A DNA stretch of 64,000 bases from Bradyrhizobium sp. dw_411 (GTDB taxonomy: Bacteria > Pseudomonadota > Alphaproteobacteria > Rhizobiales > Xanthobacteraceae): the NCBI RefSeq assembly GCF_018449695.1, contig NZ_JAAVUY010000028.1, forward strand, positions 1-64,000. The letters are read 5' to 3'. Under the pieces are notes generated by a model that saw only the letters and a list, made by a program, of their open reading frames with translations, was not told where the DNA came from and ran no database searches. The stretch's first letter is position 1. Each line of letters opens with the position of its first letter. Shown here in pieces: positions 1 to 64,000 of the stretch. The position numbers and the translations under genes were made by a program.

Positions 1-8
1 AGACCTGA

Positions 9-47
9 ACCCCTCACCCCAACCCTCTCCCACAAGGGGAGAGGGGG
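9..47. repeat. extragenic hairpin repeat (CCTCTCC type)
   Basis: C-rich stretch with inverted arms at 23-30 (CCCTCTCC) and 38-45 (GGAGAGGG). It lies just downstream of the minus-strand permease gene. A related element with a G/C-rich hairpin lies at 10887-10909. It may act as a transcription terminator, but no T-run follows on the minus strand inside the window. Confidence 0.5.
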
Positions 48-83
48 CTCACCGGTTGCTTTGATAAAGCTTCGCGTTATTCT

Positions 84-1805
84 CTACCCATTCCTCACCC
101 TTGTGCTCGTCGTCGCCCCGAACATCGGGATCTGGTTCACCGCGAGCACCACGGCGAACGTAATGATCAGCATCGCGATGCCCAATACCGAGATCGCGGC
201 GAGGTCGCCGCTTTCGTTGAGATCGTAGATCAACACGCTGATCACCTTGGTTTGCGAGGTGAACAGCACGATCGCCGCGGAAAGTTCCCGCATCACGCCG
301 ATGAAGATGAAGCACCAGGTCGCGATCACGCCGGTGCGCAGCAAGGGCGCGGTAATGCGCAGCAGCGATTGCAGCCGGGTGGCGCCGAGAATGCGGCTGG
401 CGTCTTCGAGTTCGGGATGGATGGTCGCGAACGCCGCCTGCAATTGCTGATAGGCCGAGGGCAGGTTGATGGTCAGGAACGCAATCAGAAGAATCCACAG
501 CGTGCCATAGAGCACGAAGGGCTGCCGCGTATAGCTGAGAAACAGCCCGACGCCGAGCACGATGCCGGGAACCGCTACTGGCGCGGTAGCGAGAAAGCCG
601 AGGACGCGCCAGCCCGCGATCACGCGCCGCGTCGTGACGTAGGCGATGACCAGCGCCAGCACAGTCCCGATCGTCGCGGTCGCGGTGCCCAGGATCACCG
701 TGTTCTTGATCGCAAGCTGGGTCGACGACAGCTCCGTGAATACGAACACGATATTATGCAGCGTGAAAGTTGATGGCGTCACCAGCGTGGTCGCATTCGG
801 CGAGAAAGCGGCGTTGAACAGCGCAAAATACGGCAGGAACACGGGATTGAGCAGCACCACAAGGCAGAACGCCAATGCTGCCCATCGCCACTTCTTCATT
901 TCGACACGGCGCGGCGCGCCATATTTGCCGCCCACCACCGAATAGCCGCGGCGGCCGAGAATGAATTTCTGCGCCTGCAGCAGCGCGATGGTCAGCAGCA
1001 GCAACGGCACCGCGGCGGCTGCGGCGAGTTCGAGTTTCGGCGGATACTGGAACAGGCTCCAGATTTTCGTGGTCATGGTGTGAAAGCCGGCCGGCAGCGC
1101 CAGGATCGCGGGCGAGCCGAACAGCGTCATCGCCTGCAGGAATGCAATCAGGGCCCCGGCGACCAGCGCTGGCAACGCCAGCGGAATCGTCACGCGCCGT
1201 GCGGTGGTCCAGGCCTTGCCGCCGAGAATCGCGGAGGCATCCTCGAGTTCGCCCGGCATGTTGTCCAGCGAATTGGCCACCAGCACGAACACGAAGGGGA
1301 ATGTGTAGCAGGAGATCACGAAAATGATCCCGGTCATCGAATAGATGTCGAACAGATGCTCGTCGGAAGCCGCCCCGGTCAGGAAGCGATAGAGCTGGTT
1401 GAGCAAGCCGCTGTTCGGCGCGGCCAGCAATTCCCATGCGACGGCGCCGAGAAACGGCGGCGTCACGAACGAGGCCGTCACCAGCGCGCGGATGAACTGC
1501 CGCCCCGGCATGTTGGTGCGCGACACCAGCCACCCCATCGGCGCTGCGACGATGCAGCAGATGGCGGCGGAGGAGACGGCGATGATCGCGGTGGTCAGCA
1601 GCGGATCGAGAAAATCCGGATCGGTGAACAGCGTGACGAAGTTCTGCAGGGTGAGGTGATTGGCCTTGTCGGTGACGGCGTAGATCGCGAGCCAAGACAT
1701 CGGCAACACAATCAGCGCAACCAGCCCCAGCGCAAACAGCCATAGCACCGGCTTGGTCCAGTCGATTTTGGCTTTTGGGGTGTCTAGGCTGGTGGTGATG
1801 GTCAT
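84..1805 (-). CDS. ABC transporter permease, duplicated (iron/aminoethylphosphonate type)
   Basis: Inner-membrane permease of 573 residues, about twice the length of a single binding-protein-dependent permease. It carries two copies of the BPD_transp_1 domain. The EAA-type signatures are visible as ELEDASAILG near residue 187 and ELEDASRILGA near residue 468, the second followed by R-x6-P. About 12 hydrophobic segments are seen. This fused layout is typical of FbpB/SfuB-type ferric iron and putative 2-aminoethylphosphonate importers. It is last in the minus-strand transporter set (ATPase, binding protein, permease). The substrate cannot be read from the sequence. The adjoining aminotransferase makes an amino compound at least as likely as iron. 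Confidence 0.85.
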   Translation of the reverse strand: MTITTSLDTPKAKIDWTKPVLWLFALGLVALIVLPMSWLAIYAVTDKANHLTLQNFVTLFTDPDFLDPLLTTAIIAVSSAAICCIVAAPMGWLVSRTNMPGRQFIRALVTASFVTPPFLGAVAWELLAAPNSGLLNQLYRFLTGAASDEHLFDIYSMTGIIFVISCYTFPFVFVLVANSLDNMPGELEDASAILGGKAWTTARRVTIPLALPALVAGALIAFLQAMTLFGSPAILALPAGFHTMTTKIWSLFQYPPKLELAAAAAVPLLLLTIALLQAQKFILGRRGYSVVGGKYGAPRRVEMKKWRWAALAFCLVVLLNPVFLPYFALFNAAFSPNATTLVTPSTFTLHNIVFVFTELSSTQLAIKNTVILGTATATIGTVLALVIAYVTTRRVIAGWRVLGFLATAPVAVPGIVLGVGLFLSYTRQPFVLYGTLWILLIAFLTINLPSAYQQLQAAFATIHPELEDASRILGATRLQSLLRITAPLLRTGVIATWCFIFIGVMRELSAAIVLFTSQTKVISVLIYDLNESGDLAAISVLGIAMLIITFAVVLAVNQIPMFGATTSTRVRNG

Positions 1806-1837
1806 GTTGCCTGCCGATCTTATTTCTTTCCCTCACC

Positions 1838-1916
1838 GTCATTCCGGGGCGCGCGAAGCGCGAACCCGGAATCTCGAGATTCCGGGTCTGGTCCTTCGGA
1901 CCATCCCGGAATGACG
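1838..1916. repeat. palindromic element, GTCATTCCGGG family
   Basis: Imperfect inverted repeat of about 79 bp running from GTCATTCCGGG to CCCGGAATGACG, with a central dyad around CTCGAG. The same family occurs at 10731-10828, 27573-27651, 32535-32637, 33941-34019 and, shortened, at 55828-55868. It sits between the permease and binding-protein genes of one transporter, where it could form a strong stem in the transcript. Confidence 0.85.
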
Positions 1917-1928
1917 ACGTTTAGTCGT

Positions 1929-2996
1929 TCACACCCGAAACAGCCGCGCATAGCGCGTCTTGATTTCTTCCGCCATCTTCTCGACCCCGGCGGGGTCTTC
2001 CTTCATCAGTCTGGTCTCGGAAAATTTCTTGCGGCCAGGTTTGCTCTGCACTTGCGCATGCACCGAATATTGCGCGGTGAAGTCGGTCAGAAACTGTTGT
2101 GTCTCGCGCGTGTGAAACCAGGCCTGAAACAGTTTGGCGGCATTGGGGTGCGGGGCGTTGATGAAGATGCCGGTCGGTCCCGAAATGGTCGGCGTGCCCT
2201 CGCTCGGATATACCGGCTCGACCGGCTGGCCGGCTTCCTTCAGCAGCACGATGTTGTATTCATTGCCGTCGGCCATCACTGCGCGCTCGCCAAGCGCCAG
2301 CTTCTTCGGCGGATCGGTCGAGGACTGCACCTGCATCACGCGCTGCTTCGACAGTTTTTCCAGATAATCCCATCCGAGATCGCGAACGAGCTGGAACGTC
2401 GTGGTCATGATGGTGCCGCTATAGGCGGGATGGCCCTTGACCATCTTGCCGGCCCATTTCGGACCCAACAGATCCGCGTAGCTGGTCGGCGCGTCCTCGG
2501 CTTTGACGAGGCTGGTGTTGTAGGCGATCGACGACAGCCAGACCCGCGTGGTCGCGAACATGCCATCGGGATCGCGATATTGTTCCGGAAAATATTGCGC
2601 GACGTCGTCCGAGACAAAGGGCTTCAGCCAGCCATTACGCTTCCACGGAATAAAGTGCGACGCGTCGGCGCTGCTGACCACGTCGGCGGCGCGGATGTTG
2701 GAGGCGAACTCCTGATCGATCCGCTGAAACAGCCGCTCGGAACCGGCGCGCTCGATCAGCACCTGCATGCCCGGATATTTCGCTTCGAAGGCCTTGCCTA
2801 GCTTCTCGCCGACCGGCAGGTCCATCGCGGAATACAATACCACCTTGGCTTCTTGTTTCGCCGCCTCGATCAGTTGCGGCGTGATCGCTTCCGGTGGCGG
2901 CGCGGCAGCGCGGGCGGGCGAAGCAAACACGGTGCCAAGCGCCAACGCACTTGCGCCCCGGATTATCTCGCGTCTGGAAAGCTTTTGGTTTCGCAT
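1929..2996 (-). CDS. ABC transporter substrate-binding protein, Tat-exported
   Basis: Periplasmic binding protein of 355 residues in the family-1/Fbp-like solute-binding group. The start is placed at 2996 because MRNQKLSRREIIRG gives a twin-arginine-like motif (SRREII) followed by a hydrophobic stretch and an ARA cleavage region. The longer frame to 3065 would overlap the ATPase gene by 46 bp. The mature part opens with ITPQLIEAAKQEAKVVLYSAMD, typical of iron and 2-aminoethylphosphonate binding proteins. It lies 23 bp downstream of the ATPase gene and presumably delivers ligand to the fused permease. Ligand identity is not resolvable by eye. Confidence 0.85.
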   Translation of the reverse strand: MRNQKLSRREIIRGASALALGTVFASPARAAAPPPEAITPQLIEAAKQEAKVVLYSAMDLPVGEKLGKAFEAKYPGMQVLIERAGSERLFQRIDQEFASNIRAADVVSSADASHFIPWKRNGWLKPFVSDDVAQYFPEQYRDPDGMFATTRVWLSSIAYNTSLVKAEDAPTSYADLLGPKWAGKMVKGHPAYSGTIMTTTFQLVRDLGWDYLEKLSKQRVMQVQSSTDPPKKLALGERAVMADGNEYNIVLLKEAGQPVEPVYPSEGTPTISGPTGIFINAPHPNAAKLFQAWFHTRETQQFLTDFTAQYSVHAQVQSKPGRKKFSETRLMKEDPAGVEKMAEEIKTRYARLFRV

Positions 2997-3019
2997 GGCG
3001 CTGACCTGTTCGCTCCCAA

Positions 3020-4081
3020 TTACCGGCTGAGTGCCCGGCAGCGTTCGATCGGAAAAGTCAGCCACACTTCAGTGCCCTTGGGCACCGCAGTTTCGGTCGA
3101 GGTGATGATGCGCAGCACCGTGCCATCTGAGGTCTCGACCATGTAGTCGCGGTTGGCGCCGAGAAACACCTGGCGGGTCACTGTGGCCTTGACGACATTT
3201 TCGGAGGATGCCGGCACTGAGGTTGAAAGCTGGATGTCGTGCTGGCGGATCGCGACCGCGGCATTCTGGCCGGCTTGAAGTTTTGCGCCCACCACCTGCA
3301 AGGTCGCGCCGGAAAACGAGATATGGTTTTCGTCGCGGGCGACGCCTTTAAGCACATTGCTGGAGCCGATGAAGCGCGCGACGAATTCCGATTGCGGCCG
3401 CTCATAGATATCTTCGGGGGTGCCGAGCTGGTCGATCTTGCCGGCATTCATCACCGCGATCAAATCGGCGGTGGTCATCGCTTCCGACTGGTCGTGGGTG
3501 ACATAGACCGTGGTGTAGCGATATTCGTCATGCAGCCGGCGAATCTCGAAGCGCATTTCCTCGCGCAGATTGGCGTCGAGGTTGGAGAGCGGTTCGTCCA
3601 GCAGCAGGGTTTCCGGTTCGACCACCAGCGCGCGGGCCAGCGCCACGCGTTGTTGTTGTCCGCCGGACAATTCGCCGGGATAGCGTTGCGCCAGGACTTC
3701 GAGCTTGGTGGTCTCGAGAATGGCTTTGAGTTTTTTCGCAATGGTGTCGCGATCGAATTTCCGCAATCGCAATCCGTAGACGATATTTTCCGCGACCGTC
3801 ATATGCGGCCACAGCGCGTAGCTCTGGAAGATCATCGACATCTTGCGCTGCTCGGGCGGCAGCGTGCGCGCGGCCGAGGACACCAGCCGGTCGCCGACAT
3901 GGATTTCGCCGGAGGTCGGCTCGAGGAATCCCGCGATCAGCCGCAGCGTCGTGGTCTTGCCGCAACCGGAGGGTCCCAACAGGCAGATCAACTGCCCATG
4001 ATCGATGCGCAGGGAGACGTTATCTACGACCGCCAGCGATCCAAATCGCTTGGTCAGGTCACGCAATTCAACGGACGCCAA
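3020..4081 (-). CDS. ABC transporter ATP-binding protein
   Basis: Cytoplasmic ATPase of 353 residues. Walker A is GPSGCGKTT near residue 36, the Q-loop lies at MIFQSYALWPH, the signature is LSGGQQQR, Walker B is LLLDEPLSNLD, and the switch His is in VTHDQSEA. A C-terminal TOBE-like region covers about residues 270-345. This matches the FbpC/PotA/UgpC class that energises spermidine, iron and aminoethylphosphonate importers. It is the first gene of the three-gene transporter block and lies 142 bp after the aminotransferase gene. Confidence 0.9.
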   Translation of the reverse strand: MASVELRDLTKRFGSLAVVDNVSLRIDHGQLICLLGPSGCGKTTTLRLIAGFLEPTSGEIHVGDRLVSSAARTLPPEQRKMSMIFQSYALWPHMTVAENIVYGLRLRKFDRDTIAKKLKAILETTKLEVLAQRYPGELSGGQQQRVALARALVVEPETLLLDEPLSNLDANLREEMRFEIRRLHDEYRYTTVYVTHDQSEAMTTADLIAVMNAGKIDQLGTPEDIYERPQSEFVARFIGSSNVLKGVARDENHISFSGATLQVVGAKLQAGQNAAVAIRQHDIQLSTSVPASSENVVKATVTRQVFLGANRDYMVETSDGTVLRIITSTETAVPKGTEVWLTFPIERCRALSR

Positions 4082-4173
4082 TCAGATCACTCCCTGTATT
4101 CTTTTTGCGCGCATCCACTTTTTCGGGATACGCGTGCGCCGCCAGCGGCCGCCCCATTATTTATCGCTGGATC

Positions 4174-4179
4174 ATTATA
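4174..4179 (-). promoter_or_regulatory. possible -10 box for the transporter genes
   Basis: The minus strand reads TATAAT here, about 93 nt upstream of the ATPase start. A matching -35 would fall inside the hairpin at 4189-4216, and none with good similarity is visible, so this is weak. Confidence 0.25.
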
Positions 4180-4188
4180 AGCACGAAT

Positions 4189-4216
4189 GCAGGGGGGCCG
4201 GGAAGGCTCCCCCTGC
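4189..4216 (-). terminator. hairpin downstream of the aminotransferase gene
   Basis: Perfect 8-bp arms GCAGGGGG (4189-4196) and CCCCCTGC (4209-4216) lie 8 nt past the aminotransferase stop. No T-run follows on the minus strand, so it may be an attenuator or mRNA-stabilising stem rather than a full terminator. Confidence 0.45.
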
Positions 4217-4223
4217 CAAACCC

Positions 4224-5411
4224 TTAAGCATGCACACTCTCACCGAGCCAGTTGATGGCGGCTTCGGTTCCGCCCTTGCCGTGGGGGATATTGAGCGCCT
4301 GAAGGCCGACTTCGATCACGCCGAGCGTGCCCAGGATCATCGGTGCGTTGACATGGCCCATATGGGCGATCCGGAACGCCTGGCCGCGTAATTCGCCGAT
4401 CCCGGTGCCGAGCACCACGCCGCATTTTTCCTTGCAATAGGTCTGCAGCGCAACCGGATCGTGACCGTTCGACATCACCACCGTCGTGACCGTATCGGAC
4501 CGCTCCGAAGCTTCGGTGATATTGAAGCCGAGCACCTGGCCCTCGGCCCAGACGCCGACTGCGCGCCGCACCGCTTCGCCCAAGAGATGATGGCGCAGGA
4601 ATGCGTTTTCGAGCTTCTCCTGGAACAGCATGTCGATCGCCTGGCGCAGCGCGAACAACAGATGCACCGGCGCGGTGCCCGCATATTTGCTGTAATGCTC
4701 GCTGCCGTCGCGCTCGGTCCAGTCCCAATAGGGCGTGCGCATTCCCGCCGTCTTGTGCACCTCGCGGGCGCGATCGTTCATCGCGACGAAGCTCAGGCCG
4801 GGCGGTGTCATCAGGCCCTTCTGCGAGCCGGACATCGCGACATCGATGCCCCATGCATCCATCTGGAACGGCATGCAGCCGAGTGAAGCCACGGTATCGA
4901 CCATATACAAAGCAGGATGATCGGCAGCCTTGATCGCCTTGCCGATCGCCTCGATGTCGTTGACGGCGCCGGACGCCGTGTCGATCTGCACCACCATGAT
5001 GGCCTTGATCTTGTGCTCTTTGTCTTCTCGCAGCCGGGCCTCGACCTCGGCCGGCCGCACCGCGCGGCGCCAGTCGCCCTTGAGCACTTCGACATCGGCG
5101 CCCATCGCGGCCGCGGCATTGCCCCAGCCGACCGCGAAGCGGCCGCTTTCCAGCACCAGAACCTTGTCGCCGCGCGACAGCACATTGCTGATCACGGCTT
5201 CCCACGCGCCGTGGCCGTTGGCGATGTAGATGTAGGATTTGCCCTTGGTGGCAAACAGCCGGGAGAGATCGCGCAGCAGGCTGTCGGTCAGTTCGAACAT
5301 TTCTTTGGAATAGATGTCGAGCGCGGGGCGATGCATCGCCTGCAGCACTGCATCGGGCATATTGGTAGGTCCGGGGATTGCCAGAAACTCCCGGCCGGCG
5401 CGAACTGCCAT
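4224..5411 (-). CDS. class-V PLP aminotransferase (alanine/serine-glyoxylate type)
   Basis: Cytoplasmic PLP enzyme of 395 residues. The start MAVRAGREF at 5411 follows a clear AAGGAAA ribosome site; a longer frame to 5471 lacks one. PLP features are the NGHGAWE segment, the Asp in MVDTVASLG, and the Schiff-base Lys in SGSQKGLMTPPG. The family includes serine-glyoxylate, alanine-glyoxylate and 2-aminoethylphosphonate transaminases. The start LAIPGPTNMPDAVL favours the glyoxylate group. It precedes an ABC importer on the same strand, so it may process the imported amine. Exact donor and acceptor are uncertain. Confidence 0.85.
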   Translation of the reverse strand: MAVRAGREFLAIPGPTNMPDAVLQAMHRPALDIYSKEMFELTDSLLRDLSRLFATKGKSYIYIANGHGAWEAVISNVLSRGDKVLVLESGRFAVGWGNAAAAMGADVEVLKGDWRRAVRPAEVEARLREDKEHKIKAIMVVQIDTASGAVNDIEAIGKAIKAADHPALYMVDTVASLGCMPFQMDAWGIDVAMSGSQKGLMTPPGLSFVAMNDRAREVHKTAGMRTPYWDWTERDGSEHYSKYAGTAPVHLLFALRQAIDMLFQEKLENAFLRHHLLGEAVRRAVGVWAEGQVLGFNITEASERSDTVTTVVMSNGHDPVALQTYCKEKCGVVLGTGIGELRGQAFRIAHMGHVNAPMILGTLGVIEVGLQALNIPHGKGGTEAAINWLGESVHA

Positions 5412-5488
5412 TATTGGTTTTCCTTGTAGATATATTGGAGGGATTGGGATGGCGGGAATCTCAAGCCGCATAATACGGGATCGACCGC

Positions 5489-5518
5489 GTCATTGCGAGC
5501 GCCGGCGAAGCAATCCAG
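5489..5518. repeat. partial palindromic element, GTCATTGCGAG family
   Basis: GTCATTGCGAGCG followed by GAAGCAATCC matches the left half of the elements at 13606-13692 and 30107-30180. The right half is degenerate, so this looks like a decayed copy upstream of the aminotransferase gene. Confidence 0.6.
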
Positions 5519-5575
5519 ATCACCAAAAACGGCCGCTGCCTTTCGTCGCAGCGTGACGGTTAGCTATTTTTACGG

Positions 5576-6415
5576 CTATTTCCGCAGCGCATTGGCGACC
5601 GCCTGCCAGATCTGATCCTTGAGTTCGGTCGCGGGCGGACTGGGGATGATGGTGGCGGGATCGCTGCGCTTCTGGCACGCCTCGACCAGCCGCAGAATCC
5701 AGACTTCGCCGTCGGTGTAATAAAGATCGCCGCCGCCATTGCGCCCGGCCATGGTCGGCCCGATGCCGGTCACCTGATATTTGGCAGTGACCATGCCGGC
5801 GGCTTCGAGATCGGTGGCAAGACGTGCGCGCTCGGCGTCGATATCGGCATCGATATGGTGCGTGACGGCGCCGGTGTAATGGCTGACGCCTACGCTGCTG
5901 TCGAAGGTCGCATCGCCAAGCCAGACCGGACGTTTTTCATCGCCCTGTTCGAGCACCTTCCAGAAGCGCACATGATGGCGATGATCGGGGCTGCGGCCGC
6001 TGGGCTTTTCGAAAGCGAGGTCCTCGCGCCGGCCGAGATAATAGAGTGGGCTGACCGGCGCGTCATGATAGGGACGGTCCAGCACCACGCTGCCGACGAT
6101 CTCGATTGCGGAGCGCAGCGTCACGCGATCGGCCGGATACCATCCGGCGGCCGCCATCGCGCACAGCACATCCTTGTCGTCGCCGACGAGCCCGACATTG
6201 ATCGGATCGCCGGGAATGCCCTGCGCGGTCAATGTCACCATCGGCAGCGCGGCGAGGCCTTTCTGGTGCTCGTGATGCGTCCAGAACGCCGGCAGCACGA
6301 CATAGGCCAGCAGCGTATAGACGAGAATGGTGCCCAGCGCGCCCAGCAGGAAGCGCTCCAGCCGCGAGTAGTCGCGGTGCGGGTGAGGTCGCCGGTCCTC
6401 TGGCGTGTCAGTCAC
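5576..6415 (-). CDS. LssY_C-domain membrane-anchored protein
   Basis: Protein of 279 residues with a GTG start. One membrane segment covers about residues 22-44 (LLGALGTILVYTLLAYVVL), and the rest is predicted outside the cytoplasm. Residues about 75-225 match the LssY C-terminal domain: PYHDAPVSPLYYLGRREDLAFEKP followed by RHHVRFWKV. That domain is found alone or fused to DedA or PAP2 domains. Its biochemical role is not established. It stands between repeat elements with no obvious operon partner. Confidence 0.75.
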   Translation of the reverse strand: MTDTPEDRRPHPHRDYSRLERFLLGALGTILVYTLLAYVVLPAFWTHHEHQKGLAALPMVTLTAQGIPGDPINVGLVGDDKDVLCAMAAAGWYPADRVTLRSAIEIVGSVVLDRPYHDAPVSPLYYLGRREDLAFEKPSGRSPDHRHHVRFWKVLEQGDEKRPVWLGDATFDSSVGVSHYTGAVTHHIDADIDAERARLATDLEAAGMVTAKYQVTGIGPTMAGRNGGGDLYYTDGEVWILRLVEACQKRSDPATIIPSPPATELKDQIWQAVANALRK

Positions 6416-6463
6416 GGCGTCGTGCTCTCATTAATTCGTCGGAGAGGATAACGCATATTGCTT

Positions 6464-6620
6464 CATCCTTCGAGACGCACGAAGACGCGCTCCTCGGGAT
6501 GAGAGACGGGGGCAAGGTTCCCCGGGATGAGGTTCGGGTCTCTCATGGTGAGGAGCGCGGCGCGCAGGCAAGTTTACGTAGCCTGCGTAAACTTGGCTAC
6601 GAGGCGCGTCTCGAACCATC
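6464..6620. repeat. palindromic element, CATCCTTCGAGACGC family
   Basis: Long imperfect inverted repeat beginning CATCCTTCGAGACGC and ending GCGTCTCGAACCATC. It contains an inner perfect palindrome, CAAGTTTACG (6569-6578) with CGTAAACTTG (6586-6595). A second member of the family is at 59324-59428. Confidence 0.75.
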
Positions 6621-6651
6621 GCCACTGAAACCAGCATCACGCCGGAAAACT

Positions 6652-7401
6652 CTATCGCTTGGTCTCACGGCAGCCCGCGGCTTCGGCCTCGTCGACCGAG
6701 CAGAACCAGCGCGTGCCTTTGCTGATCTTCATCTCGATCTTGGCGTACCAGCGGCTGGTGGGCTGGTGGTAGATGCATTCGCCGGCACGGTTGACGTTGC
6801 CCTTGATGGTGCAATCGGGCGAGGGCGCGACCGAGCCCGATGCCGAGGCCAGCAGGATGGTGCTGGCGTTTTCCGGCGCCTTGGCGGCGCCCAGAATATT
6901 GGTCTTCTTGTTGCGGACGCGCCAGTCCCACGGCGCGATGAACGAGCCCTGCCACATCCCGGCCTTGGCGTCGCGCGCGGCTTTCTCGTCGGCGTCGTAG
7001 TCGTGCGAGAAGCGCACATAAGACAGCGCCCAGCCGCTCTTCACCATCCATTTCTGGATATCCTCGCCATCGACATCGCAACGCGCAACCTGCCGGCCGC
7101 GCGGATCGGTCCGGATGGTGTGACAGGTCCAGCTCTTGTTGCCGACATGCTTGATCAGTTCGTCGCGCGCCGCGACGCCGCAGGTCCAGCGCTCGCCGGT
7201 GTTGTTGAGGCAGAGTTGATCGACCGCGGGCGCATCGATACCGCCGAGGCGAATGCGGGCGTTGCCGATCGTGATCGAGTCGCCTTCACGGATCTTGGGA
7301 ATGCCGGTGATGTCGGCCGCATCGGCGATGGCCGGCAGCAGGAGCAACGCAATCGCGGGCAAGAACCTGGCGGACGGGAATTTTATGAATTTCATGAACA
7401 T
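6652..7401 (-). CDS. secreted SNase-like (thermonuclease family) protein
   Basis: 249 residues from the ATG at 7401; a TTG at 7419 is an alternative start. A signal peptide is clear (hydrophobic run to about residue 24, ADA cleavage region). The SNase fold is recognised from RLGGIDAP near residue 51, GRQVARCDVDGEDIQKWMVKSGWA, and the closing KAARDAKAGMWQGSFIAPWDWR. The two catalytic Args have plausible equivalents (R51, R103), but the Glu that normally follows IDAP is Ala59. The C-terminal 60 residues hold a Cys-containing extension. It may be a non-catalytic binding member of the family. Confidence 0.75.
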   Translation of the reverse strand: MFMKFIKFPSARFLPAIALLLLPAIADAADITGIPKIREGDSITIGNARIRLGGIDAPAVDQLCLNNTGERWTCGVAARDELIKHVGNKSWTCHTIRTDPRGRQVARCDVDGEDIQKWMVKSGWALSYVRFSHDYDADEKAARDAKAGMWQGSFIAPWDWRVRNKKTNILGAAKAPENASTILLASASGSVAPSPDCTIKGNVNRAGECIYHQPTSRWYAKIEMKISKGTRWFCSVDEAEAAGCRETKR

Positions 7402-7527
7402 GGGAAAAGGCCGATTCAATCAGGCAATGATAGCACGCTCACGTCGGATTGTGGGGCAGATGGAGCCGCCGCGCCAGCGCCCGATGGGGGCAAGGGTTTC
7501 AATTTAGCGCGACGGCTTACGCGAAAC

Positions 7528-9282
7528 TTACATCCGCCCCGTCATCGCGCGGCGCGCCAGCGCGAGGCCCATCAGCACGAAGGCCGAGGTGACCTCGGGA
7601 CCGCCGACCAGGATGCGCGTCGGGGTCTTCATCTTGTTCCACTCATAGGCCTTGAACGGCCCGCAGCGGCTGCCTTCGCCGAGATGACTGGCGATGCAAT
7701 GCAGCGCCGGGGCGAAGCTCGCCACGTCGGCTCCGAGATGGCCCAATGCCATCAGCGCCAGCGCGGCGTCGAACACGTTCATCTCGCCGGTGATCAGCTC
7801 GCCTTCGACATAGGCCAGCACTTTGAGGCGGATCATCTCAAACGCGCCGTCGGGATCGATCGCCTGACGTGCCGTAACAGGCAACGCCATGAACGCCGCG
7901 TAGCAGCGGCCGAAATAGGCGCAGTACAGCTCCGGCAGATAATAGATATGCGAGCGTGGATCGGCGAATGCGCCTGATGATGCCAGCCGCTTCTGGAATC
8001 CGACGATCCCCTGCAGGATCGTCAGCCGCGCCGGCGTCTCAAGGATCTTCCAGCGCGCGAGGTTGCGGAAACTGACTTCGAGAATATCGAGATTGAGCGT
8101 CGGATCGAGATCGTTGCCGAATGGCCGCTCGCCTTTGAGATTGTCGATCCAGGTGACGACGCCGCCCTCATAATCGATGCTGTCGTTGAGCGGCACCGTC
8201 ACTTTAGGTTCGTTGACGCCGCCGCGAACCTGATAGCCGGCGTAGAAATCCAGCAGCGGCTGGTCGAGGATCGGATCGGTCGAACCGGCCTGGGTCGCCG
8301 CCGAGAATGCGCAGGCCGTGGTGTCGCAATCCGGCACGTAGATGCCAAACCCGAGGTCCTGCTTGATCTGCGAGAAGAACCGCGAAAAGCGCGGATGCGG
8401 CAGCGGCGCCAGCGCGGTGATGACGCTGACCATGCGGCCGTCCTGCGCCCGCACGTCTTCGCGGCTGGTGGTCAGGCAAAAATCGACCATGTCGGCGATC
8501 GCACGGCGCGACGTGGCGGTTTCGCCTGACGACGCAAGTCCGGTCTCGATGAAGCTCAGCAGGGCCTCGGTGAAGAACGCGTCGTAATAGGCCGAGCGGT
8601 GGCGGATCTGCATCGGCTGCCACATCGGCTCGGCGATGCCCTTCCAGGGCGGATTGATCAGCGCGCGGGCCGGCGAGCGGGCGATGAAGATCCGCGCCAG
8701 ATTAAACAGCAAGGTCGAGTTCTTGTAGCCGCGGGCATTGAGCCCGGTCAGCGCCATCTGGAATTCGCGGCCGCGGACATCCGGATCGCCGATCAGGTTG
8801 AAGGCCGCATAGGTCGGGATAAAGCCGTTACTGCGATAGGCGCGCAGCAGATGGGCGCCGCAAATGCGGATGATGCGCTCGATCTCGGCAAGGCCCGGCG
8901 CCGCCGCCCCATTGAGCCCCGGCGCCGCCGCACCATTCGTCATCGTCCTGGGCTGCGGATGCCGGACATCGATCGTGTCCAGCAGCGCTGCGACCGGCCG
9001 GCCGATCGCGGCCCAGTCCGGCGCCTCATCGTCGCGCGCCCGGATCAGCGCCTCGCGCAGGCCGTCGAGCCGCGGCGTCTCGCGCAATTCGCTGAGCCCG
9101 GCGCGCCGTAGCAGCGGGCGCAATGCGGGATTGCCGAGCGCGGTCTTGTAGAATTTGGCGAGGTGTGGATCGCCGCCGGCGCCGTTGAGCAGCAGGGGGT
9201 CGCAGACCTCATACAGCGACGGACCGTCCTTCCGGGCCGTCAGCGCGCGGTATGCGGCTCCGGCGAGTTCCATAACGGCCAT
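7528..9282 (-). CDS. conserved protein of unknown function, 584 aa
   Basis: Not recognised. The 584 residues look soluble, without signal peptide or membrane segments, and are rich in helix-forming stretches. Visible marks are a CDTTACAF Cys pair, a GGVVTWID segment in the middle, and a tandem duplication NGAAAPGL-NGAAAPGL near residues 118-133 that looks like replication slippage. Repeated helical blocks recall alpha/alpha-toroid folds, but this is only an impression. It stands alone on the minus strand, divergent from the caspase-like gene at 9728. A CRP-type box lies 210 bp upstream of its start. Confidence 0.7.
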   Translation of the reverse strand: MAVMELAGAAYRALTARKDGPSLYEVCDPLLLNGAGGDPHLAKFYKTALGNPALRPLLRRAGLSELRETPRLDGLREALIRARDDEAPDWAAIGRPVAALLDTIDVRHPQPRTMTNGAAAPGLNGAAAPGLAEIERIIRICGAHLLRAYRSNGFIPTYAAFNLIGDPDVRGREFQMALTGLNARGYKNSTLLFNLARIFIARSPARALINPPWKGIAEPMWQPMQIRHRSAYYDAFFTEALLSFIETGLASSGETATSRRAIADMVDFCLTTSREDVRAQDGRMVSVITALAPLPHPRFSRFFSQIKQDLGFGIYVPDCDTTACAFSAATQAGSTDPILDQPLLDFYAGYQVRGGVNEPKVTVPLNDSIDYEGGVVTWIDNLKGERPFGNDLDPTLNLDILEVSFRNLARWKILETPARLTILQGIVGFQKRLASSGAFADPRSHIYYLPELYCAYFGRCYAAFMALPVTARQAIDPDGAFEMIRLKVLAYVEGELITGEMNVFDAALALMALGHLGADVASFAPALHCIASHLGEGSRCGPFKAYEWNKMKTPTRILVGGPEVTSAFVLMGLALARRAMTGRM

Positions 9283-9491
9283 GCGTTGCTTTCGGCGTTT
9301 CCCGCTAAATTTCTGTCCGCACGATCGTGTCGCACGTTCCGTTCAGCCGGTGCCAACCCGCCCAACGGCCAGCGCCCGGCTGTCTCCAACCCGCAGGGCC
9401 TTGCCTGCAAGTCGTTGAAAAAATAACCGAAATCCAAGGGAAAACAATGCGATTGCAAGGCCATTGCCGGCCTGCGCACAACAAAGCCGTT

Positions 9492-9507
9492 TGTGACTGA
9501 TATCACA
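9492..9507. promoter_or_regulatory. CRP-type operator TGTGA-N6-TCACA
   Basis: Perfect consensus half-sites TGTGA and TCACA separated by CTGATA, with T-rich flanks. It lies in the 445-bp gap between the divergent genes at 9282 (minus) and 9728 (plus). The CRP-like regulator at 18784-19458 has the recognition-helix residues expected to read TGTGA. Confidence 0.7.
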
Positions 9508-9611
9508 TTCCGAAGCACCAGCTATGCGTCAGTATGAGTCCGGTAACCATGGAGGGTCTAACCCCCAAAGATAGTTGCCGGGGGTGTCCATGCAGGTTAA
9601 GGGTTGGTTTG

Positions 9612-9625
9612 TTGCGGTGCCGCAA
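9612..9625. promoter_or_regulatory. short palindrome TTGCGG-TG-CCGCAA
   Basis: Perfect 6-bp arms around TG, about 100 bp upstream of the caspase-like start. It could be an operator or a small hairpin in the leader. No cognate regulator is recognised. Confidence 0.35.
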
Positions 9626-9727
9626 ATTGATCATAATTGGACGGCAATGCCTTCCGCGACCCCTAAAACCTAGACGGCGTTGGCGCGACTAACCTCGCGT
9701 GCGTTGGACGATGGACAGGACGACACG

Positions 9728-10630
9728 ATGAATTTGAGTGAGTTTCGCATCTCCCGCCGGCCGCTGGCCGTCGCCGCCGTTCTGGTCGGCATGGTCTCGC
9801 TGGCGATCGGCGCCCATGCCGCGTTGAATATGCGTTCGCTCGATGCTGCGCTGTCGGTCGCCTCCGAGCAGGCCGGCCCGGCCGCCAAAAACAAGCCGTC
9901 CCGCGTCGCCTTGGTGATCGGCAATGGCCATTACCCCGACGCCAATGCGCCCCTGACCCAGCCGATCAACGACGCCCGCGCGCTGACGTCAGCGCTCCGT
10001 CGCGACGGCTTCGACGTCGACGTGATCGAAGACGCGACCAAGGACGACATGGACCGCGCCATCGGCCGGCTCAAGGCCAAGCTGCGGCCGGACTCGGTGG
10101 TGATGCTGTTCTTTGGCGGCTACGGTGTTCAGGTCGGCCGCGAGAGCTACATGATCCCGGTCGATGCCGCGATCTGGAAGGAATCCGATGTGCGCCGCGA
10201 CGGCATGAGCATCGAAGCCGTGCTCGACGCGATGAAAGAGCAGGGCGCCTGCGCCAAGCTGGTCGTGGTCGATGCCTCCAGGCGCAACCCCTATGAACGC
10301 CGCTTCCGCACCTTCTCGCATGGCCTCGCCCCGATCACCGCGCCCGACAACGCGCTGATCCTGACCTCGGCGACGCCGGGCCAGGTGGCTGATGATTCCA
10401 ATGGCCAGCATTCGGTGCTGATGTCGGAATTGCTGGCGAACCTCAACAGCCTCAATGCCGGCGAATCCAACAAGGCTTTGGCCGACCGCGCCGCCGCCGC
10501 CGAAGCCGTCTTCAACAAAACCCGCATTGCCATCTCCCGCGCCTCCGACGGCGCGCAAGTGCCGTCGGTTTCTTCCTCGCTGCTGGAAGATGTGCGGTTC
10601 GGCGTGACTGCCGCCGACGCGGGCGGTTAG
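9728..10630 (+). CDS. caspase-fold protein with degenerate catalytic dyad
   Basis: 300 residues; the start MNLSEFRIS is preferred over the frame from 9680. An N-terminal hydrophobic segment (about residues 14-30) suggests export or a membrane anchor. The peptidase C14 fold is clear: RVALVIGNGHYPD, QPINDARALTSALRRDGFDV, VMLFFGGYGVQ, SYMIPVD and VVVDASRRNPYERRF. Active members have His in the G-H-G-x-Q position and Cys in DAC-R-N-P; here these are Tyr132 and Ser184. The protein is probably not a peptidase. A close relative with TPR repeats is encoded at 24523-25983, also with a substituted dyad. A CRP-type box lies 220 bp upstream. Confidence 0.85.
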   Translation: MNLSEFRISRRPLAVAAVLVGMVSLAIGAHAALNMRSLDAALSVASEQAGPAAKNKPSRVALVIGNGHYPDANAPLTQPINDARALTSALRRDGFDVDVIEDATKDDMDRAIGRLKAKLRPDSVVMLFFGGYGVQVGRESYMIPVDAAIWKESDVRRDGMSIEAVLDAMKEQGACAKLVVVDASRRNPYERRFRTFSHGLAPITAPDNALILTSATPGQVADDSNGQHSVLMSELLANLNSLNAGESNKALADRAAAAEAVFNKTRIAISRASDGAQVPSVSSSLLEDVRFGVTAADAGG

Positions 10631-10730
10631 GTAGCTCTCAATCCTCGATATCGGTGGGCGGCCGTAAGGCCGCTGACTTTGCCTCGCAAGCGGGGCGAGG
10701 GAGCGCACCGTCATGCTGCAAAATTTGGTC

Positions 10731-10828
10731 GTCATTCCGGGATGCGCCACTTGGCGCAGGCCCGGAATCCATACTCACGATCGTGGTTATGGATTCCGGG
10801 CTCGCGCTGCGCGCGCCCCGGAATGACG
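10731..10828. repeat. palindromic element, GTCATTCCGGG family (long form)
   Basis: 98-bp imperfect inverted repeat between the convergent caspase-like and adaptor genes. Inner arms GGAATCCATA and TATGGATTCC flank the centre. It could end transcription from both sides. Confidence 0.85.
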
Positions 10829-10886
10829 AGTTGATGTAGTTGTTCGCGCAAACTCGCGCATCCGCATCCCCGCCGCTCTCTCACTT

Positions 10887-10909
10887 CCTCCCCCCTTGCG
10901 GGGGAGGGT
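10887..10909. repeat. C/G-rich hairpin repeat
   Basis: CCTCCCCCC, TTGC, GGGGGAGG form a strong stem, related to the element at the window start. It lies about 80 bp past the end of the minus-strand adaptor gene, so a termination role for that gene is possible. The rest of the 10631-10987 gap shows no gene. Confidence 0.5.
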
Positions 10910-10987
10910 CGGGGTGGGGGGTAGCCGCAAACGCTAAACAAAGACGGGCCGTACGTCAGCGCAGCAACTTAACCTCGGCGCAGCGCG

Positions 10988-11893
10988 TCACTTCTCCTCC
11001 GCGCTCGCCGTCACCGGCCGCACCGGATCGCCCTCGCGCAGCAGCGCGCCCGCGCGCGCCACCACGATGTCGCCTTCCGCCAGCCCCTCGCGGATTTCGA
11101 CCTGGCCGCCGGACATCAGCCCGACCTCGACCCGCTTGGTCTCGACCCGGGCGCGGCGGATCACCTGCACGACGGTGCCGCCATTGCCATAGAGCACCGC
11201 GGTGAGCGGCACCGCCACGCCGCAGCTCTGCCCGGTCTTGATCATCGCGCGGCCGGACGAATTGGCCAGAAGCTTGCGCGTGGTGGTGACGGAGATGAAC
11301 ACCTGGCCGAGCTGGCTGTTGGGTTCGACCGTGGACGCCACCCGGCGCACCCGGCCGTCGACCTCGCCGGCGCCGAGGATCTTGATCCGCGCGGTCTGGT
11401 TGGCCGCGAGCTTGCCGAGATCTTGCGTGGGCACCAGGCCGACCAGGTCGAACTCGCTGCGCGCGAGGATGGAAAACAGCGCCTCGCCCCGTCCCGACGC
11501 CACCGCGCCGACCTGGGCCGTCGAGGCCGAGATCAACCCGGCCACGGGTGCCGTGACCTGAACCGTGCCGCCCTCCGGCAGCGTCAGCCGCGCCAGCGCC
11601 TGCCCTGCGGTGACGGTATCGCCGGCATCGGCCATGATTTCCGCGACCTTCAGCCCCGGCCGATCCGGCCGCACCGAAGTCTCCTCCCGCGGGATCACGA
11701 TCCCGGCCACCTCGACGACCCGATCGAAGCAGGATTTCGCGGCCTTGAGCACGGTGACCGCCGCACCGCGGGGGGCGTCGGGATCGTCGGCGGCGAGGGA
11801 GGGGGTGGCGAGGCCGAGGCAGAGGAGGGTGGCGAGAGAGGGGACGAGGGATTTTCGGGAAGGATACAGTGCGGCTAAATCAGTCATCAGCAT
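10988..11893 (-). CDS. orphan HlyD/RND-type periplasmic adaptor
   Basis: 301 residues with a signal peptide (about residues 15-35, SLAA cleavage region). It has the membrane-fusion order: barrel-sandwich halves (KVAEIMADAGDTVTAGQALARL; VTAPVAGLISASTAQVGAV), beta-barrel region (SQLGQVFISVTTTRKLL), then the proximal domain (VRVGLMSGGQVEIREGLAEGDIVV-like). No coiled-coil hairpin is obvious, so it is a short-hairpin type. It is paralogous to the adaptor at 22599-23525, sharing the Cys near the N-terminus, NSQLG and SCGVAVP, but no pump gene adjoins it. It may serve the RND pump at 19462-22599 or another elsewhere. ATGs at 11893 and 11887 are equally possible starts. Confidence 0.8.
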   Translation of the reverse strand: MLMTDLAALYPSRKSLVPSLATLLCLGLATPSLAADDPDAPRGAAVTVLKAAKSCFDRVVEVAGIVIPREETSVRPDRPGLKVAEIMADAGDTVTAGQALARLTLPEGGTVQVTAPVAGLISASTAQVGAVASGRGEALFSILARSEFDLVGLVPTQDLGKLAANQTARIKILGAGEVDGRVRRVASTVEPNSQLGQVFISVTTTRKLLANSSGRAMIKTGQSCGVAVPLTAVLYGNGGTVVQVIRRARVETKRVEVGLMSGGQVEIREGLAEGDIVVARAGALLREGDPVRPVTASAEEK

Positions 11894-12119
11894 TCTGGTC
11901 CCGTTTTCTTGGTCATCGATATCAGACGGGGGGCTAAGAAGCCAAGCAGTACGGTAGACGTCGGTCGCTACTTACAACGGATACCCCTCCACCGAGATGG
12001 TTCGATCGCTCGGCAACTCAGAAATGTTCGGACCACCGACGCAAGTTAACCCAAGGTTGTCGTCAATCGTTTAACTCCTCTTCTTGTAGAGTCAGAGCGA
12101 GCAGCGCGGGGGACGCCAA

Positions 12120-12602
12120 ATGGATGAGATACCCGAATTCGACGCGCCGGTTTTCAAGCAACTATCGAAAAATGACTCAGGGCAGGGGGACAATAATCAA
12201 GCAGGCTTTGTCATACCGATTGAGCTTTATCCCTATTTTCCGCCGTTGGTGAAGAGCGATACGGAGACTGCTCCGGGAGTGCAGATTAACGCAATCTTGG
12301 TCGTTGCAAATAAGGAAGTCGGACTTGTTCAGACCCGTTATCAACTTCAGACATGGGGGAAGGCACGGAAGGGGGAACACCGGATAACGGGAAATCTCGC
12401 TCCGCTTAGAGGGTTATCTGGGCCGTATCAAAGAATAGCGTGCCTTGTGTCTCGTCTAGGAAACCATGCTTTCTACCCAGCGAATTTTTCTTGGACACCC
12501 CAGCTAGCGAGAAAGGCTGACATGGAAAGCCGGCAAGAAGAACGTCGTGTTCCGGTACAAGAGACGGATCAGCTGAGAATTCTCGAATATCGCCGGAAAT
12601 AG
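12120..12602 (+). pseudogene. truncated type II restriction endonuclease (EcoRII-N/B3-like domain)
   Basis: The start follows GGGGGAC at good spacing. Residues 12-30 (FKQLSKNDSGQGDNNQAGF) and about 72-95 (QTRYQLQTWG, KGEHRITGNLAPL) resemble the B3-like DNA-recognition domain of EcoRII-type endonucleases, where IKRLSANDTG-type and RITR-type motifs occupy the same places. After about residue 97 the frame continues through the antisense strand of the methyltransferase fragment to a stop at 12602, so the last 60 or so residues are not endonuclease sequence. The catalytic domain is absent. GC content looks lower than in the neighbours, suggesting acquired DNA. Confidence 0.55.
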
Positions 12603-12936
12603 GATGGTTGTCGGGAAAATTGTTGGCGTAGGTTTTCTGGCTGTTCAGATCCCATTCGGACGTGAACACACAACGGCCACCGATGCTCTCAAAACCTTTA
12701 CGTAGACCGCCAATGCCAGCGAAAAGGTCGATGAAGCGAAACCAGCCGGGTACGTTCGCAATACGAGAAGCTGCAGCATCTTCTAATAAAGTAATGGCCG
12801 CCCCAGATGGTTCTCCTGTTCCCGCTTGATAGCGATACCCCGTACTACGGGAGACCTTGATGAGGGAAATAGCTTCATCGAAAGAGAGACCTGCTTGCTG
12901 GTGCAGCGTTGTAAATCTTGTCACTCTACCAGCCAC
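12406..12936 (-). pseudogene. N-terminal fragment of a C5-cytosine DNA methyltransferase
   Basis: GTG start after GGGGGC. Residues 1-60 form a short helix-turn-helix-like region ([14 protein letters not shown]) such as precedes some autoregulating methyltransferases. Motif I is [15 protein letters not shown] near residue 68, and motif [10 protein letters not shown] carries the catalytic Cys near residue 138. The similarity stops at [10 protein letters not shown], and the frame ends after two more codons. Motifs VI-X and the target-recognition domain are missing, so it cannot methylate DNA. It is convergent with, and joined at its 3' end to, the endonuclease fragment on the plus strand. Confidence 0.8.
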
Positions 12937-13231
12937 TTTTGCCCCCGAATCTCTGTGTCAATGAATCCCAACCTGACACAATCTTACCCAGCGAACAATT
13001 AAAATGTTCTTACTTTGTTCTATTTTCGACTTTCATACCGGGTAAATTGCAGAACGACAATACGGACCAGCGCCTCTGAAGATAATTTCGCGTAAAACCC
13101 AATTTCCCCTGCCAATTCAAGGTGATTCCATCCGTCCAGATGGACCGCAAAAAATATTCTGCTTTTCGCATCCCCCAAATCATTGGCATCTTGCGGCTGT
13201 CTCGTCCCACCTGAGGGGCGGCTCGCGATCG
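12937..13231. other. AT-richer non-coding stretch upstream of the methyltransferase fragment
   Basis: About 295 bp with lower GC than the flanks. Short minus-strand frames enter it from the repeat at 13232 but match nothing recognised. It probably holds the promoter of the methyltransferase remnant and the edge of the acquired segment. Confidence 0.4.
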
Positions 13232-13540
13232 TCACGGACGCGGGGCGGGATGCGGTGGACGCGGATGCGCTTTTGACGAATAGCGTGTGATGCGGACGGC
13301 GAAGTCGTGTGGTCCTGACGCCTCGACGCTGGCGTTCAAGTTTCGCGGACGTTTCGCGAAGCGACGGTGACAAAAGAGCCCGATCACCGGGGAGAGTACG
13401 AAGGAAACCGTTAACACCATCGCGTGCGGGAATGCCGGGTTCTCCGGTGCAACCGTGGTGACTAACGCGCGTGCTACACTACTCTACACGCGCGGCTGCG
13501 GGTGCATCGAGCACCCGGCATTCCCCACGCCCTCTTTGTT
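13232..13540. repeat. conserved intergenic element of about 300 bp, recurrent in Bradyrhizobium
   Basis: From CACGGACGCGGGGCGGGAT to GGCATTCCCCACGCCCTC. From memory this sequence recurs almost verbatim in many intergenic regions of Bradyrhizobium genomes, often with spurious small ORFs called on it. It contains an inverted pair, CGGGAATGCCGGGT near 13427 and ACCCGGCATTCCCC near 13514, about 85 bp apart, enclosing a direct-looking CGCGCG-rich hairpin. No protein is supported. It may be a non-autonomous mobile or structured RNA element. Confidence 0.5.
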
Positions 13541-13605
13541 TTGGGCGAAGCTATCGAGCGTCACTCGGGCATTTCGTGCCGCGGGGATGCTGAGGTGTGC
13601 CTTGG

Positions 13606-13692
13606 CGTCATTGCGAGGAGCGGAGCGACGCGGCAATCCATACTTTCTTTGCGTTGCGCGATGGATTGCTTCGCTTACGCTCGCAATGACGG
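13606..13692. repeat. palindromic element, GTCATTGCGAG family
   Basis: CGTCATTGCGAGGAGCGGAG on the left and GCTCGCAATGACGG on the right, with inner arms CAATCCAT and ATGGATTG. It is the full-length form of the family also seen at 30107-30180. Confidence 0.85.
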
Positions 13693-13752
13693 TGATTACG
13701 TTTCGCGCGCTTGGCTGTTTGAAATTTGAATCGGTGCTGCAACACCCTCAGT

Positions 13753-13900
13753 GTCGTCCCGGCCTTGAGCCGGGACCCATAACCACGGGGCGTGGGGTTG
13801 TGCGAAGGTGATCGAACGGCGTGCTTGAACGATAGGCCGCGGCGCCGCGATGAGCGCAATTGCGCTCACGCTAGGGGTCCCGGCCTGCGCCGGGACGACG
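13753..13900. repeat. palindromic element, GTCGTCCCGGCC family
   Basis: Begins GTCGTCCCGGCCTTGAGCC, with its own small stem CCCGGC...GCCGGG, and ends GGCCTGCGCCGGGACGAC. Inner sequence includes GAGCGCAATTGCGCTC, a perfect palindrome. Short hairpins of the same type are at 45962-45987 and 54801-54826. Confidence 0.75.
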
Positions 13901-13921
13901 GCAGGGGGGATGCGATAGCGG

Positions 13922-16414
13922 TTACTGCTTCAAGCGTCGCGGCTCAGCGCTCGGTGCGGGCTCGGCAGACGCAAGTGGCGCATCCTCATCCTCTCGCCAG
14001 CCCAATATCTCCACCGCCAGCACCGGATGATTGAATCCCTTCAGCATCAGATCATCGAGCGGCTTGCCTTCGGCCCATTGCTCGACCATGCCGAACACGC
14101 GCCGCGACACCACGATCTGGTCGGCCTTGGCTTCGTCGCACAGGCGGGAGGCGAGGTTGGTGACGCTGCCGATCGCGGCGTATTCGAGGCGCTGTTCGAC
14201 GCCGATCTGGCCCAGCGTCGCATAGCCCATGGCGATGCCGACGCCGAAACCAAGACTGTGCCCGCGGTTGCGCCATTGGCGCGTCAGCGCGCCGATGGTG
14301 TCGCGCATCTCGACCGACATCTTCACCGCGCGCTGGACGTGATCGGGAAACGGAATCGGCGCGTTGAACAGGATCATCACGCCGTCGCCGGCGTAGCGGT
14401 CGAGCGTGCCCTCATAGCGGAAAATCAGCTCGCCCAAGGCGGCGTGATATTCGCGCAGCACATTCATCGCCTCTTCGGGCTCGGTGGTTTCGGTGAACGC
14501 GGTAAAACCGCGCAGATCGCAGAACACCACCGTGACTTCGCGGCGGTGGCTGTCGAGCAGCGCGTCATGGCCGTCGCTCGACGCAATCAGTTGCGCGACT
14601 TGTTTCGGCAAAAAGCGCTCGAGCTTGCGGATGCGCTCGATCTCGCCGATTTGCTTTTCGACGCGCTCCTCCAGCGACTTGTTCCAGTCGGTCAGTTCCG
14701 CGGTCTGTTCGCGCAATTTGTCGGCCTGCTGCTGCACGGTGGTATGCGCGGTCGCCAGTTCGCGGCCCTTCTGGTCGACTTCGGTGAACAGCCGCGCATT
14801 GCGCATCGCCAGCACCGATTGATGCGCGAAGGTGCGCATCAGGCCGATCAGATTGGCGGTGAATTCGCCGGCCGCGCGGCGCAGCACCACCAGCGATCCC
14901 AGAATGCCGGTCTGGTCGACCAGCGGCACCACCAGCACCGCATGATAGCCGGCGGCAACCGCGACCTCGCGCAGCAGATGTTCGGTGGCGTCGGTGAGAT
15001 CAGGGATCGCAATCGGCTCGCCCTTGGCGGCAGCCTGGCCGAGCACGGACGTGTCGGCATCGATCGCGCGGTGCGCGCCTTCGGCCGATTTGTCGATGCC
15101 GATCGCTTCGGTGAGCTGAAATTGTTTTGTCGCGGCGTCGTAAGCGTAGATCAGCACCGCGTCGGCATGGGTGATTTCCAGCGCGCGCGCCGCCACCGTC
15201 GGCAGCACCGCGTTGAGATCGAGCGAGGACGACACCGCGCGGCCGACTTCCTCGAGCACTTTAAGTTCGTTGACCGATTGCGCCAGATCGCGCGTGCGTT
15301 CCTCGACCTTGGATTCGAGGCCGGTATACGTCTCGTGCAGTTGGCCGGCCATGCTGTTGAACTGGTCGGCGAGTTCCTGGAGTTCGTCCTTGGTGTGCAC
15401 ATCGATGCGATGGCTGAAATCGCCCTCGCCGAGACGCCGCGCGCCGCTTCGAAGGGCCGTGATCGGGATCAGCATGCGTCGCGCCAAAAGGCTGCCGGCC
15501 AGGATTGCGACCGCGAGGCCGAGCGCGATCAGCAGCGCGCTCCGCACCAGTTGATCGCGGATCGGCGTCAGTGCCTGCGCGGTCGGCTGTTCGAAGAAGA
15601 CGGACCAGTTGAGTTTGTCGACGGAATGCGCCGCCGTCAGCACCTCATGGCCATCGGCATCGAGGCCCGACGTCAGCGCGTGACCATCGGGCAGCATCAC
15701 GCTCGAAACCTGCGGCAGCGCGGTGATATCCTTGCCGACCTCAGGACCTTTGCTGGAACTGGCGATCACCTCGCCGTGCGCATCGACCACATAGGCAAAC
15801 GTGCCGCGGCCGACCTGCGCATCGCCGAGATAATCGTTGAGAAAGCCAAGGTCGATATCGGCGACGGTGACGCCGGCATTGAAGCCGGAATGCGCCACCG
15901 AGATCGACATAAACGGCTGGGTGCCGCGGAAGAATACCGGCGCAGTGGTGACATTGCGGGTGAGGGTGTCGGTGAACCTGACGTCGCGCGAGTAGTCGAT
16001 CTGGCTGCCGACCGAGATCGCGGTGCGCGACAGCCGCAATTGCTCGCGGCCATAGCCGTCGAGCAGCGTCAGTTGCGAGACCGCCGGCACCTGGTTGAGC
16101 AGTTGCGCGTAATCGGCGCGGTGCTGTTCGGTGGTGACGGCACTGGCGCGGGTGACCCAGCTGATCTGGCGTTCGAGGTCGGAGACCGCCTGCTCGATCC
16201 GCCGCGCGGTCGCCTCGGCCTTCTCGCCCATTCCGCCGCTCAGCGTGGTCTGGATGCCGCGGTAGCTGATCCAGGTCTCGATCGCGCCGTTGACCGCGAG
16301 CACGAACACCACGAGGCCCACCAGCGAGATCACGTATTTCGCGAACAGGCCGCCGCGCGCAAACCAGCTCTTGCCCTTGACCCCGTCCATCCAATCCCTC
16401 GTGCGCGGGTGCAA
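13922..16414 (-). CDS. sensor class III adenylate/guanylate cyclase (Cache-HAMP-GAF-CHD)
   Basis: 830-residue membrane sensor making a cyclic nucleotide. TM1 is about residues 24-44, a periplasmic Cache-like domain about 50-285, TM2 about 291-310, HAMP about 311-363, GAF about 395-545, coiled coil about 547-600, and the cyclase homology domain about 622-805. Metal-binding Asps are D633 (FCDLRGFT) and D677 (RYAGDG); transition-state N753 and R757 are present in VTNLASR. The residues that usually choose the base differ: Arg673 in place of Lys and Ser750 in place of Asp/Thr, so ATP or GTP use cannot be predicted. A CRP-like regulator is encoded 2.4 kb away, fitting local cyclic-nucleotide signalling. 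Confidence 0.85.
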   Translation of the reverse strand: MHPRTRDWMDGVKGKSWFARGGLFAKYVISLVGLVVFVLAVNGAIETWISYRGIQTTLSGGMGEKAEATARRIEQAVSDLERQISWVTRASAVTTEQHRADYAQLLNQVPAVSQLTLLDGYGREQLRLSRTAISVGSQIDYSRDVRFTDTLTRNVTTAPVFFRGTQPFMSISVAHSGFNAGVTVADIDLGFLNDYLGDAQVGRGTFAYVVDAHGEVIASSSKGPEVGKDITALPQVSSVMLPDGHALTSGLDADGHEVLTAAHSVDKLNWSVFFEQPTAQALTPIRDQLVRSALLIALGLAVAILAGSLLARRMLIPITALRSGARRLGEGDFSHRIDVHTKDELQELADQFNSMAGQLHETYTGLESKVEERTRDLAQSVNELKVLEEVGRAVSSSLDLNAVLPTVAARALEITHADAVLIYAYDAATKQFQLTEAIGIDKSAEGAHRAIDADTSVLGQAAAKGEPIAIPDLTDATEHLLREVAVAAGYHAVLVVPLVDQTGILGSLVVLRRAAGEFTANLIGLMRTFAHQSVLAMRNARLFTEVDQKGRELATAHTTVQQQADKLREQTAELTDWNKSLEERVEKQIGEIERIRKLERFLPKQVAQLIASSDGHDALLDSHRREVTVVFCDLRGFTAFTETTEPEEAMNVLREYHAALGELIFRYEGTLDRYAGDGVMILFNAPIPFPDHVQRAVKMSVEMRDTIGALTRQWRNRGHSLGFGVGIAMGYATLGQIGVEQRLEYAAIGSVTNLASRLCDEAKADQIVVSRRVFGMVEQWAEGKPLDDLMLKGFNHPVLAVEILGWREDEDAPLASAEPAPSAEPRRLKQ

Positions 16415-16502
16415 GCATCCGCTGCCATCAGCCGGGATTGTTTAGCACAAATCGAGAGGGTGGGGCCGGGGAGGGAGGGCGTGGTTAGCGGTGGATTAGG
16501 AC

Positions 16503-16579
16503 GTAGCCCGGATGAGCGCAGCGATATCCGGGGCCGGTGTTGCATTCACCCCGGATGTCGCTGCGCTCATCCGGGCTAC
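16503..16579. repeat. inverted repeat GTAGCCCGGATGAGCGCAGCG
   Basis: Arms of about 30 bp: GTAGCCCGGATGAGCGCAGC at 16503 and the complementary GCTGCGCTCATCCGGGCTAC ending at 16579, around a short loop. It lies between the AsmA stop and the cyclase start, both minus strand, and can form a very stable hairpin, acting as a terminator or extragenic palindrome. Confidence 0.8.
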
Positions 16580-16594
16580 AAGCGCACGGTGGGC

Positions 16595-18604
16595 CTAGCG
16601 GTTGAACAACTGCTTCAGCACGTCGTTCATCGGCTGGCTGTCCGGCTGTTGCTGCTGCGGCGGCGGATCGTTCTGCGCCGGCGCGGCGGGAGCCTGCGAA
16701 TCCGGCATGCCACGGCGGGGGTTGCGGCCCTGGCTCAATCCCTGCTGCAGCAGATTGCCCAGGGTCTCGCCGAGCTTGCCGCCCAGCGGATCGGACGGAT
16801 TGCCGCCACCCGATCCATCGGAATTGCCGCCGAGCAAGCCACCAAGCCCACTGCCGCCGCCCAATCCACCGCCCGGCCCGAACAGCCCCTGGCCCATCTC
16901 CTTCAGCTTGGCATAGGCCGCATCGGGATTATCCAGCATGCCGGCCATGTCAGGATAAATCCGCGGCTGCGCCCACGGCCCGTCGATCACCACGGGGATG
17001 CCGAAGCCGACCGGGTCGGTAGCGCGGCCCTGGCCCTGGGTGGTCATCACGAGTTTCGGTTCGACCCGGAACGCCAGCGACTTGCGGCCGAGGTCCACGG
17101 TGCCGGTGCCTGTCATCTTCACCAGCGGGCCGACCAGATTGAGATCGCTGGTTGTCGCCTGCCCTTGCTCGATGCGGAACGAGGCCGACAATTGCGAGAG
17201 GTCGGTGGTCTGCTCGCGGTTCTCCTGCCAGCCCGACAGCGTGCTCGCAGTCAGCGAGCGGATCATCTGCGCGACATTGAGGCCGCGGATCGCGCCGTCC
17301 TGAAAGGTCGCAAACGCTGTTCCGTTAAGGCCCGACATGATCGCGCGCTGGCTCTGGCCGCTGGAGCGCACCGAGATTTTCGCCTGCATCTTGCCGTCGA
17401 GCTTATCGAAGCCGGCCGCACTGCGCAGCAGCGGCAGCGCGCGCACACCCGTCAGATCAGCGCGCATCGTGTAAGCGGGCGTGGCGCCCCCCGCATCGAT
17501 ATCAATTTCGCCGCTGGCCTGGCCGCCATAAGCGCCGAGATTGGTGATGCCGCATTTAAGCACGCCGCTCGCGAGCGTCGCGTCGATCGCGACAGGCGCG
17601 AAATGGCCTTCGCCGATGTTGAGTTCGGCGGCGGAAACCCTGATCTGCGCATCGACATAATTCAGGCCGGTGACATCGAGCGGGGCGTTGCTCCAGGTTG
17701 GAGAGGAGGGCGCATCCTGCGTTGCGCTTGGCCCTCTGGCGGCCGCGATATCGAGCCGCTGGAAATCGAGATCGAGTTTTACCAGCGGCTTGCTGGCGAG
17801 ATCGACCGACGCCCATCCGTTGAACGCGCCGTCGCCCAGCGTGCCGGTGAGGCCGTTGATCATCACGACCGAGCCGTTGAACCGGACTTCGGCCTTGCCG
17901 GTCAGGGGCGCCTGCAGGACATCCGGCACGTCGAGCGTGAGATCGACCGGAACGGTCTGCCGTTCCAGCGGCGGGGTGGGTGCGGTCGCCTTGATGTTGA
18001 ATTTGATCGGATGCTCGCCGGCGCGTGCGCTACCGGTGATCCTGATCTTGCGATCCGCACTGACCGTGGCATCGGCATTGATGCCCTCGATGCGATTTTC
18101 GACGCGGTCGCGCGCGTTGGAAAAAACGATCGTGGCGTCGGTCACCTTGAGCCGTTCGATCGTCGGCGTGTTCGAGCCGTCTTCGCGCGGAGATGCCGAT
18201 GCCTTGCCCGAAGAAGCCGCAGGTGCCGCGCCGCGTTCGCGCCGCAGCGGCACGTTGAGAACCGGGCGGGTAATCACGAGATCGGTGATTTCGGGATGCC
18301 CCGACCACAGGCTCGCCAAGGTCATGTCGGCCTGGATGCTGCCGACGGTCAGGTGATTGCCGGTATCTCGATCTCCGGCTTTCTGGGTACCCTCCAAAGT
18401 GACGTCATTGAGCGTCACGTTGAAGGACGGCCACAGCCCGATCCTGGTGGAACCCGCGATCGTCAGCCGGTAGCCGGTGTCGCGCTCGACGCGCTCCTGG
18501 ATGACCGAGGTCAGAAAGCCCGAGGGGATCCCGATGACCAGAAGCAGGCCCACGATAACGATAAAGGCAGCGACGGCGCTGCCAGCGATTTTCAGGGCTC
18601 TCAT
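16595..18604 (-). CDS. AsmA-family envelope protein
   Basis: 669 residues. The N-terminal anchor is about residues 6-28 (IAGSAVAAFIVIVGLLLVIG), followed by the AsmA N-domain (VERDTGYRLTIAGSTRIGLWPSFNVTLNDVTLE) and a long beta-rich repeat region. A typical AsmA C-domain follows around residues 420-560 (LNGTAFATFQDGAIRGLNVAQMIRSL; TGTGTVDLGRKSLAFRVEPKL). The tail is Gly/Ser-rich and then Pro/Gln-rich, likely disordered. AsmA proteins are bridge-like lipid-transfer proteins at the inner membrane facing the periplasm. It is divergent from the CRP-like gene with 179 bp between starts. Confidence 0.85.
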   Translation of the reverse strand: MRALKIAGSAVAAFIVIVGLLLVIGIPSGFLTSVIQERVERDTGYRLTIAGSTRIGLWPSFNVTLNDVTLEGTQKAGDRDTGNHLTVGSIQADMTLASLWSGHPEITDLVITRPVLNVPLRRERGAAPAASSGKASASPREDGSNTPTIERLKVTDATIVFSNARDRVENRIEGINADATVSADRKIRITGSARAGEHPIKFNIKATAPTPPLERQTVPVDLTLDVPDVLQAPLTGKAEVRFNGSVVMINGLTGTLGDGAFNGWASVDLASKPLVKLDLDFQRLDIAAARGPSATQDAPSSPTWSNAPLDVTGLNYVDAQIRVSAAELNIGEGHFAPVAIDATLASGVLKCGITNLGAYGGQASGEIDIDAGGATPAYTMRADLTGVRALPLLRSAAGFDKLDGKMQAKISVRSSGQSQRAIMSGLNGTAFATFQDGAIRGLNVAQMIRSLTASTLSGWQENREQTTDLSQLSASFRIEQGQATTSDLNLVGPLVKMTGTGTVDLGRKSLAFRVEPKLVMTTQGQGRATDPVGFGIPVVIDGPWAQPRIYPDMAGMLDNPDAAYAKLKEMGQGLFGPGGGLGGGSGLGGLLGGNSDGSGGGNPSDPLGGKLGETLGNLLQQGLSQGRNPRRGMPDSQAPAAPAQNDPPPQQQQPDSQPMNDVLKQLFNR

Positions 18605-18713
18605 GGCTGACTTCCGGACCCGGCAAACAAGTGTGACTTTTGCCTCAAGTCTACCCCGGAAAAGGGGAACCGCTCAAAGCCGCCAAAAATAGACCGGGGG
18701 TGCTGCAAAGGTA

Positions 18714-18729
18714 TGTGACTTATGACACA
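18714..18729. promoter_or_regulatory. CRP-type operator, TGTGA-N6-ACACA
   Basis: TGTGA, CTTATG, ACACA: nine of ten half-site bases match the CRP consensus. It lies 55 bp upstream of the CRP-like gene and 110 bp from the AsmA start, fitting autoregulation. Confidence 0.5.
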
Positions 18730-18783
18730 CTTCGACCCTGAAGAATTCCAGTCCTTTCCGGACTGGCGCGAGAAAGTATTGCC

Positions 18784-19458
18784 ATGAGCAAACAGGCCGA
18801 ATTTGCGGTTATTTTGAAGATGAATCCGATGTTCGTCGATCTCGGCGCTGATGAATTGCAGCGCATATCGGCGCTTTGCCATACCCAGCACCTCAACACC
18901 GGAGAGATGCTGTTCCAGAAGGGCGACGCTGGCGACGCGTTGTTCGGGGTTCGCCGCGGCCAGATCCGGATCGAAACCGGTGCGTCCGACGGCACCCGGC
19001 TGACCCTGAATTTTCTTGGGCCCGGCGATCTCTTTGGCGAGGTCGCGGTACTCGACGGTCAGAGCCGTACCGCCGATGCCGCCGCAGGCGAGCCGACCGA
19101 ATTGTTTGTGTTGCGGCGCGAGGATTTTCTCGGCCATCTCGAACGCGAACCGCGTGTCGCGGTCAAGCTGATCATGCTGCTGTGCCAGCGCATCCGCTGG
19201 ATGAGCGAGCGGATGGAGGAATCGGTGCTGCAGCCGCTGCCGGTTCGCCTTGCGCGCCGGCTTTGTGCTTTGGCCTCCGATTTCGGCTCCGAGGTGCACA
19301 TCTCGCAGGAGCAACTCGGCGTGTTCGTCGGCGCTGCGCGCGAAAGCGTGAACCGTCAGCTCCAGCTCTGGCGCAAGGACGGCATTCTGGACCTGCAGCG
19401 CGGACGGATATTGCTGCAGAACATGACCAAGCTGACGGCGGTGGCGCGCAACGAGTAG
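18784..19458 (+). CDS. CRP/FNR-family transcription regulator (CRP-like helix)
   Basis: 224 residues. The cNMP-binding domain covers about residues 12-125; the phosphate-binding cassette FGEVAVLDGQSRTADA keeps G85, E86, R95 and T96, the E. coli CRP pattern for cAMP contacts. No FNR-type N-terminal Cys cluster is present. The C-terminal winged helix covers about 150-215, with recognition helix GAARESVNRQL. R186, E187 and R191 have the same spacing as R180, E181 and R185 of CRP, predicting TGTGA recognition; FNR/FixK proteins lack this set. A near-consensus box lies 55 bp upstream and two perfect boxes lie elsewhere in the window. It ends 3 bp before the convergent RND pump gene. Confidence 0.85.
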   Translation: MSKQAEFAVILKMNPMFVDLGADELQRISALCHTQHLNTGEMLFQKGDAGDALFGVRRGQIRIETGASDGTRLTLNFLGPGDLFGEVAVLDGQSRTADAAAGEPTELFVLRREDFLGHLEREPRVAVKLIMLLCQRIRWMSERMEESVLQPLPVRLARRLCALASDFGSEVHISQEQLGVFVGAARESVNRQLQLWRKDGILDLQRGRILLQNMTKLTAVARNE

Positions 19459-19461
19459 CGT

Positions 19462-22400
19462 TTACTCCGCCGCAGGCGAATGCACGATTGCTGGCGGTGG
19501 CTTGTGATCGGGGGCATGACCGGCCGGTTCGTGCTCGCCGTCGCCGCTGGACGCCAACAGCTTCTTGCCGTGACGCCAGATCACCGAGCCGATGTCGTCC
19601 ATCATCATGAACATCGCCGGCACGAACACCAGCGACAGCACGGTGGAGAATACCAGGCCGCCGATCACCGCCAGCGCCATCGGCGAGCGGAATTCGCCGC
19701 CGGCGCCGAATGCCAGGGCTGATGGCATCATGCCGGCCGCCATTGCGATGGTGGTCATCACGATCGGACGGGCGCGCTTCATGCCGGCGTCGATGATCGC
19801 TTCATCGCGCGGCTTGCCTTCCCGGATCGATTCGACCGCGAACTCCACCAGCATGATGGCGTTCTTGGTCACGATACCCATCAGCATCAGGATGCCGATC
19901 CACACCGGCGTCGTGAGTTGCTTGCCGGTGACCAGCAACGCCACGATCGCGCCGCCGATCGAGAGCGGCAGCGAGAACAGGATCGTGATCGGCTGCAGGA
20001 AGGTTCCGAACAGCAGTACCAGCACCGCATAGACCATCATCAACCCGGCCGTGATCGCAGTGGCAAAGCCCGCCGATAATTCGTTCAGGCTTTCGGCATC
20101 ACCCGAGGGGTTCACGGAGACGCCCTTCGGCAGGCTTTTCATGACCGGCAAGTCGTAGATTTTCTTGGTGGCATCGCCGAGCGCCGCGGTGCCGACGAGG
20201 TCGGCGGCCACAGTGGCCTGACGTTCGCGGTCATAGCGGTTGATGCTGGTCGGGCCCTGATCGAGCTTGATGTCAGCGACGACGGATAACGGCACGCCGC
20301 CGCGGCCGCCGCCGAGCGGTACCCGTAACTGGTCGAGAACCTTCAGGTCACCGCGCGCGCCATCCTCGAGCTGGACCCGGATCGGCACTTGACGATCGCC
20401 GGCGTCGAATTTGGCGAGCGCCGGGCCGACGTCGCCGATGGTAGCGACGCGAATGGTTTCCGACAGGCTTTCGGTGGAAACGCCTAGGCGTGCGGCGAGA
20501 TCGGCTCGCGGCTGGATCCGAAGCTCCGGCCGATCGAGCGAGGTCTCGGAGATCACATTGGCGATCAGCGGAATTCGCTTCATCTGGTTCGCCAATTCGC
20601 TGGCGACATTGCTGACGATATTGCTGTCGGCGCCGGTGACGACCAGCGAGATCGCGCGCAGGCCGTTTTCGTCGAGGAACCAGAACCGGATGTCCGGCAC
20701 GTTTTCGAGCTCGTGGCTGATCTCAAGCTCGAGCGCGCGCTGCGTGATCTTGCGATCGGTTTTCGGCGTGTAGTTGATGATCAGCGCCGCGCGCCTCACT
20801 TCGAACGTTCCCGGCGGCACCCGGCCGCCGTCGACGAATACGCTCCTGACCTCCGGCCGCTTGCGCAGGCGGGCGACAATGTCTTCGGTGACCTTCTCGG
20901 TGAAGGCGAGTTGCGAACCGGGCGGCAGTTCCATCGCCAGCAGGGAGCGCGCGGTGTCCTGCGCCGGCAGGAAGCCTTGCGGCAGCAAAGTGATGCTCCA
21001 GATCGAGGCTGCGAAAATACCAAAGCCGATCATGACGGTGATGAAGTGATGCTTTACCGACCAAGTCACCAGCCGCGTATAGGTGTGCAGGATTAATCCC
21101 GGCGGAGGGTCGTCATGCGCGTGATCTTTCAAGAAATAAGCCGCCAGCACCGGCGTGACGAAACGCGCGGCCAGCAGCGAGAAGAATACCTGCACGGATA
21201 CGGTGATGCCGAACTGCTTGAAGAACTGCCCCGCGATACCGGACATGAAGCTGGCGGGCGCGAAGATCGCGATGATGGTCAGCGAGATCGCGATGACCGC
21301 GAGGCCGATTTCGTCGGCGGCTTCCAGCGCGGCGCGATAGGGCGATTTGCCCATCCGCATATGCCGCACGATGTTTTCGATTTCGACGATCGCATCGTCG
21401 ACCAGAATGCCGGTGGACAATGTGATGGCGAGGAAGCTGACGAGGTTCAGCGAAAATCCCAGGATGTCCATCGCCCAGAACGCCGGGAAGATCGACAGCG
21501 GCAGCGAGATCGCTGCGATGATGGTGGCCCTGATATCGCGCAGGAACAAAAGCACGATGACGACGGCGAGAATGGCGCCTTCAAACAACGTCGAGATCGC
21601 AGCCTCGTAATTTCCCTTGGTGAATTCCACTGACGTGTCGATCAGCTTGAGGTCGACATCGGGATAGGCAATCTTCAACGCGTCGATGCGCTTCTGCACG
21701 GCGGCGGCGACTACCACGTCGCTGGCGCCCTTGGAGCGCTTGATGCCGAGCGCCACCACCGGCTCGCCGTTGAAGCGGGCAAAGGTCCGCCGATCGGCAA
21801 TGGTGTCGGTAACGGTGCCGAGATCGTCGAGCCGCACTTCGCCGCCGGTCGGCAGGCTGATCATGGTTCCGGCGAGATCGTTGAGCGTCTTGGCGCCGGC
21901 GAGGGTTCGGATGGCCTGGTCGTTCTTGCCGATTTCAGCCCGTCCGCCGGCGAGATCGACATTGGTGCCGCGCAAACGATGGCTGACATCGACTGCCGTC
22001 AGTCCCGCGGCCTGCAACCGGTCGGGATCGAGCGAGACCAGAATCTCGCGCTCGACACCGCCGATACGCTCGACCTGGGCGACGTTGCGCACACCCTGCA
22101 GCGCGCGCTTGACCACGTCATCGACAAAATAGGAAAGCTGCTCGGGCGTCTTGCCAGGCGAGATCGCGGCATAGGTGACGATCGGCAGGCCGATTACGTC
22201 GACGCGCTGGATCAGCGGCTCGTTGACATTTTGCGGCAGGTTGGCGCGCACGCGGGTGACGGCGTCCTTGACGTCGTTGAGCGCCCGGTCGGTGTTGGTT
22301 TCAAGCGCGAACTGGATCGTCGTCAGCGACAACCCGTCGGTGATCGAGGATGAAATGTGACGTACGCCTTCGACGCCCGACACGCCGTCTTCGATGGTCT

Positions 22401-22599
22401 TGGTGACCTGAGATTCAAGTTCCGCGGGTGCGGCGCCGAACTGCGATACCGCAACCGAGATTACCGGGATGTCGGCGCTGGGCAGCCGCGTCACCGCGAG
22501 CTTGGTGAAGGAGACCCAGCCGAGCACCAAAAGGATGATCGAAAACACGATGGAGGGAAGCGGATTCCGGATCGACCATGCCGAGATATTGAGTGCCAT
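19462..22599 (-). CDS. RND efflux pump, inner-membrane transporter (HAE1 type)
   Basis: 1045 residues, the usual length for AcrB/MexB-like pumps. Twelve TM segments can be outlined: TM1 near residues 12-30, a large periplasmic loop, a TM block near 335-555, a second loop, and TMs near 865-1025. The proton-relay Asp pair is in GILVDDAIVEIEN, in TM4. It opens with SAWSIRNPLPSIVFSI, typical of the group. It is co-transcribed with its adaptor: the adaptor stop and pump start overlap as TGATG at 22597-22601. No outer-membrane channel gene is nearby. Substrates are unknown. Confidence 0.92.
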   Translation of the reverse strand: MALNISAWSIRNPLPSIVFSIILLVLGWVSFTKLAVTRLPSADIPVISVAVSQFGAAPAELESQVTKTIEDGVSGVEGVRHISSSITDGLSLTTIQFALETNTDRALNDVKDAVTRVRANLPQNVNEPLIQRVDVIGLPIVTYAAISPGKTPEQLSYFVDDVVKRALQGVRNVAQVERIGGVEREILVSLDPDRLQAAGLTAVDVSHRLRGTNVDLAGGRAEIGKNDQAIRTLAGAKTLNDLAGTMISLPTGGEVRLDDLGTVTDTIADRRTFARFNGEPVVALGIKRSKGASDVVVAAAVQKRIDALKIAYPDVDLKLIDTSVEFTKGNYEAAISTLFEGAILAVVIVLLFLRDIRATIIAAISLPLSIFPAFWAMDILGFSLNLVSFLAITLSTGILVDDAIVEIENIVRHMRMGKSPYRAALEAADEIGLAVIAISLTIIAIFAPASFMSGIAGQFFKQFGITVSVQVFFSLLAARFVTPVLAAYFLKDHAHDDPPPGLILHTYTRLVTWSVKHHFITVMIGFGIFAASIWSITLLPQGFLPAQDTARSLLAMELPPGSQLAFTEKVTEDIVARLRKRPEVRSVFVDGGRVPPGTFEVRRAALIINYTPKTDRKITQRALELEISHELENVPDIRFWFLDENGLRAISLVVTGADSNIVSNVASELANQMKRIPLIANVISETSLDRPELRIQPRADLAARLGVSTESLSETIRVATIGDVGPALAKFDAGDRQVPIRVQLEDGARGDLKVLDQLRVPLGGGRGGVPLSVVADIKLDQGPTSINRYDRERQATVAADLVGTAALGDATKKIYDLPVMKSLPKGVSVNPSGDAESLNELSAGFATAITAGLMMVYAVLVLLFGTFLQPITILFSLPLSIGGAIVALLVTGKQLTTPVWIGILMLMGIVTKNAIMLVEFAVESIREGKPRDEAIIDAGMKRARPIVMTTIAMAAGMMPSALAFGAGGEFRSPMALAVIGGLVFSTVLSLVFVPAMFMMMDDIGSVIWRHGKKLLASSGDGEHEPAGHAPDHKPPPAIVHSPAAE

Positions 22600-23525
22600 C
22601 AGCGTACCCGCGTTCGATCGAGTTCCTCGGCGAACATGGTCTTGATCTTGTCGCCGTCATGAAGCGAAGAGCCTGCGTCGGCGACGACGACTTCGCCGAC
22701 CTCGAGGCCTTCAAGTATTTCCGTTGATGTGTCGGACACCAGTCCAACCCGGACTTTGCGCATCTCAACTGTATTTCCTTTGACCACCTGAACGGTCAGG
22801 TGGTCAATGGCGGTGCGCGGAACCGCGACCCCACAACTGCGCTTGGCGTCGATGCTGGCCTGCGCGAACATGCCGATCTTAAGCGAGGGATTGCTGGTCA
22901 GCGTGATCCTGACATGGCCGAGCTGGCTGTTGCGATCGATCTGCGGCGAAACCAGCCTGACGCGGCCGACGATGTCAGGCCCATTGTCCCGGCTGATCCG
23001 CACCGTCGCGCCCGGATTGAGCTTCAGCATGTGGACCGCCGGTATTTCGGCGTCCATGTCGATCTCGTTATTGACCGCGATCCGGAACATCGGCCCAGCC
23101 TGGGGCGAGGCCGGCGCCCCGACGATGGTGTTGACCTGGGTAACGAGGCCGGCGGCCGGCGCCCGCAGCGACGTCGGCGCGGGCCGTGAGCCGGCGGGTG
23201 CCGCGGCTTGCGCCGGAGGCGGAGTCAGCCGCGCCAGTTCCTGATTATCGGCGACCGTGTCGCCTTCGCGGACCAGCAGTTCGGAAACCCTGGATCCTTC
23301 CTGGTCGACTCCGACCACCGCTTCCCGGCGCGGTACGATAAATCCGGTGACCCGCACCAGATCGGAGAAACAGGCGTTGGTGGATTTGGTGACGATCACC
23401 ATCGCGTTGTTGGGCGTTTCCTTCTCTTCGGGGCGGGAACGGTGTTCAAGCCAGTACCAGCCGCCGCCGAGAATCGCGACGCAGACAACCGCCAGCGCAG
23501 GCTTGAGGTATTCGGAAAGCATCAT
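22599..23525 (-). CDS. RND efflux periplasmic adaptor
   Basis: 308 residues with an N-terminal hydrophobic anchor (about residues 8-26). Lipoyl-like halves are VSELLVREGDTVADNQELARL and LRAPAAGLVTQVNTIVG, separated by a short Pro/Ala-rich linker instead of a long helical hairpin. The beta-barrel region (RNSQLGHVRITLTSNPSLKIGMFAQASID) and the proximal domain follow. It is first in a two-gene operon with the pump. Paralogue of the orphan adaptor at 10988-11893. Confidence 0.88.
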   Translation of the reverse strand: MMLSEYLKPALAVVCVAILGGGWYWLEHRSRPEEKETPNNAMVIVTKSTNACFSDLVRVTGFIVPRREAVVGVDQEGSRVSELLVREGDTVADNQELARLTPPPAQAAAPAGSRPAPTSLRAPAAGLVTQVNTIVGAPASPQAGPMFRIAVNNEIDMDAEIPAVHMLKLNPGATVRISRDNGPDIVGRVRLVSPQIDRNSQLGHVRITLTSNPSLKIGMFAQASIDAKRSCGVAVPRTAIDHLTVQVVKGNTVEMRKVRVGLVSDTSTEILEGLEVGEVVVADAGSSLHDGDKIKTMFAEELDRTRVR

Positions 23526-23610
23526 CGCCGGATCAATCCAGACCTAAAATCTCAAGACCGTCATTTCGGTGCTGACGCACCATCCCGGAATAACGGGAAG
23601 TATGACAGAC

Positions 23611-23637
23611 AAAAACGTCCCGCAGGGGCGCGGGACG
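23611..23637 (-). terminator. rho-independent terminator after the OmpA-family gene
   Basis: On the minus strand, CGTCCCGC (arm 23630-23637) and GCGGGACG (arm 23616-23623) form an 8-bp G/C stem with a 6-nt loop, followed by TTTTTG. It lies about 50 nt past the OmpA-family stop and insulates the efflux operon. Confidence 0.8.
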
Positions 23638-23686
23638 CATTTAGATGGCAAAACTTTACCCAGACCCGCACGCATCGCTTGGACAA

Positions 23687-24346
23687 TCACTTGGACGCGG
23701 TGGCCTTGTTGTCCATATTCGCAACCTGCACGCGGCGGTTGACCTCCGCCAGCGGATTGGCCGGGTCCTTGAGCTTGGTCTTGCCATAGCCGACGGTCAC
23801 GAGGTCGGTGCCGGCGATTCCGAATTTCTCGACCAGATAGCGCTTGATCGAGTCGGCGCGACGTTCCGACAGGTCCTGATTGTAGGTATCCCCGCCGGCG
23901 GCATCGGTATGGCCCGCGACCACGAAGGTCGAGCCCTTCAGGTCGGGATTGGAAAGCGCGCGGCCCAAAGCCTGAACCGACGGCAGCGACCTGGCGCTGA
24001 TATTGGCTGAATTGTAATCGAAGTTGATTTCCAGATCGATCTTCGGCTTGTCCTTGACGACGGCGGCGATCTCTTCGCGCTCAGCCGCCGAGAGCGAACG
24101 TGTCGCCCGATTGCGGAATTTTTGCACGAATTGTCCTTCGGCTGCGAAAGCCGCCGGATCGGTCTGGGTCTGCGGACCCACCGACAGGCCCCGGGTCAGG
24201 GGCTTCCTGGCGGGCGCAAGCGCCCGGATGATCTGATCCTCGGTGACATCCTCGGCGGCGCGGGCCATGCCGATGGAGAGCGCGGCGCCGATCGTCAGAA
24301 GCGAGAGGATCGCGGTCAGATTTCGCCTGCCAGACATGTTCGACAT
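23687..24346 (-). CDS. OmpA-family peptidoglycan-binding protein
   Basis: 219 residues from the ATG at 24346, which has a strong GGAGGG site; the frame extends further to 24496 without one. A signal peptide covers about residues 1-30. The C-terminal OmpA domain covers about 105-215, with VVAGHTDAAGG and the peptidoglycan-contact motif NQDLSERRADSIKRYL. No beta-barrel domain is present, so it is a soluble or loosely anchored periplasmic linker protein. It follows the TPR/caspase-like gene on the same strand with 176 bp between them, and the two may be transcribed together. Confidence 0.85.
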   Translation of the reverse strand: MSNMSGRRNLTAILSLLTIGAALSIGMARAAEDVTEDQIIRALAPARKPLTRGLSVGPQTQTDPAAFAAEGQFVQKFRNRATRSLSAAEREEIAAVVKDKPKIDLEINFDYNSANISARSLPSVQALGRALSNPDLKGSTFVVAGHTDAAGGDTYNQDLSERRADSIKRYLVEKFGIAGTDLVTVGYGKTKLKDPANPLAEVNRRVQVANMDNKATASK

Positions 24347-24522
24347 TGTCAGCCCTCCTGCACGGTCGCGCGCGGTTCCAATGGATTTTGTAAAATCAGC
24401 CACGGGCCCCAATTGATCGCGGCTGCTTCTTGATTTGTCTTTGGTGCCCGCATCTAGGTTCGAATTTTGGGTTTCAAACCGCGCCGGCCGATCCATTCAA
24501 GATATCGTCAGCCGGAATATCG

Positions 24523-25983
24523 TCAGCGAACCCCGTAGCTGGCGAATTCCTTGACAATATTCGGATCCATCGCCTTGGCGTTCGATATATCCAGATCGCC
24601 CTCGGAAATCGAGCCGTTGTTCTTCTTGGCGAGGCCTCGCCCGTATAGCGACGAGGTCAGTCTCGGATTGATCTTGAGGGCGGCGTCGAAGTCGGCAATC
24701 GCATTCTTGGCCATGCCGCTTTTGAGATTGACAAGGCCGCGGCTGTCGAGCGCATCGACAAAGTTCGGGCGCAGCCGGAGCGCTTCGTTGCAATCCCGCA
24801 ACGCCGCCTGCAAATCGCCGATCACGGTGCGGGCCCAGCAACGATTGTTGTAGGCTTCCACATCCTTTGGGTTGAGCCGGATTGCATCGTCGAAGTCCTT
24901 GACGGCAAGGGCGTAGGCCCCCTTGCTCGCATAGACCTGCCCGCGCCGGTAATGTGCGCCGGCGTCGTCGGGGTTCTCGATGAGCTTATCGGTCAGGGCT
25001 TTGATGGTCGGATCATCGGCGATATTGGGCGGCGCCGAGCCGTCATTGGGCTGCGCCGGTTTATCCGCCGGAGGGGGCGGAGGAGTTTCGGCTTTCGGCG
25101 CCGGCGGCGGATCGGTGCGCGGCAACGGTGTAGGGGTCGGCGCGGCTGGCGGCGGCAGGGCGGCTACCGGACCCGGCGGCGGTGCGGGTGTCGGACTGGG
25201 CGCAGGATTGACTGGCGTTGACGGGCGCGCGCCCGAGCCCGGAATGAATGAGAAATCCTCAGCCAGCGAGGATGAAATCCACGGCACCTGCTCACTGCGT
25301 GACGCGCGGGTGACACCGACGCGGGTACGATTCAGCGTCTCCTCCGCCATCAGGTCGGGGACGCGGATTTCCTTGAGCAGTTCCTGCACGAACAGGCTGT
25401 GATCGCTGCCATTGTCCGAGATAACGGAGCTCAAGGCCGCCGAATACATCACCAGCGTGCCGTTCGGCGCAATGACGGGCGCGAGGCCGGCCGAGAAACT
25501 GCGAAACCGGCGTTCGAACGGGTTGCGCCTGGAGGCATCGACCAGGGCGATCTTGACGCCGGCGCCGCGGTTATTGATTTCGCCGAGCACGGTTTCCAGG
25601 CTGATGCCGTCGCGGCGGACATCCGGTTCGGTCCAGATCTGCGCATCGACCGGAATCATAAAGCTTTGCCGGTTGGACTGGATGCCAAAGCCGCTGAAGA
25701 AAACCAGCGCGACGGCGCCGGGCTTGACGTGTCCGTACAGCCGCTCGAAGGCGCGGCGCATTCCTTCGCCGTTGAGATTTTCCCCGATATCGACCGTAAA
25801 GCCGTCGCGCTTGAGCTCGTCGGCAATATCACGGGCGTCGTTGATGGGTTCTTTCAGGGGAGCGTCGGCATCGGGATATTTCGCGTTGCCGATGACAAGG
25901 GCAAACCTGTCCGCGGCAGACGACGGGGCAATCGACGCGGCCGACAGGATCAGGGCGACAAGCAGTGTAAGGCGAATTCTCAT
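24523..25983 (-). CDS. caspase-fold/TPR protein with degenerate dyad
   Basis: 486 residues. A signal peptide covers about residues 1-24. The peptidase C14 domain covers about 25-245 (RFALVIGNAKYPDADAPL, VALVFFSGFGIQ, VDASRRNPFERRF). The positions that hold catalytic His and Cys in active members are Phe99 and Ser151. A Pro-rich spacer covers 252-312, then three to four TPR-like repeats cover about 340-475 (AHYRRGQVYASKGAYALAVKDF; AIRLNPKDVEAYNNR). It is likely a periplasmic scaffold rather than a peptidase. The caspase part is closely similar to that at 9728-10630, including DASRRNP and the flanking blocks, so the two are paralogues. A perfect CRP-type box lies 236 bp upstream. Confidence 0.85.
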   Translation of the reverse strand: MRIRLTLLVALILSAASIAPSSAADRFALVIGNAKYPDADAPLKEPINDARDIADELKRDGFTVDIGENLNGEGMRRAFERLYGHVKPGAVALVFFSGFGIQSNRQSFMIPVDAQIWTEPDVRRDGISLETVLGEINNRGAGVKIALVDASRRNPFERRFRSFSAGLAPVIAPNGTLVMYSAALSSVISDNGSDHSLFVQELLKEIRVPDLMAEETLNRTRVGVTRASRSEQVPWISSSLAEDFSFIPGSGARPSTPVNPAPSPTPAPPPGPVAALPPPAAPTPTPLPRTDPPPAPKAETPPPPPADKPAQPNDGSAPPNIADDPTIKALTDKLIENPDDAGAHYRRGQVYASKGAYALAVKDFDDAIRLNPKDVEAYNNRCWARTVIGDLQAALRDCNEALRLRPNFVDALDSRGLVNLKSGMAKNAIADFDAALKINPRLTSSLYGRGLAKKNNGSISEGDLDISNAKAMDPNIVKEFASYGVR

Positions 25984-26167
25984 ACGACGTTCAGCCCAAC
26001 CATCAAGACGCCGATCCCAGCTTGCGCCTCGGCGACCTTATCCCACGAAAATCGCATTATCAAACCGGGCTCGCAAGCGCTATCGACCGCGGGAAATGCC
26101 TCAGATGACGCGACAATTAACCGCTGCAATTGCTCGCCCCACATGTAATTCTCACTCGATATCAATC

Positions 26168-26198
26168 GTAGCGTTCGGCCCCCGCGCGGTAACGCTAC
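26168..26198. promoter_or_regulatory. inverted repeat GTAGCGTT/AACGCTAC
   Basis: Perfect 8-bp arms at 26168-26175 and 26191-26198 around a 15-nt G/C-rich loop, in the divergent promoter region between the TPR/caspase-like gene and the lactonase-like gene. Operator or leader hairpin. Confidence 0.4.
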
Positions 26199-26218
26199 AG
26201 CATGCGCAAGGGAGCTTG

Positions 26219-26234
26219 TGTGATCGATCTCACA
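26219..26234. promoter_or_regulatory. CRP-type operator TGTGA-N6-TCACA
   Basis: Perfect half-sites around TCGATC, the best match in the window to the CRP consensus including flanking T and A. It lies 150 bp upstream of the lactonase-like start and 236 bp upstream of the divergent TPR/caspase-like start. Confidence 0.75.
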
Positions 26235-26384
26235 TTGGCGGATCGCCGGCAGGCGACCTGCATTTCCACTTAGCCTGCATGAACACGGCGGGGTTTGACC
26301 TTTGTGAACGACAATGGCTTGCTGCGGTCAGGTCAAACCTGTCCCAGCACAACAAAACCAACAATAAACCCAAGAAGAAATCCC

Positions 26385-27191
26385 ATGGAAAACGCCTACG
26401 AAATCTACGCGCTGCGCTATGCGACGATGGCGGCCCGCACGCCGCACATGAATTACCTCTCACCGGACCCGCACGAGACCACGGCTTCCGATCTCGATTA
26501 TTTCGTCTGGCTGATCCGGGGCCACGGCCGGGATATTCTGGTCGATACCGGGTTCAATGCGGTTGAAGCGGGCTTACGAAATCGCAAGCTCACGCTCAAT
26601 CCGGTGGATGCGCTGGCGCGCTTTGGTGTGGGTGCCGACTCCATCCGCGACATCGTCGTCACCCATTTGCACTACGACCATGCCGGCAATCTCGATCTAT
26701 TTCCGAATGCGCGGTTTCATCTGCAGGATCGCGAGATGAGCTTCGCGACCGGGCGCTGCATGTGCTTTAGCGGCTTGCGTCACCCGTTTTCGGTCGAACA
26801 TGTCACGCAGATGGTTCGCCATGTGTTCAGCGAACGTGTGACGTTCCATTCCGATGAGGGCGAGGTCGCGCCGGGCGTGACACTGCATCGCGTCGGCGGC
26901 CATTCCGATGGCTTGCAGGTGGTGCGGGTCGAGACCGCGCGCGGCCCGGTGGTGCTGGCGTCGGATGCCGCGCATTTCTACGGCAATATGCATCGCCGCA
27001 ATCCATTCCCGATCGTCTACAATATCGGCGATATGTACGAGGGCTGGCTAACCGTCGAACGATTGGCGGGCCATCCCGATCGCGTCATCCCCGGCCACGA
27101 TCCGCTGGTCACCGAGATCTATCCGGCTGCCGGCGACAAGGCCGATGCGTTTGCCCTGCACCTGAAACCCTCGCGTTCGTTCGTCAAATAG
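26385..27191 (+). CDS. N-acyl-homoserine-lactonase-like MBL-fold hydrolase
   Basis: 268 residues, starting MENAYEIYALRYATM; the frame is open upstream to 26295. The dinuclear metal motif is intact: H94, H96, D98 and H99 in THLHYDHAGN, a later His in VGGHSDG, and Asp in LASDAAHF. The opening segment and length match the AHL-lactonase/AttM-like branch of the metallo-beta-lactamase superfamily, which hydrolyses lactones, but several relatives act on other lactones or esters. It is followed after 14 bp by a RidA gene, and the two probably form an operon. Confidence 0.75.
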   Translation: MENAYEIYALRYATMAARTPHMNYLSPDPHETTASDLDYFVWLIRGHGRDILVDTGFNAVEAGLRNRKLTLNPVDALARFGVGADSIRDIVVTHLHYDHAGNLDLFPNARFHLQDREMSFATGRCMCFSGLRHPFSVEHVTQMVRHVFSERVTFHSDEGEVAPGVTLHRVGGHSDGLQVVRVETARGPVVLASDAAHFYGNMHRRNPFPIVYNIGDMYEGWLTVERLAGHPDRVIPGHDPLVTEIYPAAGDKADAFALHLKPSRSFVK

Positions 27192-27205
27192 AGTTGCGAG
27201 CGCAG

Positions 27206-27562
27206 ATGTCAGACAGAACCATCAGCCGATTTCCGGGCCTCACGCCTACCCGCAGCCGCGCCGTCGTTCACGACAATCTGGTGTTCACGGTGGCGGTCGC
27301 GCCCGATCCGGTTACTGCCTCGATGTACGAGCAGACCGCCAAGGCGCTCGCGCGCATCGATGAAAGCCTCGCGCTTTGCGGTTCGGACAAAAGCAAAATC
27401 CTCTCGGCCATCGTCTATGTCGCCGACATCAAGAAGAAGGGCGAAATGAACCGCGCCTGGGACGAATGGGTCGATCCGTCAAACCCGCCGATGCGCGCCT
27501 GCATCGGCGTCGAACTCGAAGCGCCGCATATTGTGGAGATCGTGGTGACAGCGGCGAAGTGA
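27206..27562 (+). CDS. RidA/YjgF/Rid-family protein
   Basis: 118 residues from the ATG at 27206; a TTG at 27194 is less likely. The family pattern is visible: an N-terminal strand, the central QTAKALARIDESLALCGSDKSKILSAIVYVADI, and the closing PPMRACIGVEL...VEIVVTA, where the Arg in MRACIGV is the usual enamine/imine-binding residue. RidA proteins hydrolyse reactive enamine or imine products of PLP enzymes; others act as catabolic deaminases. It is coupled to the lactonase-like gene. Confidence 0.8.
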   Translation: MSDRTISRFPGLTPTRSRAVVHDNLVFTVAVAPDPVTASMYEQTAKALARIDESLALCGSDKSKILSAIVYVADIKKKGEMNRAWDEWVDPSNPPMRACIGVELEAPHIVEIVVTAAK

Positions 27563-27572
27563 AATTACCTTC

Positions 27573-27651
27573 GTCATTCCGGGGCGTGCGAAGCACGAAC
27601 CCGGAATCTCGAGATTCCGGGTTCGATGCTGCGCATCGCCCCGGAATGACG
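27573..27651. repeat. palindromic element, GTCATTCCGGG family
   Basis: 79-bp copy between the convergent RidA and MarR genes, ending 8 bp before the MarR stop. Almost identical in its left and central parts to 1838-1916. Confidence 0.85.
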
Positions 27652-27658
27652 TGGTCAA

Positions 27659-28159
27659 TCAATACGCTTTCGTCCCGTCCGCTTCCCGGCTGGTCTGCAC
27701 CAGATCGAGGCTCGTCTCGATCTTGCCGAGCAGACGCGCGAAATCCTTTTGCTCCTGTGCCGAGAGGCAGGACATGATCTCGCTCTCCTTGCGCAGCAGG
27801 CGCGGGATCAGCTGTTCGTAAAGCGCCTTTCCCTTCCGCGTCATGCGCAGCCGGAACTCGCGGCGATCGTCTTCATTCTCGATCCGTTCGACCAGTTGTC
27901 GTGTCATCAGTGCCGTGACAGCGCGGCTGATGGTAGACTTATGTGTGCGGGTGCAATGCGCGATGTATTGCGCACTGCACGCGTCGTTGCGGAAGCCGAG
28001 CGTCGCCAGCACGCGCCATTCCGGAATATCGAGACCGTAGCGCTCCTGATATTCACCCGATAGCGCGGCCGAAACCTCGGCGGCCAGCCGGTTCAGCCGG
28101 AACGGCACAAACCTGAACAGGTCCAGTCTGGAGGACGTTTTTGGCAACAATCGCTCCAA
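27659..28159 (-). CDS. MarR-family regulator of the adjacent aromatic operon
   Basis: 166 residues with the MarR winged-helix layout. The dimerisation helix is near residues 14-38, the HTH is near 60-85 (AQYIAHCTRTHKSTISRAVTALMTRQLVER), the wing is NEDDRREFRLRMT, and C-terminal dimer helices follow. It is divergent from the FAD hydroxylase gene, with an 86-bp spacer that carries the dyad at 28192-28215. MarR proteins usually repress such operons and are released by an aromatic ligand. Homogentisate or the upstream aromatic acid would be the natural inducer. Confidence 0.88.
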   Translation of the reverse strand: MERLLPKTSSRLDLFRFVPFRLNRLAAEVSAALSGEYQERYGLDIPEWRVLATLGFRNDACSAQYIAHCTRTHKSTISRAVTALMTRQLVERIENEDDRREFRLRMTRKGKALYEQLIPRLLRKESEIMSCLSAQEQKDFARLLGKIETSLDLVQTSREADGTKAY

Positions 28160-28191
28160 TTTGAGTTGACTGGGGAATGCGCGGGGAGTTT

Positions 28192-28215
28192 AGATAGTTG
28201 CAGATGCGACTATCT
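28192..28215. promoter_or_regulatory. dyad operator AGATAGT-N10-ACTATCT
   Basis: Perfect 7-bp arms, with inner GC/GC symmetry, centred between the MarR gene and the hydroxylase operon. Size and place are those expected for a MarR dimer controlling both directions. Confidence 0.65.
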
Positions 28216-28245
28216 TAGCCCGGATCAAATTCCTGAGCAATGTGA

Positions 28246-29850
28246 ATGGCGCAGTCCAAAGCCCAGTTCGGTTATCGTCGCCACGCCGATCAGGATCGGA
28301 CCGGTGGCGACGTCGCGCAATATCCGGTTGTCGTGGTCGGCGCCGGACCGGTCGGATTGTCGCTGGCGATCGATCTGGCGCAGCGCGGCCAGCCTGTCGT
28401 GCTGCTCGATGACGCCGACCGGATCGGCGAGGGTTCGCGCGCGATCTGTTTCTCAAAGCGCTCGCTGGAATATTGGGACCGGCTCGGCATCGGCCAGCGC
28501 ATGGTCGACAAGGGTGTGGTGTGGAGCGTCGGCAAGATTTTCCACGGTGCATCGCAACTGTATCAGTTCAACCTGCTGCCCGAGGAAGGCCACAAGCGGC
28601 CGGCCTTCATCAACCTCCAGCAATTCTATGCCGAAGCCTATCTGGTGGACCGCGTCGGGGAACTCGTGCCGATCGACCTGCGCTGGCGCAATAAAGTGAC
28701 CGCGCTGGAACAGCGCAACGATCATGCGGTGCTGACGGTCGAGACGCCGGACGGGTCTTATCGACTGCGCGCGAATTATGTTGTTGCCTGCGACGGCGCT
28801 CGCTCGTCGCTGCGGCAAATGGTCGGCGCGGAATTCGCCGGACAGGTGTTCGAGGATCAATTCCTGATCGCAGATGTCCGGATGGCCGCGGAATTTCCGA
28901 CCGAGCGCTGGTTCTGGTTCGATCCGCCCTTTCATGCCGGGCGCTCGGCGTTATTGCACAAACAGCCCGATGACATCTGGCGGATCGATCTGCAACTCAA
29001 TCCGGATGCCGACCCCGTCGCGGAGAAGCGGCCGGAAAATGTGCGGCCGCGGATCGCGCGCATGCTCGGGCATGACAAGTTCGAGTTCGAATGGATTTCG
29101 CTTTACAAATTCCAGTGCCGCCGGATGGACAAATTCATCCATGGCCGCGTGTTGTTCGCGGGCGACGCCGCGCATCAGGTGTCGCCATTCGGCGCGCGTG
29201 GCGCCAATTCCGGCCTGGAAGACGCCGAGAATCTCGCCTGGAAACTGGATCGTGTGCTGCGCAGGACCTCGCCGGAAGCCTTGCTGGAGACGTATCACAG
29301 CGAGCGAAGTGCGGCGGCCGACGAGAACATCCGCGAATCGACCCGATCGACTGACTTCATGGCGCCGACCTCGCGCCACGAGGCGCGGTTGCGGAAGGCG
29401 GTGCTGTTGCTGGCCAGGGAAACCGAATTCGGCAAGCGCATGATTAATGGCGGCCGGCTCTCGGTTCCCTCGATCTATGATTCGTCGCTGTCGACCGCGG
29501 ACCGCGACGCCTGGCGCGGCGGCCCGGCGCCCGGCGCCTCGCTGCCGGACGCGCCGCTCGGAGGAGAAACCGCCTATTTGACCGAAGTCTTCATTAAAGC
29601 CGGAACGCGTTTCACGCTGCTTGAGTTCAGTAATGGCGCTGCGGTTGAAACTCCCGACGATATCGGTGTGATCCGTATTGGCGGCAAGGACGGTCTTTCG
29701 GATGCGGCGGGACTGGCCGGCGCGCGCTATGATGCGCAGCCCGGCACGGCCTATTTGGTGCGGCCGGACGGCTACGTCGCCGCGCGATTTCGGCATCCGA
29801 CCCGTGCGATGCTCGACGCGGCGCTGGCGCGCGCCGCCGGCCACAACTGA
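28246..29850 (+). CDS. FAD-dependent aromatic hydroxylase (PheA/MhpA-like)
   Basis: 534 residues, a class A flavoprotein monooxygenase. The Rossmann motif is VVVVGAGPVGLSLA near residue 27; the second FAD motif is RVLFAGDAAHQVSPFGARGANSGLEDAENLAWKL near residue 302. The DG motif region is VACDGARSSLR. A thioredoxin-like C-terminal extension (about residues 410-530) is typical of phenol hydroxylase and 3-(3-hydroxyphenyl)propionate hydroxylase relatives. It is the first gene of the operon leading to hmgA and fahA, so it likely hydroxylates an aromatic acid towards homogentisate. The substrate is inferred from context only. Confidence 0.82.
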   Translation: MAQSKAQFGYRRHADQDRTGGDVAQYPVVVVGAGPVGLSLAIDLAQRGQPVVLLDDADRIGEGSRAICFSKRSLEYWDRLGIGQRMVDKGVVWSVGKIFHGASQLYQFNLLPEEGHKRPAFINLQQFYAEAYLVDRVGELVPIDLRWRNKVTALEQRNDHAVLTVETPDGSYRLRANYVVACDGARSSLRQMVGAEFAGQVFEDQFLIADVRMAAEFPTERWFWFDPPFHAGRSALLHKQPDDIWRIDLQLNPDADPVAEKRPENVRPRIARMLGHDKFEFEWISLYKFQCRRMDKFIHGRVLFAGDAAHQVSPFGARGANSGLEDAENLAWKLDRVLRRTSPEALLETYHSERSAAADENIRESTRSTDFMAPTSRHEARLRKAVLLLARETEFGKRMINGGRLSVPSIYDSSLSTADRDAWRGGPAPGASLPDAPLGGETAYLTEVFIKAGTRFTLLEFSNGAAVETPDDIGVIRIGGKDGLSDAAGLAGARYDAQPGTAYLVRPDGYVAARFRHPTRAMLDAALARAAGHN

Positions 29851-29859
29851 GGTGATCGA

Positions 29860-30084
29860 ATGGGATTATCGACCAGTTCAAATTTCGCCAAGCCGGATGA
29901 CGCCTTTCGCGCTGTCGTCGAGGCGCATCGCGGATTGAGCGACGAGCACAGCGCCGAACTCGATGCGGCGCTGGTGCTGATCCTGGCCAATCACATCGGA
30001 GATATCGAGGTGCTGCGCGAGGCGATCGCGCTCGCCAAGCGGCGCATGGTCGATGCAAGTCAGCAACAACAGCAGCAGCAATAA
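29860..30084 (+). CDS. DUF2783 small protein
   Basis: 74 residues, start preceded by GAGGTGA and 9 bp after the hydroxylase stop. FAKPDDAFRAVVEAHRGLSDEHSAELDAALVLILAN matches DUF2783, a small helical family that usually accompanies this type of flavoprotein hydroxylase. The function is not known; a small partner or assembly subunit is possible. It ends in a run of seven Gln coded by a CAG/CAA repeat. Confidence 0.8.
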   Translation: MGLSTSSNFAKPDDAFRAVVEAHRGLSDEHSAELDAALVLILANHIGDIEVLREAIALAKRRMVDASQQQQQQQ

Positions 30085-30106
30085 TAGAATGAATACACCC
30101 AGTGGC

Positions 30107-30180
30107 GTCATTGCGAGCGAAGCAATCCACCATCCGCACTGAAGTATGGATTGCTTCGTCGCTTCGCTCCTCGCAATGAC
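30107..30180. repeat. palindromic element, GTCATTGCGAG family
   Basis: GTCATTGCGAGCGAAGCAATCC on the left and GGATTGCTTCG...CTCGCAATGAC on the right, inside the aromatic operon between the DUF2783 and metallo-hydrolase genes. It would form a long stem in the polycistronic mRNA. Confidence 0.85.
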
Positions 30181-30202
30181 GGGGATAGAGAGGACTGGAC
30201 TG

Positions 30203-31156
30203 ATGGCCAAAGGTTTCGCATCCACCACTGACATGGCGGAGAAGAAGGTGACATTCTCGGAGATCGGCACCGATCTCTATGCCTTCACCGCCGAGGGCGA
30301 TCCCAATTCCGCTATCATCGTCGGCGACGACGGCTGCCTGGTGTTCGACGCGCAGGCGACGCCGGCTATGGCCAATAAAGTGATCGAGCGCGTGCGCACC
30401 GTTACCGACAAGCCGATCAAATATGTGGTGTTGTCGCATTACCACGCGGTGCGGGTGCTCGGCGCGTCGGCCTACAAGGCGCAAGCCGTGATTGCCTCGT
30501 CGGAAACCTATCGGCTGGTCGAGGAACGCGGCCAGCAGGATTGGGATTCCGAATATGGCCGCTTCCCCCGGTTGTTTCAGGACGCGCAAAGCATTCCCGG
30601 CCTGACCTGGCCGACTCTGACGTTCGAGGGCGAGATGTCGATCTTTCTCGGCAAGCGCGAAGTGCGCCTGATGCAGCTAGGCGCGGGTCACACCTCCGGC
30701 GATATCGTGGCGTGGGTGCCCGATGCCGAGGTGATGTTTTCAGGCGACCTGATCGAATATCATTCGGCCTGCTATTGCGGCGACGCGCATTTACGCGAAT
30801 GGCCGGCGACGCTGAACGAAATTCGCGCCTTCAATCCCAAGGCGATCGCGCCGGGGCGCGGCGATGCGCTCAAGGGGCTGGCGACCGGGCGCGATGCGAT
30901 TGCGATGACGCGCGATTTCGTGACTACGCTCTATGGCGCGGCGGAAGCCGCGGTCGCCCGGGGACGCAATCTCAAGGAGACGATGGCGGCGGCCCGCGAA
31001 GTGATGGATCCGAAATTCCAAAACTTTGCGATCTACGAGCATTGCCTGCCGTTCAACGTCTCGCGGGCGTTCGATGAAGCTTCGGGAATCGACGACCCCG
31101 TGATCTGGACCGACAAGCGCGATCGGGAAATGTGGGCCAGCCTGCAAGGAGGATGA
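30203..31156 (+). CDS. MBL-fold metallo-hydrolase with altered metal motif
   Basis: 317 residues from the ATG at 30203, preceded by GAGAGGA. The MBL fold is clear: [48 protein letters not shown] and MFSGDLIEY. In the usual H-x-H-x-D-H motif the last two positions are Val83 and Arg84, leaving H79, H81, H163 and D182, so at most one complete metal site remains. It ends 1 bp before hmgA, whose AAGGAGG site lies within its last codons, indicating translational coupling. Its role in the aromatic pathway is unknown. Confidence 0.78.
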
Positions 31157-31157
31157 C

Positions 31158-32504
31158 ATGAATATCAATACGTCGCCTGATCTCGTCAGCCGCAATTCTC
31201 AGAACATCACCCCGGGCTATATGTCCGGCTTCGGCAACAGTTTCGAGACCGAAGCGCTGCCGGGCGCGCTGCCGATCGGGCGCAACTCGCCGCAGCGCTG
31301 CGCTTACGGGCTTTATGCCGAACAGCTCTCCGGTTCGCCGTTCACGGCACCGCGTGGCAGCAATGAGCGTTCCTGGCTTTATCGCATTCGGCCGTCGGTG
31401 CGGCATTCCGGCCGCTTCGCCAAGGCCGATGCCAAATTATGGCGCACCGCGCCGTGTCATGAAGTCGAATTGCCGATCGCGCAATTGCGCTGGGACCCGG
31501 CGCCGATCCCGAAAGAAGACATAACCTTCCTGCAGGGCGTGCAGACCATGACCACGGCGGGCGACGCCAACACGCAAGCCGGCATGGCCGCGCATGTGTT
31601 TCTGATCACGAAATCGATGGTCGATCAGCATTTCTACAATGCCGATGGCGAGCTGCTGTTCGTGCCGCAGCAGGGCAGCCTTCGTTTTGTCACGGAGTTT
31701 GGCCGGATCGATATCGAGCCCGGTGAAATCGCGATCATCCCGCGTGGCGTGAAATTCCGCGTCGAGATCACAGCGGGTCCGGTGCGCGGTTATCTCTGTG
31801 AGAATTACGGCGGAGCCTTCACGCTGCCGGAACGTGGTCCGATCGGCGCCAATTGCCTGGCCAATGCGCGCGATTTTCTCACGCCGGTGGCGGCCTACGA
31901 GGACAAGGACACGCCGACCGAATTGTTCGTGAAATGGGGCGGGGAGTTGTTCGTGACCCAATTGCCGCATTCGCCGATCGACGTGGTGGCGTGGCATGGC
32001 AATTACGCGCCGTACAAATACGATCTGCGGGCGTTCTCGCCGGTCGGGGCGATCGGTTTCGATCACCCCGATCCATCGATCTTCACAGTCTTGACCTCGC
32101 CGTCGGAAACCGCGGGCACCGCGAATATCGATTTTGTGATTTTCCCGGAACGCTGGGCGGTGGCGGAAAACACCTTCCGTCCGCCCTGGTATCACATGAA
32201 CATCATGTCGGAGTTCATGGGGCTGATCTACGGTGTCTATGACGCCAAGCCGCAAGGTTTCACGCCCGGCGGCATCAGCCTGCACAACATGATGCTGCCG
32301 CACGGTCCCGACCGCGAGGCCTTCGAGCACGCCAGCAATTCCGAGCTCAAGCCGGTCAAGCTGACGGGCACCATGGCCTTCATGTTCGAGACCAGATATC
32401 CGCAGCGTGTGACGGCGCATGCCGCGAAGAGTCCGACGCTGCAGGACGATTACGCGGACTGCTGGAAGGGGCTGGAGAAGAGGTTTGATCCGAACCGGCC
32501 GTGA
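31158..32504 (+). CDS. hmgA: homogentisate 1,2-dioxygenase
   Basis: 448 residues, close to the 445 of the human enzyme, and similar throughout: [21 protein letters not shown] at the N-terminus, [37 protein letters not shown] and [18 protein letters not shown] in the Fe(II)-binding cupin part, and [20 protein letters not shown] near the end. It opens the ring of homogentisate to maleylacetoacetate in the cytoplasm. It follows the metallo-hydrolase gene by 1 bp with a strong ribosome site and is followed by fahA. Confidence 0.97.
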
Positions 32505-32534
32505 AATCTCAGGGCCGAGCAAAACTCTTTCAAC

Positions 32535-32637
32535 GTCATTCCGGGATGGTCCGAAGGACCAGACCTCAGATGTGCAATTGCACATCGGGGAATCTCGAGA
32601 TTCCGGGTTCATCGCTGCGCGATGCCCCGGAATGACG
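32535..32637. repeat. palindromic element, GTCATTCCGGG family (extended)
   Basis: 103-bp copy between hmgA and fahA, with an extra inner hairpin GTGCAATTGCAC near 32572. It lies within the operon, so it may tune fahA expression. Confidence 0.85.
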
Positions 32638-32660
32638 ACAAACAATAATCAGGACTGAAA

Positions 32661-33935
32661 ATGGTGCCCCATCCCAACGATCCCTCGCTCTACTCCTTCG
32701 TCCCCGTCGATCCAACATCTGACTTCCCGATCCAGAATCTCCCTTACGGCGTGTTCTCGTCCGGCGGTGGATTGGCGCCGCGCGTCGGCGTCGCGATCGG
32801 CGATTTCGTGCTCGACCTCTGGGAGCTCGAACAGGACGGCCGGTTGAATGTCGGTGACCTCGGCGCGTTCTCGGCACCGACGCTCAATCCCTTCATGGCG
32901 CTGGGGCCAAAACTCTGGTCGCACACCCGCGCGCGGATCAGCGAGTTGTTGCGTCATGACAATCCCGAACTGCGCGACAATGAGGAGTTGCGCAAACTCG
33001 CGCTGGTGCCGATGGCGCAGGTGAAACTGCATATGCCGATCGCGGTCTCCGGCTACACGGATTTTTATTCGTCGAAGGAACACGCTACCAATGTCGGCGT
33101 CATGTTCCGTGGCAAGGACAATGCGTTGCAGCGGAACTGGCTGCATATGCCAATCGGCTATAACGGGCGCGCATCGACCGTGGTGGTCAGCGGCACCAAA
33201 GTGCGCCGCCCCCGCGGTCAGTTGAAGCCGCCGGGCGCGGAGCTTCCGAGCTTTGGCGCGTGCAGGCGGCTCGACTTCGAACTGGAAATGGGCGTCGTGA
33301 TCGGACAGCCCTCGCCGATGGGCGAGATGCTCGACGAGGTCAGCGCCGCGGAGATGATCTTCGGCTTTGTGCTGTTGAACGACTGGAGCGCGCGCGACAT
33401 CCAGCAATGGGAATATGTCCCGCTCGGCCCGTTCCAGGGCAAGGCCTTCGCGACCTCGATCAGCCCGTGGATCGTGACCCGCGAGGCGCTGGAGCCGTTT
33501 CGCGTGCAGGGCCCGGCGCAGGATCCAGCGCCGTTGCCCTATCTGCAGCAGGTGCAACCCAACAATTACGATCTGCAACTCGATGTCGGCTTGCGTGCGG
33601 CGCCGATGAAGGAGTCGATGCGAATCTGCCGTACCAATTTCAAATACATGTACTGGTCGTCGGTGCAGCAGCTCGTGCATCACGCGTCGTCCGGCTGCGC
33701 GATGAATATCGGCGATCTCTTGGGCAGCGGCACCATCAGCGGGCCGGAGAAGGACCAACGCGGCAGCCTGCTTGAAATCTCGTGGAATGGCACCGAGCCG
33801 GTTGAATTATCAGGCGGTATCAAGCGGACCTTTCTCGAAGACGGAGATTCCCTCAGTTTACACGGTTGGTGCCAGGGCGACGGCTACCGTGTGGGTTTTG
33901 GCGAGGTCGAAGGGACGATCCTGCCGGCGCAGTAG
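32661..33935 (+). CDS. fahA: fumarylacetoacetase
   Basis: 424 residues, as in other fumarylacetoacetases. It has an N-terminal SH3-like domain (FPIQNLPYGVFSSGG) and the catalytic beta-roll with YTDFYSSKEHATNVGVMFRG, IGYNGRASTVVVSGT, DFELEMGVVIG, NDWSARDIQQWEYVPLGPF and AMNIGDLLGSGTISGP. The Asp, two Glu and Asp metal ligands of the mouse enzyme have equivalents in these blocks. It hydrolyses fumarylacetoacetate to fumarate and acetoacetate, the last step after hmgA. The isomerase step between them is not encoded in the window. Confidence 0.97.
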   Translation: MVPHPNDPSLYSFVPVDPTSDFPIQNLPYGVFSSGGGLAPRVGVAIGDFVLDLWELEQDGRLNVGDLGAFSAPTLNPFMALGPKLWSHTRARISELLRHDNPELRDNEELRKLALVPMAQVKLHMPIAVSGYTDFYSSKEHATNVGVMFRGKDNALQRNWLHMPIGYNGRASTVVVSGTKVRRPRGQLKPPGAELPSFGACRRLDFELEMGVVIGQPSPMGEMLDEVSAAEMIFGFVLLNDWSARDIQQWEYVPLGPFQGKAFATSISPWIVTREALEPFRVQGPAQDPAPLPYLQQVQPNNYDLQLDVGLRAAPMKESMRICRTNFKYMYWSSVQQLVHHASSGCAMNIGDLLGSGTISGPEKDQRGSLLEISWNGTEPVELSGGIKRTFLEDGDSLSLHGWCQGDGYRVGFGEVEGTILPAQ

Positions 33936-33940
33936 CCGCC

Positions 33941-34019
33941 GTCATTCCGGGATGGTCCGAAGGACCAGACCCGGAATCTCGAGATTCCGGGTTCCTGCTG
34001 CGCAGGCCCCGGAATGACG
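33941..34019. repeat. palindromic element, GTCATTCCGGG family
   Basis: 79-bp copy 5 bp after the fahA stop and 14 bp before the end of the convergent DUF1272 gene. Its position suits a bidirectional terminator. Confidence 0.85.
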
Positions 34020-34033
34020 ACGAGAGAGACAGC

Positions 34034-34345
34034 TCACCGCTCTTCCGGCGCAATATCCCTGATCCGTCCGCAATGCGCGGCGACATCGTCGAGACCATAT
34101 TTCAGATGCACGCGCTTGTCTGACGGCAGTTGTTTCTCGGCGCACACACCAGGCCGCCATTCCCTCGTCGGGCGGATTGGCCGCGGAACAAATCCGCCGC
34201 CGCAGTTCGGGCAGACATTGTCGAGTTTGCTCTCGGCGCATTCAGCGCAAAACGTACACTCGTAGCTGCAGATCCGCGCGTCCGTTGAATTGGGCGGGAG
34301 ATCCCTATCGCAATATTCGCAGTTCGGCCGGAGTTGCAATGCCAT
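34034..34345 (-). CDS. DUF1272 cysteine-rich protein
   Basis: 103 residues from MALQLRPNCE. The first 55 residues match DUF1272: NCEYCDRDLPPNS, ICSYECTFCAECAE, VCPNCGGGFVPRPIRP, with eight Cys arranged as two zinc knuckles. The C-terminal 40 residues are charged and not assigned. A small cytoplasmic zinc-binding protein of unknown role. Confidence 0.82.
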   Translation of the reverse strand: MALQLRPNCEYCDRDLPPNSTDARICSYECTFCAECAESKLDNVCPNCGGGFVPRPIRPTREWRPGVCAEKQLPSDKRVHLKYGLDDVAAHCGRIRDIAPEER

Positions 34346-34432
34346 GGTCCGTCTTCCCCCGTGAAGCGACGATGATCGCAAATCAGCGACGCGGCTTGAA
34401 TGACGAATTCCCCTCGATTCCGGACGGGATAG

Positions 34433-35548
34433 CTATCGTTTCCCGGCCTGCCATTCACGGGTCAGGCTCGCGATATCGGCCATCGCGGTGTCGCGGATCG
34501 TCGAGGGCGTGCGCGAAAAGCGCGGCGCCGGTGCGGGCTGGGTGACGCCGTGGCGGGTCACGAAGGTCTGTCGGGCCGCCATGTGCGGATGTTCCGGCGC
34601 TTCCTTCATGGTCAGGACCGGCGCGAAGCAGATGTCGGTGCCTTCCATGATCTCACACCATTCGTCGCGCGTCTTGGTCTTGAACACCTCCACCAGTTTC
34701 TGCTTGAGCGCGGGCCACGCCTTACGATCCATGTGAGCGTCGAAATCGGAATGCGAGAGGCCGGCCAGATCGCGCAGCAGCGCGTAGAATTGCGGCTCGA
34801 TCGAGCCGATCGAAATGAAGCTTTTGCAGGCGCATTCATAGACACCATAGAAATGCGCGCCGCCGTCGAGAAAATTGGTCCCTCGTTGTTCGGTCCATCG
34901 GCCGGCCGCGGTCATGTCAAAGAACATCGACATCAGCGACGCCGCGCCGTCGCACATCGCCGCGTCCACCACCTGTCCCTTGCCGGACGTCTTGGCTTCC
35001 AGCAATGCGGCGAGCACGCCGACCACGAGATAGAGTGCCCCGCCGCCGAAATCGCCGACCAGATTGAGCGGCGGCACCGGTGTTTCGGCGGTGCCGATGG
35101 CCGCGAGCGCGCCGGTGACCGAGATATAATTGATGTCATGGCCGGCGGCCTTCGCCAGCGGGCCCTCCTGGCCCCATCCGGTCATGCGGCCATAGACCAG
35201 GCGCGGGTTTCGCGCCTGCACGACGTCAGGGCCGAGACCGAGCCGCTCCATCACGCCGGGACGAAAACCCTCGACCAGCGCATCGGCACCGCCGAGCAGA
35301 TCGAGCACCTGTGCGATCGCGGCCTTGTCCTTCAGGTCGAGTTCGACAATCTTCCGTCCACGCCCGGAGGCGGATTTGAGATTCTTGCCGGTGCCGACAC
35401 GATCGAGTGTCACGACTTCTGCGCCCATATCGGCCAACATCATGCAGGCAAAGGGACCCGGTCCGATGCCGGCGAATTCCACGACGCGGAAACCCGCGAG
35501 CGGACCGGAGGCGCCGACGGAGGAGTGTGGGGCAGATTTTTCGAGCAC
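34433..35548 (-). CDS. CaiB/BaiF-family CoA-transferase or alpha-methylacyl-CoA racemase
   Basis: 371 residues from the GTG at 35548, which is preceded by GGGAGA. A longer frame to 35659 has no visible site. LAGFRVVEFAGIGPGPFACMMLADMGAEVV is the class III CoA-transferase N-terminus. The motif YGRMTGWGQEGPLAKAAGHDINYISVTGAL contains the Asp that is catalytic in the family. DGGAHFYGVYECACKSFISIGSIEPQFYALL is characteristic of the racemase subgroup. It probably epimerises 2-methylacyl-CoA; transferase activity cannot be excluded. Confidence 0.82.
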   Translation of the reverse strand: MLEKSAPHSSVGASGPLAGFRVVEFAGIGPGPFACMMLADMGAEVVTLDRVGTGKNLKSASGRGRKIVELDLKDKAAIAQVLDLLGGADALVEGFRPGVMERLGLGPDVVQARNPRLVYGRMTGWGQEGPLAKAAGHDINYISVTGALAAIGTAETPVPPLNLVGDFGGGALYLVVGVLAALLEAKTSGKGQVVDAAMCDGAASLMSMFFDMTAAGRWTEQRGTNFLDGGAHFYGVYECACKSFISIGSIEPQFYALLRDLAGLSHSDFDAHMDRKAWPALKQKLVEVFKTKTRDEWCEIMEGTDICFAPVLTMKEAPEHPHMAARQTFVTRHGVTQPAPAPRFSRTPSTIRDTAMADIASLTREWQAGKR

Positions 35549-35687
35549 GTGGGGGTCTCCCGAAGTCGCTTGGTGACGAAATTGTCTAGCCTTGCGGGAA
35601 GGGAGGCAAGCGCCTTTTGGCGAGAAGTACGGCCGGCAGTGCGGCGCGCATTGCTGCACGCCGCTTGCCCGGGTCCGTGCCCGATCC

Positions 35688-38006
35688 TCATGGCCTTTTC
35701 AGGATTGCTCCAATCTTGTCCACGGTCATGGAGGGCAAGAAATCCGGATCGGTAACGATTGCCATGGCTTCGTCCTGCGTCAGGGCGCGCAACGACCGGA
35801 CCTTGGTCTCGCCGCTGCCGATTTCCCACGCACTTTCCCAGAGTACCGCCAACAGGTGGGCACCCTGCTTCATCACATTGATGGTCTTTTGGCCGTAGGC
35901 GGCCCACAACGCGTCGGAACTCGCTTTTCCGCCTTTGCCGACGTCGACATAGGTCTGGACCATGTCCATCGGTGGAATTTGCTTAAATACGTCGCGCATC
36001 ATCTCGATGGTCTTCTGCGCCGCCTCAAAGCCGTTCGTTATCTGCTCGCTCTTTTTCGCCTGTGGCGTCCGCATCAGGCCGCTCAGGATTTCCTTGCGAT
36101 GATCGAAGACCATCTTATCCTCATAGGCGGAATGGACGCCCTGGCCTAACGGACGCTTCTCGGTCGTGCCCGCCTTTTTGCCTTTTGTGAACTCATGTTC
36201 CTGCGGCCGTTCTGGATCTCCGTCGTGGAGGTAGGAGATGTGGAGAGGCTGGCATGCGTCACCCACATAGTGGGTAAGCACGCCGGCGGCACACACGAAT
36301 TTCTGGGCTTCGCCATCGGCGGCAAACTGGCACATCTCGTCGAAAATCTGCCACACCCGGAAGGGCAGCAGTCCCCGGTGCTTCGCCGCGATCGGCTCAC
36401 CGCTGAGAATGTCGTCCACGCTGTCGTAGAAAGCCTGCCATTTGTCGGGGTCGATAAAATCGGGGCTGGTCGTCAAGCTGAGCAGCGTGTTGCCGTCCGC
36501 GTCCTTTTGATCCATGTCGGCGAAATGGTTCGGCCCTTCCGAGGGCCGGGTGTGGTTTTGCTTGCCGACACCGGGCTTCCAGAAGAAATCCGGCACATCC
36601 GCCATCGGCACGAAATCCTGGGTGCCCATACCCTTGAAGTCCCCTTCCTCGAGGGCGTCATCGTCGTGGCTTATGATTTCCTTGTTATTCTCCATCAGCG
36701 TATCGAGATGCGGGTATTTTCCCGACAACGCGACGAGGGTGCGCGTCGCGATGGAGAAATGGCCGAGGGCGCCCCAGGTATCCGTTTGGTCGAGATTCCA
36801 GTCGCGAACCGGGTCGACTTCGAGAAGCGCGCAGACTCTCGACAGCAACGTTGCCAGGGCAAAGCTTTGCGGAGGAGCGCTTTCGGATGAGGCGAGCATG
36901 TTGCGTCCCCATTCCATGGCCAGCGGCAAGAAAGGCTTGTCGGCGTTGGCCTTCGGATCTGCGTCGGCGATTGGCTCCAGCATCCAAAGCGTTCCGGAAT
37001 CGCCGGGATGTGTTGCAAACCCGGGTGCAGGATATCGTTTTCCGCCGCGGGTTTTCGCGGGTGCGCGCGGACCGATGAACAGGTCCGAGACGTACTCGAA
37101 GCCGCCACTCGTCTTGTATCTGTAAAACAGACCTTGAATTTCGCCTAGCATTTCTCCCGTTGCGGCGCCGACGCCGCGAACGTGACAGCCCACAAGTGAC
37201 AATGTCAGATTTATCCCGGAGAAATCGGCCATTGGCCCCAAAATGCCGATACCCGGAACCTTGGTGGTCCATCGCGAAACGTCGTCGACTTCGATCAAGC
37301 CGATGTCGAGGTTCACGTAAGTGTCCTTGCCCGGGAAGTTCGGATAGATCGATGTGAACGATTGGCGCGTGAGTTGCTTGGCCGCGCTTACACCAACCCG
37401 TTCGCGTACGCCATTGAGTTCGGACCAGACGATTTCTCCGGCATCGCCGGTCACATGCCGGTTAGTGAGGGCGAATACCTTGTGCCCATCACTCACAAGA
37501 CAGCCGACCGTGGCCACGTATTCCTGGCCCTGTACTTCCGCGATGATCGGATTGCCGGGGCCGATATTGTTCAGCGGAAAACGAATATTTTGCGCTTCGA
37601 TCTCCGTCTTGGATTCTTTGGGGGCCTCGATAACGCAGATCGGTACACGTTTCCCGTCGGGCATGAATATGGTGCCTGGTACGAACTGGTCGGGCTTCGA
37701 AGCAAATACCTTGTAGTCTTGCCACTGGTTCACGAAGACCAGAATGCACGGCCAGGAATAGGGTCTGACCTCGGAATTATCCAGCCGGCGGGCCGACGTG
37801 CCGTGGATCTTCTTCTTGTCATTTGGCCAGCTATCCCCCTGTCGTATCCGGTAACGTCCGATCGCGGTCGCAACGACATTGGGATACCGCATCAGGTGAA
37901 CGTGGAATAAATCTCGTGCCGTGACGAGATCGTTCAGCGACAGGTTGGCGAAATTATTGTCCTGGTTCTGAAATGCGGAGAGGTCGATCTGGGGCTGCGC
38001 TTTCAT
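35688..38006 (-). CDS. serine protease/P1-nuclease-phospholipase-C-like fusion protein
   Basis: 772 residues from the ATG at 38006, with GGAGAA upstream; no signal peptide. Residues about 165-345 look like a chymotrypsin-fold protease: His184 (ALTNRHV), Asp234 (NLDIGLIEV), Ser337 (HPGDSGTLWML). Residues about 411-735 match P1/S1 nuclease and zinc phospholipase C. W411-GALG-H416 equals W1/H6 of P1, with D470 (MADVPDF), H494 (PNHFADMD), H579, D583 and H589 (HYVGDACQPLH), H625 and E629 (HSAYE). All nine ligand positions are filled, the last with Glu for Asp. In P1 the amino group of W1 binds zinc, so the internal W411 implies processing or a changed site. Residues 1-160 are unassigned. The gene is monocistronic between its own promoter and the CoA-transferase gene. 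Confidence 0.78.
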   Translation of the reverse strand: MKAQPQIDLSAFQNQDNNFANLSLNDLVTARDLFHVHLMRYPNVVATAIGRYRIRQGDSWPNDKKKIHGTSARRLDNSEVRPYSWPCILVFVNQWQDYKVFASKPDQFVPGTIFMPDGKRVPICVIEAPKESKTEIEAQNIRFPLNNIGPGNPIIAEVQGQEYVATVGCLVSDGHKVFALTNRHVTGDAGEIVWSELNGVRERVGVSAAKQLTRQSFTSIYPNFPGKDTYVNLDIGLIEVDDVSRWTTKVPGIGILGPMADFSGINLTLSLVGCHVRGVGAATGEMLGEIQGLFYRYKTSGGFEYVSDLFIGPRAPAKTRGGKRYPAPGFATHPGDSGTLWMLEPIADADPKANADKPFLPLAMEWGRNMLASSESAPPQSFALATLLSRVCALLEVDPVRDWNLDQTDTWGALGHFSIATRTLVALSGKYPHLDTLMENNKEIISHDDDALEEGDFKGMGTQDFVPMADVPDFFWKPGVGKQNHTRPSEGPNHFADMDQKDADGNTLLSLTTSPDFIDPDKWQAFYDSVDDILSGEPIAAKHRGLLPFRVWQIFDEMCQFAADGEAQKFVCAAGVLTHYVGDACQPLHISYLHDGDPERPQEHEFTKGKKAGTTEKRPLGQGVHSAYEDKMVFDHRKEILSGLMRTPQAKKSEQITNGFEAAQKTIEMMRDVFKQIPPMDMVQTYVDVGKGGKASSDALWAAYGQKTINVMKQGAHLLAVLWESAWEIGSGETKVRSLRALTQDEAMAIVTDPDFLPSMTVDKIGAILKRP

Positions 38007-38123
38007 GAGGGTTCTCCAAAAAAGCTGAATGAAGGCCGGCCTGATGCAGCGATCGGAATCGCGAGAAATCGTTTCGGTCTGGCTGGCCGGGAGCAACGTG
38101 GCGCCGCCGAAAATGCATAATCT

Positions 38124-38152
38124 ATCTAAAATCGTAACTTATAATATTTCAA
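38124..38152 (-). promoter_or_regulatory. sigma-70-like promoter for the fusion gene
   Basis: On the minus strand TTGAAA (38147-38152), a 17-nt spacer and TTAGAT (38124-38129), in a clearly AT-rich patch 118 nt upstream of the fusion start. Confidence 0.4.
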
Positions 38153-38241
38153 TCAAAGAGATATTGGTTCAGCCGGGATAAATTTCCAATGTGCCGGTTT
38201 GTCGCAATGTGGCTCCCATCCTATCGACGTTTCATGGCTTC

Positions 38242-38273
38242 AAAATGAAACGGCGCGCATTGCTGCGCGCCGT
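38242..38273 (-). terminator. rho-independent terminator after the molybdenum hydroxylase operon
   Basis: Perfect 10-bp arms ACGGCGCGCA (38250-38259) and TGCGCGCCGT (38264-38273) with a TTGC loop. On the minus strand the stem is followed by TTTCATTTTG. It lies about 28 nt past the stop of the FAD-subunit gene. Confidence 0.75.
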
Positions 38274-38301
38274 TCTGTCCGGAATGCTTGAAATGCCGGG
38301 G

Positions 38302-39102
38302 TCAGCCGGCTTCAGCAATCGCGCGTTGTGCCATCACCTTGATCAGGTTGGCGCGATAGGCCGACGATCCGTGAATATCGGTCAGGAGCCCGTCAGCGGA
38401 GATTTTCACGCTGTCCAGTGCGCCCGGCGACCAGTTCGCCTTCAGCGCAGCCTCGATTGCCGGTATCCGCATCACGCCGTTCTGCGATGCGCCGGTTGCG
38501 GCAACCCGGACATCTCCCGCTTTGGTCCTGGCCACGAACACGCCGGTGAGTGCGAAACGCGAGGCGGGGTGGCGCATTTTTGCGTAAGCCGCCTTGGCGG
38601 GAATCGGGAACACGATCTGCGTGATGATTTCGCCGTCCGCAAGCGCAGTCGTGAACAGTCCCTTGAAGAAATCGTCGGCGGCGATGCTGCGCTTGTCGGT
38701 TTTCACCGTCGCGCCGAGCGCCAGAACGGCCGCGGGATAATCCGCGGCGGGATCGTTGTTGGCGATCGAGCCGCCGATGGTGCCGCGATGGCGCACCTGG
38801 GGATCGCCGAGCACCGAGGTCAGATGCCCGATTGCCGGGATCGCCTTTTTGACGTCGGCGCTTTGCATGATGTCGAAGTAAGTCGTTGCGGCCTTGATCG
38901 TCAGTGCGTCGGCCGACACCTCGATGCCAACCAGTTCCTTGATACGTCCGAGATCGATCACGTCGGAGGGTGAGGCCAGCCGCTGCTTCATCACGGGGAT
39001 CAGCGTGTGGCCGCCCGCCAGATATTTGGGCTCCGAACCGCTGGCGAAAAGTGCCGTGGCTTCGGCAACGGAGGAGGGGCGATGATAGGTTGTCTCATAC
39101 AT
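38302..39102 (-). CDS. FAD-binding subunit of a xanthine dehydrogenase-family enzyme (CoxM-like)
   Basis: 266 residues from MYETTYHRPSS, 14 bp after the large-subunit gene. FAD motifs of the CoxM family are seen: AGGHTLIPVMKQRL near residue 31 and TIGGSIANNDPAADYPAAVLALGA near residue 105. It passes electrons from the [2Fe-2S] subunit to FAD and then to an acceptor. Third gene of the small-large-medium operon on the minus strand. Confidence 0.9.
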   Translation of the reverse strand: MYETTYHRPSSVAEATALFASGSEPKYLAGGHTLIPVMKQRLASPSDVIDLGRIKELVGIEVSADALTIKAATTYFDIMQSADVKKAIPAIGHLTSVLGDPQVRHRGTIGGSIANNDPAADYPAAVLALGATVKTDKRSIAADDFFKGLFTTALADGEIITQIVFPIPAKAAYAKMRHPASRFALTGVFVARTKAGDVRVAATGASQNGVMRIPAIEAALKANWSPGALDSVKISADGLLTDIHGSSAYRANLIKVMAQRAIAEAG

Positions 39103-39116
39103 GGTCCGTCTCCCTC

Positions 39117-41462
39117 TTACGCGTTGCCGTGAATGGCGTGCCACACCCGATCGGGTGTCGCCGGCATCTCAAGCTTGTTGTGGCCGATGGCGTCGGTGAT
39201 GGCGTTGATGACGGCGGCGGAGGCGCCGATCGCACCGGCCTCGCCGCAGCCCTTGACGCCCAGGGGATTGCCGGGACACAGCGTCGGTGTGTGCGATAGC
39301 TTGAACGACGGCAGGTCGTCGGCACGTGGCATGGTGTAATCCATGAACGACGCGGTCACGAGCTGACCCGAGCTGTCGTAAACCGCGCCTTCGAGCAGCG
39401 CCTGACCTATGCCCTGTGCGAGGCCGCCATGGACCTGGCCTTCGACAATCATCGGATTGATCAGCCGGCCGAAATCGTCGACTGCGACAAAATTGACGAA
39501 GCTGGTTTTGCCGGTGCCGGAATCAACCTCGAGTTCGCAGATATAGGCCCCTGCCGGGAAGGTGAAGTTGGTGGGGTCGTAAAACGCGGTTTCCTTGAGG
39601 CCAGGCTCCATGCCGTCAGGCAGATTGTGCGCGGTGTAGGCGGCGAGCGCGACCATTGGCAGCGCAATCGACTTGTCGGTGCCGGTGACCTTGAACTCGC
39701 CGTTCTCAATGACGATGTCGCCTTCGGACGCTTCGAGCAGATGCGCCGCGATTTTTTTGCCCTTGGCTTCGACCTTCTCCATCGCCTTGACGATGGCGGT
39801 GCCGCCGACGGCGAGCGAGCGCGAGCCGTAAGTGCCCATGCCGAACTGCACCTTGTCGGTGTCGCCATGGACAATCTGCACCTGGCTGATCGGAACGCCG
39901 AGACGTTCCGCAACGAGTTGGGCGAATGTCGTCTCGTGGCCCTGGCCGTGGCTGTGCGATCCCGTCAGGACCTCGATGGTGCCGACCGGATTGACGCGGA
40001 CCTCGGCGGATTCCCACAGGCCGACGCCGGCGCCGAGGCTGCCGACTGCTTTCGAGGGCGCAATACCGCAGGCCTCAATGTAGCAGGAGAAACCTATGCC
40101 GCGCAGCTTGCCTTCTTTCTTCGCCTTTTCCTTGCGGGCGGGGAAACCGGCATAGTCGATCGCCTTCAGTGCGACATCGAGCGACGCGCCGAAATCGCCG
40201 ATATCATAGGCCATGATTACAGGCGTCTGGTGCGGGAAGGTCGTGATGAAGTTCTTGCGGCGTAAATCCGCCGGATCGACCTTCAACTGCCGCGCCGCGG
40301 TTTCCATCATGCGTTCGATCAGAAAACTCGCTTCGGGACGGCCTGCGCCCCGGTAGGCATCGACCGGTGTGGTGTTGGTATAGACGGCGATCACCTCGGC
40401 ATAGATCGAGGGAATGTTGTACTGGCCAGACAGCAGCGTCGCATAGAGATAGGTCGGCACGGCTGACGAGAACAGCGACATATAGGCGCCGAAATTGGCG
40501 TGGGTCTTGACCCGCAGGGCAACGATCCTGTTGTCCTTGTCGAACGCCATTTCCGCTTTCGAGACATGGTCGCGGCCATGGGCGTCGGTGAGGAAGGCCT
40601 CGGACCGATCGCCGGTCCATTTCACCGGGCGCCGGACCTTCTTGGAGGCCCACAGCGCCACCATTTCTTCCGGATAGATGTAGATCTTCGAGCCGAAACC
40701 GCCGCCGACATCGGGTGCGATTACCCGCAGCTTGTGTTCCTGGGCGATGTTGTAAAAGGCCGACAACACCAGCCGCGCGACATGCGGATTCTGCGAGGTC
40801 GTGTACAGCGTGAAATGTTCTTCGGCTTCGTTATATTCCGCGATCGCCGCACGCGGTTCCATGGCGTTCGGCACCAGCCTGTTATTGGTGAGATCGAGCG
40901 ACACGATGTTGGCCGCTTTGCTGAAGGCGTCCTTGACGGCAGCCTCGTCGCCGATCGCCCAGTCATAGACGATGTTGCCCGGTGCTTCCGGATGCAGTTG
41001 CGGCGCGCCGGGTCTGATTGCGGCGGCAATATCCGCCACGGCCGGAAGTTCCTCGTAGGTGACGATGACGGCTTCCGCCGCGTCCTTTGCCAGATTCTTG
41101 GTCTCGGCGATGACAACGGCGACTGCCTGGCCGGCAAAGCGCACCGTCTCCGGCGCCATCGCCGGCCACGCGCCCATCTTCATCGGTGTGCCGTCCTTGG
41201 AAGAAATCGCCCAGCCGCAGATGAGATTGCCGACCTTGTCATCGACGATCTCCTGTCCGGTCAGCACGCCGACCACGCCCGGCATCTTCATCGCGACCGA
41301 GGAGTCGATATTTTTTACCTTGGCGTGCGCGTGCGGGCTGCGGATGAAATGGGCATGGGTCATGCCCTGGAGCTTGATGTCGTCGACGTAACGGCCCTTG
41401 CCCGTGATGAAACGCCGGTCTTCCTTGCGCACGACGCTTGCGCCAATGCCTTCAACGCCCAT
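39117..41462 (-). CDS. molybdopterin-binding large subunit, form-II CoxL type
   Basis: 781 residues, preceded by GGGAGA. The family motifs are AYRGAGR at 369-375, the GGGFGSK cofactor loop near 253, and the C-terminal [11 protein letters not shown] holding the catalytic Glu. True CO dehydrogenases (form I) have AYxCSFR with a Cys ligand to copper. AYRGAGR marks form II, for which CO oxidation is not generally established and which includes hydroxylases of aromatic and heterocyclic compounds. It is encoded between the small and FAD subunits. The substrate is unknown. Confidence 0.9.
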
Positions 41463-41547
41463 GTCCTGATCTCCCTATCGGAGTTTTACTCTCCGCCATT
41501 TCCATCGAAATTCGGCGGTCTCGAATTCGGCAACAGGTAGCTCGCAG

Positions 41548-42033
41548 CTATTCCGCTGCTTGCGCGACCTTCATGCGGCCGGCGGCATCCAGCACCGATT
41601 TGACGATGTTGTGGTAGCCGGTACAGCGGCAGATATTGCCTTCCAGCTCATGCCGGACAGTATCTTCGTCGAGCTGGCCGCTGTGCCGGTGGACGATATC
41701 GATCGCGGACATGATCATGCCGGGCGTACAGTAGCCGCATTGCAGGCCATGATTGTCGCGGAATGCCGCCTGCATCGGGTGCAGCTCGTCGCCCTTCGAA
41801 ATACCCTCGATGGTGGTGACGTTGACGCCGTTGGCCTGGCCGACCAGTACGGTGCATGATTTGACGGCGCGCCCGTCGATGTGAACGACGCAGGCGCCGC
41901 ACTGGCTGGTATCGCAACCGACATGGGTGCCGGTCAGGTTGAAATGATCGCGCAGCAGATGGACAAGGAGAGTCCGATCCTCAAGATCGGCCGAGACACC
42001 CTTGCCGTTCACGGTCAATTTGACTGTAGACAC
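41548..42033 (-). CDS. [2Fe-2S] subunit of the molybdenum hydroxylase (CoxS-like)
   Basis: 161 residues from a GTG at 42033 with a strong GGGAGGA site. Upstream in-frame sequence to 42201 is unlike the family. The plant-ferredoxin-type cluster uses C40, C45, C48 and C60; the second cluster uses C99 (CGYC), C102, C135 and C137 (CRC). First gene of the S-L-M operon, 85 bp before the large-subunit gene. Confidence 0.92.
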
Positions 42034-42116
42034 GTCTGGTTCCTCCCAATGGCTTTTTTGCTTGCATGAATTAGACGCACGGGGTGCAGACTTTGCAACT
42101 AGGAATTTCGTCGCGT

Positions 42117-42129
42117 ATCGCATTGCGAT
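42117..42129. promoter_or_regulatory. palindrome ATCGCA-T-TGCGAT
   Basis: Perfect 6-bp arms around one base in the 278-bp divergent region between the CoxS-like gene and pcaI. Possible operator for a regulator not encoded here. Nothing else is recognised in this gap. Confidence 0.35.
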
Positions 42130-42311
42130 GCCGACCAAAGGCAAGGTTTGGACAAGGCTTTGCTGCTTCCAGGGGAGGGTTGAGGAAGACGCCATATGCA
42201 AATTTGCGGCTTTCTCGGCACCGGCGTTGATGGTCTATTCAGTCCAAGCCGGTCCCGGCGTAAGCCACGGACTGCAAACGGCAAGGATCCCGGTCGAAGG
42301 AGCCATTCGCG

Positions 42312-42998
42312 TTGATCGACAAGCAGGTGAAGACGACCGCCGACGCCGTCGCCGGGGTTCGCGACGGGTCGACAGTATTGGTGGCTGGATTCGGCGCAGT
42401 CGGTGTCGCGGATCATCTGCTTGATGCACTGCACGAACAGGGTGCCAGGGAGTTGACGATCGTCGCCAACAATTCCGGCAATGGCGATCACGGCCTGGCC
42501 CGGCTGATCAATTCCGGCCGGGTTCGCAAGGTGATCTGCTCTTATCCGCGCTCCGGCGATTACAGCGCCTTTCTCAATGCCTACCGCGCCAAGAGCCTCG
42601 AACTGGAATTGGTTCCGCAAGGCATCATCAGCGAACGTATGCGCTGCCACGCCGCCGGCCTTGGCGGTTTCTTCTCGCCGGTGTCGGCGGGAACGAAGTT
42701 GGGCGAGGGCAAGGAAACCCGCCAGATCGACGGTCGCCTGCATGTGTTCGAGAAGCCGCTGAAGGGCGACGTCGCGCTGATCAAGGCCAACAAGGCCGAT
42801 CGCTGGGGTAATCTGACCTACATCAAGTCGGCGCGGAACTTTAATCCTGTGATGGCGATGGCCGCCGATCTCACGGTGGTCGAGGTCGATGGCATGGTAG
42901 AACTCGGTGCGCTCGATCCCGAAGCCGTCGTCACGCCGAGCATCTTTGTCGATCGCGTGGTCGTTGTTGGAGCCCAAGTTGTTGGAGCCAAAGCATGA
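42312..42998 (+). CDS. pcaI: 3-oxoacid CoA-transferase, alpha subunit
   Basis: 228 residues with a TTG start supported by GAAGGAG. Features are DGSTVLVAGFGAVGVADHLLDALHEQG, ANNSGNGDHGLARLI and GKLGEGKETRQ-like segments of the class I CoA-transferase alpha chain. With the beta subunit it would transfer CoA from succinyl-CoA to 3-oxoadipate or acetoacetate. The family cannot separate PcaIJ from ScoAB by eye. Acetoacetate is also the end product of the homogentisate operon 9 kb away. It overlaps the next gene as ATGA. Confidence 0.82.
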   Translation: MIDKQVKTTADAVAGVRDGSTVLVAGFGAVGVADHLLDALHEQGARELTIVANNSGNGDHGLARLINSGRVRKVICSYPRSGDYSAFLNAYRAKSLELELVPQGIISERMRCHAAGLGGFFSPVSAGTKLGEGKETRQIDGRLHVFEKPLKGDVALIKANKADRWGNLTYIKSARNFNPVMAMAADLTVVEVDGMVELGALDPEAVVTPSIFVDRVVVVGAQVVGAKA

Positions 42999-43690
42999 TC
43001 CCCGAATCCTGTCAGCCCCTGACGCGCGAACAAATGGCCTGGCGCGCCGCGCAGGATTTGAAGGAAGGCGATTATGTCAATCTCGGCATCGGCATTCCGA
43101 CGCTGGCCGCGAGCTACGTGCCATCAGGCCGCGAGGTGATCTTTCACAGTGAGAACGGCATCCTCGGTATGGGTCCGAAGCCCGCGCCGGGCGAGGAAGA
43201 CCCGTATATGATCGATGCCGGAAAGAACAACACGACGCTGGTCGCGGGCGGCTGCTTCGTCCACCACGCCGATGCGTTTCTGATGATCCGCGGCGGCCAT
43301 CTCGATGTCAGCCTTCTCGGCGCTTTCGAGGTCTCCGAAAAGGGCGACCTTGCGAACTGGTCCACGGAAGACCCGGCGTTTCCGCCCGGCGTCGGCGGCG
43401 CGATGGATCTGGCGGTCGGCGCCAAGGCCATCCGCGTCATCATGGAGCACACCAGCAAAAAGGGGGAGCCGCGTATTCTGAAGTCTTGCACCTACCCGCT
43501 GACGGCGGCCGGCTGCGTGAAGCGCATCTACACCAATCTCGCCGTGATCGATGTGACGCCCCAGGGTCTTTCCGTCATCGAGATGATTCCGGGCATGACG
43601 CTGGAGGCGCTGCAGGCCCTGACCGAGCCGAAGCTGCAACTGGCCTCCAACTGGCAGGCTCTGGCGCCGCCCCAGGCTCGCGCAGCATAA
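42995..43690 (+). CDS. pcaJ: 3-oxoacid CoA-transferase, beta subunit
   Basis: 231 residues, starting inside the last codon of the alpha gene. The catalytic Glu is E53 in HSENGILGMGP. GIGIPTLAASYVP, AFEVSEKGDLANW, VGGAMDLAVGAKAIRVIMEH and YPLTAAGCVKRIYTNLAVIDV are typical of the beta chain. Works only as a heteromer with the alpha subunit. Confidence 0.85.
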   Translation: MIPESCQPLTREQMAWRAAQDLKEGDYVNLGIGIPTLAASYVPSGREVIFHSENGILGMGPKPAPGEEDPYMIDAGKNNTTLVAGGCFVHHADAFLMIRGGHLDVSLLGAFEVSEKGDLANWSTEDPAFPPGVGGAMDLAVGAKAIRVIMEHTSKKGEPRILKSCTYPLTAAGCVKRIYTNLAVIDVTPQGLSVIEMIPGMTLEALQALTEPKLQLASNWQALAPPQARAA

Positions 43691-43902
43691 TCAAGCCCGC
43701 GCAGCGCAATCAGGTCCGCACCGCATAAGCAGGCCGAAAATCCGGCCGGAATGGCCTGATTTACCCTTGCGTAAGGGGGGTAGGCGCTCTCGTTCCGCGA
43801 ATTTACGGCCTTTTATCCATTCTACTCTAGGTTTCCGGATCGGGCGCGGGGGCTGGCTGTTCCCCGGCGCTACGGTTTTAGAAAAGTGGATGGGGGGTCC
43901 AG

Positions 43903-45942
43903 ATGGGATCGTTGAGGCGCCGGTCACCGGTATCGCTGAAATTTCCGACCTTTCGATTTCGCGCCAAGATCATGCTCGGCTTTACGGTCGTGCTCGCCAT
44001 CTCGGCCGTCAGCATGGGTCTCGCCTATCTCGGATTTGAGAATGTCTCCACGGGTGTCGCCTCCTACCACAACAGCGTGTCGGAAGCCGATCTGGCGCGC
44101 AATATCGATCGCGAGCTGAACTCTTATCGGGCGCTGGCGCGATATTTTGTGGTGACTGGAAAGGAAGACGACGCCAAGGCGGCATTGGCGGCCGAGCGCA
44201 GCCTGAAAGACGCCATCGATCAATCGATGAAGAACACCACAAATCCGGCGCGCCTCAACCAGATTACGCGCCTGGCCCGGGAATTTCACGCCTTCACCAA
44301 GATCTTTGCCGATATCGTCAAAGTCAAGAACGAGAGCGCGCTGCTGACGCAAAACCAGTTGGCCCGCGACAGCAATACGCTGCGCTACAAGCTTGACGAT
44401 CTCGCCAGCTCAGCGGTCGATGCAGAGCTTCCGGCAATCGAACTCGGCGCCAAGCAGGTGGCCGCGCAATTCCAGTCAGCGATAGCGCTCGCCAATACGT
44501 TCGTGATCAATCCCGACATGACAGTTGCGACTAGCGCGCTGGCGCGTCTCAAATTCGTTGAAAATTCGCTGAAGGCGATTTCATCGACCGATGAGAAAAT
44601 CGTGCAGGGCCTCACGGAGATTTCCGCGCTGTTGGACGATTACCGGCAGACGTTGGGCAAGTTGATCGACAACGCGAAGTCGATCGGCGAGTTGACGACC
44701 GAGATCACTGAATCCGCCGACGAGATCATGAAGGGCTCGGAAGCGATGAAGAAGGACCTGCTTGCCGATCAGCAGCGGCTCGCGTCGGAGTCCAATGCGA
44801 TCATTGGCGACACCGAACGGTTGGTGGTGATGTTGGCCTTCGGCGGCTTCCTGCTGGGCGGCACGCTGGCGGTATTGCTGGGCAGGGGCATCTCCCGGCC
44901 GATGACGGCGATGTGCAAGGCGATGCGCGAGCTCGCCGGCGGCAATTTCGATGTCGTGCTGCCGGGGCTTGGCCGCAAGGATGAGCTTGGCGAAATGGCT
45001 GGCGCGGTCGAAGAGTTCAAGCTGCAGGCGGTTGCCAAGGCGGAGCGCGATGCGGCGACGCAGGACGCCCAGAACAAGGCCAGCAGTGCGGCGCGCCGCG
45101 ACGAGCTGATTCGCTTCGCGGATGATTTTGAGACAGCAGTGGGCGCCATCGTCTCCAATGTTTCGGCTTCGGCGGTTCAGCTCGAAGAGGCTGCCGGCAC
45201 GCTGACGCGCACCGCCGAGACCACGCAGAGCCTGTCGAATCAGGTTTCCGGCACCTCCACGGAAGCCTCCAACAATATGCAGTCGGTGGCGTCCGCGACG
45301 GAAGAGTTGTCGGCATCGGTCGACGAAATCGGAAGACGCGTCAGCGAATCCAGCCAGATCGCCGAAGCGGCGGTGCTGCAGGCGCAGCAAACCGATGAGC
45401 GGATCGGCAAATTGTCACGCGCGGCGCAGGAGATCGGCGACGTCGTCAAGCTGATCACCGCGATTGCCGAGCAGACCAATCTCCTGGCACTGAATGCGAC
45501 CATCGAGGCCGCCCGTGCTGGCGATGCCGGCCGCGGCTTCGCCGTCGTCGCCTCCGAGGTCAAGTCGCTGGCGAGCCAGACCGCGAAGGCGACCGACGAG
45601 ATATCGTCGCACATTCTGGGCATGCAGGGCGCGACGCAGGAATCGGTTGCCGCCATCAAGGAGATCGGCGGCACCATCGCGCAGATTTCGAATATCGCCG
45701 CGACGATTTCGAGTGCGGTCGAACAGCAGAGTTCAGCGACGCAGGAAATCGCACAGAGCGTTCAAAATGTCGCCCGGGGTACGCAGGAGGCTGCGGACAA
45801 CATCATGCAGGTCAATCGCGGCGCGACGGAAACCGGATCGGCGTCGGAGAATGTGCTGAGCTCGGCGCGAAATTTGTCGACCGAAAGCACGCGGTTGCGT
45901 GAAGAGCTCGATCGCTTCATGGCGAATATCCGCGCGGCTTGA
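43903..45942 (+). CDS. methyl-accepting chemotaxis protein
   Basis: 679 residues. TM1 is about residues 22-44, a helical periplasmic sensor follows (about 45-305), TM2 is about 307-328, then HAMP (about 329-382) and a long signalling coiled coil. The conserved tip reads [40 protein letters not shown]. The sensor part resembles the helical-bundle (HBM/4HB-like) type. There is no PAS domain and no C-terminal CheR-tether pentapeptide. No che genes are adjacent, so it likely feeds a distant array. A G-rich ribosome site precedes the start. Confidence 0.93.
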
Positions 45943-45961
45943 GCCTTATCGGTTCGCTCTC

Positions 45962-45987
45962 ATCGTCCCGGCCTTCACCGGGACGAT
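45962..45987 (+). terminator. hairpin downstream of the chemotaxis receptor
   Basis: Perfect 10-bp arms ATCGTCCCGG and CCGGGACGAT around CCTTCA, 19 nt after the stop. No T-run follows, so it is a terminator-like stem or a short member of the GTCGTCCCGGCC repeat family. Confidence 0.5.
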
Positions 45988-46041
45988 CTCTGCAAAAGGC
46001 ATTGGGTAGGTGGGCTTTTGGTAAGAGGGCCTGGCGCCCTC

Positions 46042-46821
46042 TTACTCATTCCCCGGATTGAAATCATCGCCCGGCGTTACCGGAGCGGCCAGGCCTTCAG
46101 GGCGCGGGCCGTGCGGCCGGCGGCGGCGGCGCGGCGGGAAACGTTCGCCGCCATTGCCGCCCTCGAACCCGCCGGGGCCGCCATTGATCTGCGGCTGCGG
46201 TCCGGTGATGAACGACGGCAGGCGATCGACGCTGACATTGTCGGCGATAACCGGCTGCGGCTGGGGCTGCGGCGGTTGAAACTGCGGCTGCGGACGATGT
46301 TCGCGATGATTGTTGTGTTCGCGGGGCTGATGCTGCTCGCGGGGCTGGTAGGGTTGCCCTTCGCGCTGGTGGTTGCCATTGTTATTGTTGCCGTTGTTGT
46401 CGCGCGGCACGAACGGCTGCTGCTGCACCGGAACGAAACCGGGCTCCTGGCCGAAATTCGAAAAGCTCTCGCTCTCGTCGTCGCTGTCTTCCGAGGCCAT
46501 TTCGTTCTCGGTGCGCGGCTGCGGCTGGTTCTGGCGGAACTGCTCCTGCGCGGCAGCGATCAGGCGGAAATAATGCTCGGCATGCTGATAGTAATTCTCG
46601 GCGGCGACCGGGTCGCCGGAGGAACGTGCGTCACGCGCCAGCTGGACGTATTTTTCGGCGACGTGGGATGCGGTACCGCGGATCTTGATGTCGGGTCCGT
46701 TGGACTCGAACACCCGGGTCATCGGGTTCTGGCCGCGCCGGTTGTTGTTATTGTTATTATTGTTGTTGTTATTGTTATTCCGGTTACGCATCCGCTTGTT
46801 GTTATTCTGACCGTTTCTCAT
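46042..46821 (-). CDS. DUF4167 protein
   Basis: 259 residues. The conserved DUF4167 block covers about residues 30-105 (FESNGPDIKIRGTASHVAEKYVQLARDARSSGDPVAAENYYQHAEHYFRLI). It is preceded by an Arg/Asn-rich head with a run of 13 Asn (residues 15-27), and followed by a Pro/Gln/His/Arg-rich disordered tail ending GDDFNPGNE. In alphaproteobacteria this gene is usually next to prmC and prfA, as here. Basic disordered ends and a TPR-like centre suggest nucleic-acid or ribosome contact, but the function is unproven. Confidence 0.85.
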   Translation of the reverse strand: MRNGQNNNKRMRNRNNNNNNNNNNNNNRRGQNPMTRVFESNGPDIKIRGTASHVAEKYVQLARDARSSGDPVAAENYYQHAEHYFRLIAAAQEQFRQNQPQPRTENEMASEDSDDESESFSNFGQEPGFVPVQQQPFVPRDNNGNNNNGNHQREGQPYQPREQHQPREHNNHREHRPQPQFQPPQPQPQPVIADNVSVDRLPSFITGPQPQINGGPGGFEGGNGGERFPPRRRRRPHGPRPEGLAAPVTPGDDFNPGNE

Positions 46822-47347
46822 GTCGTGCCTTTATTCCAGCCCTGAAGTTGTCAGCCTTGAGAAGTTACTAGTCTAGCTTTGGCAGTGGTCTTGAATTGGT
46901 GGCGCTACGGTTTCTTTGGCCCAATCGGGCCGCGCGCATCACGCGCACCGAATCGCTGTGCCGTGTCAATTTCACATCAATTTTGCCGTACGTCGCGGTC
47001 AACAAAGACGCGTTCCCCAACAGCCCGGCGTATGCCCCCGGCCGTATCAAATCATTCCGCCTGCCAAAACAAGCACAGGTTTCTTGCGTGAGTTTTCAAG
47101 CGCAATATCAGGCTTTCGTTCGCTTTGCGGTCAAAAGCTGCGCAGCTCTTAAAGCCATCGCGCTCAATTGGACCTGCGTTTTGGAACCTTTCACTCGGGG
47201 CGGGCTCTCGCTTTGAGAACTCTGGCCTCCACCCGATATCCCTACTGGGTATCTACGGGGCCAGCAAACCCTGGACCGATGTTGTGGGCGGAACGTAGTC
47301 GCTCCCGGGGGATATTCCAAGTGGTTTTTTTGCCCTCCAATCGGGCA
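46822..47347. other. 526-bp gap, no gene supported
   Basis: Between the DUF4167 start and the prmC stop. Short open frames exist on both strands but lack ribosome sites and recognisable protein patterns. The base composition is less G/C-rich than the coding flanks. The DUF4167 promoter must lie at its left end. Confidence 0.5.
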
Positions 47348-48232
47348 TTATGGGGGCATTTTCCGGGCTGCCACGGCCCGGCGGATACCGGCCAGATCGG
47401 CCTTGGCGGGCCGCTCCTGCGTTAACCCTGCCGCCGCCATTAATTCCCCGATATCCCCGCTTTGGTCGTGGCCCGCTTCCACCACGAGAACGCCGCCAGC
47501 GAGCAGGCGTTCCGCGGCTTGCGGAATCAGCTTGCGATAGGCGTCGAGACCGTCTGCGCCGCCATCGAGCGCAAGCAGCGGGTCGTGATCCCTGACCTCG
47601 GTGGCGAGACCGGCGATCTCGGCTGAACGGATATAGGGCGGGTTCGACACCACCAGATCGAAGCCATCCGACAGCGCTGCCGCATAGTCGCAGGCGACGA
47701 AGGCCGCGCGTGAGGCAAAACCCAGACGGACCGTATTACCGTTCGCGGTTTGCAGCGCCGCCGCGCTGATATCGGTGCCGACCCCATAGGCGTCTGACAG
47801 TTCCGACAACAGTGCCAGCAGGATCGCGCCCGAGCCGGTACCGAGATCGGCGATGCGTAACGGGCGTTTTGCAGAGGATGCAGTACCCATCATTTCCAGC
47901 GCCATCTCGACCACCGTTTCAGTGTCGGGCCGCGGCACCAGCGTCGCGGCGGTGAGCTGCAACGGCAGTCCCCAGAACTCTCTCGTTTCAAGAATGCGCG
48001 CGACCGGTTCGCCGGCGAGACGCCGCCGGGCGAATTCCTCAAGACGCGTCGCTTGATCCGGTGTGACCGGCCGCGCGGCCGCGGCGATCAACCCGGTCAG
48101 ATCGAGGCTCAGCGCCGCGCCAACCAGAATCCGCGCGTCGAGTTCGGGAGAGTCTATCGCGCCGGATATGAATCGCGCGGTGAGCTTGCGCCGGGCAGCC
48201 TCGACGGTCTGTCCGGCGAAGATTTCGTTCAC
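47348..48232 (-). CDS. prmC: release factor glutamine methyltransferase
   Basis: 294 residues from a GTG that overlaps the prfA stop (GTGA). The SAM motif is [19 protein letters not shown] near residue 126; the substrate-binding NPPY is in [15 protein letters not shown] near residue 196. It methylates the Gln of the GGQ motif of class 1 release factors. Translational coupling to prfA fits its substrate. Confidence 0.95.
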
Positions 48233-49314
48233 GCCGCGGCGCCTTGGGCGGCGAGTTGCGCGGCCTGATGCTCCGTGGTCAGCGCATCGATCAATTCGCC
48301 GAGCGCTTCGCCCGCGATCACCTGCGGCAATTTATAGAGCGTCAAATTGATGCGATGATCGGTGACGCGTCCCTGCGGAAAATTATAGGTGCGAATCCGC
48401 TCGGAGCGGTCGCCGGAACCGACCTTCTCGCGGCGATCCGCCGAGCGTGCCGCATCGATGCGCTGGCGTTCGGCGTCGTAGATGCGCGAACGCAGGATGT
48501 TCATCGCCGAGGCGCGGTTCTTATGCTGCGAGCGGCTGTCCTGCATCATCACCACGATGCCGGTCGGAATATGGGTGATGCGGATCGCGGATTCGGTCTT
48601 GTTGACGTGCTGGCCGCCGGCGCCCTGTGCGCGCATGGTCTCGATCCGCAGATCGTCGCTCTTGATGTCGACATCGACTTCCTCGACCTCCGGCAGTACC
48701 GCGACCGTTGCCGCCGAAGTGTGGATGCGGCCCTGCGTTTCCGTGTCGGGCACGCGCTGCACCCGGTGCGCGCCGGATTCGAATTTCAGCTTGGCGAAGG
48801 CGCCGCGGCCTTTTACCTCGGCGATGATTTCCTTGTAGCCGCCCATGGTGCCTTCGCTGGCGGAGATCACCTCGACCTTCCAGCCCTGCAGTGCGGCGAA
48901 GCGCTCATACATCCGGAACAAATCGCCGGCGAACAGCGACGCCTCGTCGCCGCCGGTGCCGGCGCGGATTTCGAGCACCACGTTGCGGTCGTCCATCGCA
49001 TCTTTCGGCAACAGCGCGACGCGGATTTGCTGCGCGAGTTCGAGGCTGCGCGCCTCCAGGGTTTCGCGCTCGGCTTCCGCCATGCCGCGCATCTCGGGCT
49101 CGGTCGTGGGGTCGGCAATCAAAGCATCGATGCCGGCGATCTCTTCATTGGCGGCGCGGTAGGCTTTGACAGCATCGATCAGCGGATTGAGTTCGGCGAG
49201 CTCGCGCGTGATCTTGACGTAGTTCTCGGAATTGAGCTGTCCCAGTACCTGCGCCTCGAGCGAGGCATGGTGCGCCAGCAGAATATCCAGTTTGGCTTCG
49301 GGGAGTATCGACAT
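48229..49314 (-). CDS. prfA: peptide chain release factor 1
   Basis: 361 residues. The anticodon-like tripeptide is P189-D-T191 in [14 protein letters not shown], the RF1 form reading UAA and UAG. The catalytic GGQ is at 233-235 in [17 protein letters not shown]. First gene of prfA-prmC; 72 bp downstream of ptsP on the same strand. Confidence 0.97.
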
Positions 49315-49386
49315 GGTCAGGTCTCGAAAGGCGTAAAATCCAAAAGGGCTGATATAGCGGGCACAGCCTCGCTACCAAGAGCCTCG

Positions 49387-51654
49387 CTACAACGACAGCC
49401 CTTCGGCCTCGGCGAAGGCTGTCAACTTGTCGCGGATGGACACGCTGCCGGACGGCGCGTCGAGCAGCGATGTCATCACCGCTTCGGCTTTTTTGGCGTC
49501 GAGGTCGAGGATCATCGCCTTGACCGGGCCGTGGCCGGTGGCTGAGAGCGACAGCGAGCGGTAGCCCAGCGCGATCAACGCCAGCGCGCCGATCGGCTTT
49601 GAAGCCATCTCGCCGCACAGCGAAGCGGATTTCTTCGCGGCGTTGGCCTTTTGCACGATCTCGCGCAGCACCCGCAGGATCGGTGTCGACATGGTGTCGA
49701 AGCGCTCGGACACCTTGGCGTTGCCGCGATCGACCGCGAACAGGAACTGAAACAGGTCGTTGGATCCGACCGAGACGAAGTCGACCTTCTTGAAGAGTTC
49801 GTCGAGCTGGTAGAGCAGCGCGGGGACTTCCACCATGGTGCCGACATCGATGCGTTCGGGCAGCGGATGGCCGTGCTGGCGCAGATAGGTCAGTTCACGC
49901 TCGACGATTCCCTTGGCGGCGTCGAATTCGGCGACTTCGGTAATCATCGGGAACATGATGCGCAGTGCGCGCCCGCCGCCGGCCCGCAGCAGCGCGCGAA
50001 TCTGGCCGCGCAACAGGCCCGGCCGGTCAAGCCCGAGCCGGATCGCGCGCCAGCCGAGCGCGGGATTCTCCTCGACCACCGTCTCCATATAGGGCAGCGC
50101 CTTGTCGCCGCCGATATCGAGCGTGCGGAAGGTCACGGGCTTGGTGCCGGCGGCATCGAGCACGGTGCGATACAGCGCCAGTTGATCGCTGGTGCGCGGC
50201 AGGCTTTGGCCGACCATGAATTGCAGTTCGGTTCGAAACAGGCCGATGCCGGCGCTGCCGGTGTCGTCGATATGCGGCAGGTCGATCGCCAAACCAGCAT
50301 TGATCATCAATTCGACCGGCTGGCCGTCCTTGGTGATGCAGGGCTTGTCGCGCAGCGCCGAATATTGCGCCTGTCGCCGCGCGCGAAACCGCACCCGCTC
50401 CGCATAGGCCTGTTCGATTTCAGAAGACGGCCGGACATAGATCGAGCCCGACGTGCCGTCGACGATGATGGCGTCGCCGGGGTCGGCCAGACCCGCCGCG
50501 TTCGGTATTTCGCCGACCGCGGGAATGCCGAGCGCGCGCGCCACGATCGAGACGTGGGAATTGGCGGTGCCTTCCTCCAGCACCAACCCGCGCAGGCGCT
50601 TGCGATCATAATCAAGAAGCGCCGCGGGCCCCATCGCACGCGCGATCAGGATGGCATTGTCGGGCAATTGCTCGCGCGACGGTGCGTGATCCTGTCCGAC
50701 CAATTGGCGCATCAGCCGATGGCCGAGGTCTTCGAGGTCGTGCAGGCGGTCGCGCAAATAGGGATCGGTCGAGCGCAGCATGCGCGCGCGGGTGTCGGAT
50801 TGCACGCGTTCGACCGCGGCCTCCGCGGTAAGGCCGGTGGCGACCGCCTCGTGCAGCTTGTGCGACCAGCCATGGTCGTTGGCGAACATGCGGTAGGCTT
50901 CCAGCACGTCGCGGTGCTCGCCGCCCTCGGCGACATCGCCGCGCTCCAGCATGCGGTCGAGGTCGGCCCGCAATTTCGTCAAAGCCGTATCGAGCCGCTT
51001 GATTTCCTTGGGCAGATCTTCGGCAATGTAATTGGTGATGACGACGCGCGGTTCGTGCAGCACGACATGGCCGAGCGCGATACCGTCGGACAGCACCGCG
51101 CCGACCTTGTGCAGGGAATGCCGCGCGGCGGGTTCGGCGCCGGGCTGCGCCAGCGCCGACAATTCGCCCGACGCGATCATTTCCGCGAGCACCATCGCGG
51201 TGGTCTGCAGCGCCTCGACCTCTTCCTCGACGTAAGTGCGCTTGGCGCGGTTCTGCACCACCAGCACGCCGAGCGTATTGCCGGCGCGCAGGATGGGAAC
51301 GCCGAGGAACGAATGATAGATTTCTTCGCCGGTCTCCGGCCGGAATGAGAACGCCGGGTGGCTTTGCGCGTCGTTCAGATTGAGCGGGGTCGCCTCGCTG
51401 GCTACCAGGCCGACCAGGCCTTCATGCGCGCTCAGGACGGTCCTGTGCACCGCGTCGCGGTTGAGGCCTTCGGTGGCGTAGAGTTCGAGCGTGTTATCGA
51501 CGCGCAGCACATAGGTCGAGCAGACCTCCGCCACCATGTTGGCGGCGATCAGCACCACGATCTTGTCCAGCCGTTCCTGGGCAGAGACTTGCTCCGCCAT
51601 GGTTTCGCGGAGCCGTCTTAGCAAGACGCGGGGGCCTCCCGACGCGCTCCGCAT
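49387..51654 (-). CDS. ptsP: PEP-protein phosphotransferase of the nitrogen PTS (EI-Ntr)
   Basis: 755 residues. An N-terminal GAF domain covers about residues 25-165, which sets EI-Ntr apart from sugar EI. The PEP-utiliser N-domain covers about 175-300. The phospho-His is H367 in GTANSHVSIVARALG. The TIM-barrel PEP-binding domain runs to about residue 735, with FRTELQFM, RTLDIGGDKALPYM, SVGSNDLFQFLFAVDRGN and the Cys of SLCGEMASKP. It starts the phosphorelay EI-Ntr, NPr, EIIA-Ntr that links nitrogen state to potassium, carbon and envelope control. The other partners are outside the window. Confidence 0.95.
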   Translation of the reverse strand: MRSASGGPRVLLRRLRETMAEQVSAQERLDKIVVLIAANMVAEVCSTYVLRVDNTLELYATEGLNRDAVHRTVLSAHEGLVGLVASEATPLNLNDAQSHPAFSFRPETGEEIYHSFLGVPILRAGNTLGVLVVQNRAKRTYVEEEVEALQTTAMVLAEMIASGELSALAQPGAEPAARHSLHKVGAVLSDGIALGHVVLHEPRVVITNYIAEDLPKEIKRLDTALTKLRADLDRMLERGDVAEGGEHRDVLEAYRMFANDHGWSHKLHEAVATGLTAEAAVERVQSDTRARMLRSTDPYLRDRLHDLEDLGHRLMRQLVGQDHAPSREQLPDNAILIARAMGPAALLDYDRKRLRGLVLEEGTANSHVSIVARALGIPAVGEIPNAAGLADPGDAIIVDGTSGSIYVRPSSEIEQAYAERVRFRARRQAQYSALRDKPCITKDGQPVELMINAGLAIDLPHIDDTGSAGIGLFRTELQFMVGQSLPRTSDQLALYRTVLDAAGTKPVTFRTLDIGGDKALPYMETVVEENPALGWRAIRLGLDRPGLLRGQIRALLRAGGGRALRIMFPMITEVAEFDAAKGIVERELTYLRQHGHPLPERIDVGTMVEVPALLYQLDELFKKVDFVSVGSNDLFQFLFAVDRGNAKVSERFDTMSTPILRVLREIVQKANAAKKSASLCGEMASKPIGALALIALGYRSLSLSATGHGPVKAMILDLDAKKAEAVMTSLLDAPSGSVSIRDKLTAFAEAEGLSL

Positions 51655-52101
51655 GTGTTAAAATCCTCCCCCGCGAGGCCAGCACACCGGGTGGCCGGTA
51701 GCTGGCATTAAGCTCACAAAAAACAACAATTTTATTCATTCGGCACCGCCGCAAGCCCTGGATACCGGCCGAATCGGGATTGCCAAAACTGTGGCACAGT
51801 TTGCGGCAGCTCACCCATCAGGCCGTATAGCGAATTGAGGCTTGTTTTGCCAAGCAAAACGCCTGCCACATGCCCGCCATCCCATGCTGCGACTGCTAAG
51901 CGCACGATCCGCCAAATATCCGCCAAAGCGTCGATGTTTTGGCGATCAGATCATGCGCAAAACAGAATGTTTTTGGAGCAAAATTCTTTGCGAGCGTTTT
52001 TGGGAGAATCCAAGCCGGCTGTTGGTATGGGGCGGCTGGCGGTTCGTATGGGAAAACGCAACCGGGATGAGCGGTTCTGATTCGATCAGAACCGGTCGCC
52101 G
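51655..52101. other. 447-bp gap between lysC and ptsP, no gene supported
   Basis: Both neighbours are on the minus strand. Small frames on either strand look random. The ptsP promoter should be near 51700. The region is AT-richer than its neighbours. Confidence 0.45.
52073..52093 (-). terminator. hairpin after lysC
   Basis: Perfect arms GGTTCTGA (52073-52080) and TCAGAACC (52086-52093) around TTCGA, 9 nt past the lysC stop. No T-run follows on the minus strand, so it is only a likely terminator. Confidence 0.4.
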
Positions 52102-53358
52102 TCAGGTCTGGTCGAGCCCGTAGAGCGTGTGCAGGGTGCGTACCGCCAGTTCGGTATAGGCAGTGTCGATCAGCACCGAAAACTTGATTTCGGAGGTGGT
52201 GATCGCGCGGATGTTGATATTGCGCGCGGCGAGGGCGGAAAATGCCTTGGCGGCGACGCCGGCATGGCTGCGCATGCCGCTGCCGATCACCGATACTTTT
52301 GCGACGTCAGTAGCGCTGTCCAGCCGTTTGTAGCCGATCGTGGCCTGGGCTGCGGTAATGGTATCGCGGGCGCGGGTATAGTCCGAGGCCGGGACGGTAA
52401 AGGTCAGGTCGGTTGTGGCGCCGTCCTCCGATACGTTCTGCACGATCATGTCGACATTGATGTTGGCGTCCGCCAGCGGGCCGAAGATCGAGGCGGCGAC
52501 GCCTGGCTTGTCCGAGATCTGGCGGACGGAAATCTGGGCCTCGTCCTTGGAAAAGGCGATCCCGGTGACGACGTGGCTTTCCATGATTTCCTCCTCGCTG
52601 CAGATCAGCGTGCCCGGCGGCTGCTTGGCATGCGGGTCGATATCTTCGGGCTTGTCGAAACTGGAACGGACGAAGATCGGCATGTTGTGCACCATGCCGA
52701 GTTCCACCGAACGGACCTGCAGAACCTTGGCGCCCTGCGAGGCCAGTTCCAGCATGTCTTCGAAGGCGATACGGTCCAGCCGGCGTGCCTTGGGAACCAC
52801 GCGCGGGTCGGTGGTATAGACGCCGTCGACGTCAGTATAGATATCGCAGCGGTCGGCGTGAATCGCGGCCGCAATCGCCACCGCCGAGGTATCGGAACCG
52901 CCGCGCCCGAGCGTGGTGATTCGCTGGGTCTGTGGATTGATGCCCTGGAAGCCGGCGATCACGGCGACTTCCTTGCGGTCCTTGAAGCGGTTGATCAGCT
53001 CAGTGCCGTCGATATCGAGAATCCGCGCCGAGGCATGGGCGTCGCTGGTCTTGATCGGAAGCTGCCAGCCCTGCCAAGAGCGGGCCTGGATGCCGATCGC
53101 CTGTAGCGCAATTGCCAATAGCCCGGCGGTGACCTGTTCGCCCGAGGCAACCACCGCGTCATATTCGCGCGCGTCGTGCATCGGGGAGGCGTCGCGGCAC
53201 CATTCCACCAGTTCGTTGGTCTTGCCGGCCATCGCGGACACCACGACGGCGACGTCATGACCGGCATCGACCTCGCGCTTCACATGGCGCGCGACGTTGC
53301 GGATGCGGTCGATATTGGCGACGGAGGTGCCGCCGAATTTCATCACGAGGCGGCCCAT
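52102..53358 (-). CDS. lysC: aspartate kinase
   Basis: 418 residues from MGRLVMKFGGTSV at 53358; in-frame sequence up to 53484 is not typical of the family. The kinase domain covers about residues 1-245 (MKFGGTSVANIDRI, VSAMAGKTNELVEW, TLGRGGSDTSAVAIAAAI, DVDGVYTTDPRVVPKA), and two ACT regulatory domains follow (about 265-410, with GMRSHAGVAAKAFSALAARNINIRAITTSEIKFSVLI). It phosphorylates aspartate, the first step to lysine, methionine and threonine, and is normally feedback-inhibited through the ACT domains. Confidence 0.95.
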   Translation of the reverse strand: MGRLVMKFGGTSVANIDRIRNVARHVKREVDAGHDVAVVVSAMAGKTNELVEWCRDASPMHDAREYDAVVASGEQVTAGLLAIALQAIGIQARSWQGWQLPIKTSDAHASARILDIDGTELINRFKDRKEVAVIAGFQGINPQTQRITTLGRGGSDTSAVAIAAAIHADRCDIYTDVDGVYTTDPRVVPKARRLDRIAFEDMLELASQGAKVLQVRSVELGMVHNMPIFVRSSFDKPEDIDPHAKQPPGTLICSEEEIMESHVVTGIAFSKDEAQISVRQISDKPGVAASIFGPLADANINVDMIVQNVSEDGATTDLTFTVPASDYTRARDTITAAQATIGYKRLDSATDVAKVSVIGSGMRSHAGVAAKAFSALAARNINIRAITTSEIKFSVLIDTAYTELAVRTLHTLYGLDQT

Positions 53359-53533
53359 GACGACAGGTGCATTCCTTTGCGAGGATAGGTAAATGGTACC
53401 CGCGCGCAAAACCGGGAGCGCGCGGGCCAAAAGGCGCGTATACATAGCGGCGCGGTTGGGGGCAAGCAACCCGGTTTGGGCCATTTCCGCGAGGGCGCGG
53501 GGCCACCCGTGTCGGGTAATTAAGGCGGAATGT

Positions 53534-54001
53534 ATGGGGCGCTATATCGACGATATCCTGCAGCCCGGCGAGAAGGTGCTGTATTCGACCAATGCGCACT
53601 GGATATTCTATTGGCCGGCGATCGCGGCGTGGCTCGCAGCGATTGTGTTCCTGGTTATATCGCGCATGGTCGATACCGGCACGCCGGCGCTGTTCTGTCT
53701 GGCGGTAGCCACCGTCGCGGCGGTTGTCGCGCTGTACAAGATGATGGCCGCCTGGTTCCACCGCTGGACCACCGAGACCGACGTCACCAATCTGCGGGTC
53801 GTGCACAAGACCGGCTTCATCAAGCGCCGCACCTTTGAGATGAGCCTTGACAAGGTCGAGAGCGTTGACGTCAACCAGAGTATCCTCGGCCGCATCCTCA
53901 ATTACGGTAATGTGACGATTCTCGGCGTCGGCGAGGGCAAGGAAACCATCACGACCATCGCTTCGCCGCTTGAATTCCGCAATTTCATCACCGCGCGATA
54001 G
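53534..54001 (+). CDS. PH-domain (bPH2/YdbT-like) membrane protein
   Basis: 155 residues from the ATG at 53534, preceded by AAGGCGGA. Two membrane segments cover about residues 23-41 and 47-67. A bacterial PH domain follows (about 75-150): WTTETDVTNLRVVHKTGFIKRRTFEMSLDKVESVDVNQSILGRILNYGNVTILG. Role unknown, probably at the inner membrane with the PH domain in the cytoplasm. Divergent from lysC and 16 bp upstream of ubiG. Confidence 0.85.
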   Translation: MGRYIDDILQPGEKVLYSTNAHWIFYWPAIAAWLAAIVFLVISRMVDTGTPALFCLAVATVAAVVALYKMMAAWFHRWTTETDVTNLRVVHKTGFIKRRTFEMSLDKVESVDVNQSILGRILNYGNVTILGVGEGKETITTIASPLEFRNFITAR

Positions 54002-54017
54002 GAGCGGCGCGCATCCC

Positions 54018-54788
54018 ATGACCATGCAGCAAGATTCTCCCGCCAATTTCTCCGCAGCTTCGGCCTCGACGGTCGATCCCGCCGAGATCGCAAAATTCTC
54101 AAAGCTGTCGGAGACCTGGTGGGACCCGAACGGCAAGATGGCGCCGCTGCACAAGATCAATCCGCTGCGGCTGACCTATATTCGTGACGCCGCCTGCCGC
54201 AAGTTCGAGCGCAACCTCAAAAGCCTCAATTGCCTGTCCGGCCTGCGCATCCTCGATATCGGCTGCGGCGCCGGCCTATTGTGCGAGCCGTTTACCCGGC
54301 TCGGCGCGCAGCTGATCGGCGTCGATCCGTCCCCCAGCAATATCGCGGCCGCCCGGCTGCATGCCGACAAGGGCCATCTGTCGATCGATTACCGCTGCAC
54401 CACGGTCGAGGAGATGGACGTGCGCGAGCGCTTTGACATCGTGCTGGCGATGGAAGTGGTCGAGCATGTCAGCGATGTCGGCATGTTCCTCAATCGCTGC
54501 GCGGCGATGCTCAAGCCCGGCGGGCTGATGGTAATCTCGACGCTGAACCGCAACTGGAAGAGCTTTGCGCTCGCCATCGTCGGCGCCGAATATGTCCTGC
54601 GCTGGCTGCCGCGCGGCACCCATCAATGGGACAAATTCGTCACCCCCGACGAACTCGCGCGGCATCTGGAAGACAACAAGCTCGCCATCACCGAACAGGC
54701 CGGCGTGGTCTACAGCCCGTTCGCCGACAAATGGAGCATCTCGTCCGACATGGACGTAAACTACATGGTGGTCGCGGAGGGGGCGTGA
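54018..54788 (+). CDS. ubiG: ubiquinone biosynthesis O-methyltransferase
   Basis: 256 residues from MTMQQDSPANF. The UbiG signature opens it: DPAEIAKFSKLSETWWDPNGKMAPLHKINPLRLTYI. SAM motif I is LRILDIGCGAGLLCEPFTRLGA; VLAMEVVEHVSDVGMFL is the DxxxxxEVxEHV-type motif; RGTHQWDKFVTPDEL is near the C-terminus. It catalyses both O-methylations in ubiquinone synthesis at the inner membrane surface. Confidence 0.95.
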   Translation: MTMQQDSPANFSAASASTVDPAEIAKFSKLSETWWDPNGKMAPLHKINPLRLTYIRDAACRKFERNLKSLNCLSGLRILDIGCGAGLLCEPFTRLGAQLIGVDPSPSNIAAARLHADKGHLSIDYRCTTVEEMDVRERFDIVLAMEVVEHVSDVGMFLNRCAAMLKPGGLMVISTLNRNWKSFALAIVGAEYVLRWLPRGTHQWDKFVTPDELARHLEDNKLAITEQAGVVYSPFADKWSISSDMDVNYMVVAEGA

Positions 54789-54800
54789 TAGCCAACTCTC

Positions 54801-54826
54801 GTCGTCCCTGCGAACGCAGGGACGAC
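54801..54826. repeat. hairpin GTCGTCCCTGCG-AA-CGCAGGGACGAC
   Basis: Perfect 12-bp arms with a 2-nt loop, 12 nt after ubiG. A short member of the extragenic palindrome group that may double as a terminator. Confidence 0.7.
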
Positions 54827-54921
54827 GACTGGCTGGAGCCGTATGCAATCCTGACGGTTGACCGCATCATTCGCCCGCTTCACGGTGGCCGCGTTTCTCA
54901 TCTGGCCAACTGAATCTCCCC

Positions 54922-55821
54922 ATGTTCACCACCGTCTCGCTCTGGATTCCCTTCACGATCATTGCCGCGCTGGGGCAGGCGACGCGCAATGCGATGCAGC
55001 GGCAATTGACGAAACCGCTCGGCACCTGGGGCGCCACCAATATCCGCTTCCTGTTCGGCTTTCCGTTCTCGATCGTGTTCTTCGTGGTGCTGCTGATCGC
55101 GACCGGCGATCCCCTGCCGTGGCCGACAGCGATATTCTGGCCGTGGCTTTTGCTCGGCGCGCTCTGCCAGATCATCGCCACTGGATTGATGCTGCTTGCG
55201 ATGAACGATCATTCGTTCGTGGTGACCACGGCCTATATAAAGACCGAGGCGATCCAGACCGCGATCTTCGGCTTTGTCTTCTTGGGCGATCATCTCACGG
55301 TGCTGAAAGTGGTTGCGATTCTGGTCGCGACATCTGGTGTGATCGTCACCGCGGTGCGGCCGGGCGGCGAGAAAAATTTCACGGATATCAAGCCGACCAT
55401 ATTGGGCCTTGTCGCCGCCGCGACATTTGCTTTGTCGGCGATCGGCTTCCGCGGCGCGATCCTCACGCTATCTGGCGTGTCGTTCGTGACGTCAGCGACC
55501 TACACGCTGGTGTTCGGGCTGTTCGTGCAGACACTGATCCTGACAATCTATCTGCTGGTGCGCGCGCCCGGCATCCTCAAGGCGATCTTGGGGCTGTGGC
55601 GGCCTTCGATGCTTGCCGGCTTCATGGGCGCATTCGCCTCGCAGTTCTGGTTCCTGGCCTTCGCACTGACCGCGGCGGCCAATGTGCGCACGCTGGCGCT
55701 GGTCGAGGTGCTGTTCGCACAGGGGATCGCGTATTATTCGTTCAAGCAACCGCTGTCGGCCCGCGAGGTTGCCGGCATCGCGCTGATCGTGATTGGCGTG
55801 GCGCTGTTGGTGGCGGCGTAA
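54922..55821 (+). CDS. EamA/DMT-family transporter
   Basis: 299 residues with about ten hydrophobic segments in two EamA-like halves. The first half includes IPFTIIAALGQATRNAMQRQL and FSIVFFVVLLIAT; the second includes PTILGLVAAATFALSAIGFRGAIL and a final GIALIVIGVALLVAA. Drug/metabolite transporter superfamily. Direction and substrate are unknown. No clear ribosome site precedes the only good ATG. Confidence 0.85.
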   Translation: MFTTVSLWIPFTIIAALGQATRNAMQRQLTKPLGTWGATNIRFLFGFPFSIVFFVVLLIATGDPLPWPTAIFWPWLLLGALCQIIATGLMLLAMNDHSFVVTTAYIKTEAIQTAIFGFVFLGDHLTVLKVVAILVATSGVIVTAVRPGGEKNFTDIKPTILGLVAAATFALSAIGFRGAILTLSGVSFVTSATYTLVFGLFVQTLILTIYLLVRAPGILKAILGLWRPSMLAGFMGAFASQFWFLAFALTAAANVRTLALVEVLFAQGIAYYSFKQPLSAREVAGIALIVIGVALLVAA

Positions 55822-55827
55822 TCTGCA

Positions 55828-55868
55828 GTCATTCCAGGTTCGATGCTTCGCATCGCCCCGGAATGACG
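55828..55868. repeat. short palindromic element, GTCATTCC family
   Basis: Truncated copy: GTCATTCCAGGTTCGATGC and GCATCGCCCCGGAATGACG, lacking the central block. It lies between the convergent EamA and DUF1178 genes. Confidence 0.75.
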
Positions 55869-55875
55869 CCAAACC

Positions 55876-56355
55876 TCAATTCCGGTCGTCGGGCAATACC
55901 GGCAGCGGCGACACCTCGACGCCTTCCTCGATCAGGGAACGGGCCTCCTCCGGCGACGCTTCGCCGTAGATCGGGCGATGTTCGATATCGCCGTAATGCA
56001 TCTTGCGGGCTTCGTTCGGGAAGCGCTCGCCGACATTGTCGGCGTTCTTGACAATATGGTCGCGCAATTCCTTGAGCTTGGCGCGCAGCTCGCGCTCCTG
56101 CGCCATCATCAGGGGCGTCGATGCGGGCGATGTGGCGTCGGTGGTGGGAGCCGCGGCAACAGGCGCCTGAACCGGAACGTCGCGGCCCTTCTTGCTTACG
56201 ATCTGCGGGGCCATGATGGCGCGCTCGACCTTGGCCGAGCCGCAGACGGGACAATTCACCAGCTTGCGTTTTTCCTGGGTTTCGTAGGCGGACGAGCTTT
56301 GAAACCAGCTTTCGAACGCATGGTCGCGTTCGCAGCGTAGATTGTACCGGATCAT
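55876..56355 (-). CDS. DUF1178 zinc-ribbon protein
   Basis: 159 residues. MIRYNLRCERDHAFESWFQSSSAYETQEKRKLVNCPVCGSAKVERAIMAPQI is the DUF1178 N-domain with a C/H-C-P-V-C zinc site. A Pro/Ala/Thr-rich middle and a helical C-domain follow (ALREHIVKNADNVGERFPNEARKMHYGDIEHRPIYGEAS-like block). Its start overlaps the stop of the nitrilase gene by 4 bp. Function unknown; conserved downstream of this nitrilase in alphaproteobacteria. Confidence 0.88.
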   Translation of the reverse strand: MIRYNLRCERDHAFESWFQSSSAYETQEKRKLVNCPVCGSAKVERAIMAPQIVSKKGRDVPVQAPVAAAPTTDATSPASTPLMMAQERELRAKLKELRDHIVKNADNVGERFPNEARKMHYGDIEHRPIYGEASPEEARSLIEEGVEVSPLPVLPDDRN

Positions 56356-57230
56356 GCCGATCCCCGCACCAGGTGCAGATGATCGGGGCCGGATTTGGGA
56401 TCGGTGACGCTAAAGCGCCGTCCATGCTGCAGCGACGGCACAGTTTTACGCGCGACTTCAACCCTTGAGGGATCGATTTTGGCCAGGAAGACGCCTGGTT
56501 CGACGCCGCCCTCCGCAAGGATCTCGCCCCAGGGCGCAATGATCAGCGAATGACCGAAAGTTTCGCGCTTGTTCTCGTGCAGGCCGGCCTGCGCCGCGGC
56601 AAAAATGAAGCAGCCGTTTTCGATGGCGCGGGCGCGCAGCAGCGTGTGCCAATGCGCTTCGCCGGTTTTGCGGGTGAAGGCGGAGGGCACCGCGATGAAC
56701 GACGCGCCGCTTTCGGCGAGCGCGCGGTACAGCGCCGGGAAGCGGACGTCGTAGCATATCGTTAGCCCGATCCGGCCCCACGGCAGGTCGGTGATCACGG
56801 CGGTTTCGCCCGGCTGATAATTGGCCGATTCGCGGTAGCTCTCACCGCCCGGCAAATCGATGTCGAACATGTGGATCTTGTCGTAGCTCGCGATCACCAG
56901 GCCATCCGGCCCGATCAGGAACGAACGGTTGACCGCCCGCTCCGGCGAGGCGCGCAGCGCCAATGAGCCGACATGAAGATGGATTTTCAGCTCAGCCGCG
57001 AGCGCGCGATAGGCTTTCAGCGAAAGATCGTCCTCCTCGGCGGCGAGATGCTCGAACAGCGCGGTGCGATTAAGCTGCATCATGTTGCTGACCTCGGGGG
57101 TCTGCACATAATCGGCGCCCTGCGCTGCCGCCTCGCGGATCAGCTTCACGCCCTGCTCAAGGCTTGCTTCCGGCAACAGCCCGGTGCGCATCTGCACCAT
57201 GGCGGCGGTGAAGGAGAGGTCAGCGCTCAT
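56352..57230 (-). CDS. nitrilase-superfamily amidase (Nit-type)
   Basis: 292 residues from MSADLSFTAAMVQ, overlapping the grxC stop by 4 bp. The Glu-Lys-Cys triad is visible: Glu in VQTPEVSNMM, Lys in ASYDKIHMFDIDLPGG, Cys in IGLTICYDVRFPALYRAL. KTGEAHWHTLLRARAIENGCFI is typical of the Nit1/NIT2 group, whose members deaminate dialkylated glutathione or omega-amido acids. The glutaredoxin gene directly upstream fits a role in repairing damaged glutathione. Confidence 0.88.
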   Translation of the reverse strand: MSADLSFTAAMVQMRTGLLPEASLEQGVKLIREAAAQGADYVQTPEVSNMMQLNRTALFEHLAAEEDDLSLKAYRALAAELKIHLHVGSLALRASPERAVNRSFLIGPDGLVIASYDKIHMFDIDLPGGESYRESANYQPGETAVITDLPWGRIGLTICYDVRFPALYRALAESGASFIAVPSAFTRKTGEAHWHTLLRARAIENGCFIFAAAQAGLHENKRETFGHSLIIAPWGEILAEGGVEPGVFLAKIDPSRVEVARKTVPSLQHGRRFSVTDPKSGPDHLHLVRGSA

Positions 57231-57502
57231 GACGTGGCCTTTTCGTCCGCCAGCAACGCATCGAGCTTGCCCGCGCGGTCGAGCGCATAGAGTTCGTCGC
57301 AGCCGCCCACATGGAGTTTGCCGATGAAAATCTGCGGGAAAGTCGAACCGGCGCCGGCGCGATCCCACATCTCTTGCCGAAGCGCCGGGTCGGTCGCGAC
57401 GTCGAATTCGGTGAATGCGGCCTTCTTGCGCGTCAGCAATGACTTGGCGGCGCTGCAATAGCCGCAGCCCGGACGGGTGTAGATTTCGATCGCAGCGGTC
57501 AT
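57227..57502 (-). CDS. grxC: glutaredoxin 3
   Basis: 91 residues. The dithiol active site is C13-GY-C16 in YTRPGCGYCSAAKSLL. The cis-Pro is in STFPQIFIGKLHVGGCDELYAL, which also carries the GG-C-D glutathione-binding motif. It reduces disulfides and glutathione mixed disulfides in the cytoplasm. Lies 39 bp after comF and overlaps the nitrilase gene. Confidence 0.95.
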   Translation of the reverse strand: MTAAIEIYTRPGCGYCSAAKSLLTRKKAAFTEFDVATDPALRQEMWDRAGAGSTFPQIFIGKLHVGGCDELYALDRAGKLDALLADEKATS

Positions 57503-57541
57503 GGGGGCGCTCTGTTGGCTAAGAATGCCAGATTATATGGG

Positions 57542-58342
57542 TTATTTATAGGTATCTACAACCCGGGCGAACACCAGCACGTCGACGGACGCGGCTTTGG
57601 CGCGCAGCAAGGCCCGCGCGCAGGCGTCGACGGTAGCCCCGGAGGTTAAGACATCGTCGATCAGGACCACGCGGCGGCCGCGAATCAGATCCTGCCGGTC
57701 GGCGGCGACCTTGAAGGCGCCCTGCACATTGCTGGCACGCTCCTTTCGCGACAGGCCGATCTGTTGCTGGGTCGGCCGCACGCGCCGCAGCGCTTCGGAA
57801 CTCATTTTAACGCCGGTCTGCCGCTCGATCACCCGCGCCAGCGCGCCGGACTGATTATACCGCCGGCTCCAGCCGCGCTTCCAGTGCAGCGGCACCGGAA
57901 CCAGCACGTCCGCCTCCGCCAATAGTTCGCGTCCGGCGCGGGCCATCCAGCGGCCCATCGCGGGCGCCAGATCGGTGCGGTCCTGGTATTTCAGCGCGTG
58001 CACCAGCGTGCGCGCCACGTCGTCATAGCGCACCGCGGCGCGGGCGCGCGCATAGGCCGGCGGATTGGCAATCGCCTCCATCGACAGCATGTCCGGGCCG
58101 GGATCGTAGACAAAGGGAATGCCGAGCCGCGGACAAAACGGTGGCGCGATGAACGACAATTTGGCCCAGCACGCCGCGCAAACGCCGTCGCCATCGACGG
58201 GCTCGCGGCAGGCCACGCACAATGTCGGCAGCGCAATGTCGAGCGCAAGCCGCGCGGTATGCTTCCACGCGCCATGGGCCATGCGAAACGCGCCGCGCAG
58301 ATGCGTGGTGATGGAACGGGATGATGAGGTTTCGGCGTCCAT
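57542..58342 (-). CDS. comF: ComF-family phosphoribosyltransferase-like protein
   Basis: 266 residues. An N-terminal zinc knuckle (CVACREPVDGDGVCAACWAKL) and a C-terminal type I phosphoribosyltransferase fold are present, with PLHWKRGWSRRYNQSGALA and the PRPP motif RRVVLIDDVLTSGATVDACARALL. ComF proteins take part in single-stranded DNA handling during natural transformation where tested. No other competence gene is nearby. First gene of comF-grxC-nitrilase-DUF1178. The start is uncertain because no ribosome site is obvious. Confidence 0.85.
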   Translation of the reverse strand: MDAETSSSRSITTHLRGAFRMAHGAWKHTARLALDIALPTLCVACREPVDGDGVCAACWAKLSFIAPPFCPRLGIPFVYDPGPDMLSMEAIANPPAYARARAAVRYDDVARTLVHALKYQDRTDLAPAMGRWMARAGRELLAEADVLVPVPLHWKRGWSRRYNQSGALARVIERQTGVKMSSEALRRVRPTQQQIGLSRKERASNVQGAFKVAADRQDLIRGRRVVLIDDVLTSGATVDACARALLRAKAASVDVLVFARVVDTYK

Positions 58343-58472
58343 GGGGAGAGGCTAGCGCCGGGGCGCGGGGGGCTCAAGCCGGTATTACCGATTTCGTCGC
58401 GTCGCGCTTGAACGGCTTCTCGACACCGGGCGCGCGGTTGTCAAGAACGGGTCGCGAGCTTACCAAAGCACG

Positions 58473-59318
58473 ATGAAGAACCCGACCACCGCCCCCATCC
58501 TGTTCGACCGCGCTCTGCTGCGTGCGCGGCAGGATCGTGCGTTGCGCATCGAGCCTGCGACGTTCCTGTTCGACCGCGTCGCCGAAGACATGGACGAACG
58601 CTTGCATGCGGTGCTGCGTGAGTTTGCCGACGCGGCGGATATCTGGTCCCCCGGTGAGCTTTTGCGAAAGCCGTTGCGGGATCGCTTCAAATCCGTCGCG
58701 CAGATCCATCCGGATTCATCCGGGCAGGAAATTCTCGGCCTGCAGCCGAATTCGCTCGACCTCGTCGTCTCCGCGCTGGCGTTCCAATTTGTCAACGATC
58801 TGCCCGGCGTATTCGCGCAAATTCGCCGGGCGTTGCGGCCCGACGGGTTGTTGCTGGCGGCGATGATCGGTGGCGATACGCTGAGCGAGTTGCGGCAATC
58901 CTTTGCGGCGGCGGAGGCCGAATGCGAAGGCGGGGTGTCGCCGCGGGTCGCGCCGTTCGCCGATCTACGCGATGTCGGTGCGCTGTTGCAGCGCGCGGGC
59001 TTTGCGCTGCCGGTGACCGACGTTGATCGCGTCGTGGTGCGCTATGACAGTGCGTTTGCGCTGATGCAGGATTTGCGAAGGATGGGCGCAACCAATGTTC
59101 TGGTCGAGCGGCGGCGGACACCGAGCCGCCGGGCCACGCTGTTGCGGATGGCGCAGATTTACGGCGAACGCTTTGCCGATGCGGACGGACGGATCCGTGC
59201 GACGTTCGACGTGATCTGGCTGTCAGGCTGGGCGCCGCATGAGAGCCAGCAGAAGCCGCTGCAGCCGGGATCGGCGAAGATGGGGTTGGCGGAGGCGGTG
59301 AGGGGCGTGAAGCGCTGA
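58473..59318 (+). CDS. NDUFAF5/BioC-like methyltransferase-fold protein
   Basis: 281 residues. Opens ILFDRALLRARQDRALRIEPATFLFDRVAEDMDERLHAV, the family N-terminus. LDLVVSALAFQFVNDLPGVFAQIRRALRPDGLLLAAMIGGDTLSELRQSF and GATNVLVERR are typical of NDUFAF5-type proteins, which assist assembly of respiratory complex I. The glycine-rich SAM-binding motif I (DLGxGxG) is absent: where it should lie the sequence reads DIWSPGELLRKPLRDRFK. Methyl transfer is therefore doubtful. Confidence 0.8.
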   Translation: MKNPTTAPILFDRALLRARQDRALRIEPATFLFDRVAEDMDERLHAVLREFADAADIWSPGELLRKPLRDRFKSVAQIHPDSSGQEILGLQPNSLDLVVSALAFQFVNDLPGVFAQIRRALRPDGLLLAAMIGGDTLSELRQSFAAAEAECEGGVSPRVAPFADLRDVGALLQRAGFALPVTDVDRVVVRYDSAFALMQDLRRMGATNVLVERRRTPSRRATLLRMAQIYGERFADADGRIRATFDVIWLSGWAPHESQQKPLQPGSAKMGLAEAVRGVKR

Positions 59319-59323
59319 CCTCT

Positions 59324-59428
59324 CGTCCTCATGGTGAGGAGGCGCACTTGCGCCGTCTCGAACCATGAGATCGCATTATAGCCCATCCTTCGAGACGCGC
59401 GCGAGAGCGCGCTCCTCAGGATGAGGAC
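59324..59428. repeat. palindromic element, CATCCTTCGAGACGC family
   Basis: CTCATGGTGAGGAGGCGCA and CGTCTCGAACCATGAG on the left, CATCCTTCGAGACGCGC and GCGCTCCTCAGGATGAGG on the right. Same family as 6464-6620. It lies between the convergent NDUFAF5-like and mutT genes. Confidence 0.75.
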
Positions 59429-59441
59429 CGTCGCGGTCCCC

Positions 59442-59852
59442 TCACATCAACAGATCGATCAAATGCGGGATCAGCGGAATATCCGCCGGCGGCATCGGAT
59501 AGTCGCGCAGTTTGTTGGCGCGGACCCAGGCGAGGGTTTGGCCCTCGCGTGCGGTCACATTGCCTTCCCAGCGCCGGCAGATATAAAGCGGCATCAGCAG
59601 ATGAAAATCATCGTAGGCATGGCTCGCGAAGGTCAGCGGCGCGAGGCAGGCTTCCTTCACGGTGATGCCGATCTCTTCCTGCAATTCGCGGATCAGCGTC
59701 TGTTCCGGCCGCTCGCCCGGCTCGAGCTTGCCGCCGGGAAATTCCCACAACCCGGCCAGCGCTTTGCCGGGCGGCCGCTGCGCGATCAATATGCGCTTGT
59801 CGGCGTCAACCAGCGCGCAGGCGACGACGAGGGTGAGTTTGATGGCTGCCAT
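59442..59852 (-). CDS. mutT: 8-oxo-dGTP diphosphatase (Nudix)
   Basis: 136 residues with a complete Nudix box G41-x5-E47-x7-R55-E-L-x-E-E-x-G62. RILIAQRPPGKALAGLWEFPGGKLE is the MutT-type lead. It removes oxidised guanine nucleotides from the pool. Starts 24 bp after argJ on the same strand, a neighbourhood shared by related genomes. Confidence 0.93.
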   Translation of the reverse strand: MAAIKLTLVVACALVDADKRILIAQRPPGKALAGLWEFPGGKLEPGERPEQTLIRELQEEIGITVKEACLAPLTFASHAYDDFHLLMPLYICRRWEGNVTAREGQTLAWVRANKLRDYPMPPADIPLIPHLIDLLM

Positions 59853-59876
59853 GCGCTGTCTAACCCGAGATGTCGT

Positions 59877-61154
59877 TCACGACCGGTAGTCGCCGTTGAT
59901 CGCGACATATTCCTTGGTGAGGTCGCAGGTCAGCACGCGGTCGCGGCCCTTGCCGAGGCCGAGCGCGACCTTGATCTGGATTTTCGGGTTTTTCATCGCG
60001 GCCGAAACTTCCGCCTCGTCATAGGACGGATCGCGCGCGCCGCGGCTGGCGACGCGGATGCCGTTGAACGAGATCGCAAGCTTGTCGCGGTCGGCGGGCT
60101 CGCCGGCCTTGCCGACTGCCATCACCACGCGGCCCCAATTGGCGTCCTCGCCGGCGATCGCGGTCTTCACCAGCGGTGAATTCGCGATCGACATCGCGAT
60201 CCGGCGCGCCGAGGCTTTCGAGGTGGCGCCCTCGACGATGATCTCGACCAGCTTGCGCGCGCCTTCGCCGTCGCGCGCGACCTGTTCGGCCAAATCGGCG
60301 AGCACGGCATGGAAGGCTTTTGTAAATGCCTTCAGGCGGGGGTCGCTGGCGCGGCTGATTTTCGGCGCGCCGTGTTCGGCCGCAGCCCCGGTCGCGAAGG
60401 CTAATAGCGTGTCGGATGTCGAGGTGTCGCCATCGATGGTCACGGCATTGAAAGTGTCTTCGACGCCGCCCTTGAGCAGCGCCTGCAGCGCGCCGGCCGC
60501 GATCGGCGCATCGGTGAATACGAAGGCCAGCATCGTGGCCATGTCGGGCGCGATCATGCCGGCGCCCTTGGCCATGCCGTTGATCGTGACTTTAGCTTTG
60601 CCGAGTTTCACGGTGGCGGTTGCGACTTTCGGAAAGGTGTCGGTGGTCATGATCGCCTTGGCCGCGTTCATCCACTCGCCCGGCACGGCCTGCTCCGCCA
60701 GGGTGCCGAGCACGCCGTCGAATTTGGTGGCGTCGAGCGGTTCGCCGATCACGCCGGTCGAGGCCAGAAATATTTCCGCGGGGCTGCAGCCGAGCGCCTT
60801 GGCTGCAATCGTCGCGGTCAGTGCGGTGGACTGCCGTCCGGTCTTGCCGGTGAAGGCATTGGCGTTGCCGGAATTTACCACCAGGGCGCGGGCCGTTCCC
60901 GCTTTGGATGATTTTGCCTTGGAGGAAGATTTACCTGCACCGAGTTTGGCGCGGCACCATTCCACCGGCGCGGAGGGGCATTTCGACCGGGTAAAGACGC
61001 CGGCGACGCTGGTTCCCTTGTCCATCACCGCGAGCAGCACATCGGTGCGGCCCTTGTAGCGGATGCCCGCGGCCGCGGTCGCAAGCTTGACACCCGCAAG
61101 CGTGGGCATTTCGGGGACGTTGGTCGGGGCGAGTGGAGAGACGGCTGATGACAT
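59877..61154 (-). CDS. argJ: bifunctional ornithine acetyltransferase / N-acetylglutamate synthase
   Basis: 425 residues from [10 protein letters not shown]. The self-cleavage site, where the new N-terminal Thr becomes the nucleophile, is in [47 protein letters not shown] and the closing [15 protein letters not shown] are family marks. A short Ser/Lys-rich insertion ([15 protein letters not shown]) near residue 67 is not usual. It recycles the acetyl group in arginine synthesis. Upstream of mutT. Confidence 0.95.
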
Positions 61155-61280
61155 GAATAAATTCCGAAACGGTGGGATCAAGTAGATCGTCATGGCCGGC
61201 TAAAGCGCGAGGCGCGCTTTAGTGCTGGGGTATTCCGGCCACTGACGTCTTGGATCCCACGAAACAGGACCTGATACGGC

Positions 61281-61308
61281 AATGGCCGGGACATTCAGCC
61301 CGGCCATT
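61281..61308 (-). terminator. hairpin after the peptidyl-prolyl isomerase gene
   Basis: Perfect 10-bp arms AATGGCCGGG (61281-61290) and CCCGGCCATT (61299-61308) with an 8-nt loop, 42 nt past the isomerase stop. No T-run follows. Likely terminator or processing stem before argJ. Confidence 0.5.
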
Positions 61309-61350
61309 GCTTGTAGATACTATTGGCGTCGAAGAAGTGACAGCAGTTTC

Positions 61351-62259
61351 TTACTTCTTTGCGGGCGCCATCTTGGCGTCGGCGGGCTTCATCGCGTCCG
61401 GCTTCGCCGCTTCGGCGGGCTGGTCCAGGCGCTCGACCTTGGCGGTCTCGCGCAGCTTGGCGACGTAGTCGGCCTGCGCCTTGCGGGTCACATAGGTCTC
61501 GATCTGAGCCTTGACCTGTTCGAAGTCGGGCGCCTTGCGGTTGCGCTTTTCCTCGACCTTGATGATGTGCCAGCCGAACTGCGACTTCACCGGGTCGGAG
61601 ATCTTGCCCGGCTCCAGCGCAAAGGCGACGGTCGAGAATTCCGGCACCATCTGGTCCTTGGTGAAGAAGCCGAGATCGCCGCCATCAGATGCGCCGGGAT
61701 CCTTGGATTTCTTCTTGGCCAGTTCGGCGAAGTCGGCGCCCTTCTTGAGTTCCTCCTCGATGGCCTTGGCCTCGGCCTCGGTCTCGACCAGGATATGGCG
61801 GGCATGAACTTCCTGCTCGCCGCTGATCTGCTTGGAAGCGTCCTCATAGACCTTCTTCATGGCTTCATCGGTGGTCGCGGCCTTGCCTTCGACCGACAGC
61901 AGATTGTCCATCAGAAGCCGGCTGCGGGTGAAGGCGAGACGGGCCTTGAAGTCGTCGCGGTCCTCGATCTTCTTGGCTTCGGCGGCCTTGGCGACGATTT
62001 TCATGTCGATCAGGAACGCCAGCACGTTTTCCTTCTTGGTGGCGGGGTCCATCTGCGCGAGGCTCGGCCCAAGCTCTTCTTCGGCGAGCGCGACGTCGCT
62101 TTGGCGGATTTCGGCGCCGTTTACCTTGGCGAGCACGGGGTTGGCGTCTTCTGCACGGACCGGGAGGCCGGCGAGCAGGACGATCGCGAGACAGCCGGTG
62201 GCGGCGCCGGCGAGGCGGGCACGGAGGCCGAATTTCGCGTCAGATGACGAAGAGGTCAT
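61351..62259 (-). CDS. parvulin-type peptidyl-prolyl cis-trans isomerase, exported
   Basis: 302 residues, AAGGA ribosome site. A signal peptide covers about residues 12-34 (hydrophobic run, VRAED). A SurA-like helical N-domain follows. The parvulin domain covers about 150-245 (VHARHILVETEAEAKAIEEELKKGADFAELAKKKSKDP, GGDLGFFTKDQMVPEFSTVAFAL, VKSQFGWHIIKVEE). The charged Ala/Lys-rich tail has no anchor. It helps fold proteins in the periplasm and is divergent from secA. Confidence 0.92.
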   Translation of the reverse strand: MTSSSSDAKFGLRARLAGAATGCLAIVLLAGLPVRAEDANPVLAKVNGAEIRQSDVALAEEELGPSLAQMDPATKKENVLAFLIDMKIVAKAAEAKKIEDRDDFKARLAFTRSRLLMDNLLSVEGKAATTDEAMKKVYEDASKQISGEQEVHARHILVETEAEAKAIEEELKKGADFAELAKKKSKDPGASDGGDLGFFTKDQMVPEFSTVAFALEPGKISDPVKSQFGWHIIKVEEKRNRKAPDFEQVKAQIETYVTRKAQADYVAKLRETAKVERLDQPAEAAKPDAMKPADAKMAPAKK

Positions 62260-62399
62260 GGAAAATCCTTATCTTGAAAGTCGTGGGGCGATCCGGGGCA
62301 CTAGGGCTGTTCGGGGCGGCGGGACACTCGCCCAATCACGGCACCTTGGCAACGCGAAAAGTCTGTCAAAATGATGAAATCCTTGACAGGTTAGCGCCG

Positions 62400-62428
62400 T
62401 TGACAAGGCTGTGGGCCAGCCATATCTC
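62400..62428 (+). promoter_or_regulatory. sigma-70-like promoter for secA
   Basis: TTGACA (62400-62405), 17-nt spacer, TATCTC (62423-62428), about 195 nt upstream of the secA start in the 365-bp divergent region. No other feature is seen in this gap apart from the short isomerase promoter region near 62270. Confidence 0.45.
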
Positions 62429-62624
62429 TGCCCAGCCGGGGCAATGGCGATGGCGCTTATTTCGCTGCGTTTTTGGCCGTTGAACCTTGGATTGCTGAAT
62501 TCCCACTCATTTGGCGGATGCTCCCGGTTCGGGACCGACCCGCGATGCGTCACGATGAGTTGATAGGCAACCTGGTGGACCATTTCACGGCTGCAACGCC
62601 GAACCGCAAAAGCAGGAATTTGGC

Positions 62625-64000
<1,376 letters not shown>

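Follow-up and report, generated by a model that had tools for sequence, protein, structure and literature searches.

Trypsin-like proteases turn on MBL pro-nucleases in the Hachiman, AVAST, Lamassu and DRT systems (HamM/HamA; PMC12799240), and enzymes of further classes, likewise switched on by proteolysis, may be at work, according to the available part of that source. In these pairs the protease cuts and activates a metal-dependent effector, as we propose here for a fusion protein, but there the sensor carries the protease, a gene of its own encodes the MBL-fold nuclease, and cleavage takes out insertions that block the enzyme. The fusion described below is instead one chain with an effector of the PLC/P1 fold, in which the proposed cut would create a metal ligand.

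The earlier note on this DNA knew of no characterised protein with the same order of domains. The same protease-PLC/P1 fusion was indeed not found in the literature searched, which covers the gasdermin and CARD-system literature only in part, but a recent analogue with a different endonuclease exists in LypC of Caulobacter crescentus, a trypsin-endonuclease fusion whose protease, and not its nuclease, is needed for lysis (PMC13236601, available part). LypC resembles our fusion in layout, with an N-terminal trypsin-like protease and a C-terminal hydrolase in one cytosolic, lysis-linked chain. However, its second half has been aligned with EndA/NucA/Dns-type endonucleases, and it works from an operon shared with LypA and LypB; no LypA- or LypB-like partner was seen among the neighbour families listed for the fusion gene. 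NucA-trypsin systems are also mentioned in the available part of PMC8195603. The HET-C domain, a predicted relative of PLC and S1-P1 enzymes, has been linked to programmed cell death and toxins, with no Trp in its listed conserved residues and no such fused protease described in the available part of the source (PMC3482391). As far as the available parts of these sources go, the closest published precedents use other effector folds.

The fusion gene and its surroundings

The fusion gene lies in the window, by which we mean the whole 64-kb stretch of Bradyrhizobium sp. dw_411 DNA that was analysed. Its features are as follows.

35688..38006, minus strand: protease-hydrolase fusion gene, 772 aa, ATG at 38006, stop at 35688-35690
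38007..38301, minus strand: gap upstream of the fusion gene, 295 bp, G+C 0.502 against 0.621 for the window
37752..38006, minus strand: residues 1-85, leader region, partly and weakly like the NAL1 N-terminal domain (NAL1_N below cut-off)
36792..37751, minus strand: residues 86-405, NAL1-type chymotrypsin-fold protease (profile and structural match)
37455..37457, minus strand: His184 of the predicted triad (21/21 rows)
37305..37307, minus strand: Asp234 of the predicted triad (21/21 rows)
36996..36998, minus strand: Ser337 of the predicted triad, in GDSG (21/21 rows)
36777..36791, minus strand: residues 406-410, linker, with the proposed cut after 410 (NAL1 alignments end at 403-406)
36774..36776, minus strand: Trp411, proposed new N-terminus and zinc ligand (21/21 rows; structural register)
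35691..36776, minus strand: residues 411-772, zinc hydrolase of the PLC/S1-P1 nuclease superfamily (profile, models, Foldseek/VIA)

The 772-residue single frame described in the earlier note is genuine, running on the minus strand from the ATG at 38006 to the stop at 35688-35690. Its G+C is 0.576 (window 0.621), and NCBIfam models gave no match to the 772-aa protein. The ORFs on both sides lie on the same strand as the fusion gene. We read the one at 34433-35659 as a CaiB-type CoA transferase and those at 38302-39144 and 39117-41462 as the FAD and molybdenum subunits of a CO-dehydrogenase-like enzyme; the Pfam tally of neighbour proteins includes CoA_transf_3 and MoCoBD. The gene had been said to sit behind its own AT-rich promoter. 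The lower G+C of the upstream gap stands, but an own promoter is unproven because a promoter search found no sigma-70-like site in 35500-38400 and the flanking genes are co-directional. Elsewhere in the window, short stretches at 30260-30310 and 33940-34100 are rich in CHCEERSDEAIH and SGASRSDEPGISRF words in several frames and look like small dispersed repeats in intergenic gaps.

Hydropathy bore out the absence of a signal peptide, as the window protein has no hydrophobic start. The highest 19-residue hydropathy mean was 1.46 in the window protein and 1.53 over the 21 proteins, with no TM-like stretch; one row (L026), as called from the furthest upstream start, has a hydrophobic stretch within its first 50 residues. 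The fusion protein is thus cytosolic by prediction.

Relatives and conservation

A genome-contig scan seeded by two peptide patterns returned 84 stretches, 21 of which encode a relative with the same domain order, each as one ORF covering about the whole query; given this seeding, 21 is a lower bound. By record title, these loci are from Bradyrhizobium, Tardiphaga, Rhizobium, Mesorhizobium, Sphingobium, two Acetobacteraceae MAGs, three Bacteroidota, and one MAG each called Gammaproteobacteria, proteobacterium, Myxococcales and Obscuribacterales. On plasmids, tblastn found a relative in 4 of 72,556 records. It is annotated as one gene in Ensifer L011 and Sphingobium L012, and it is broken in the other two, into two pieces in L013 and four in L010, with possible sequencing errors in the latter. 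There was no match among 50,697 phage records, and 0/47 candidate stretches from viral contigs encode a relative. Broken or remnant copies also occur in genomes, comprising the last 52 residues in G153, residues 545-739 in G947 and a broken first half in G189 (broken-copy loci L008, L057, L007, L010 and L013).

Our main alignment (A4) combines the window protein with 20 contig-scan loci; the remaining one, L022, was left out as an apparent copy of L020 with the same length. Two further alignments (A5 and A6) additionally omit L033. The other rows of A4 are 36-69% identical to the window protein. The earlier residue numbering proved correct, and all twelve residues that it named (H184, D234 and S337 together with the nine zinc-site residues W411, H416, D470, H494, H579, D583, H589, H625 and E629, in that order) are identical in 21/21 rows, which suggests that both halves have been maintained together across several phyla.

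The protease half

Rice NARROW LEAF 1 (NAL1) is a plant growth regulator and a crop-yield protein. Profile comparison matched the first half of the fusion to rice NAL1 with E 3.4e-13 over positions 87-399, the leader region appearing as a weak first domain. In structural comparison by VIA, residues 13-405 of the full-length model matched NAL1 with Z 37.2 (rmsd 3.2, 337 residues aligned), and Foldseek gave E 6.8e-23 for the first half. Pfam scores lie around the cut-offs: for Nal1_C (cut-off 26.1 bits) the window protein (23.4) and L002 (19.2) fall below, and L011 (33.2), L012 (30.8) and L013 (28.9) above; for NAL1_N (cut-off 27) the window protein scored 12.3 bits and L011 23.8.

The chymotrypsin-fold protease of the earlier note is therefore borne out in the model as a NAL1-type fold with invariant triad residues. 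The triad is kept from NAL1, and His184, Asp234 and Ser337 would form the catalytic triad of a NAL1-type serine protease, judging from sequence. The solved NAL1 chains that were matched are proteases without a zinc hydrolase half, unlike the fusion. A stand-alone NAL1-like protease of 347 aa was observed in another genome of the phylum (G630, L056 4636-5679, minus strand), where the adjoining ORF may be an amidase.

The zinc hydrolase half

AlphaFold2 models were built for the full-length chain and for the second half alone, starting at Trp411 and using an alignment one row smaller. The full-length model had a mean pLDDT of 82.8 and pTM 0.55; the second half alone reached pLDDT 93.9 and pTM 0.93, with no residue below 70. 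From residue 411 on, the full-length model matched the PLC/S1-P1 fold at Z 17.5 to 16.1 among the VIA matches listed. For the second-half model, 29 rows of the PLC/P1 superfamily scored Z 18.1 to 15.2 and the next row 3.5, so that the predicted P1/PLC-fold zinc hydrolase holds at the level of the model. These rows include 1olp (Z 18.1, rmsd 3.4, 238 aligned), Bacillus cereus phospholipase C 1ah7 (Z 17.5, rmsd 3.1, 226 aligned), S1 nuclease 5fb9 (Z 17.4, rmsd 3.6, 230 aligned) and P1 nuclease 1ak0 (Z 16.0, rmsd 3.7, 229 aligned). Foldseek ranked SmNuc1 first (E 2.4e-4).

Profile models are less decisive. Matches to Nal1_C, Zn_dep_PLPC and S1-P1_nuclease were found, but the window protein stays under all cut-offs, with 19.3 bits against 26.8 for Zn_dep_PLPC and 13.1 against 29.5 for S1-P1_nuclease. 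Neither of these two cut-offs was passed by the pieces of five relatives, and the sub-cut-off scores favour PLC in the window protein but nuclease in L012.

The fold and the zinc-ligand set of residues 411-772 are common to Bacillus-type phospholipase C, S1/P1 and SmNuc1, and we take the nine invariant zinc-site residues to be the zinc ligands of the superfamily. The domain is longer in the fusion, with 362 residues against 230-270 in most PLC/P1 structural rows. Moreover, Bacillus-type phospholipase C, S1/P1 and SmNuc1 are exported, whereas the fusion is cytosolic by prediction and carries a protease in front. The best PLC and S1 nuclease structural rows tie, lying less than 1 Z apart. A Glu as last zinc ligand is the phospholipase C residue; Glu629 is present in 21/21 rows, as HxxYE or HxxFE, and three S1/P1 nucleases compared by reading of their sequences have Asp at this place. 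The second half is somewhat more probably a phospholipase C than a nuclease, with Glu629 favouring the former.

Trp411 and the junction between the halves

The mature chain of phospholipase C and P1-type nucleases starts with a Trp that binds one zinc through its free amino group and carbonyl. In the exported PLC, S1 and P1 relatives this Trp is exposed when a signal peptide or propeptide is removed. The most telling feature of the fusion, missed by the earlier note, is that Trp411 would need to become an N-terminus. NAL1 structural alignments end at 403-406, and the protease fold stops about five residues before Trp411. Each of the 29 superfamily rows for the second-half model starts by pairing Trp411 with the first residue of the solved chain, which is residue 1 in PLC, P1 and AtBFN2, 21 in S1, 26 in TBN1 and 27 in SmNuc1. 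The same register is kept in 15/16 PLC/P1 rows listed for the full-length model, the exception being 8cqm_B, where residue 410 is paired with chain residue 10. When Trp411 was paired by sequence only with the first residue of endonuclease 2, the score was -1.2, which is not significant alone. The Pfam S1-P1 model begins at the Trp equivalent to Trp411, and in three S1/P1 nuclease genes (one on contig C5 of this genome, the others at L014 and L021) the Trp stands directly behind an N-terminal segment that we read as a signal peptide.

Among the 21 rows, entropy is 1.6 to 1.9 bits at positions 407-410 and zero at W411 and G412. Four further Trp of the hydrolase domain (W476, W701, W723 and W727) are also invariant, and the invariance of Trp411 alone is thus no proof; what is special about Trp411 is its place. 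The residue before it varies (T 13, I 4, Y 2, R 1, V 1), which suits a fixed protease specificity only partly. A cut site after isoleucine is given for the protease of HamA in the available part of PMC12799240.

In the full-length model, pLDDT falls below 50 at 407-411, 461-463, 479-482 and in the first 16 residues. Starting the chain at Trp411 raised pLDDT by 18 at 411-420, around Trp411, by 22 to 33 in the four blocks of 451-490, around Asp470, and by 16 at 601-610, with gains of at most 11 in every other block. These gains are only a hint of Trp411 as an N-terminus in the model, and a shorter chain may score better anyway.

Distribution and insertion

The fusion gene is rare. Within the family, a protein query found it in 4/198 genomes (its own, a full copy in G080, the broken copy in G189 and the 52-residue remnant in G153), and a profile of the second half matched 6/248 genomes, its own included, with fragments in G153 and G947 and a further match in G962. 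The A1 query matched 1/385 class genomes (its own) and a first-half profile 2/398 phylum genomes (its own and the stand-alone NAL1-like gene in G630). All of these searches score few candidates per genome, and misses are possible.

We searched a 5.5-kb region around the gene in 60 genus genomes, for which 57 others are tabulated; of the 59 genomes besides the host's, two lack a flank row in the matches listed, and for one (G1024) only one flank is listed. Both flanks lie on one contig and strand in 56/57 tabulated sister genomes, with a median spacing of 182 bp over these 56. They are at most 383 bp apart in 55 sister genomes and about 2.7 kb apart in the window. The flanks are thus direct neighbours in nearly all sister genomes, which identifies the fusion gene as an insertion, and the gene is accessory and patchy. 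In the one exception (G1021), an unrelated ORF, which we read as flavin monooxygenase-like, occupies the gap between the flanks (L055 3301-4617, plus strand), indicating that the insertion site has been occupied more than once.

A tree of 21 proteins split the Bradyrhizobium-labelled rows over two well-supported clades, placed a MAG called Gammaproteobacteria beside the group of the window protein and joined the Bacteroidota in one clade. Horizontal spread of the gene is likely, with the caution that MAG bins can carry stray contigs.

Genomic neighbours and defence context

No fixed neighbour was found across 28 loci, in all of which only the fusion gene recurs; five other protein clusters appear in 3 to 5 of the 28 at scattered positions. 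With no neighbour at a fixed place, the fusion gene seems to act without fixed partners. The neighbour set (A7) comprised 137 of 143 chosen proteins within three genes of 24 loci, the six from L033 being omitted, and was chosen by a simple script, as were the genes compared across the 28 loci, such that some may be wrong frames. PADLOC matches among the 137 (25 of 35 families listed) included four cyclases matching PycC, two dGTPases and one AbiEii, with others singly. An annotated dGTPase neighbour lies in Sphingobium L012, two PycC-matching neighbours scanned singly match via the cyclase domain, and the AbiEii match (E 2.7e-215) is confined to one neighbour, being absent from 20 neighbour proteins scanned singly. 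Pfam families (25 of 146 listed) were mostly metabolic and transport-related, with four cyclases and two S1-P1 nucleases.

S1/P1 nuclease genes were observed near the fusion at L021 12356-13216 (plus strand, 46 bp downstream) and L014 7224-8270 (minus strand). The S1-P1 family has one match in the whole host genome, and two such nucleases among 137 neighbours seems more than chance.

The PADLOC model PDLC03017, named 'trypsin-like', matched the fusion protein over nearly its full length (E 2.6e-44) and the two halves apart with E 1.3e-27 and 1.6e-15; in 299 phylum genomes it had two matches, the fusion's own genome and G022. In the latter it matched a protein that we read as trypsin plus ATPase, in a Lyp-like cluster, with E 5.4e-50. 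The model is thus mixed, and we rejected it as proof of defence, as it also matches this protein of another build. By reading, the G022 locus itself is a candidate Lyp/CARD-NLR-like cluster (contig C8, L061 4022-16494) with genes for trypsin plus NucA-like, subtilisin plus trypsin, trypsin plus ATPase, STAND-like and TIR proteins.

The earlier note had suggested a regulated toxic effector. The accessory, patchy nature of the gene and the published protease-activated effectors agree with this, but no conserved defence context emerged from the 28 loci. Since the fusion has neither a signal peptide nor a known sensor domain, we infer a self-contained regulated effector, for which an anti-phage or conflict-defence role would, by analogy, be the likeliest.

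Proposed activation and alternatives

We hypothesize that the fusion is a one-chain zymogen in which the fused NAL1-type protease activates the PLC/P1-fold hydrolase by a cut before Trp411, a proposal to which we give an even chance. In the uncut chain the hydrolase would be off, because an internal Trp411 cannot offer a free alpha-amino group for zinc. On a trigger, the protease would cleave between 410 and 411, acting either in cis or inside an oligomer, and the new N-terminal Trp would then complete the zinc site of the freed hydrolase. The latter would attack phospholipids or, less likely, nucleic acids of its own cell, leading to arrest or lysis, and this might serve anti-phage or another kind of conflict defence. 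The fused protease would thereby take the role that signal peptidase has for the secreted relatives. No trigger or sensor was found for the fusion protein. An N-terminal Trp is a ClpS degron residue, so a freed but misfolded effector would be cleared; ClpS has two matches in the host genome. We more tentatively suggest, at slightly less than an even chance, that the gene is a one-gene regulated-death module, activated by making the N-terminal Trp zinc ligand of a PLC-type effector and not by unblocking.

The hydrolase might instead be active while still fused, with the Trp carbonyl, a side chain or a water filling the zinc position, and the two activities would then operate next to each other in a housekeeping or scavenging enzyme. 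The mostly metabolic and transport neighbours among the Pfam families listed would fit this, as would the place of the window gene within a same-strand metabolic row. Among the conserved residues listed for the HET-C domain, a predicted relative, there is no Trp (PMC3482391, available part), and the Trp may thus be dispensable in the wider superfamily. Nevertheless, a patchy accessory distribution with broken copies is unlike housekeeping, no signal peptide would bring the enzyme to outside substrates, and a Trp at the exact register would need another reason, which makes constitutive activity unlikely.

LypC suggests a different arrangement, a two-step effector in which the protease needs a trigger protein or cuts other targets and the hydrolase is minor or structural. 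There, lysis is lost with S296A but not with H471A/N505A, and deletion of the endonuclease destabilises the protein (PMC13236601, available part). We regard such an arrangement as rather improbable for the fusion, whose zinc-ligand set is invariant in 21/21 rows, unlike a domain kept for stability only. Membership in a CARD-NLR or Lyp-type defence operon is suggested by the similar protease-plus-effector layout and by the nearly full-length match to PDLC03017, but we consider it very improbable. That model is mixed and scores the G022 protein as well; A4 showed no similarity to two proteins of the G022 cluster (a weak test with single sequences); no nacht, STAND or CARD was among the families listed for the 137 neighbours (25/35 and 25/146); and the second half has the PLC/P1 fold, not the EndA/NucA-like one of LypC.

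If the one-chain zymogen is correct, a superfamily known mainly as exported enzymes would here be kept safe inside the cell, and the bacterial kin of NAL1 would gain a concrete substrate in the chain that they belong to. To the protease-activated effectors, a theme new to bacterial immunity, this fusion family would add a self-contained version.
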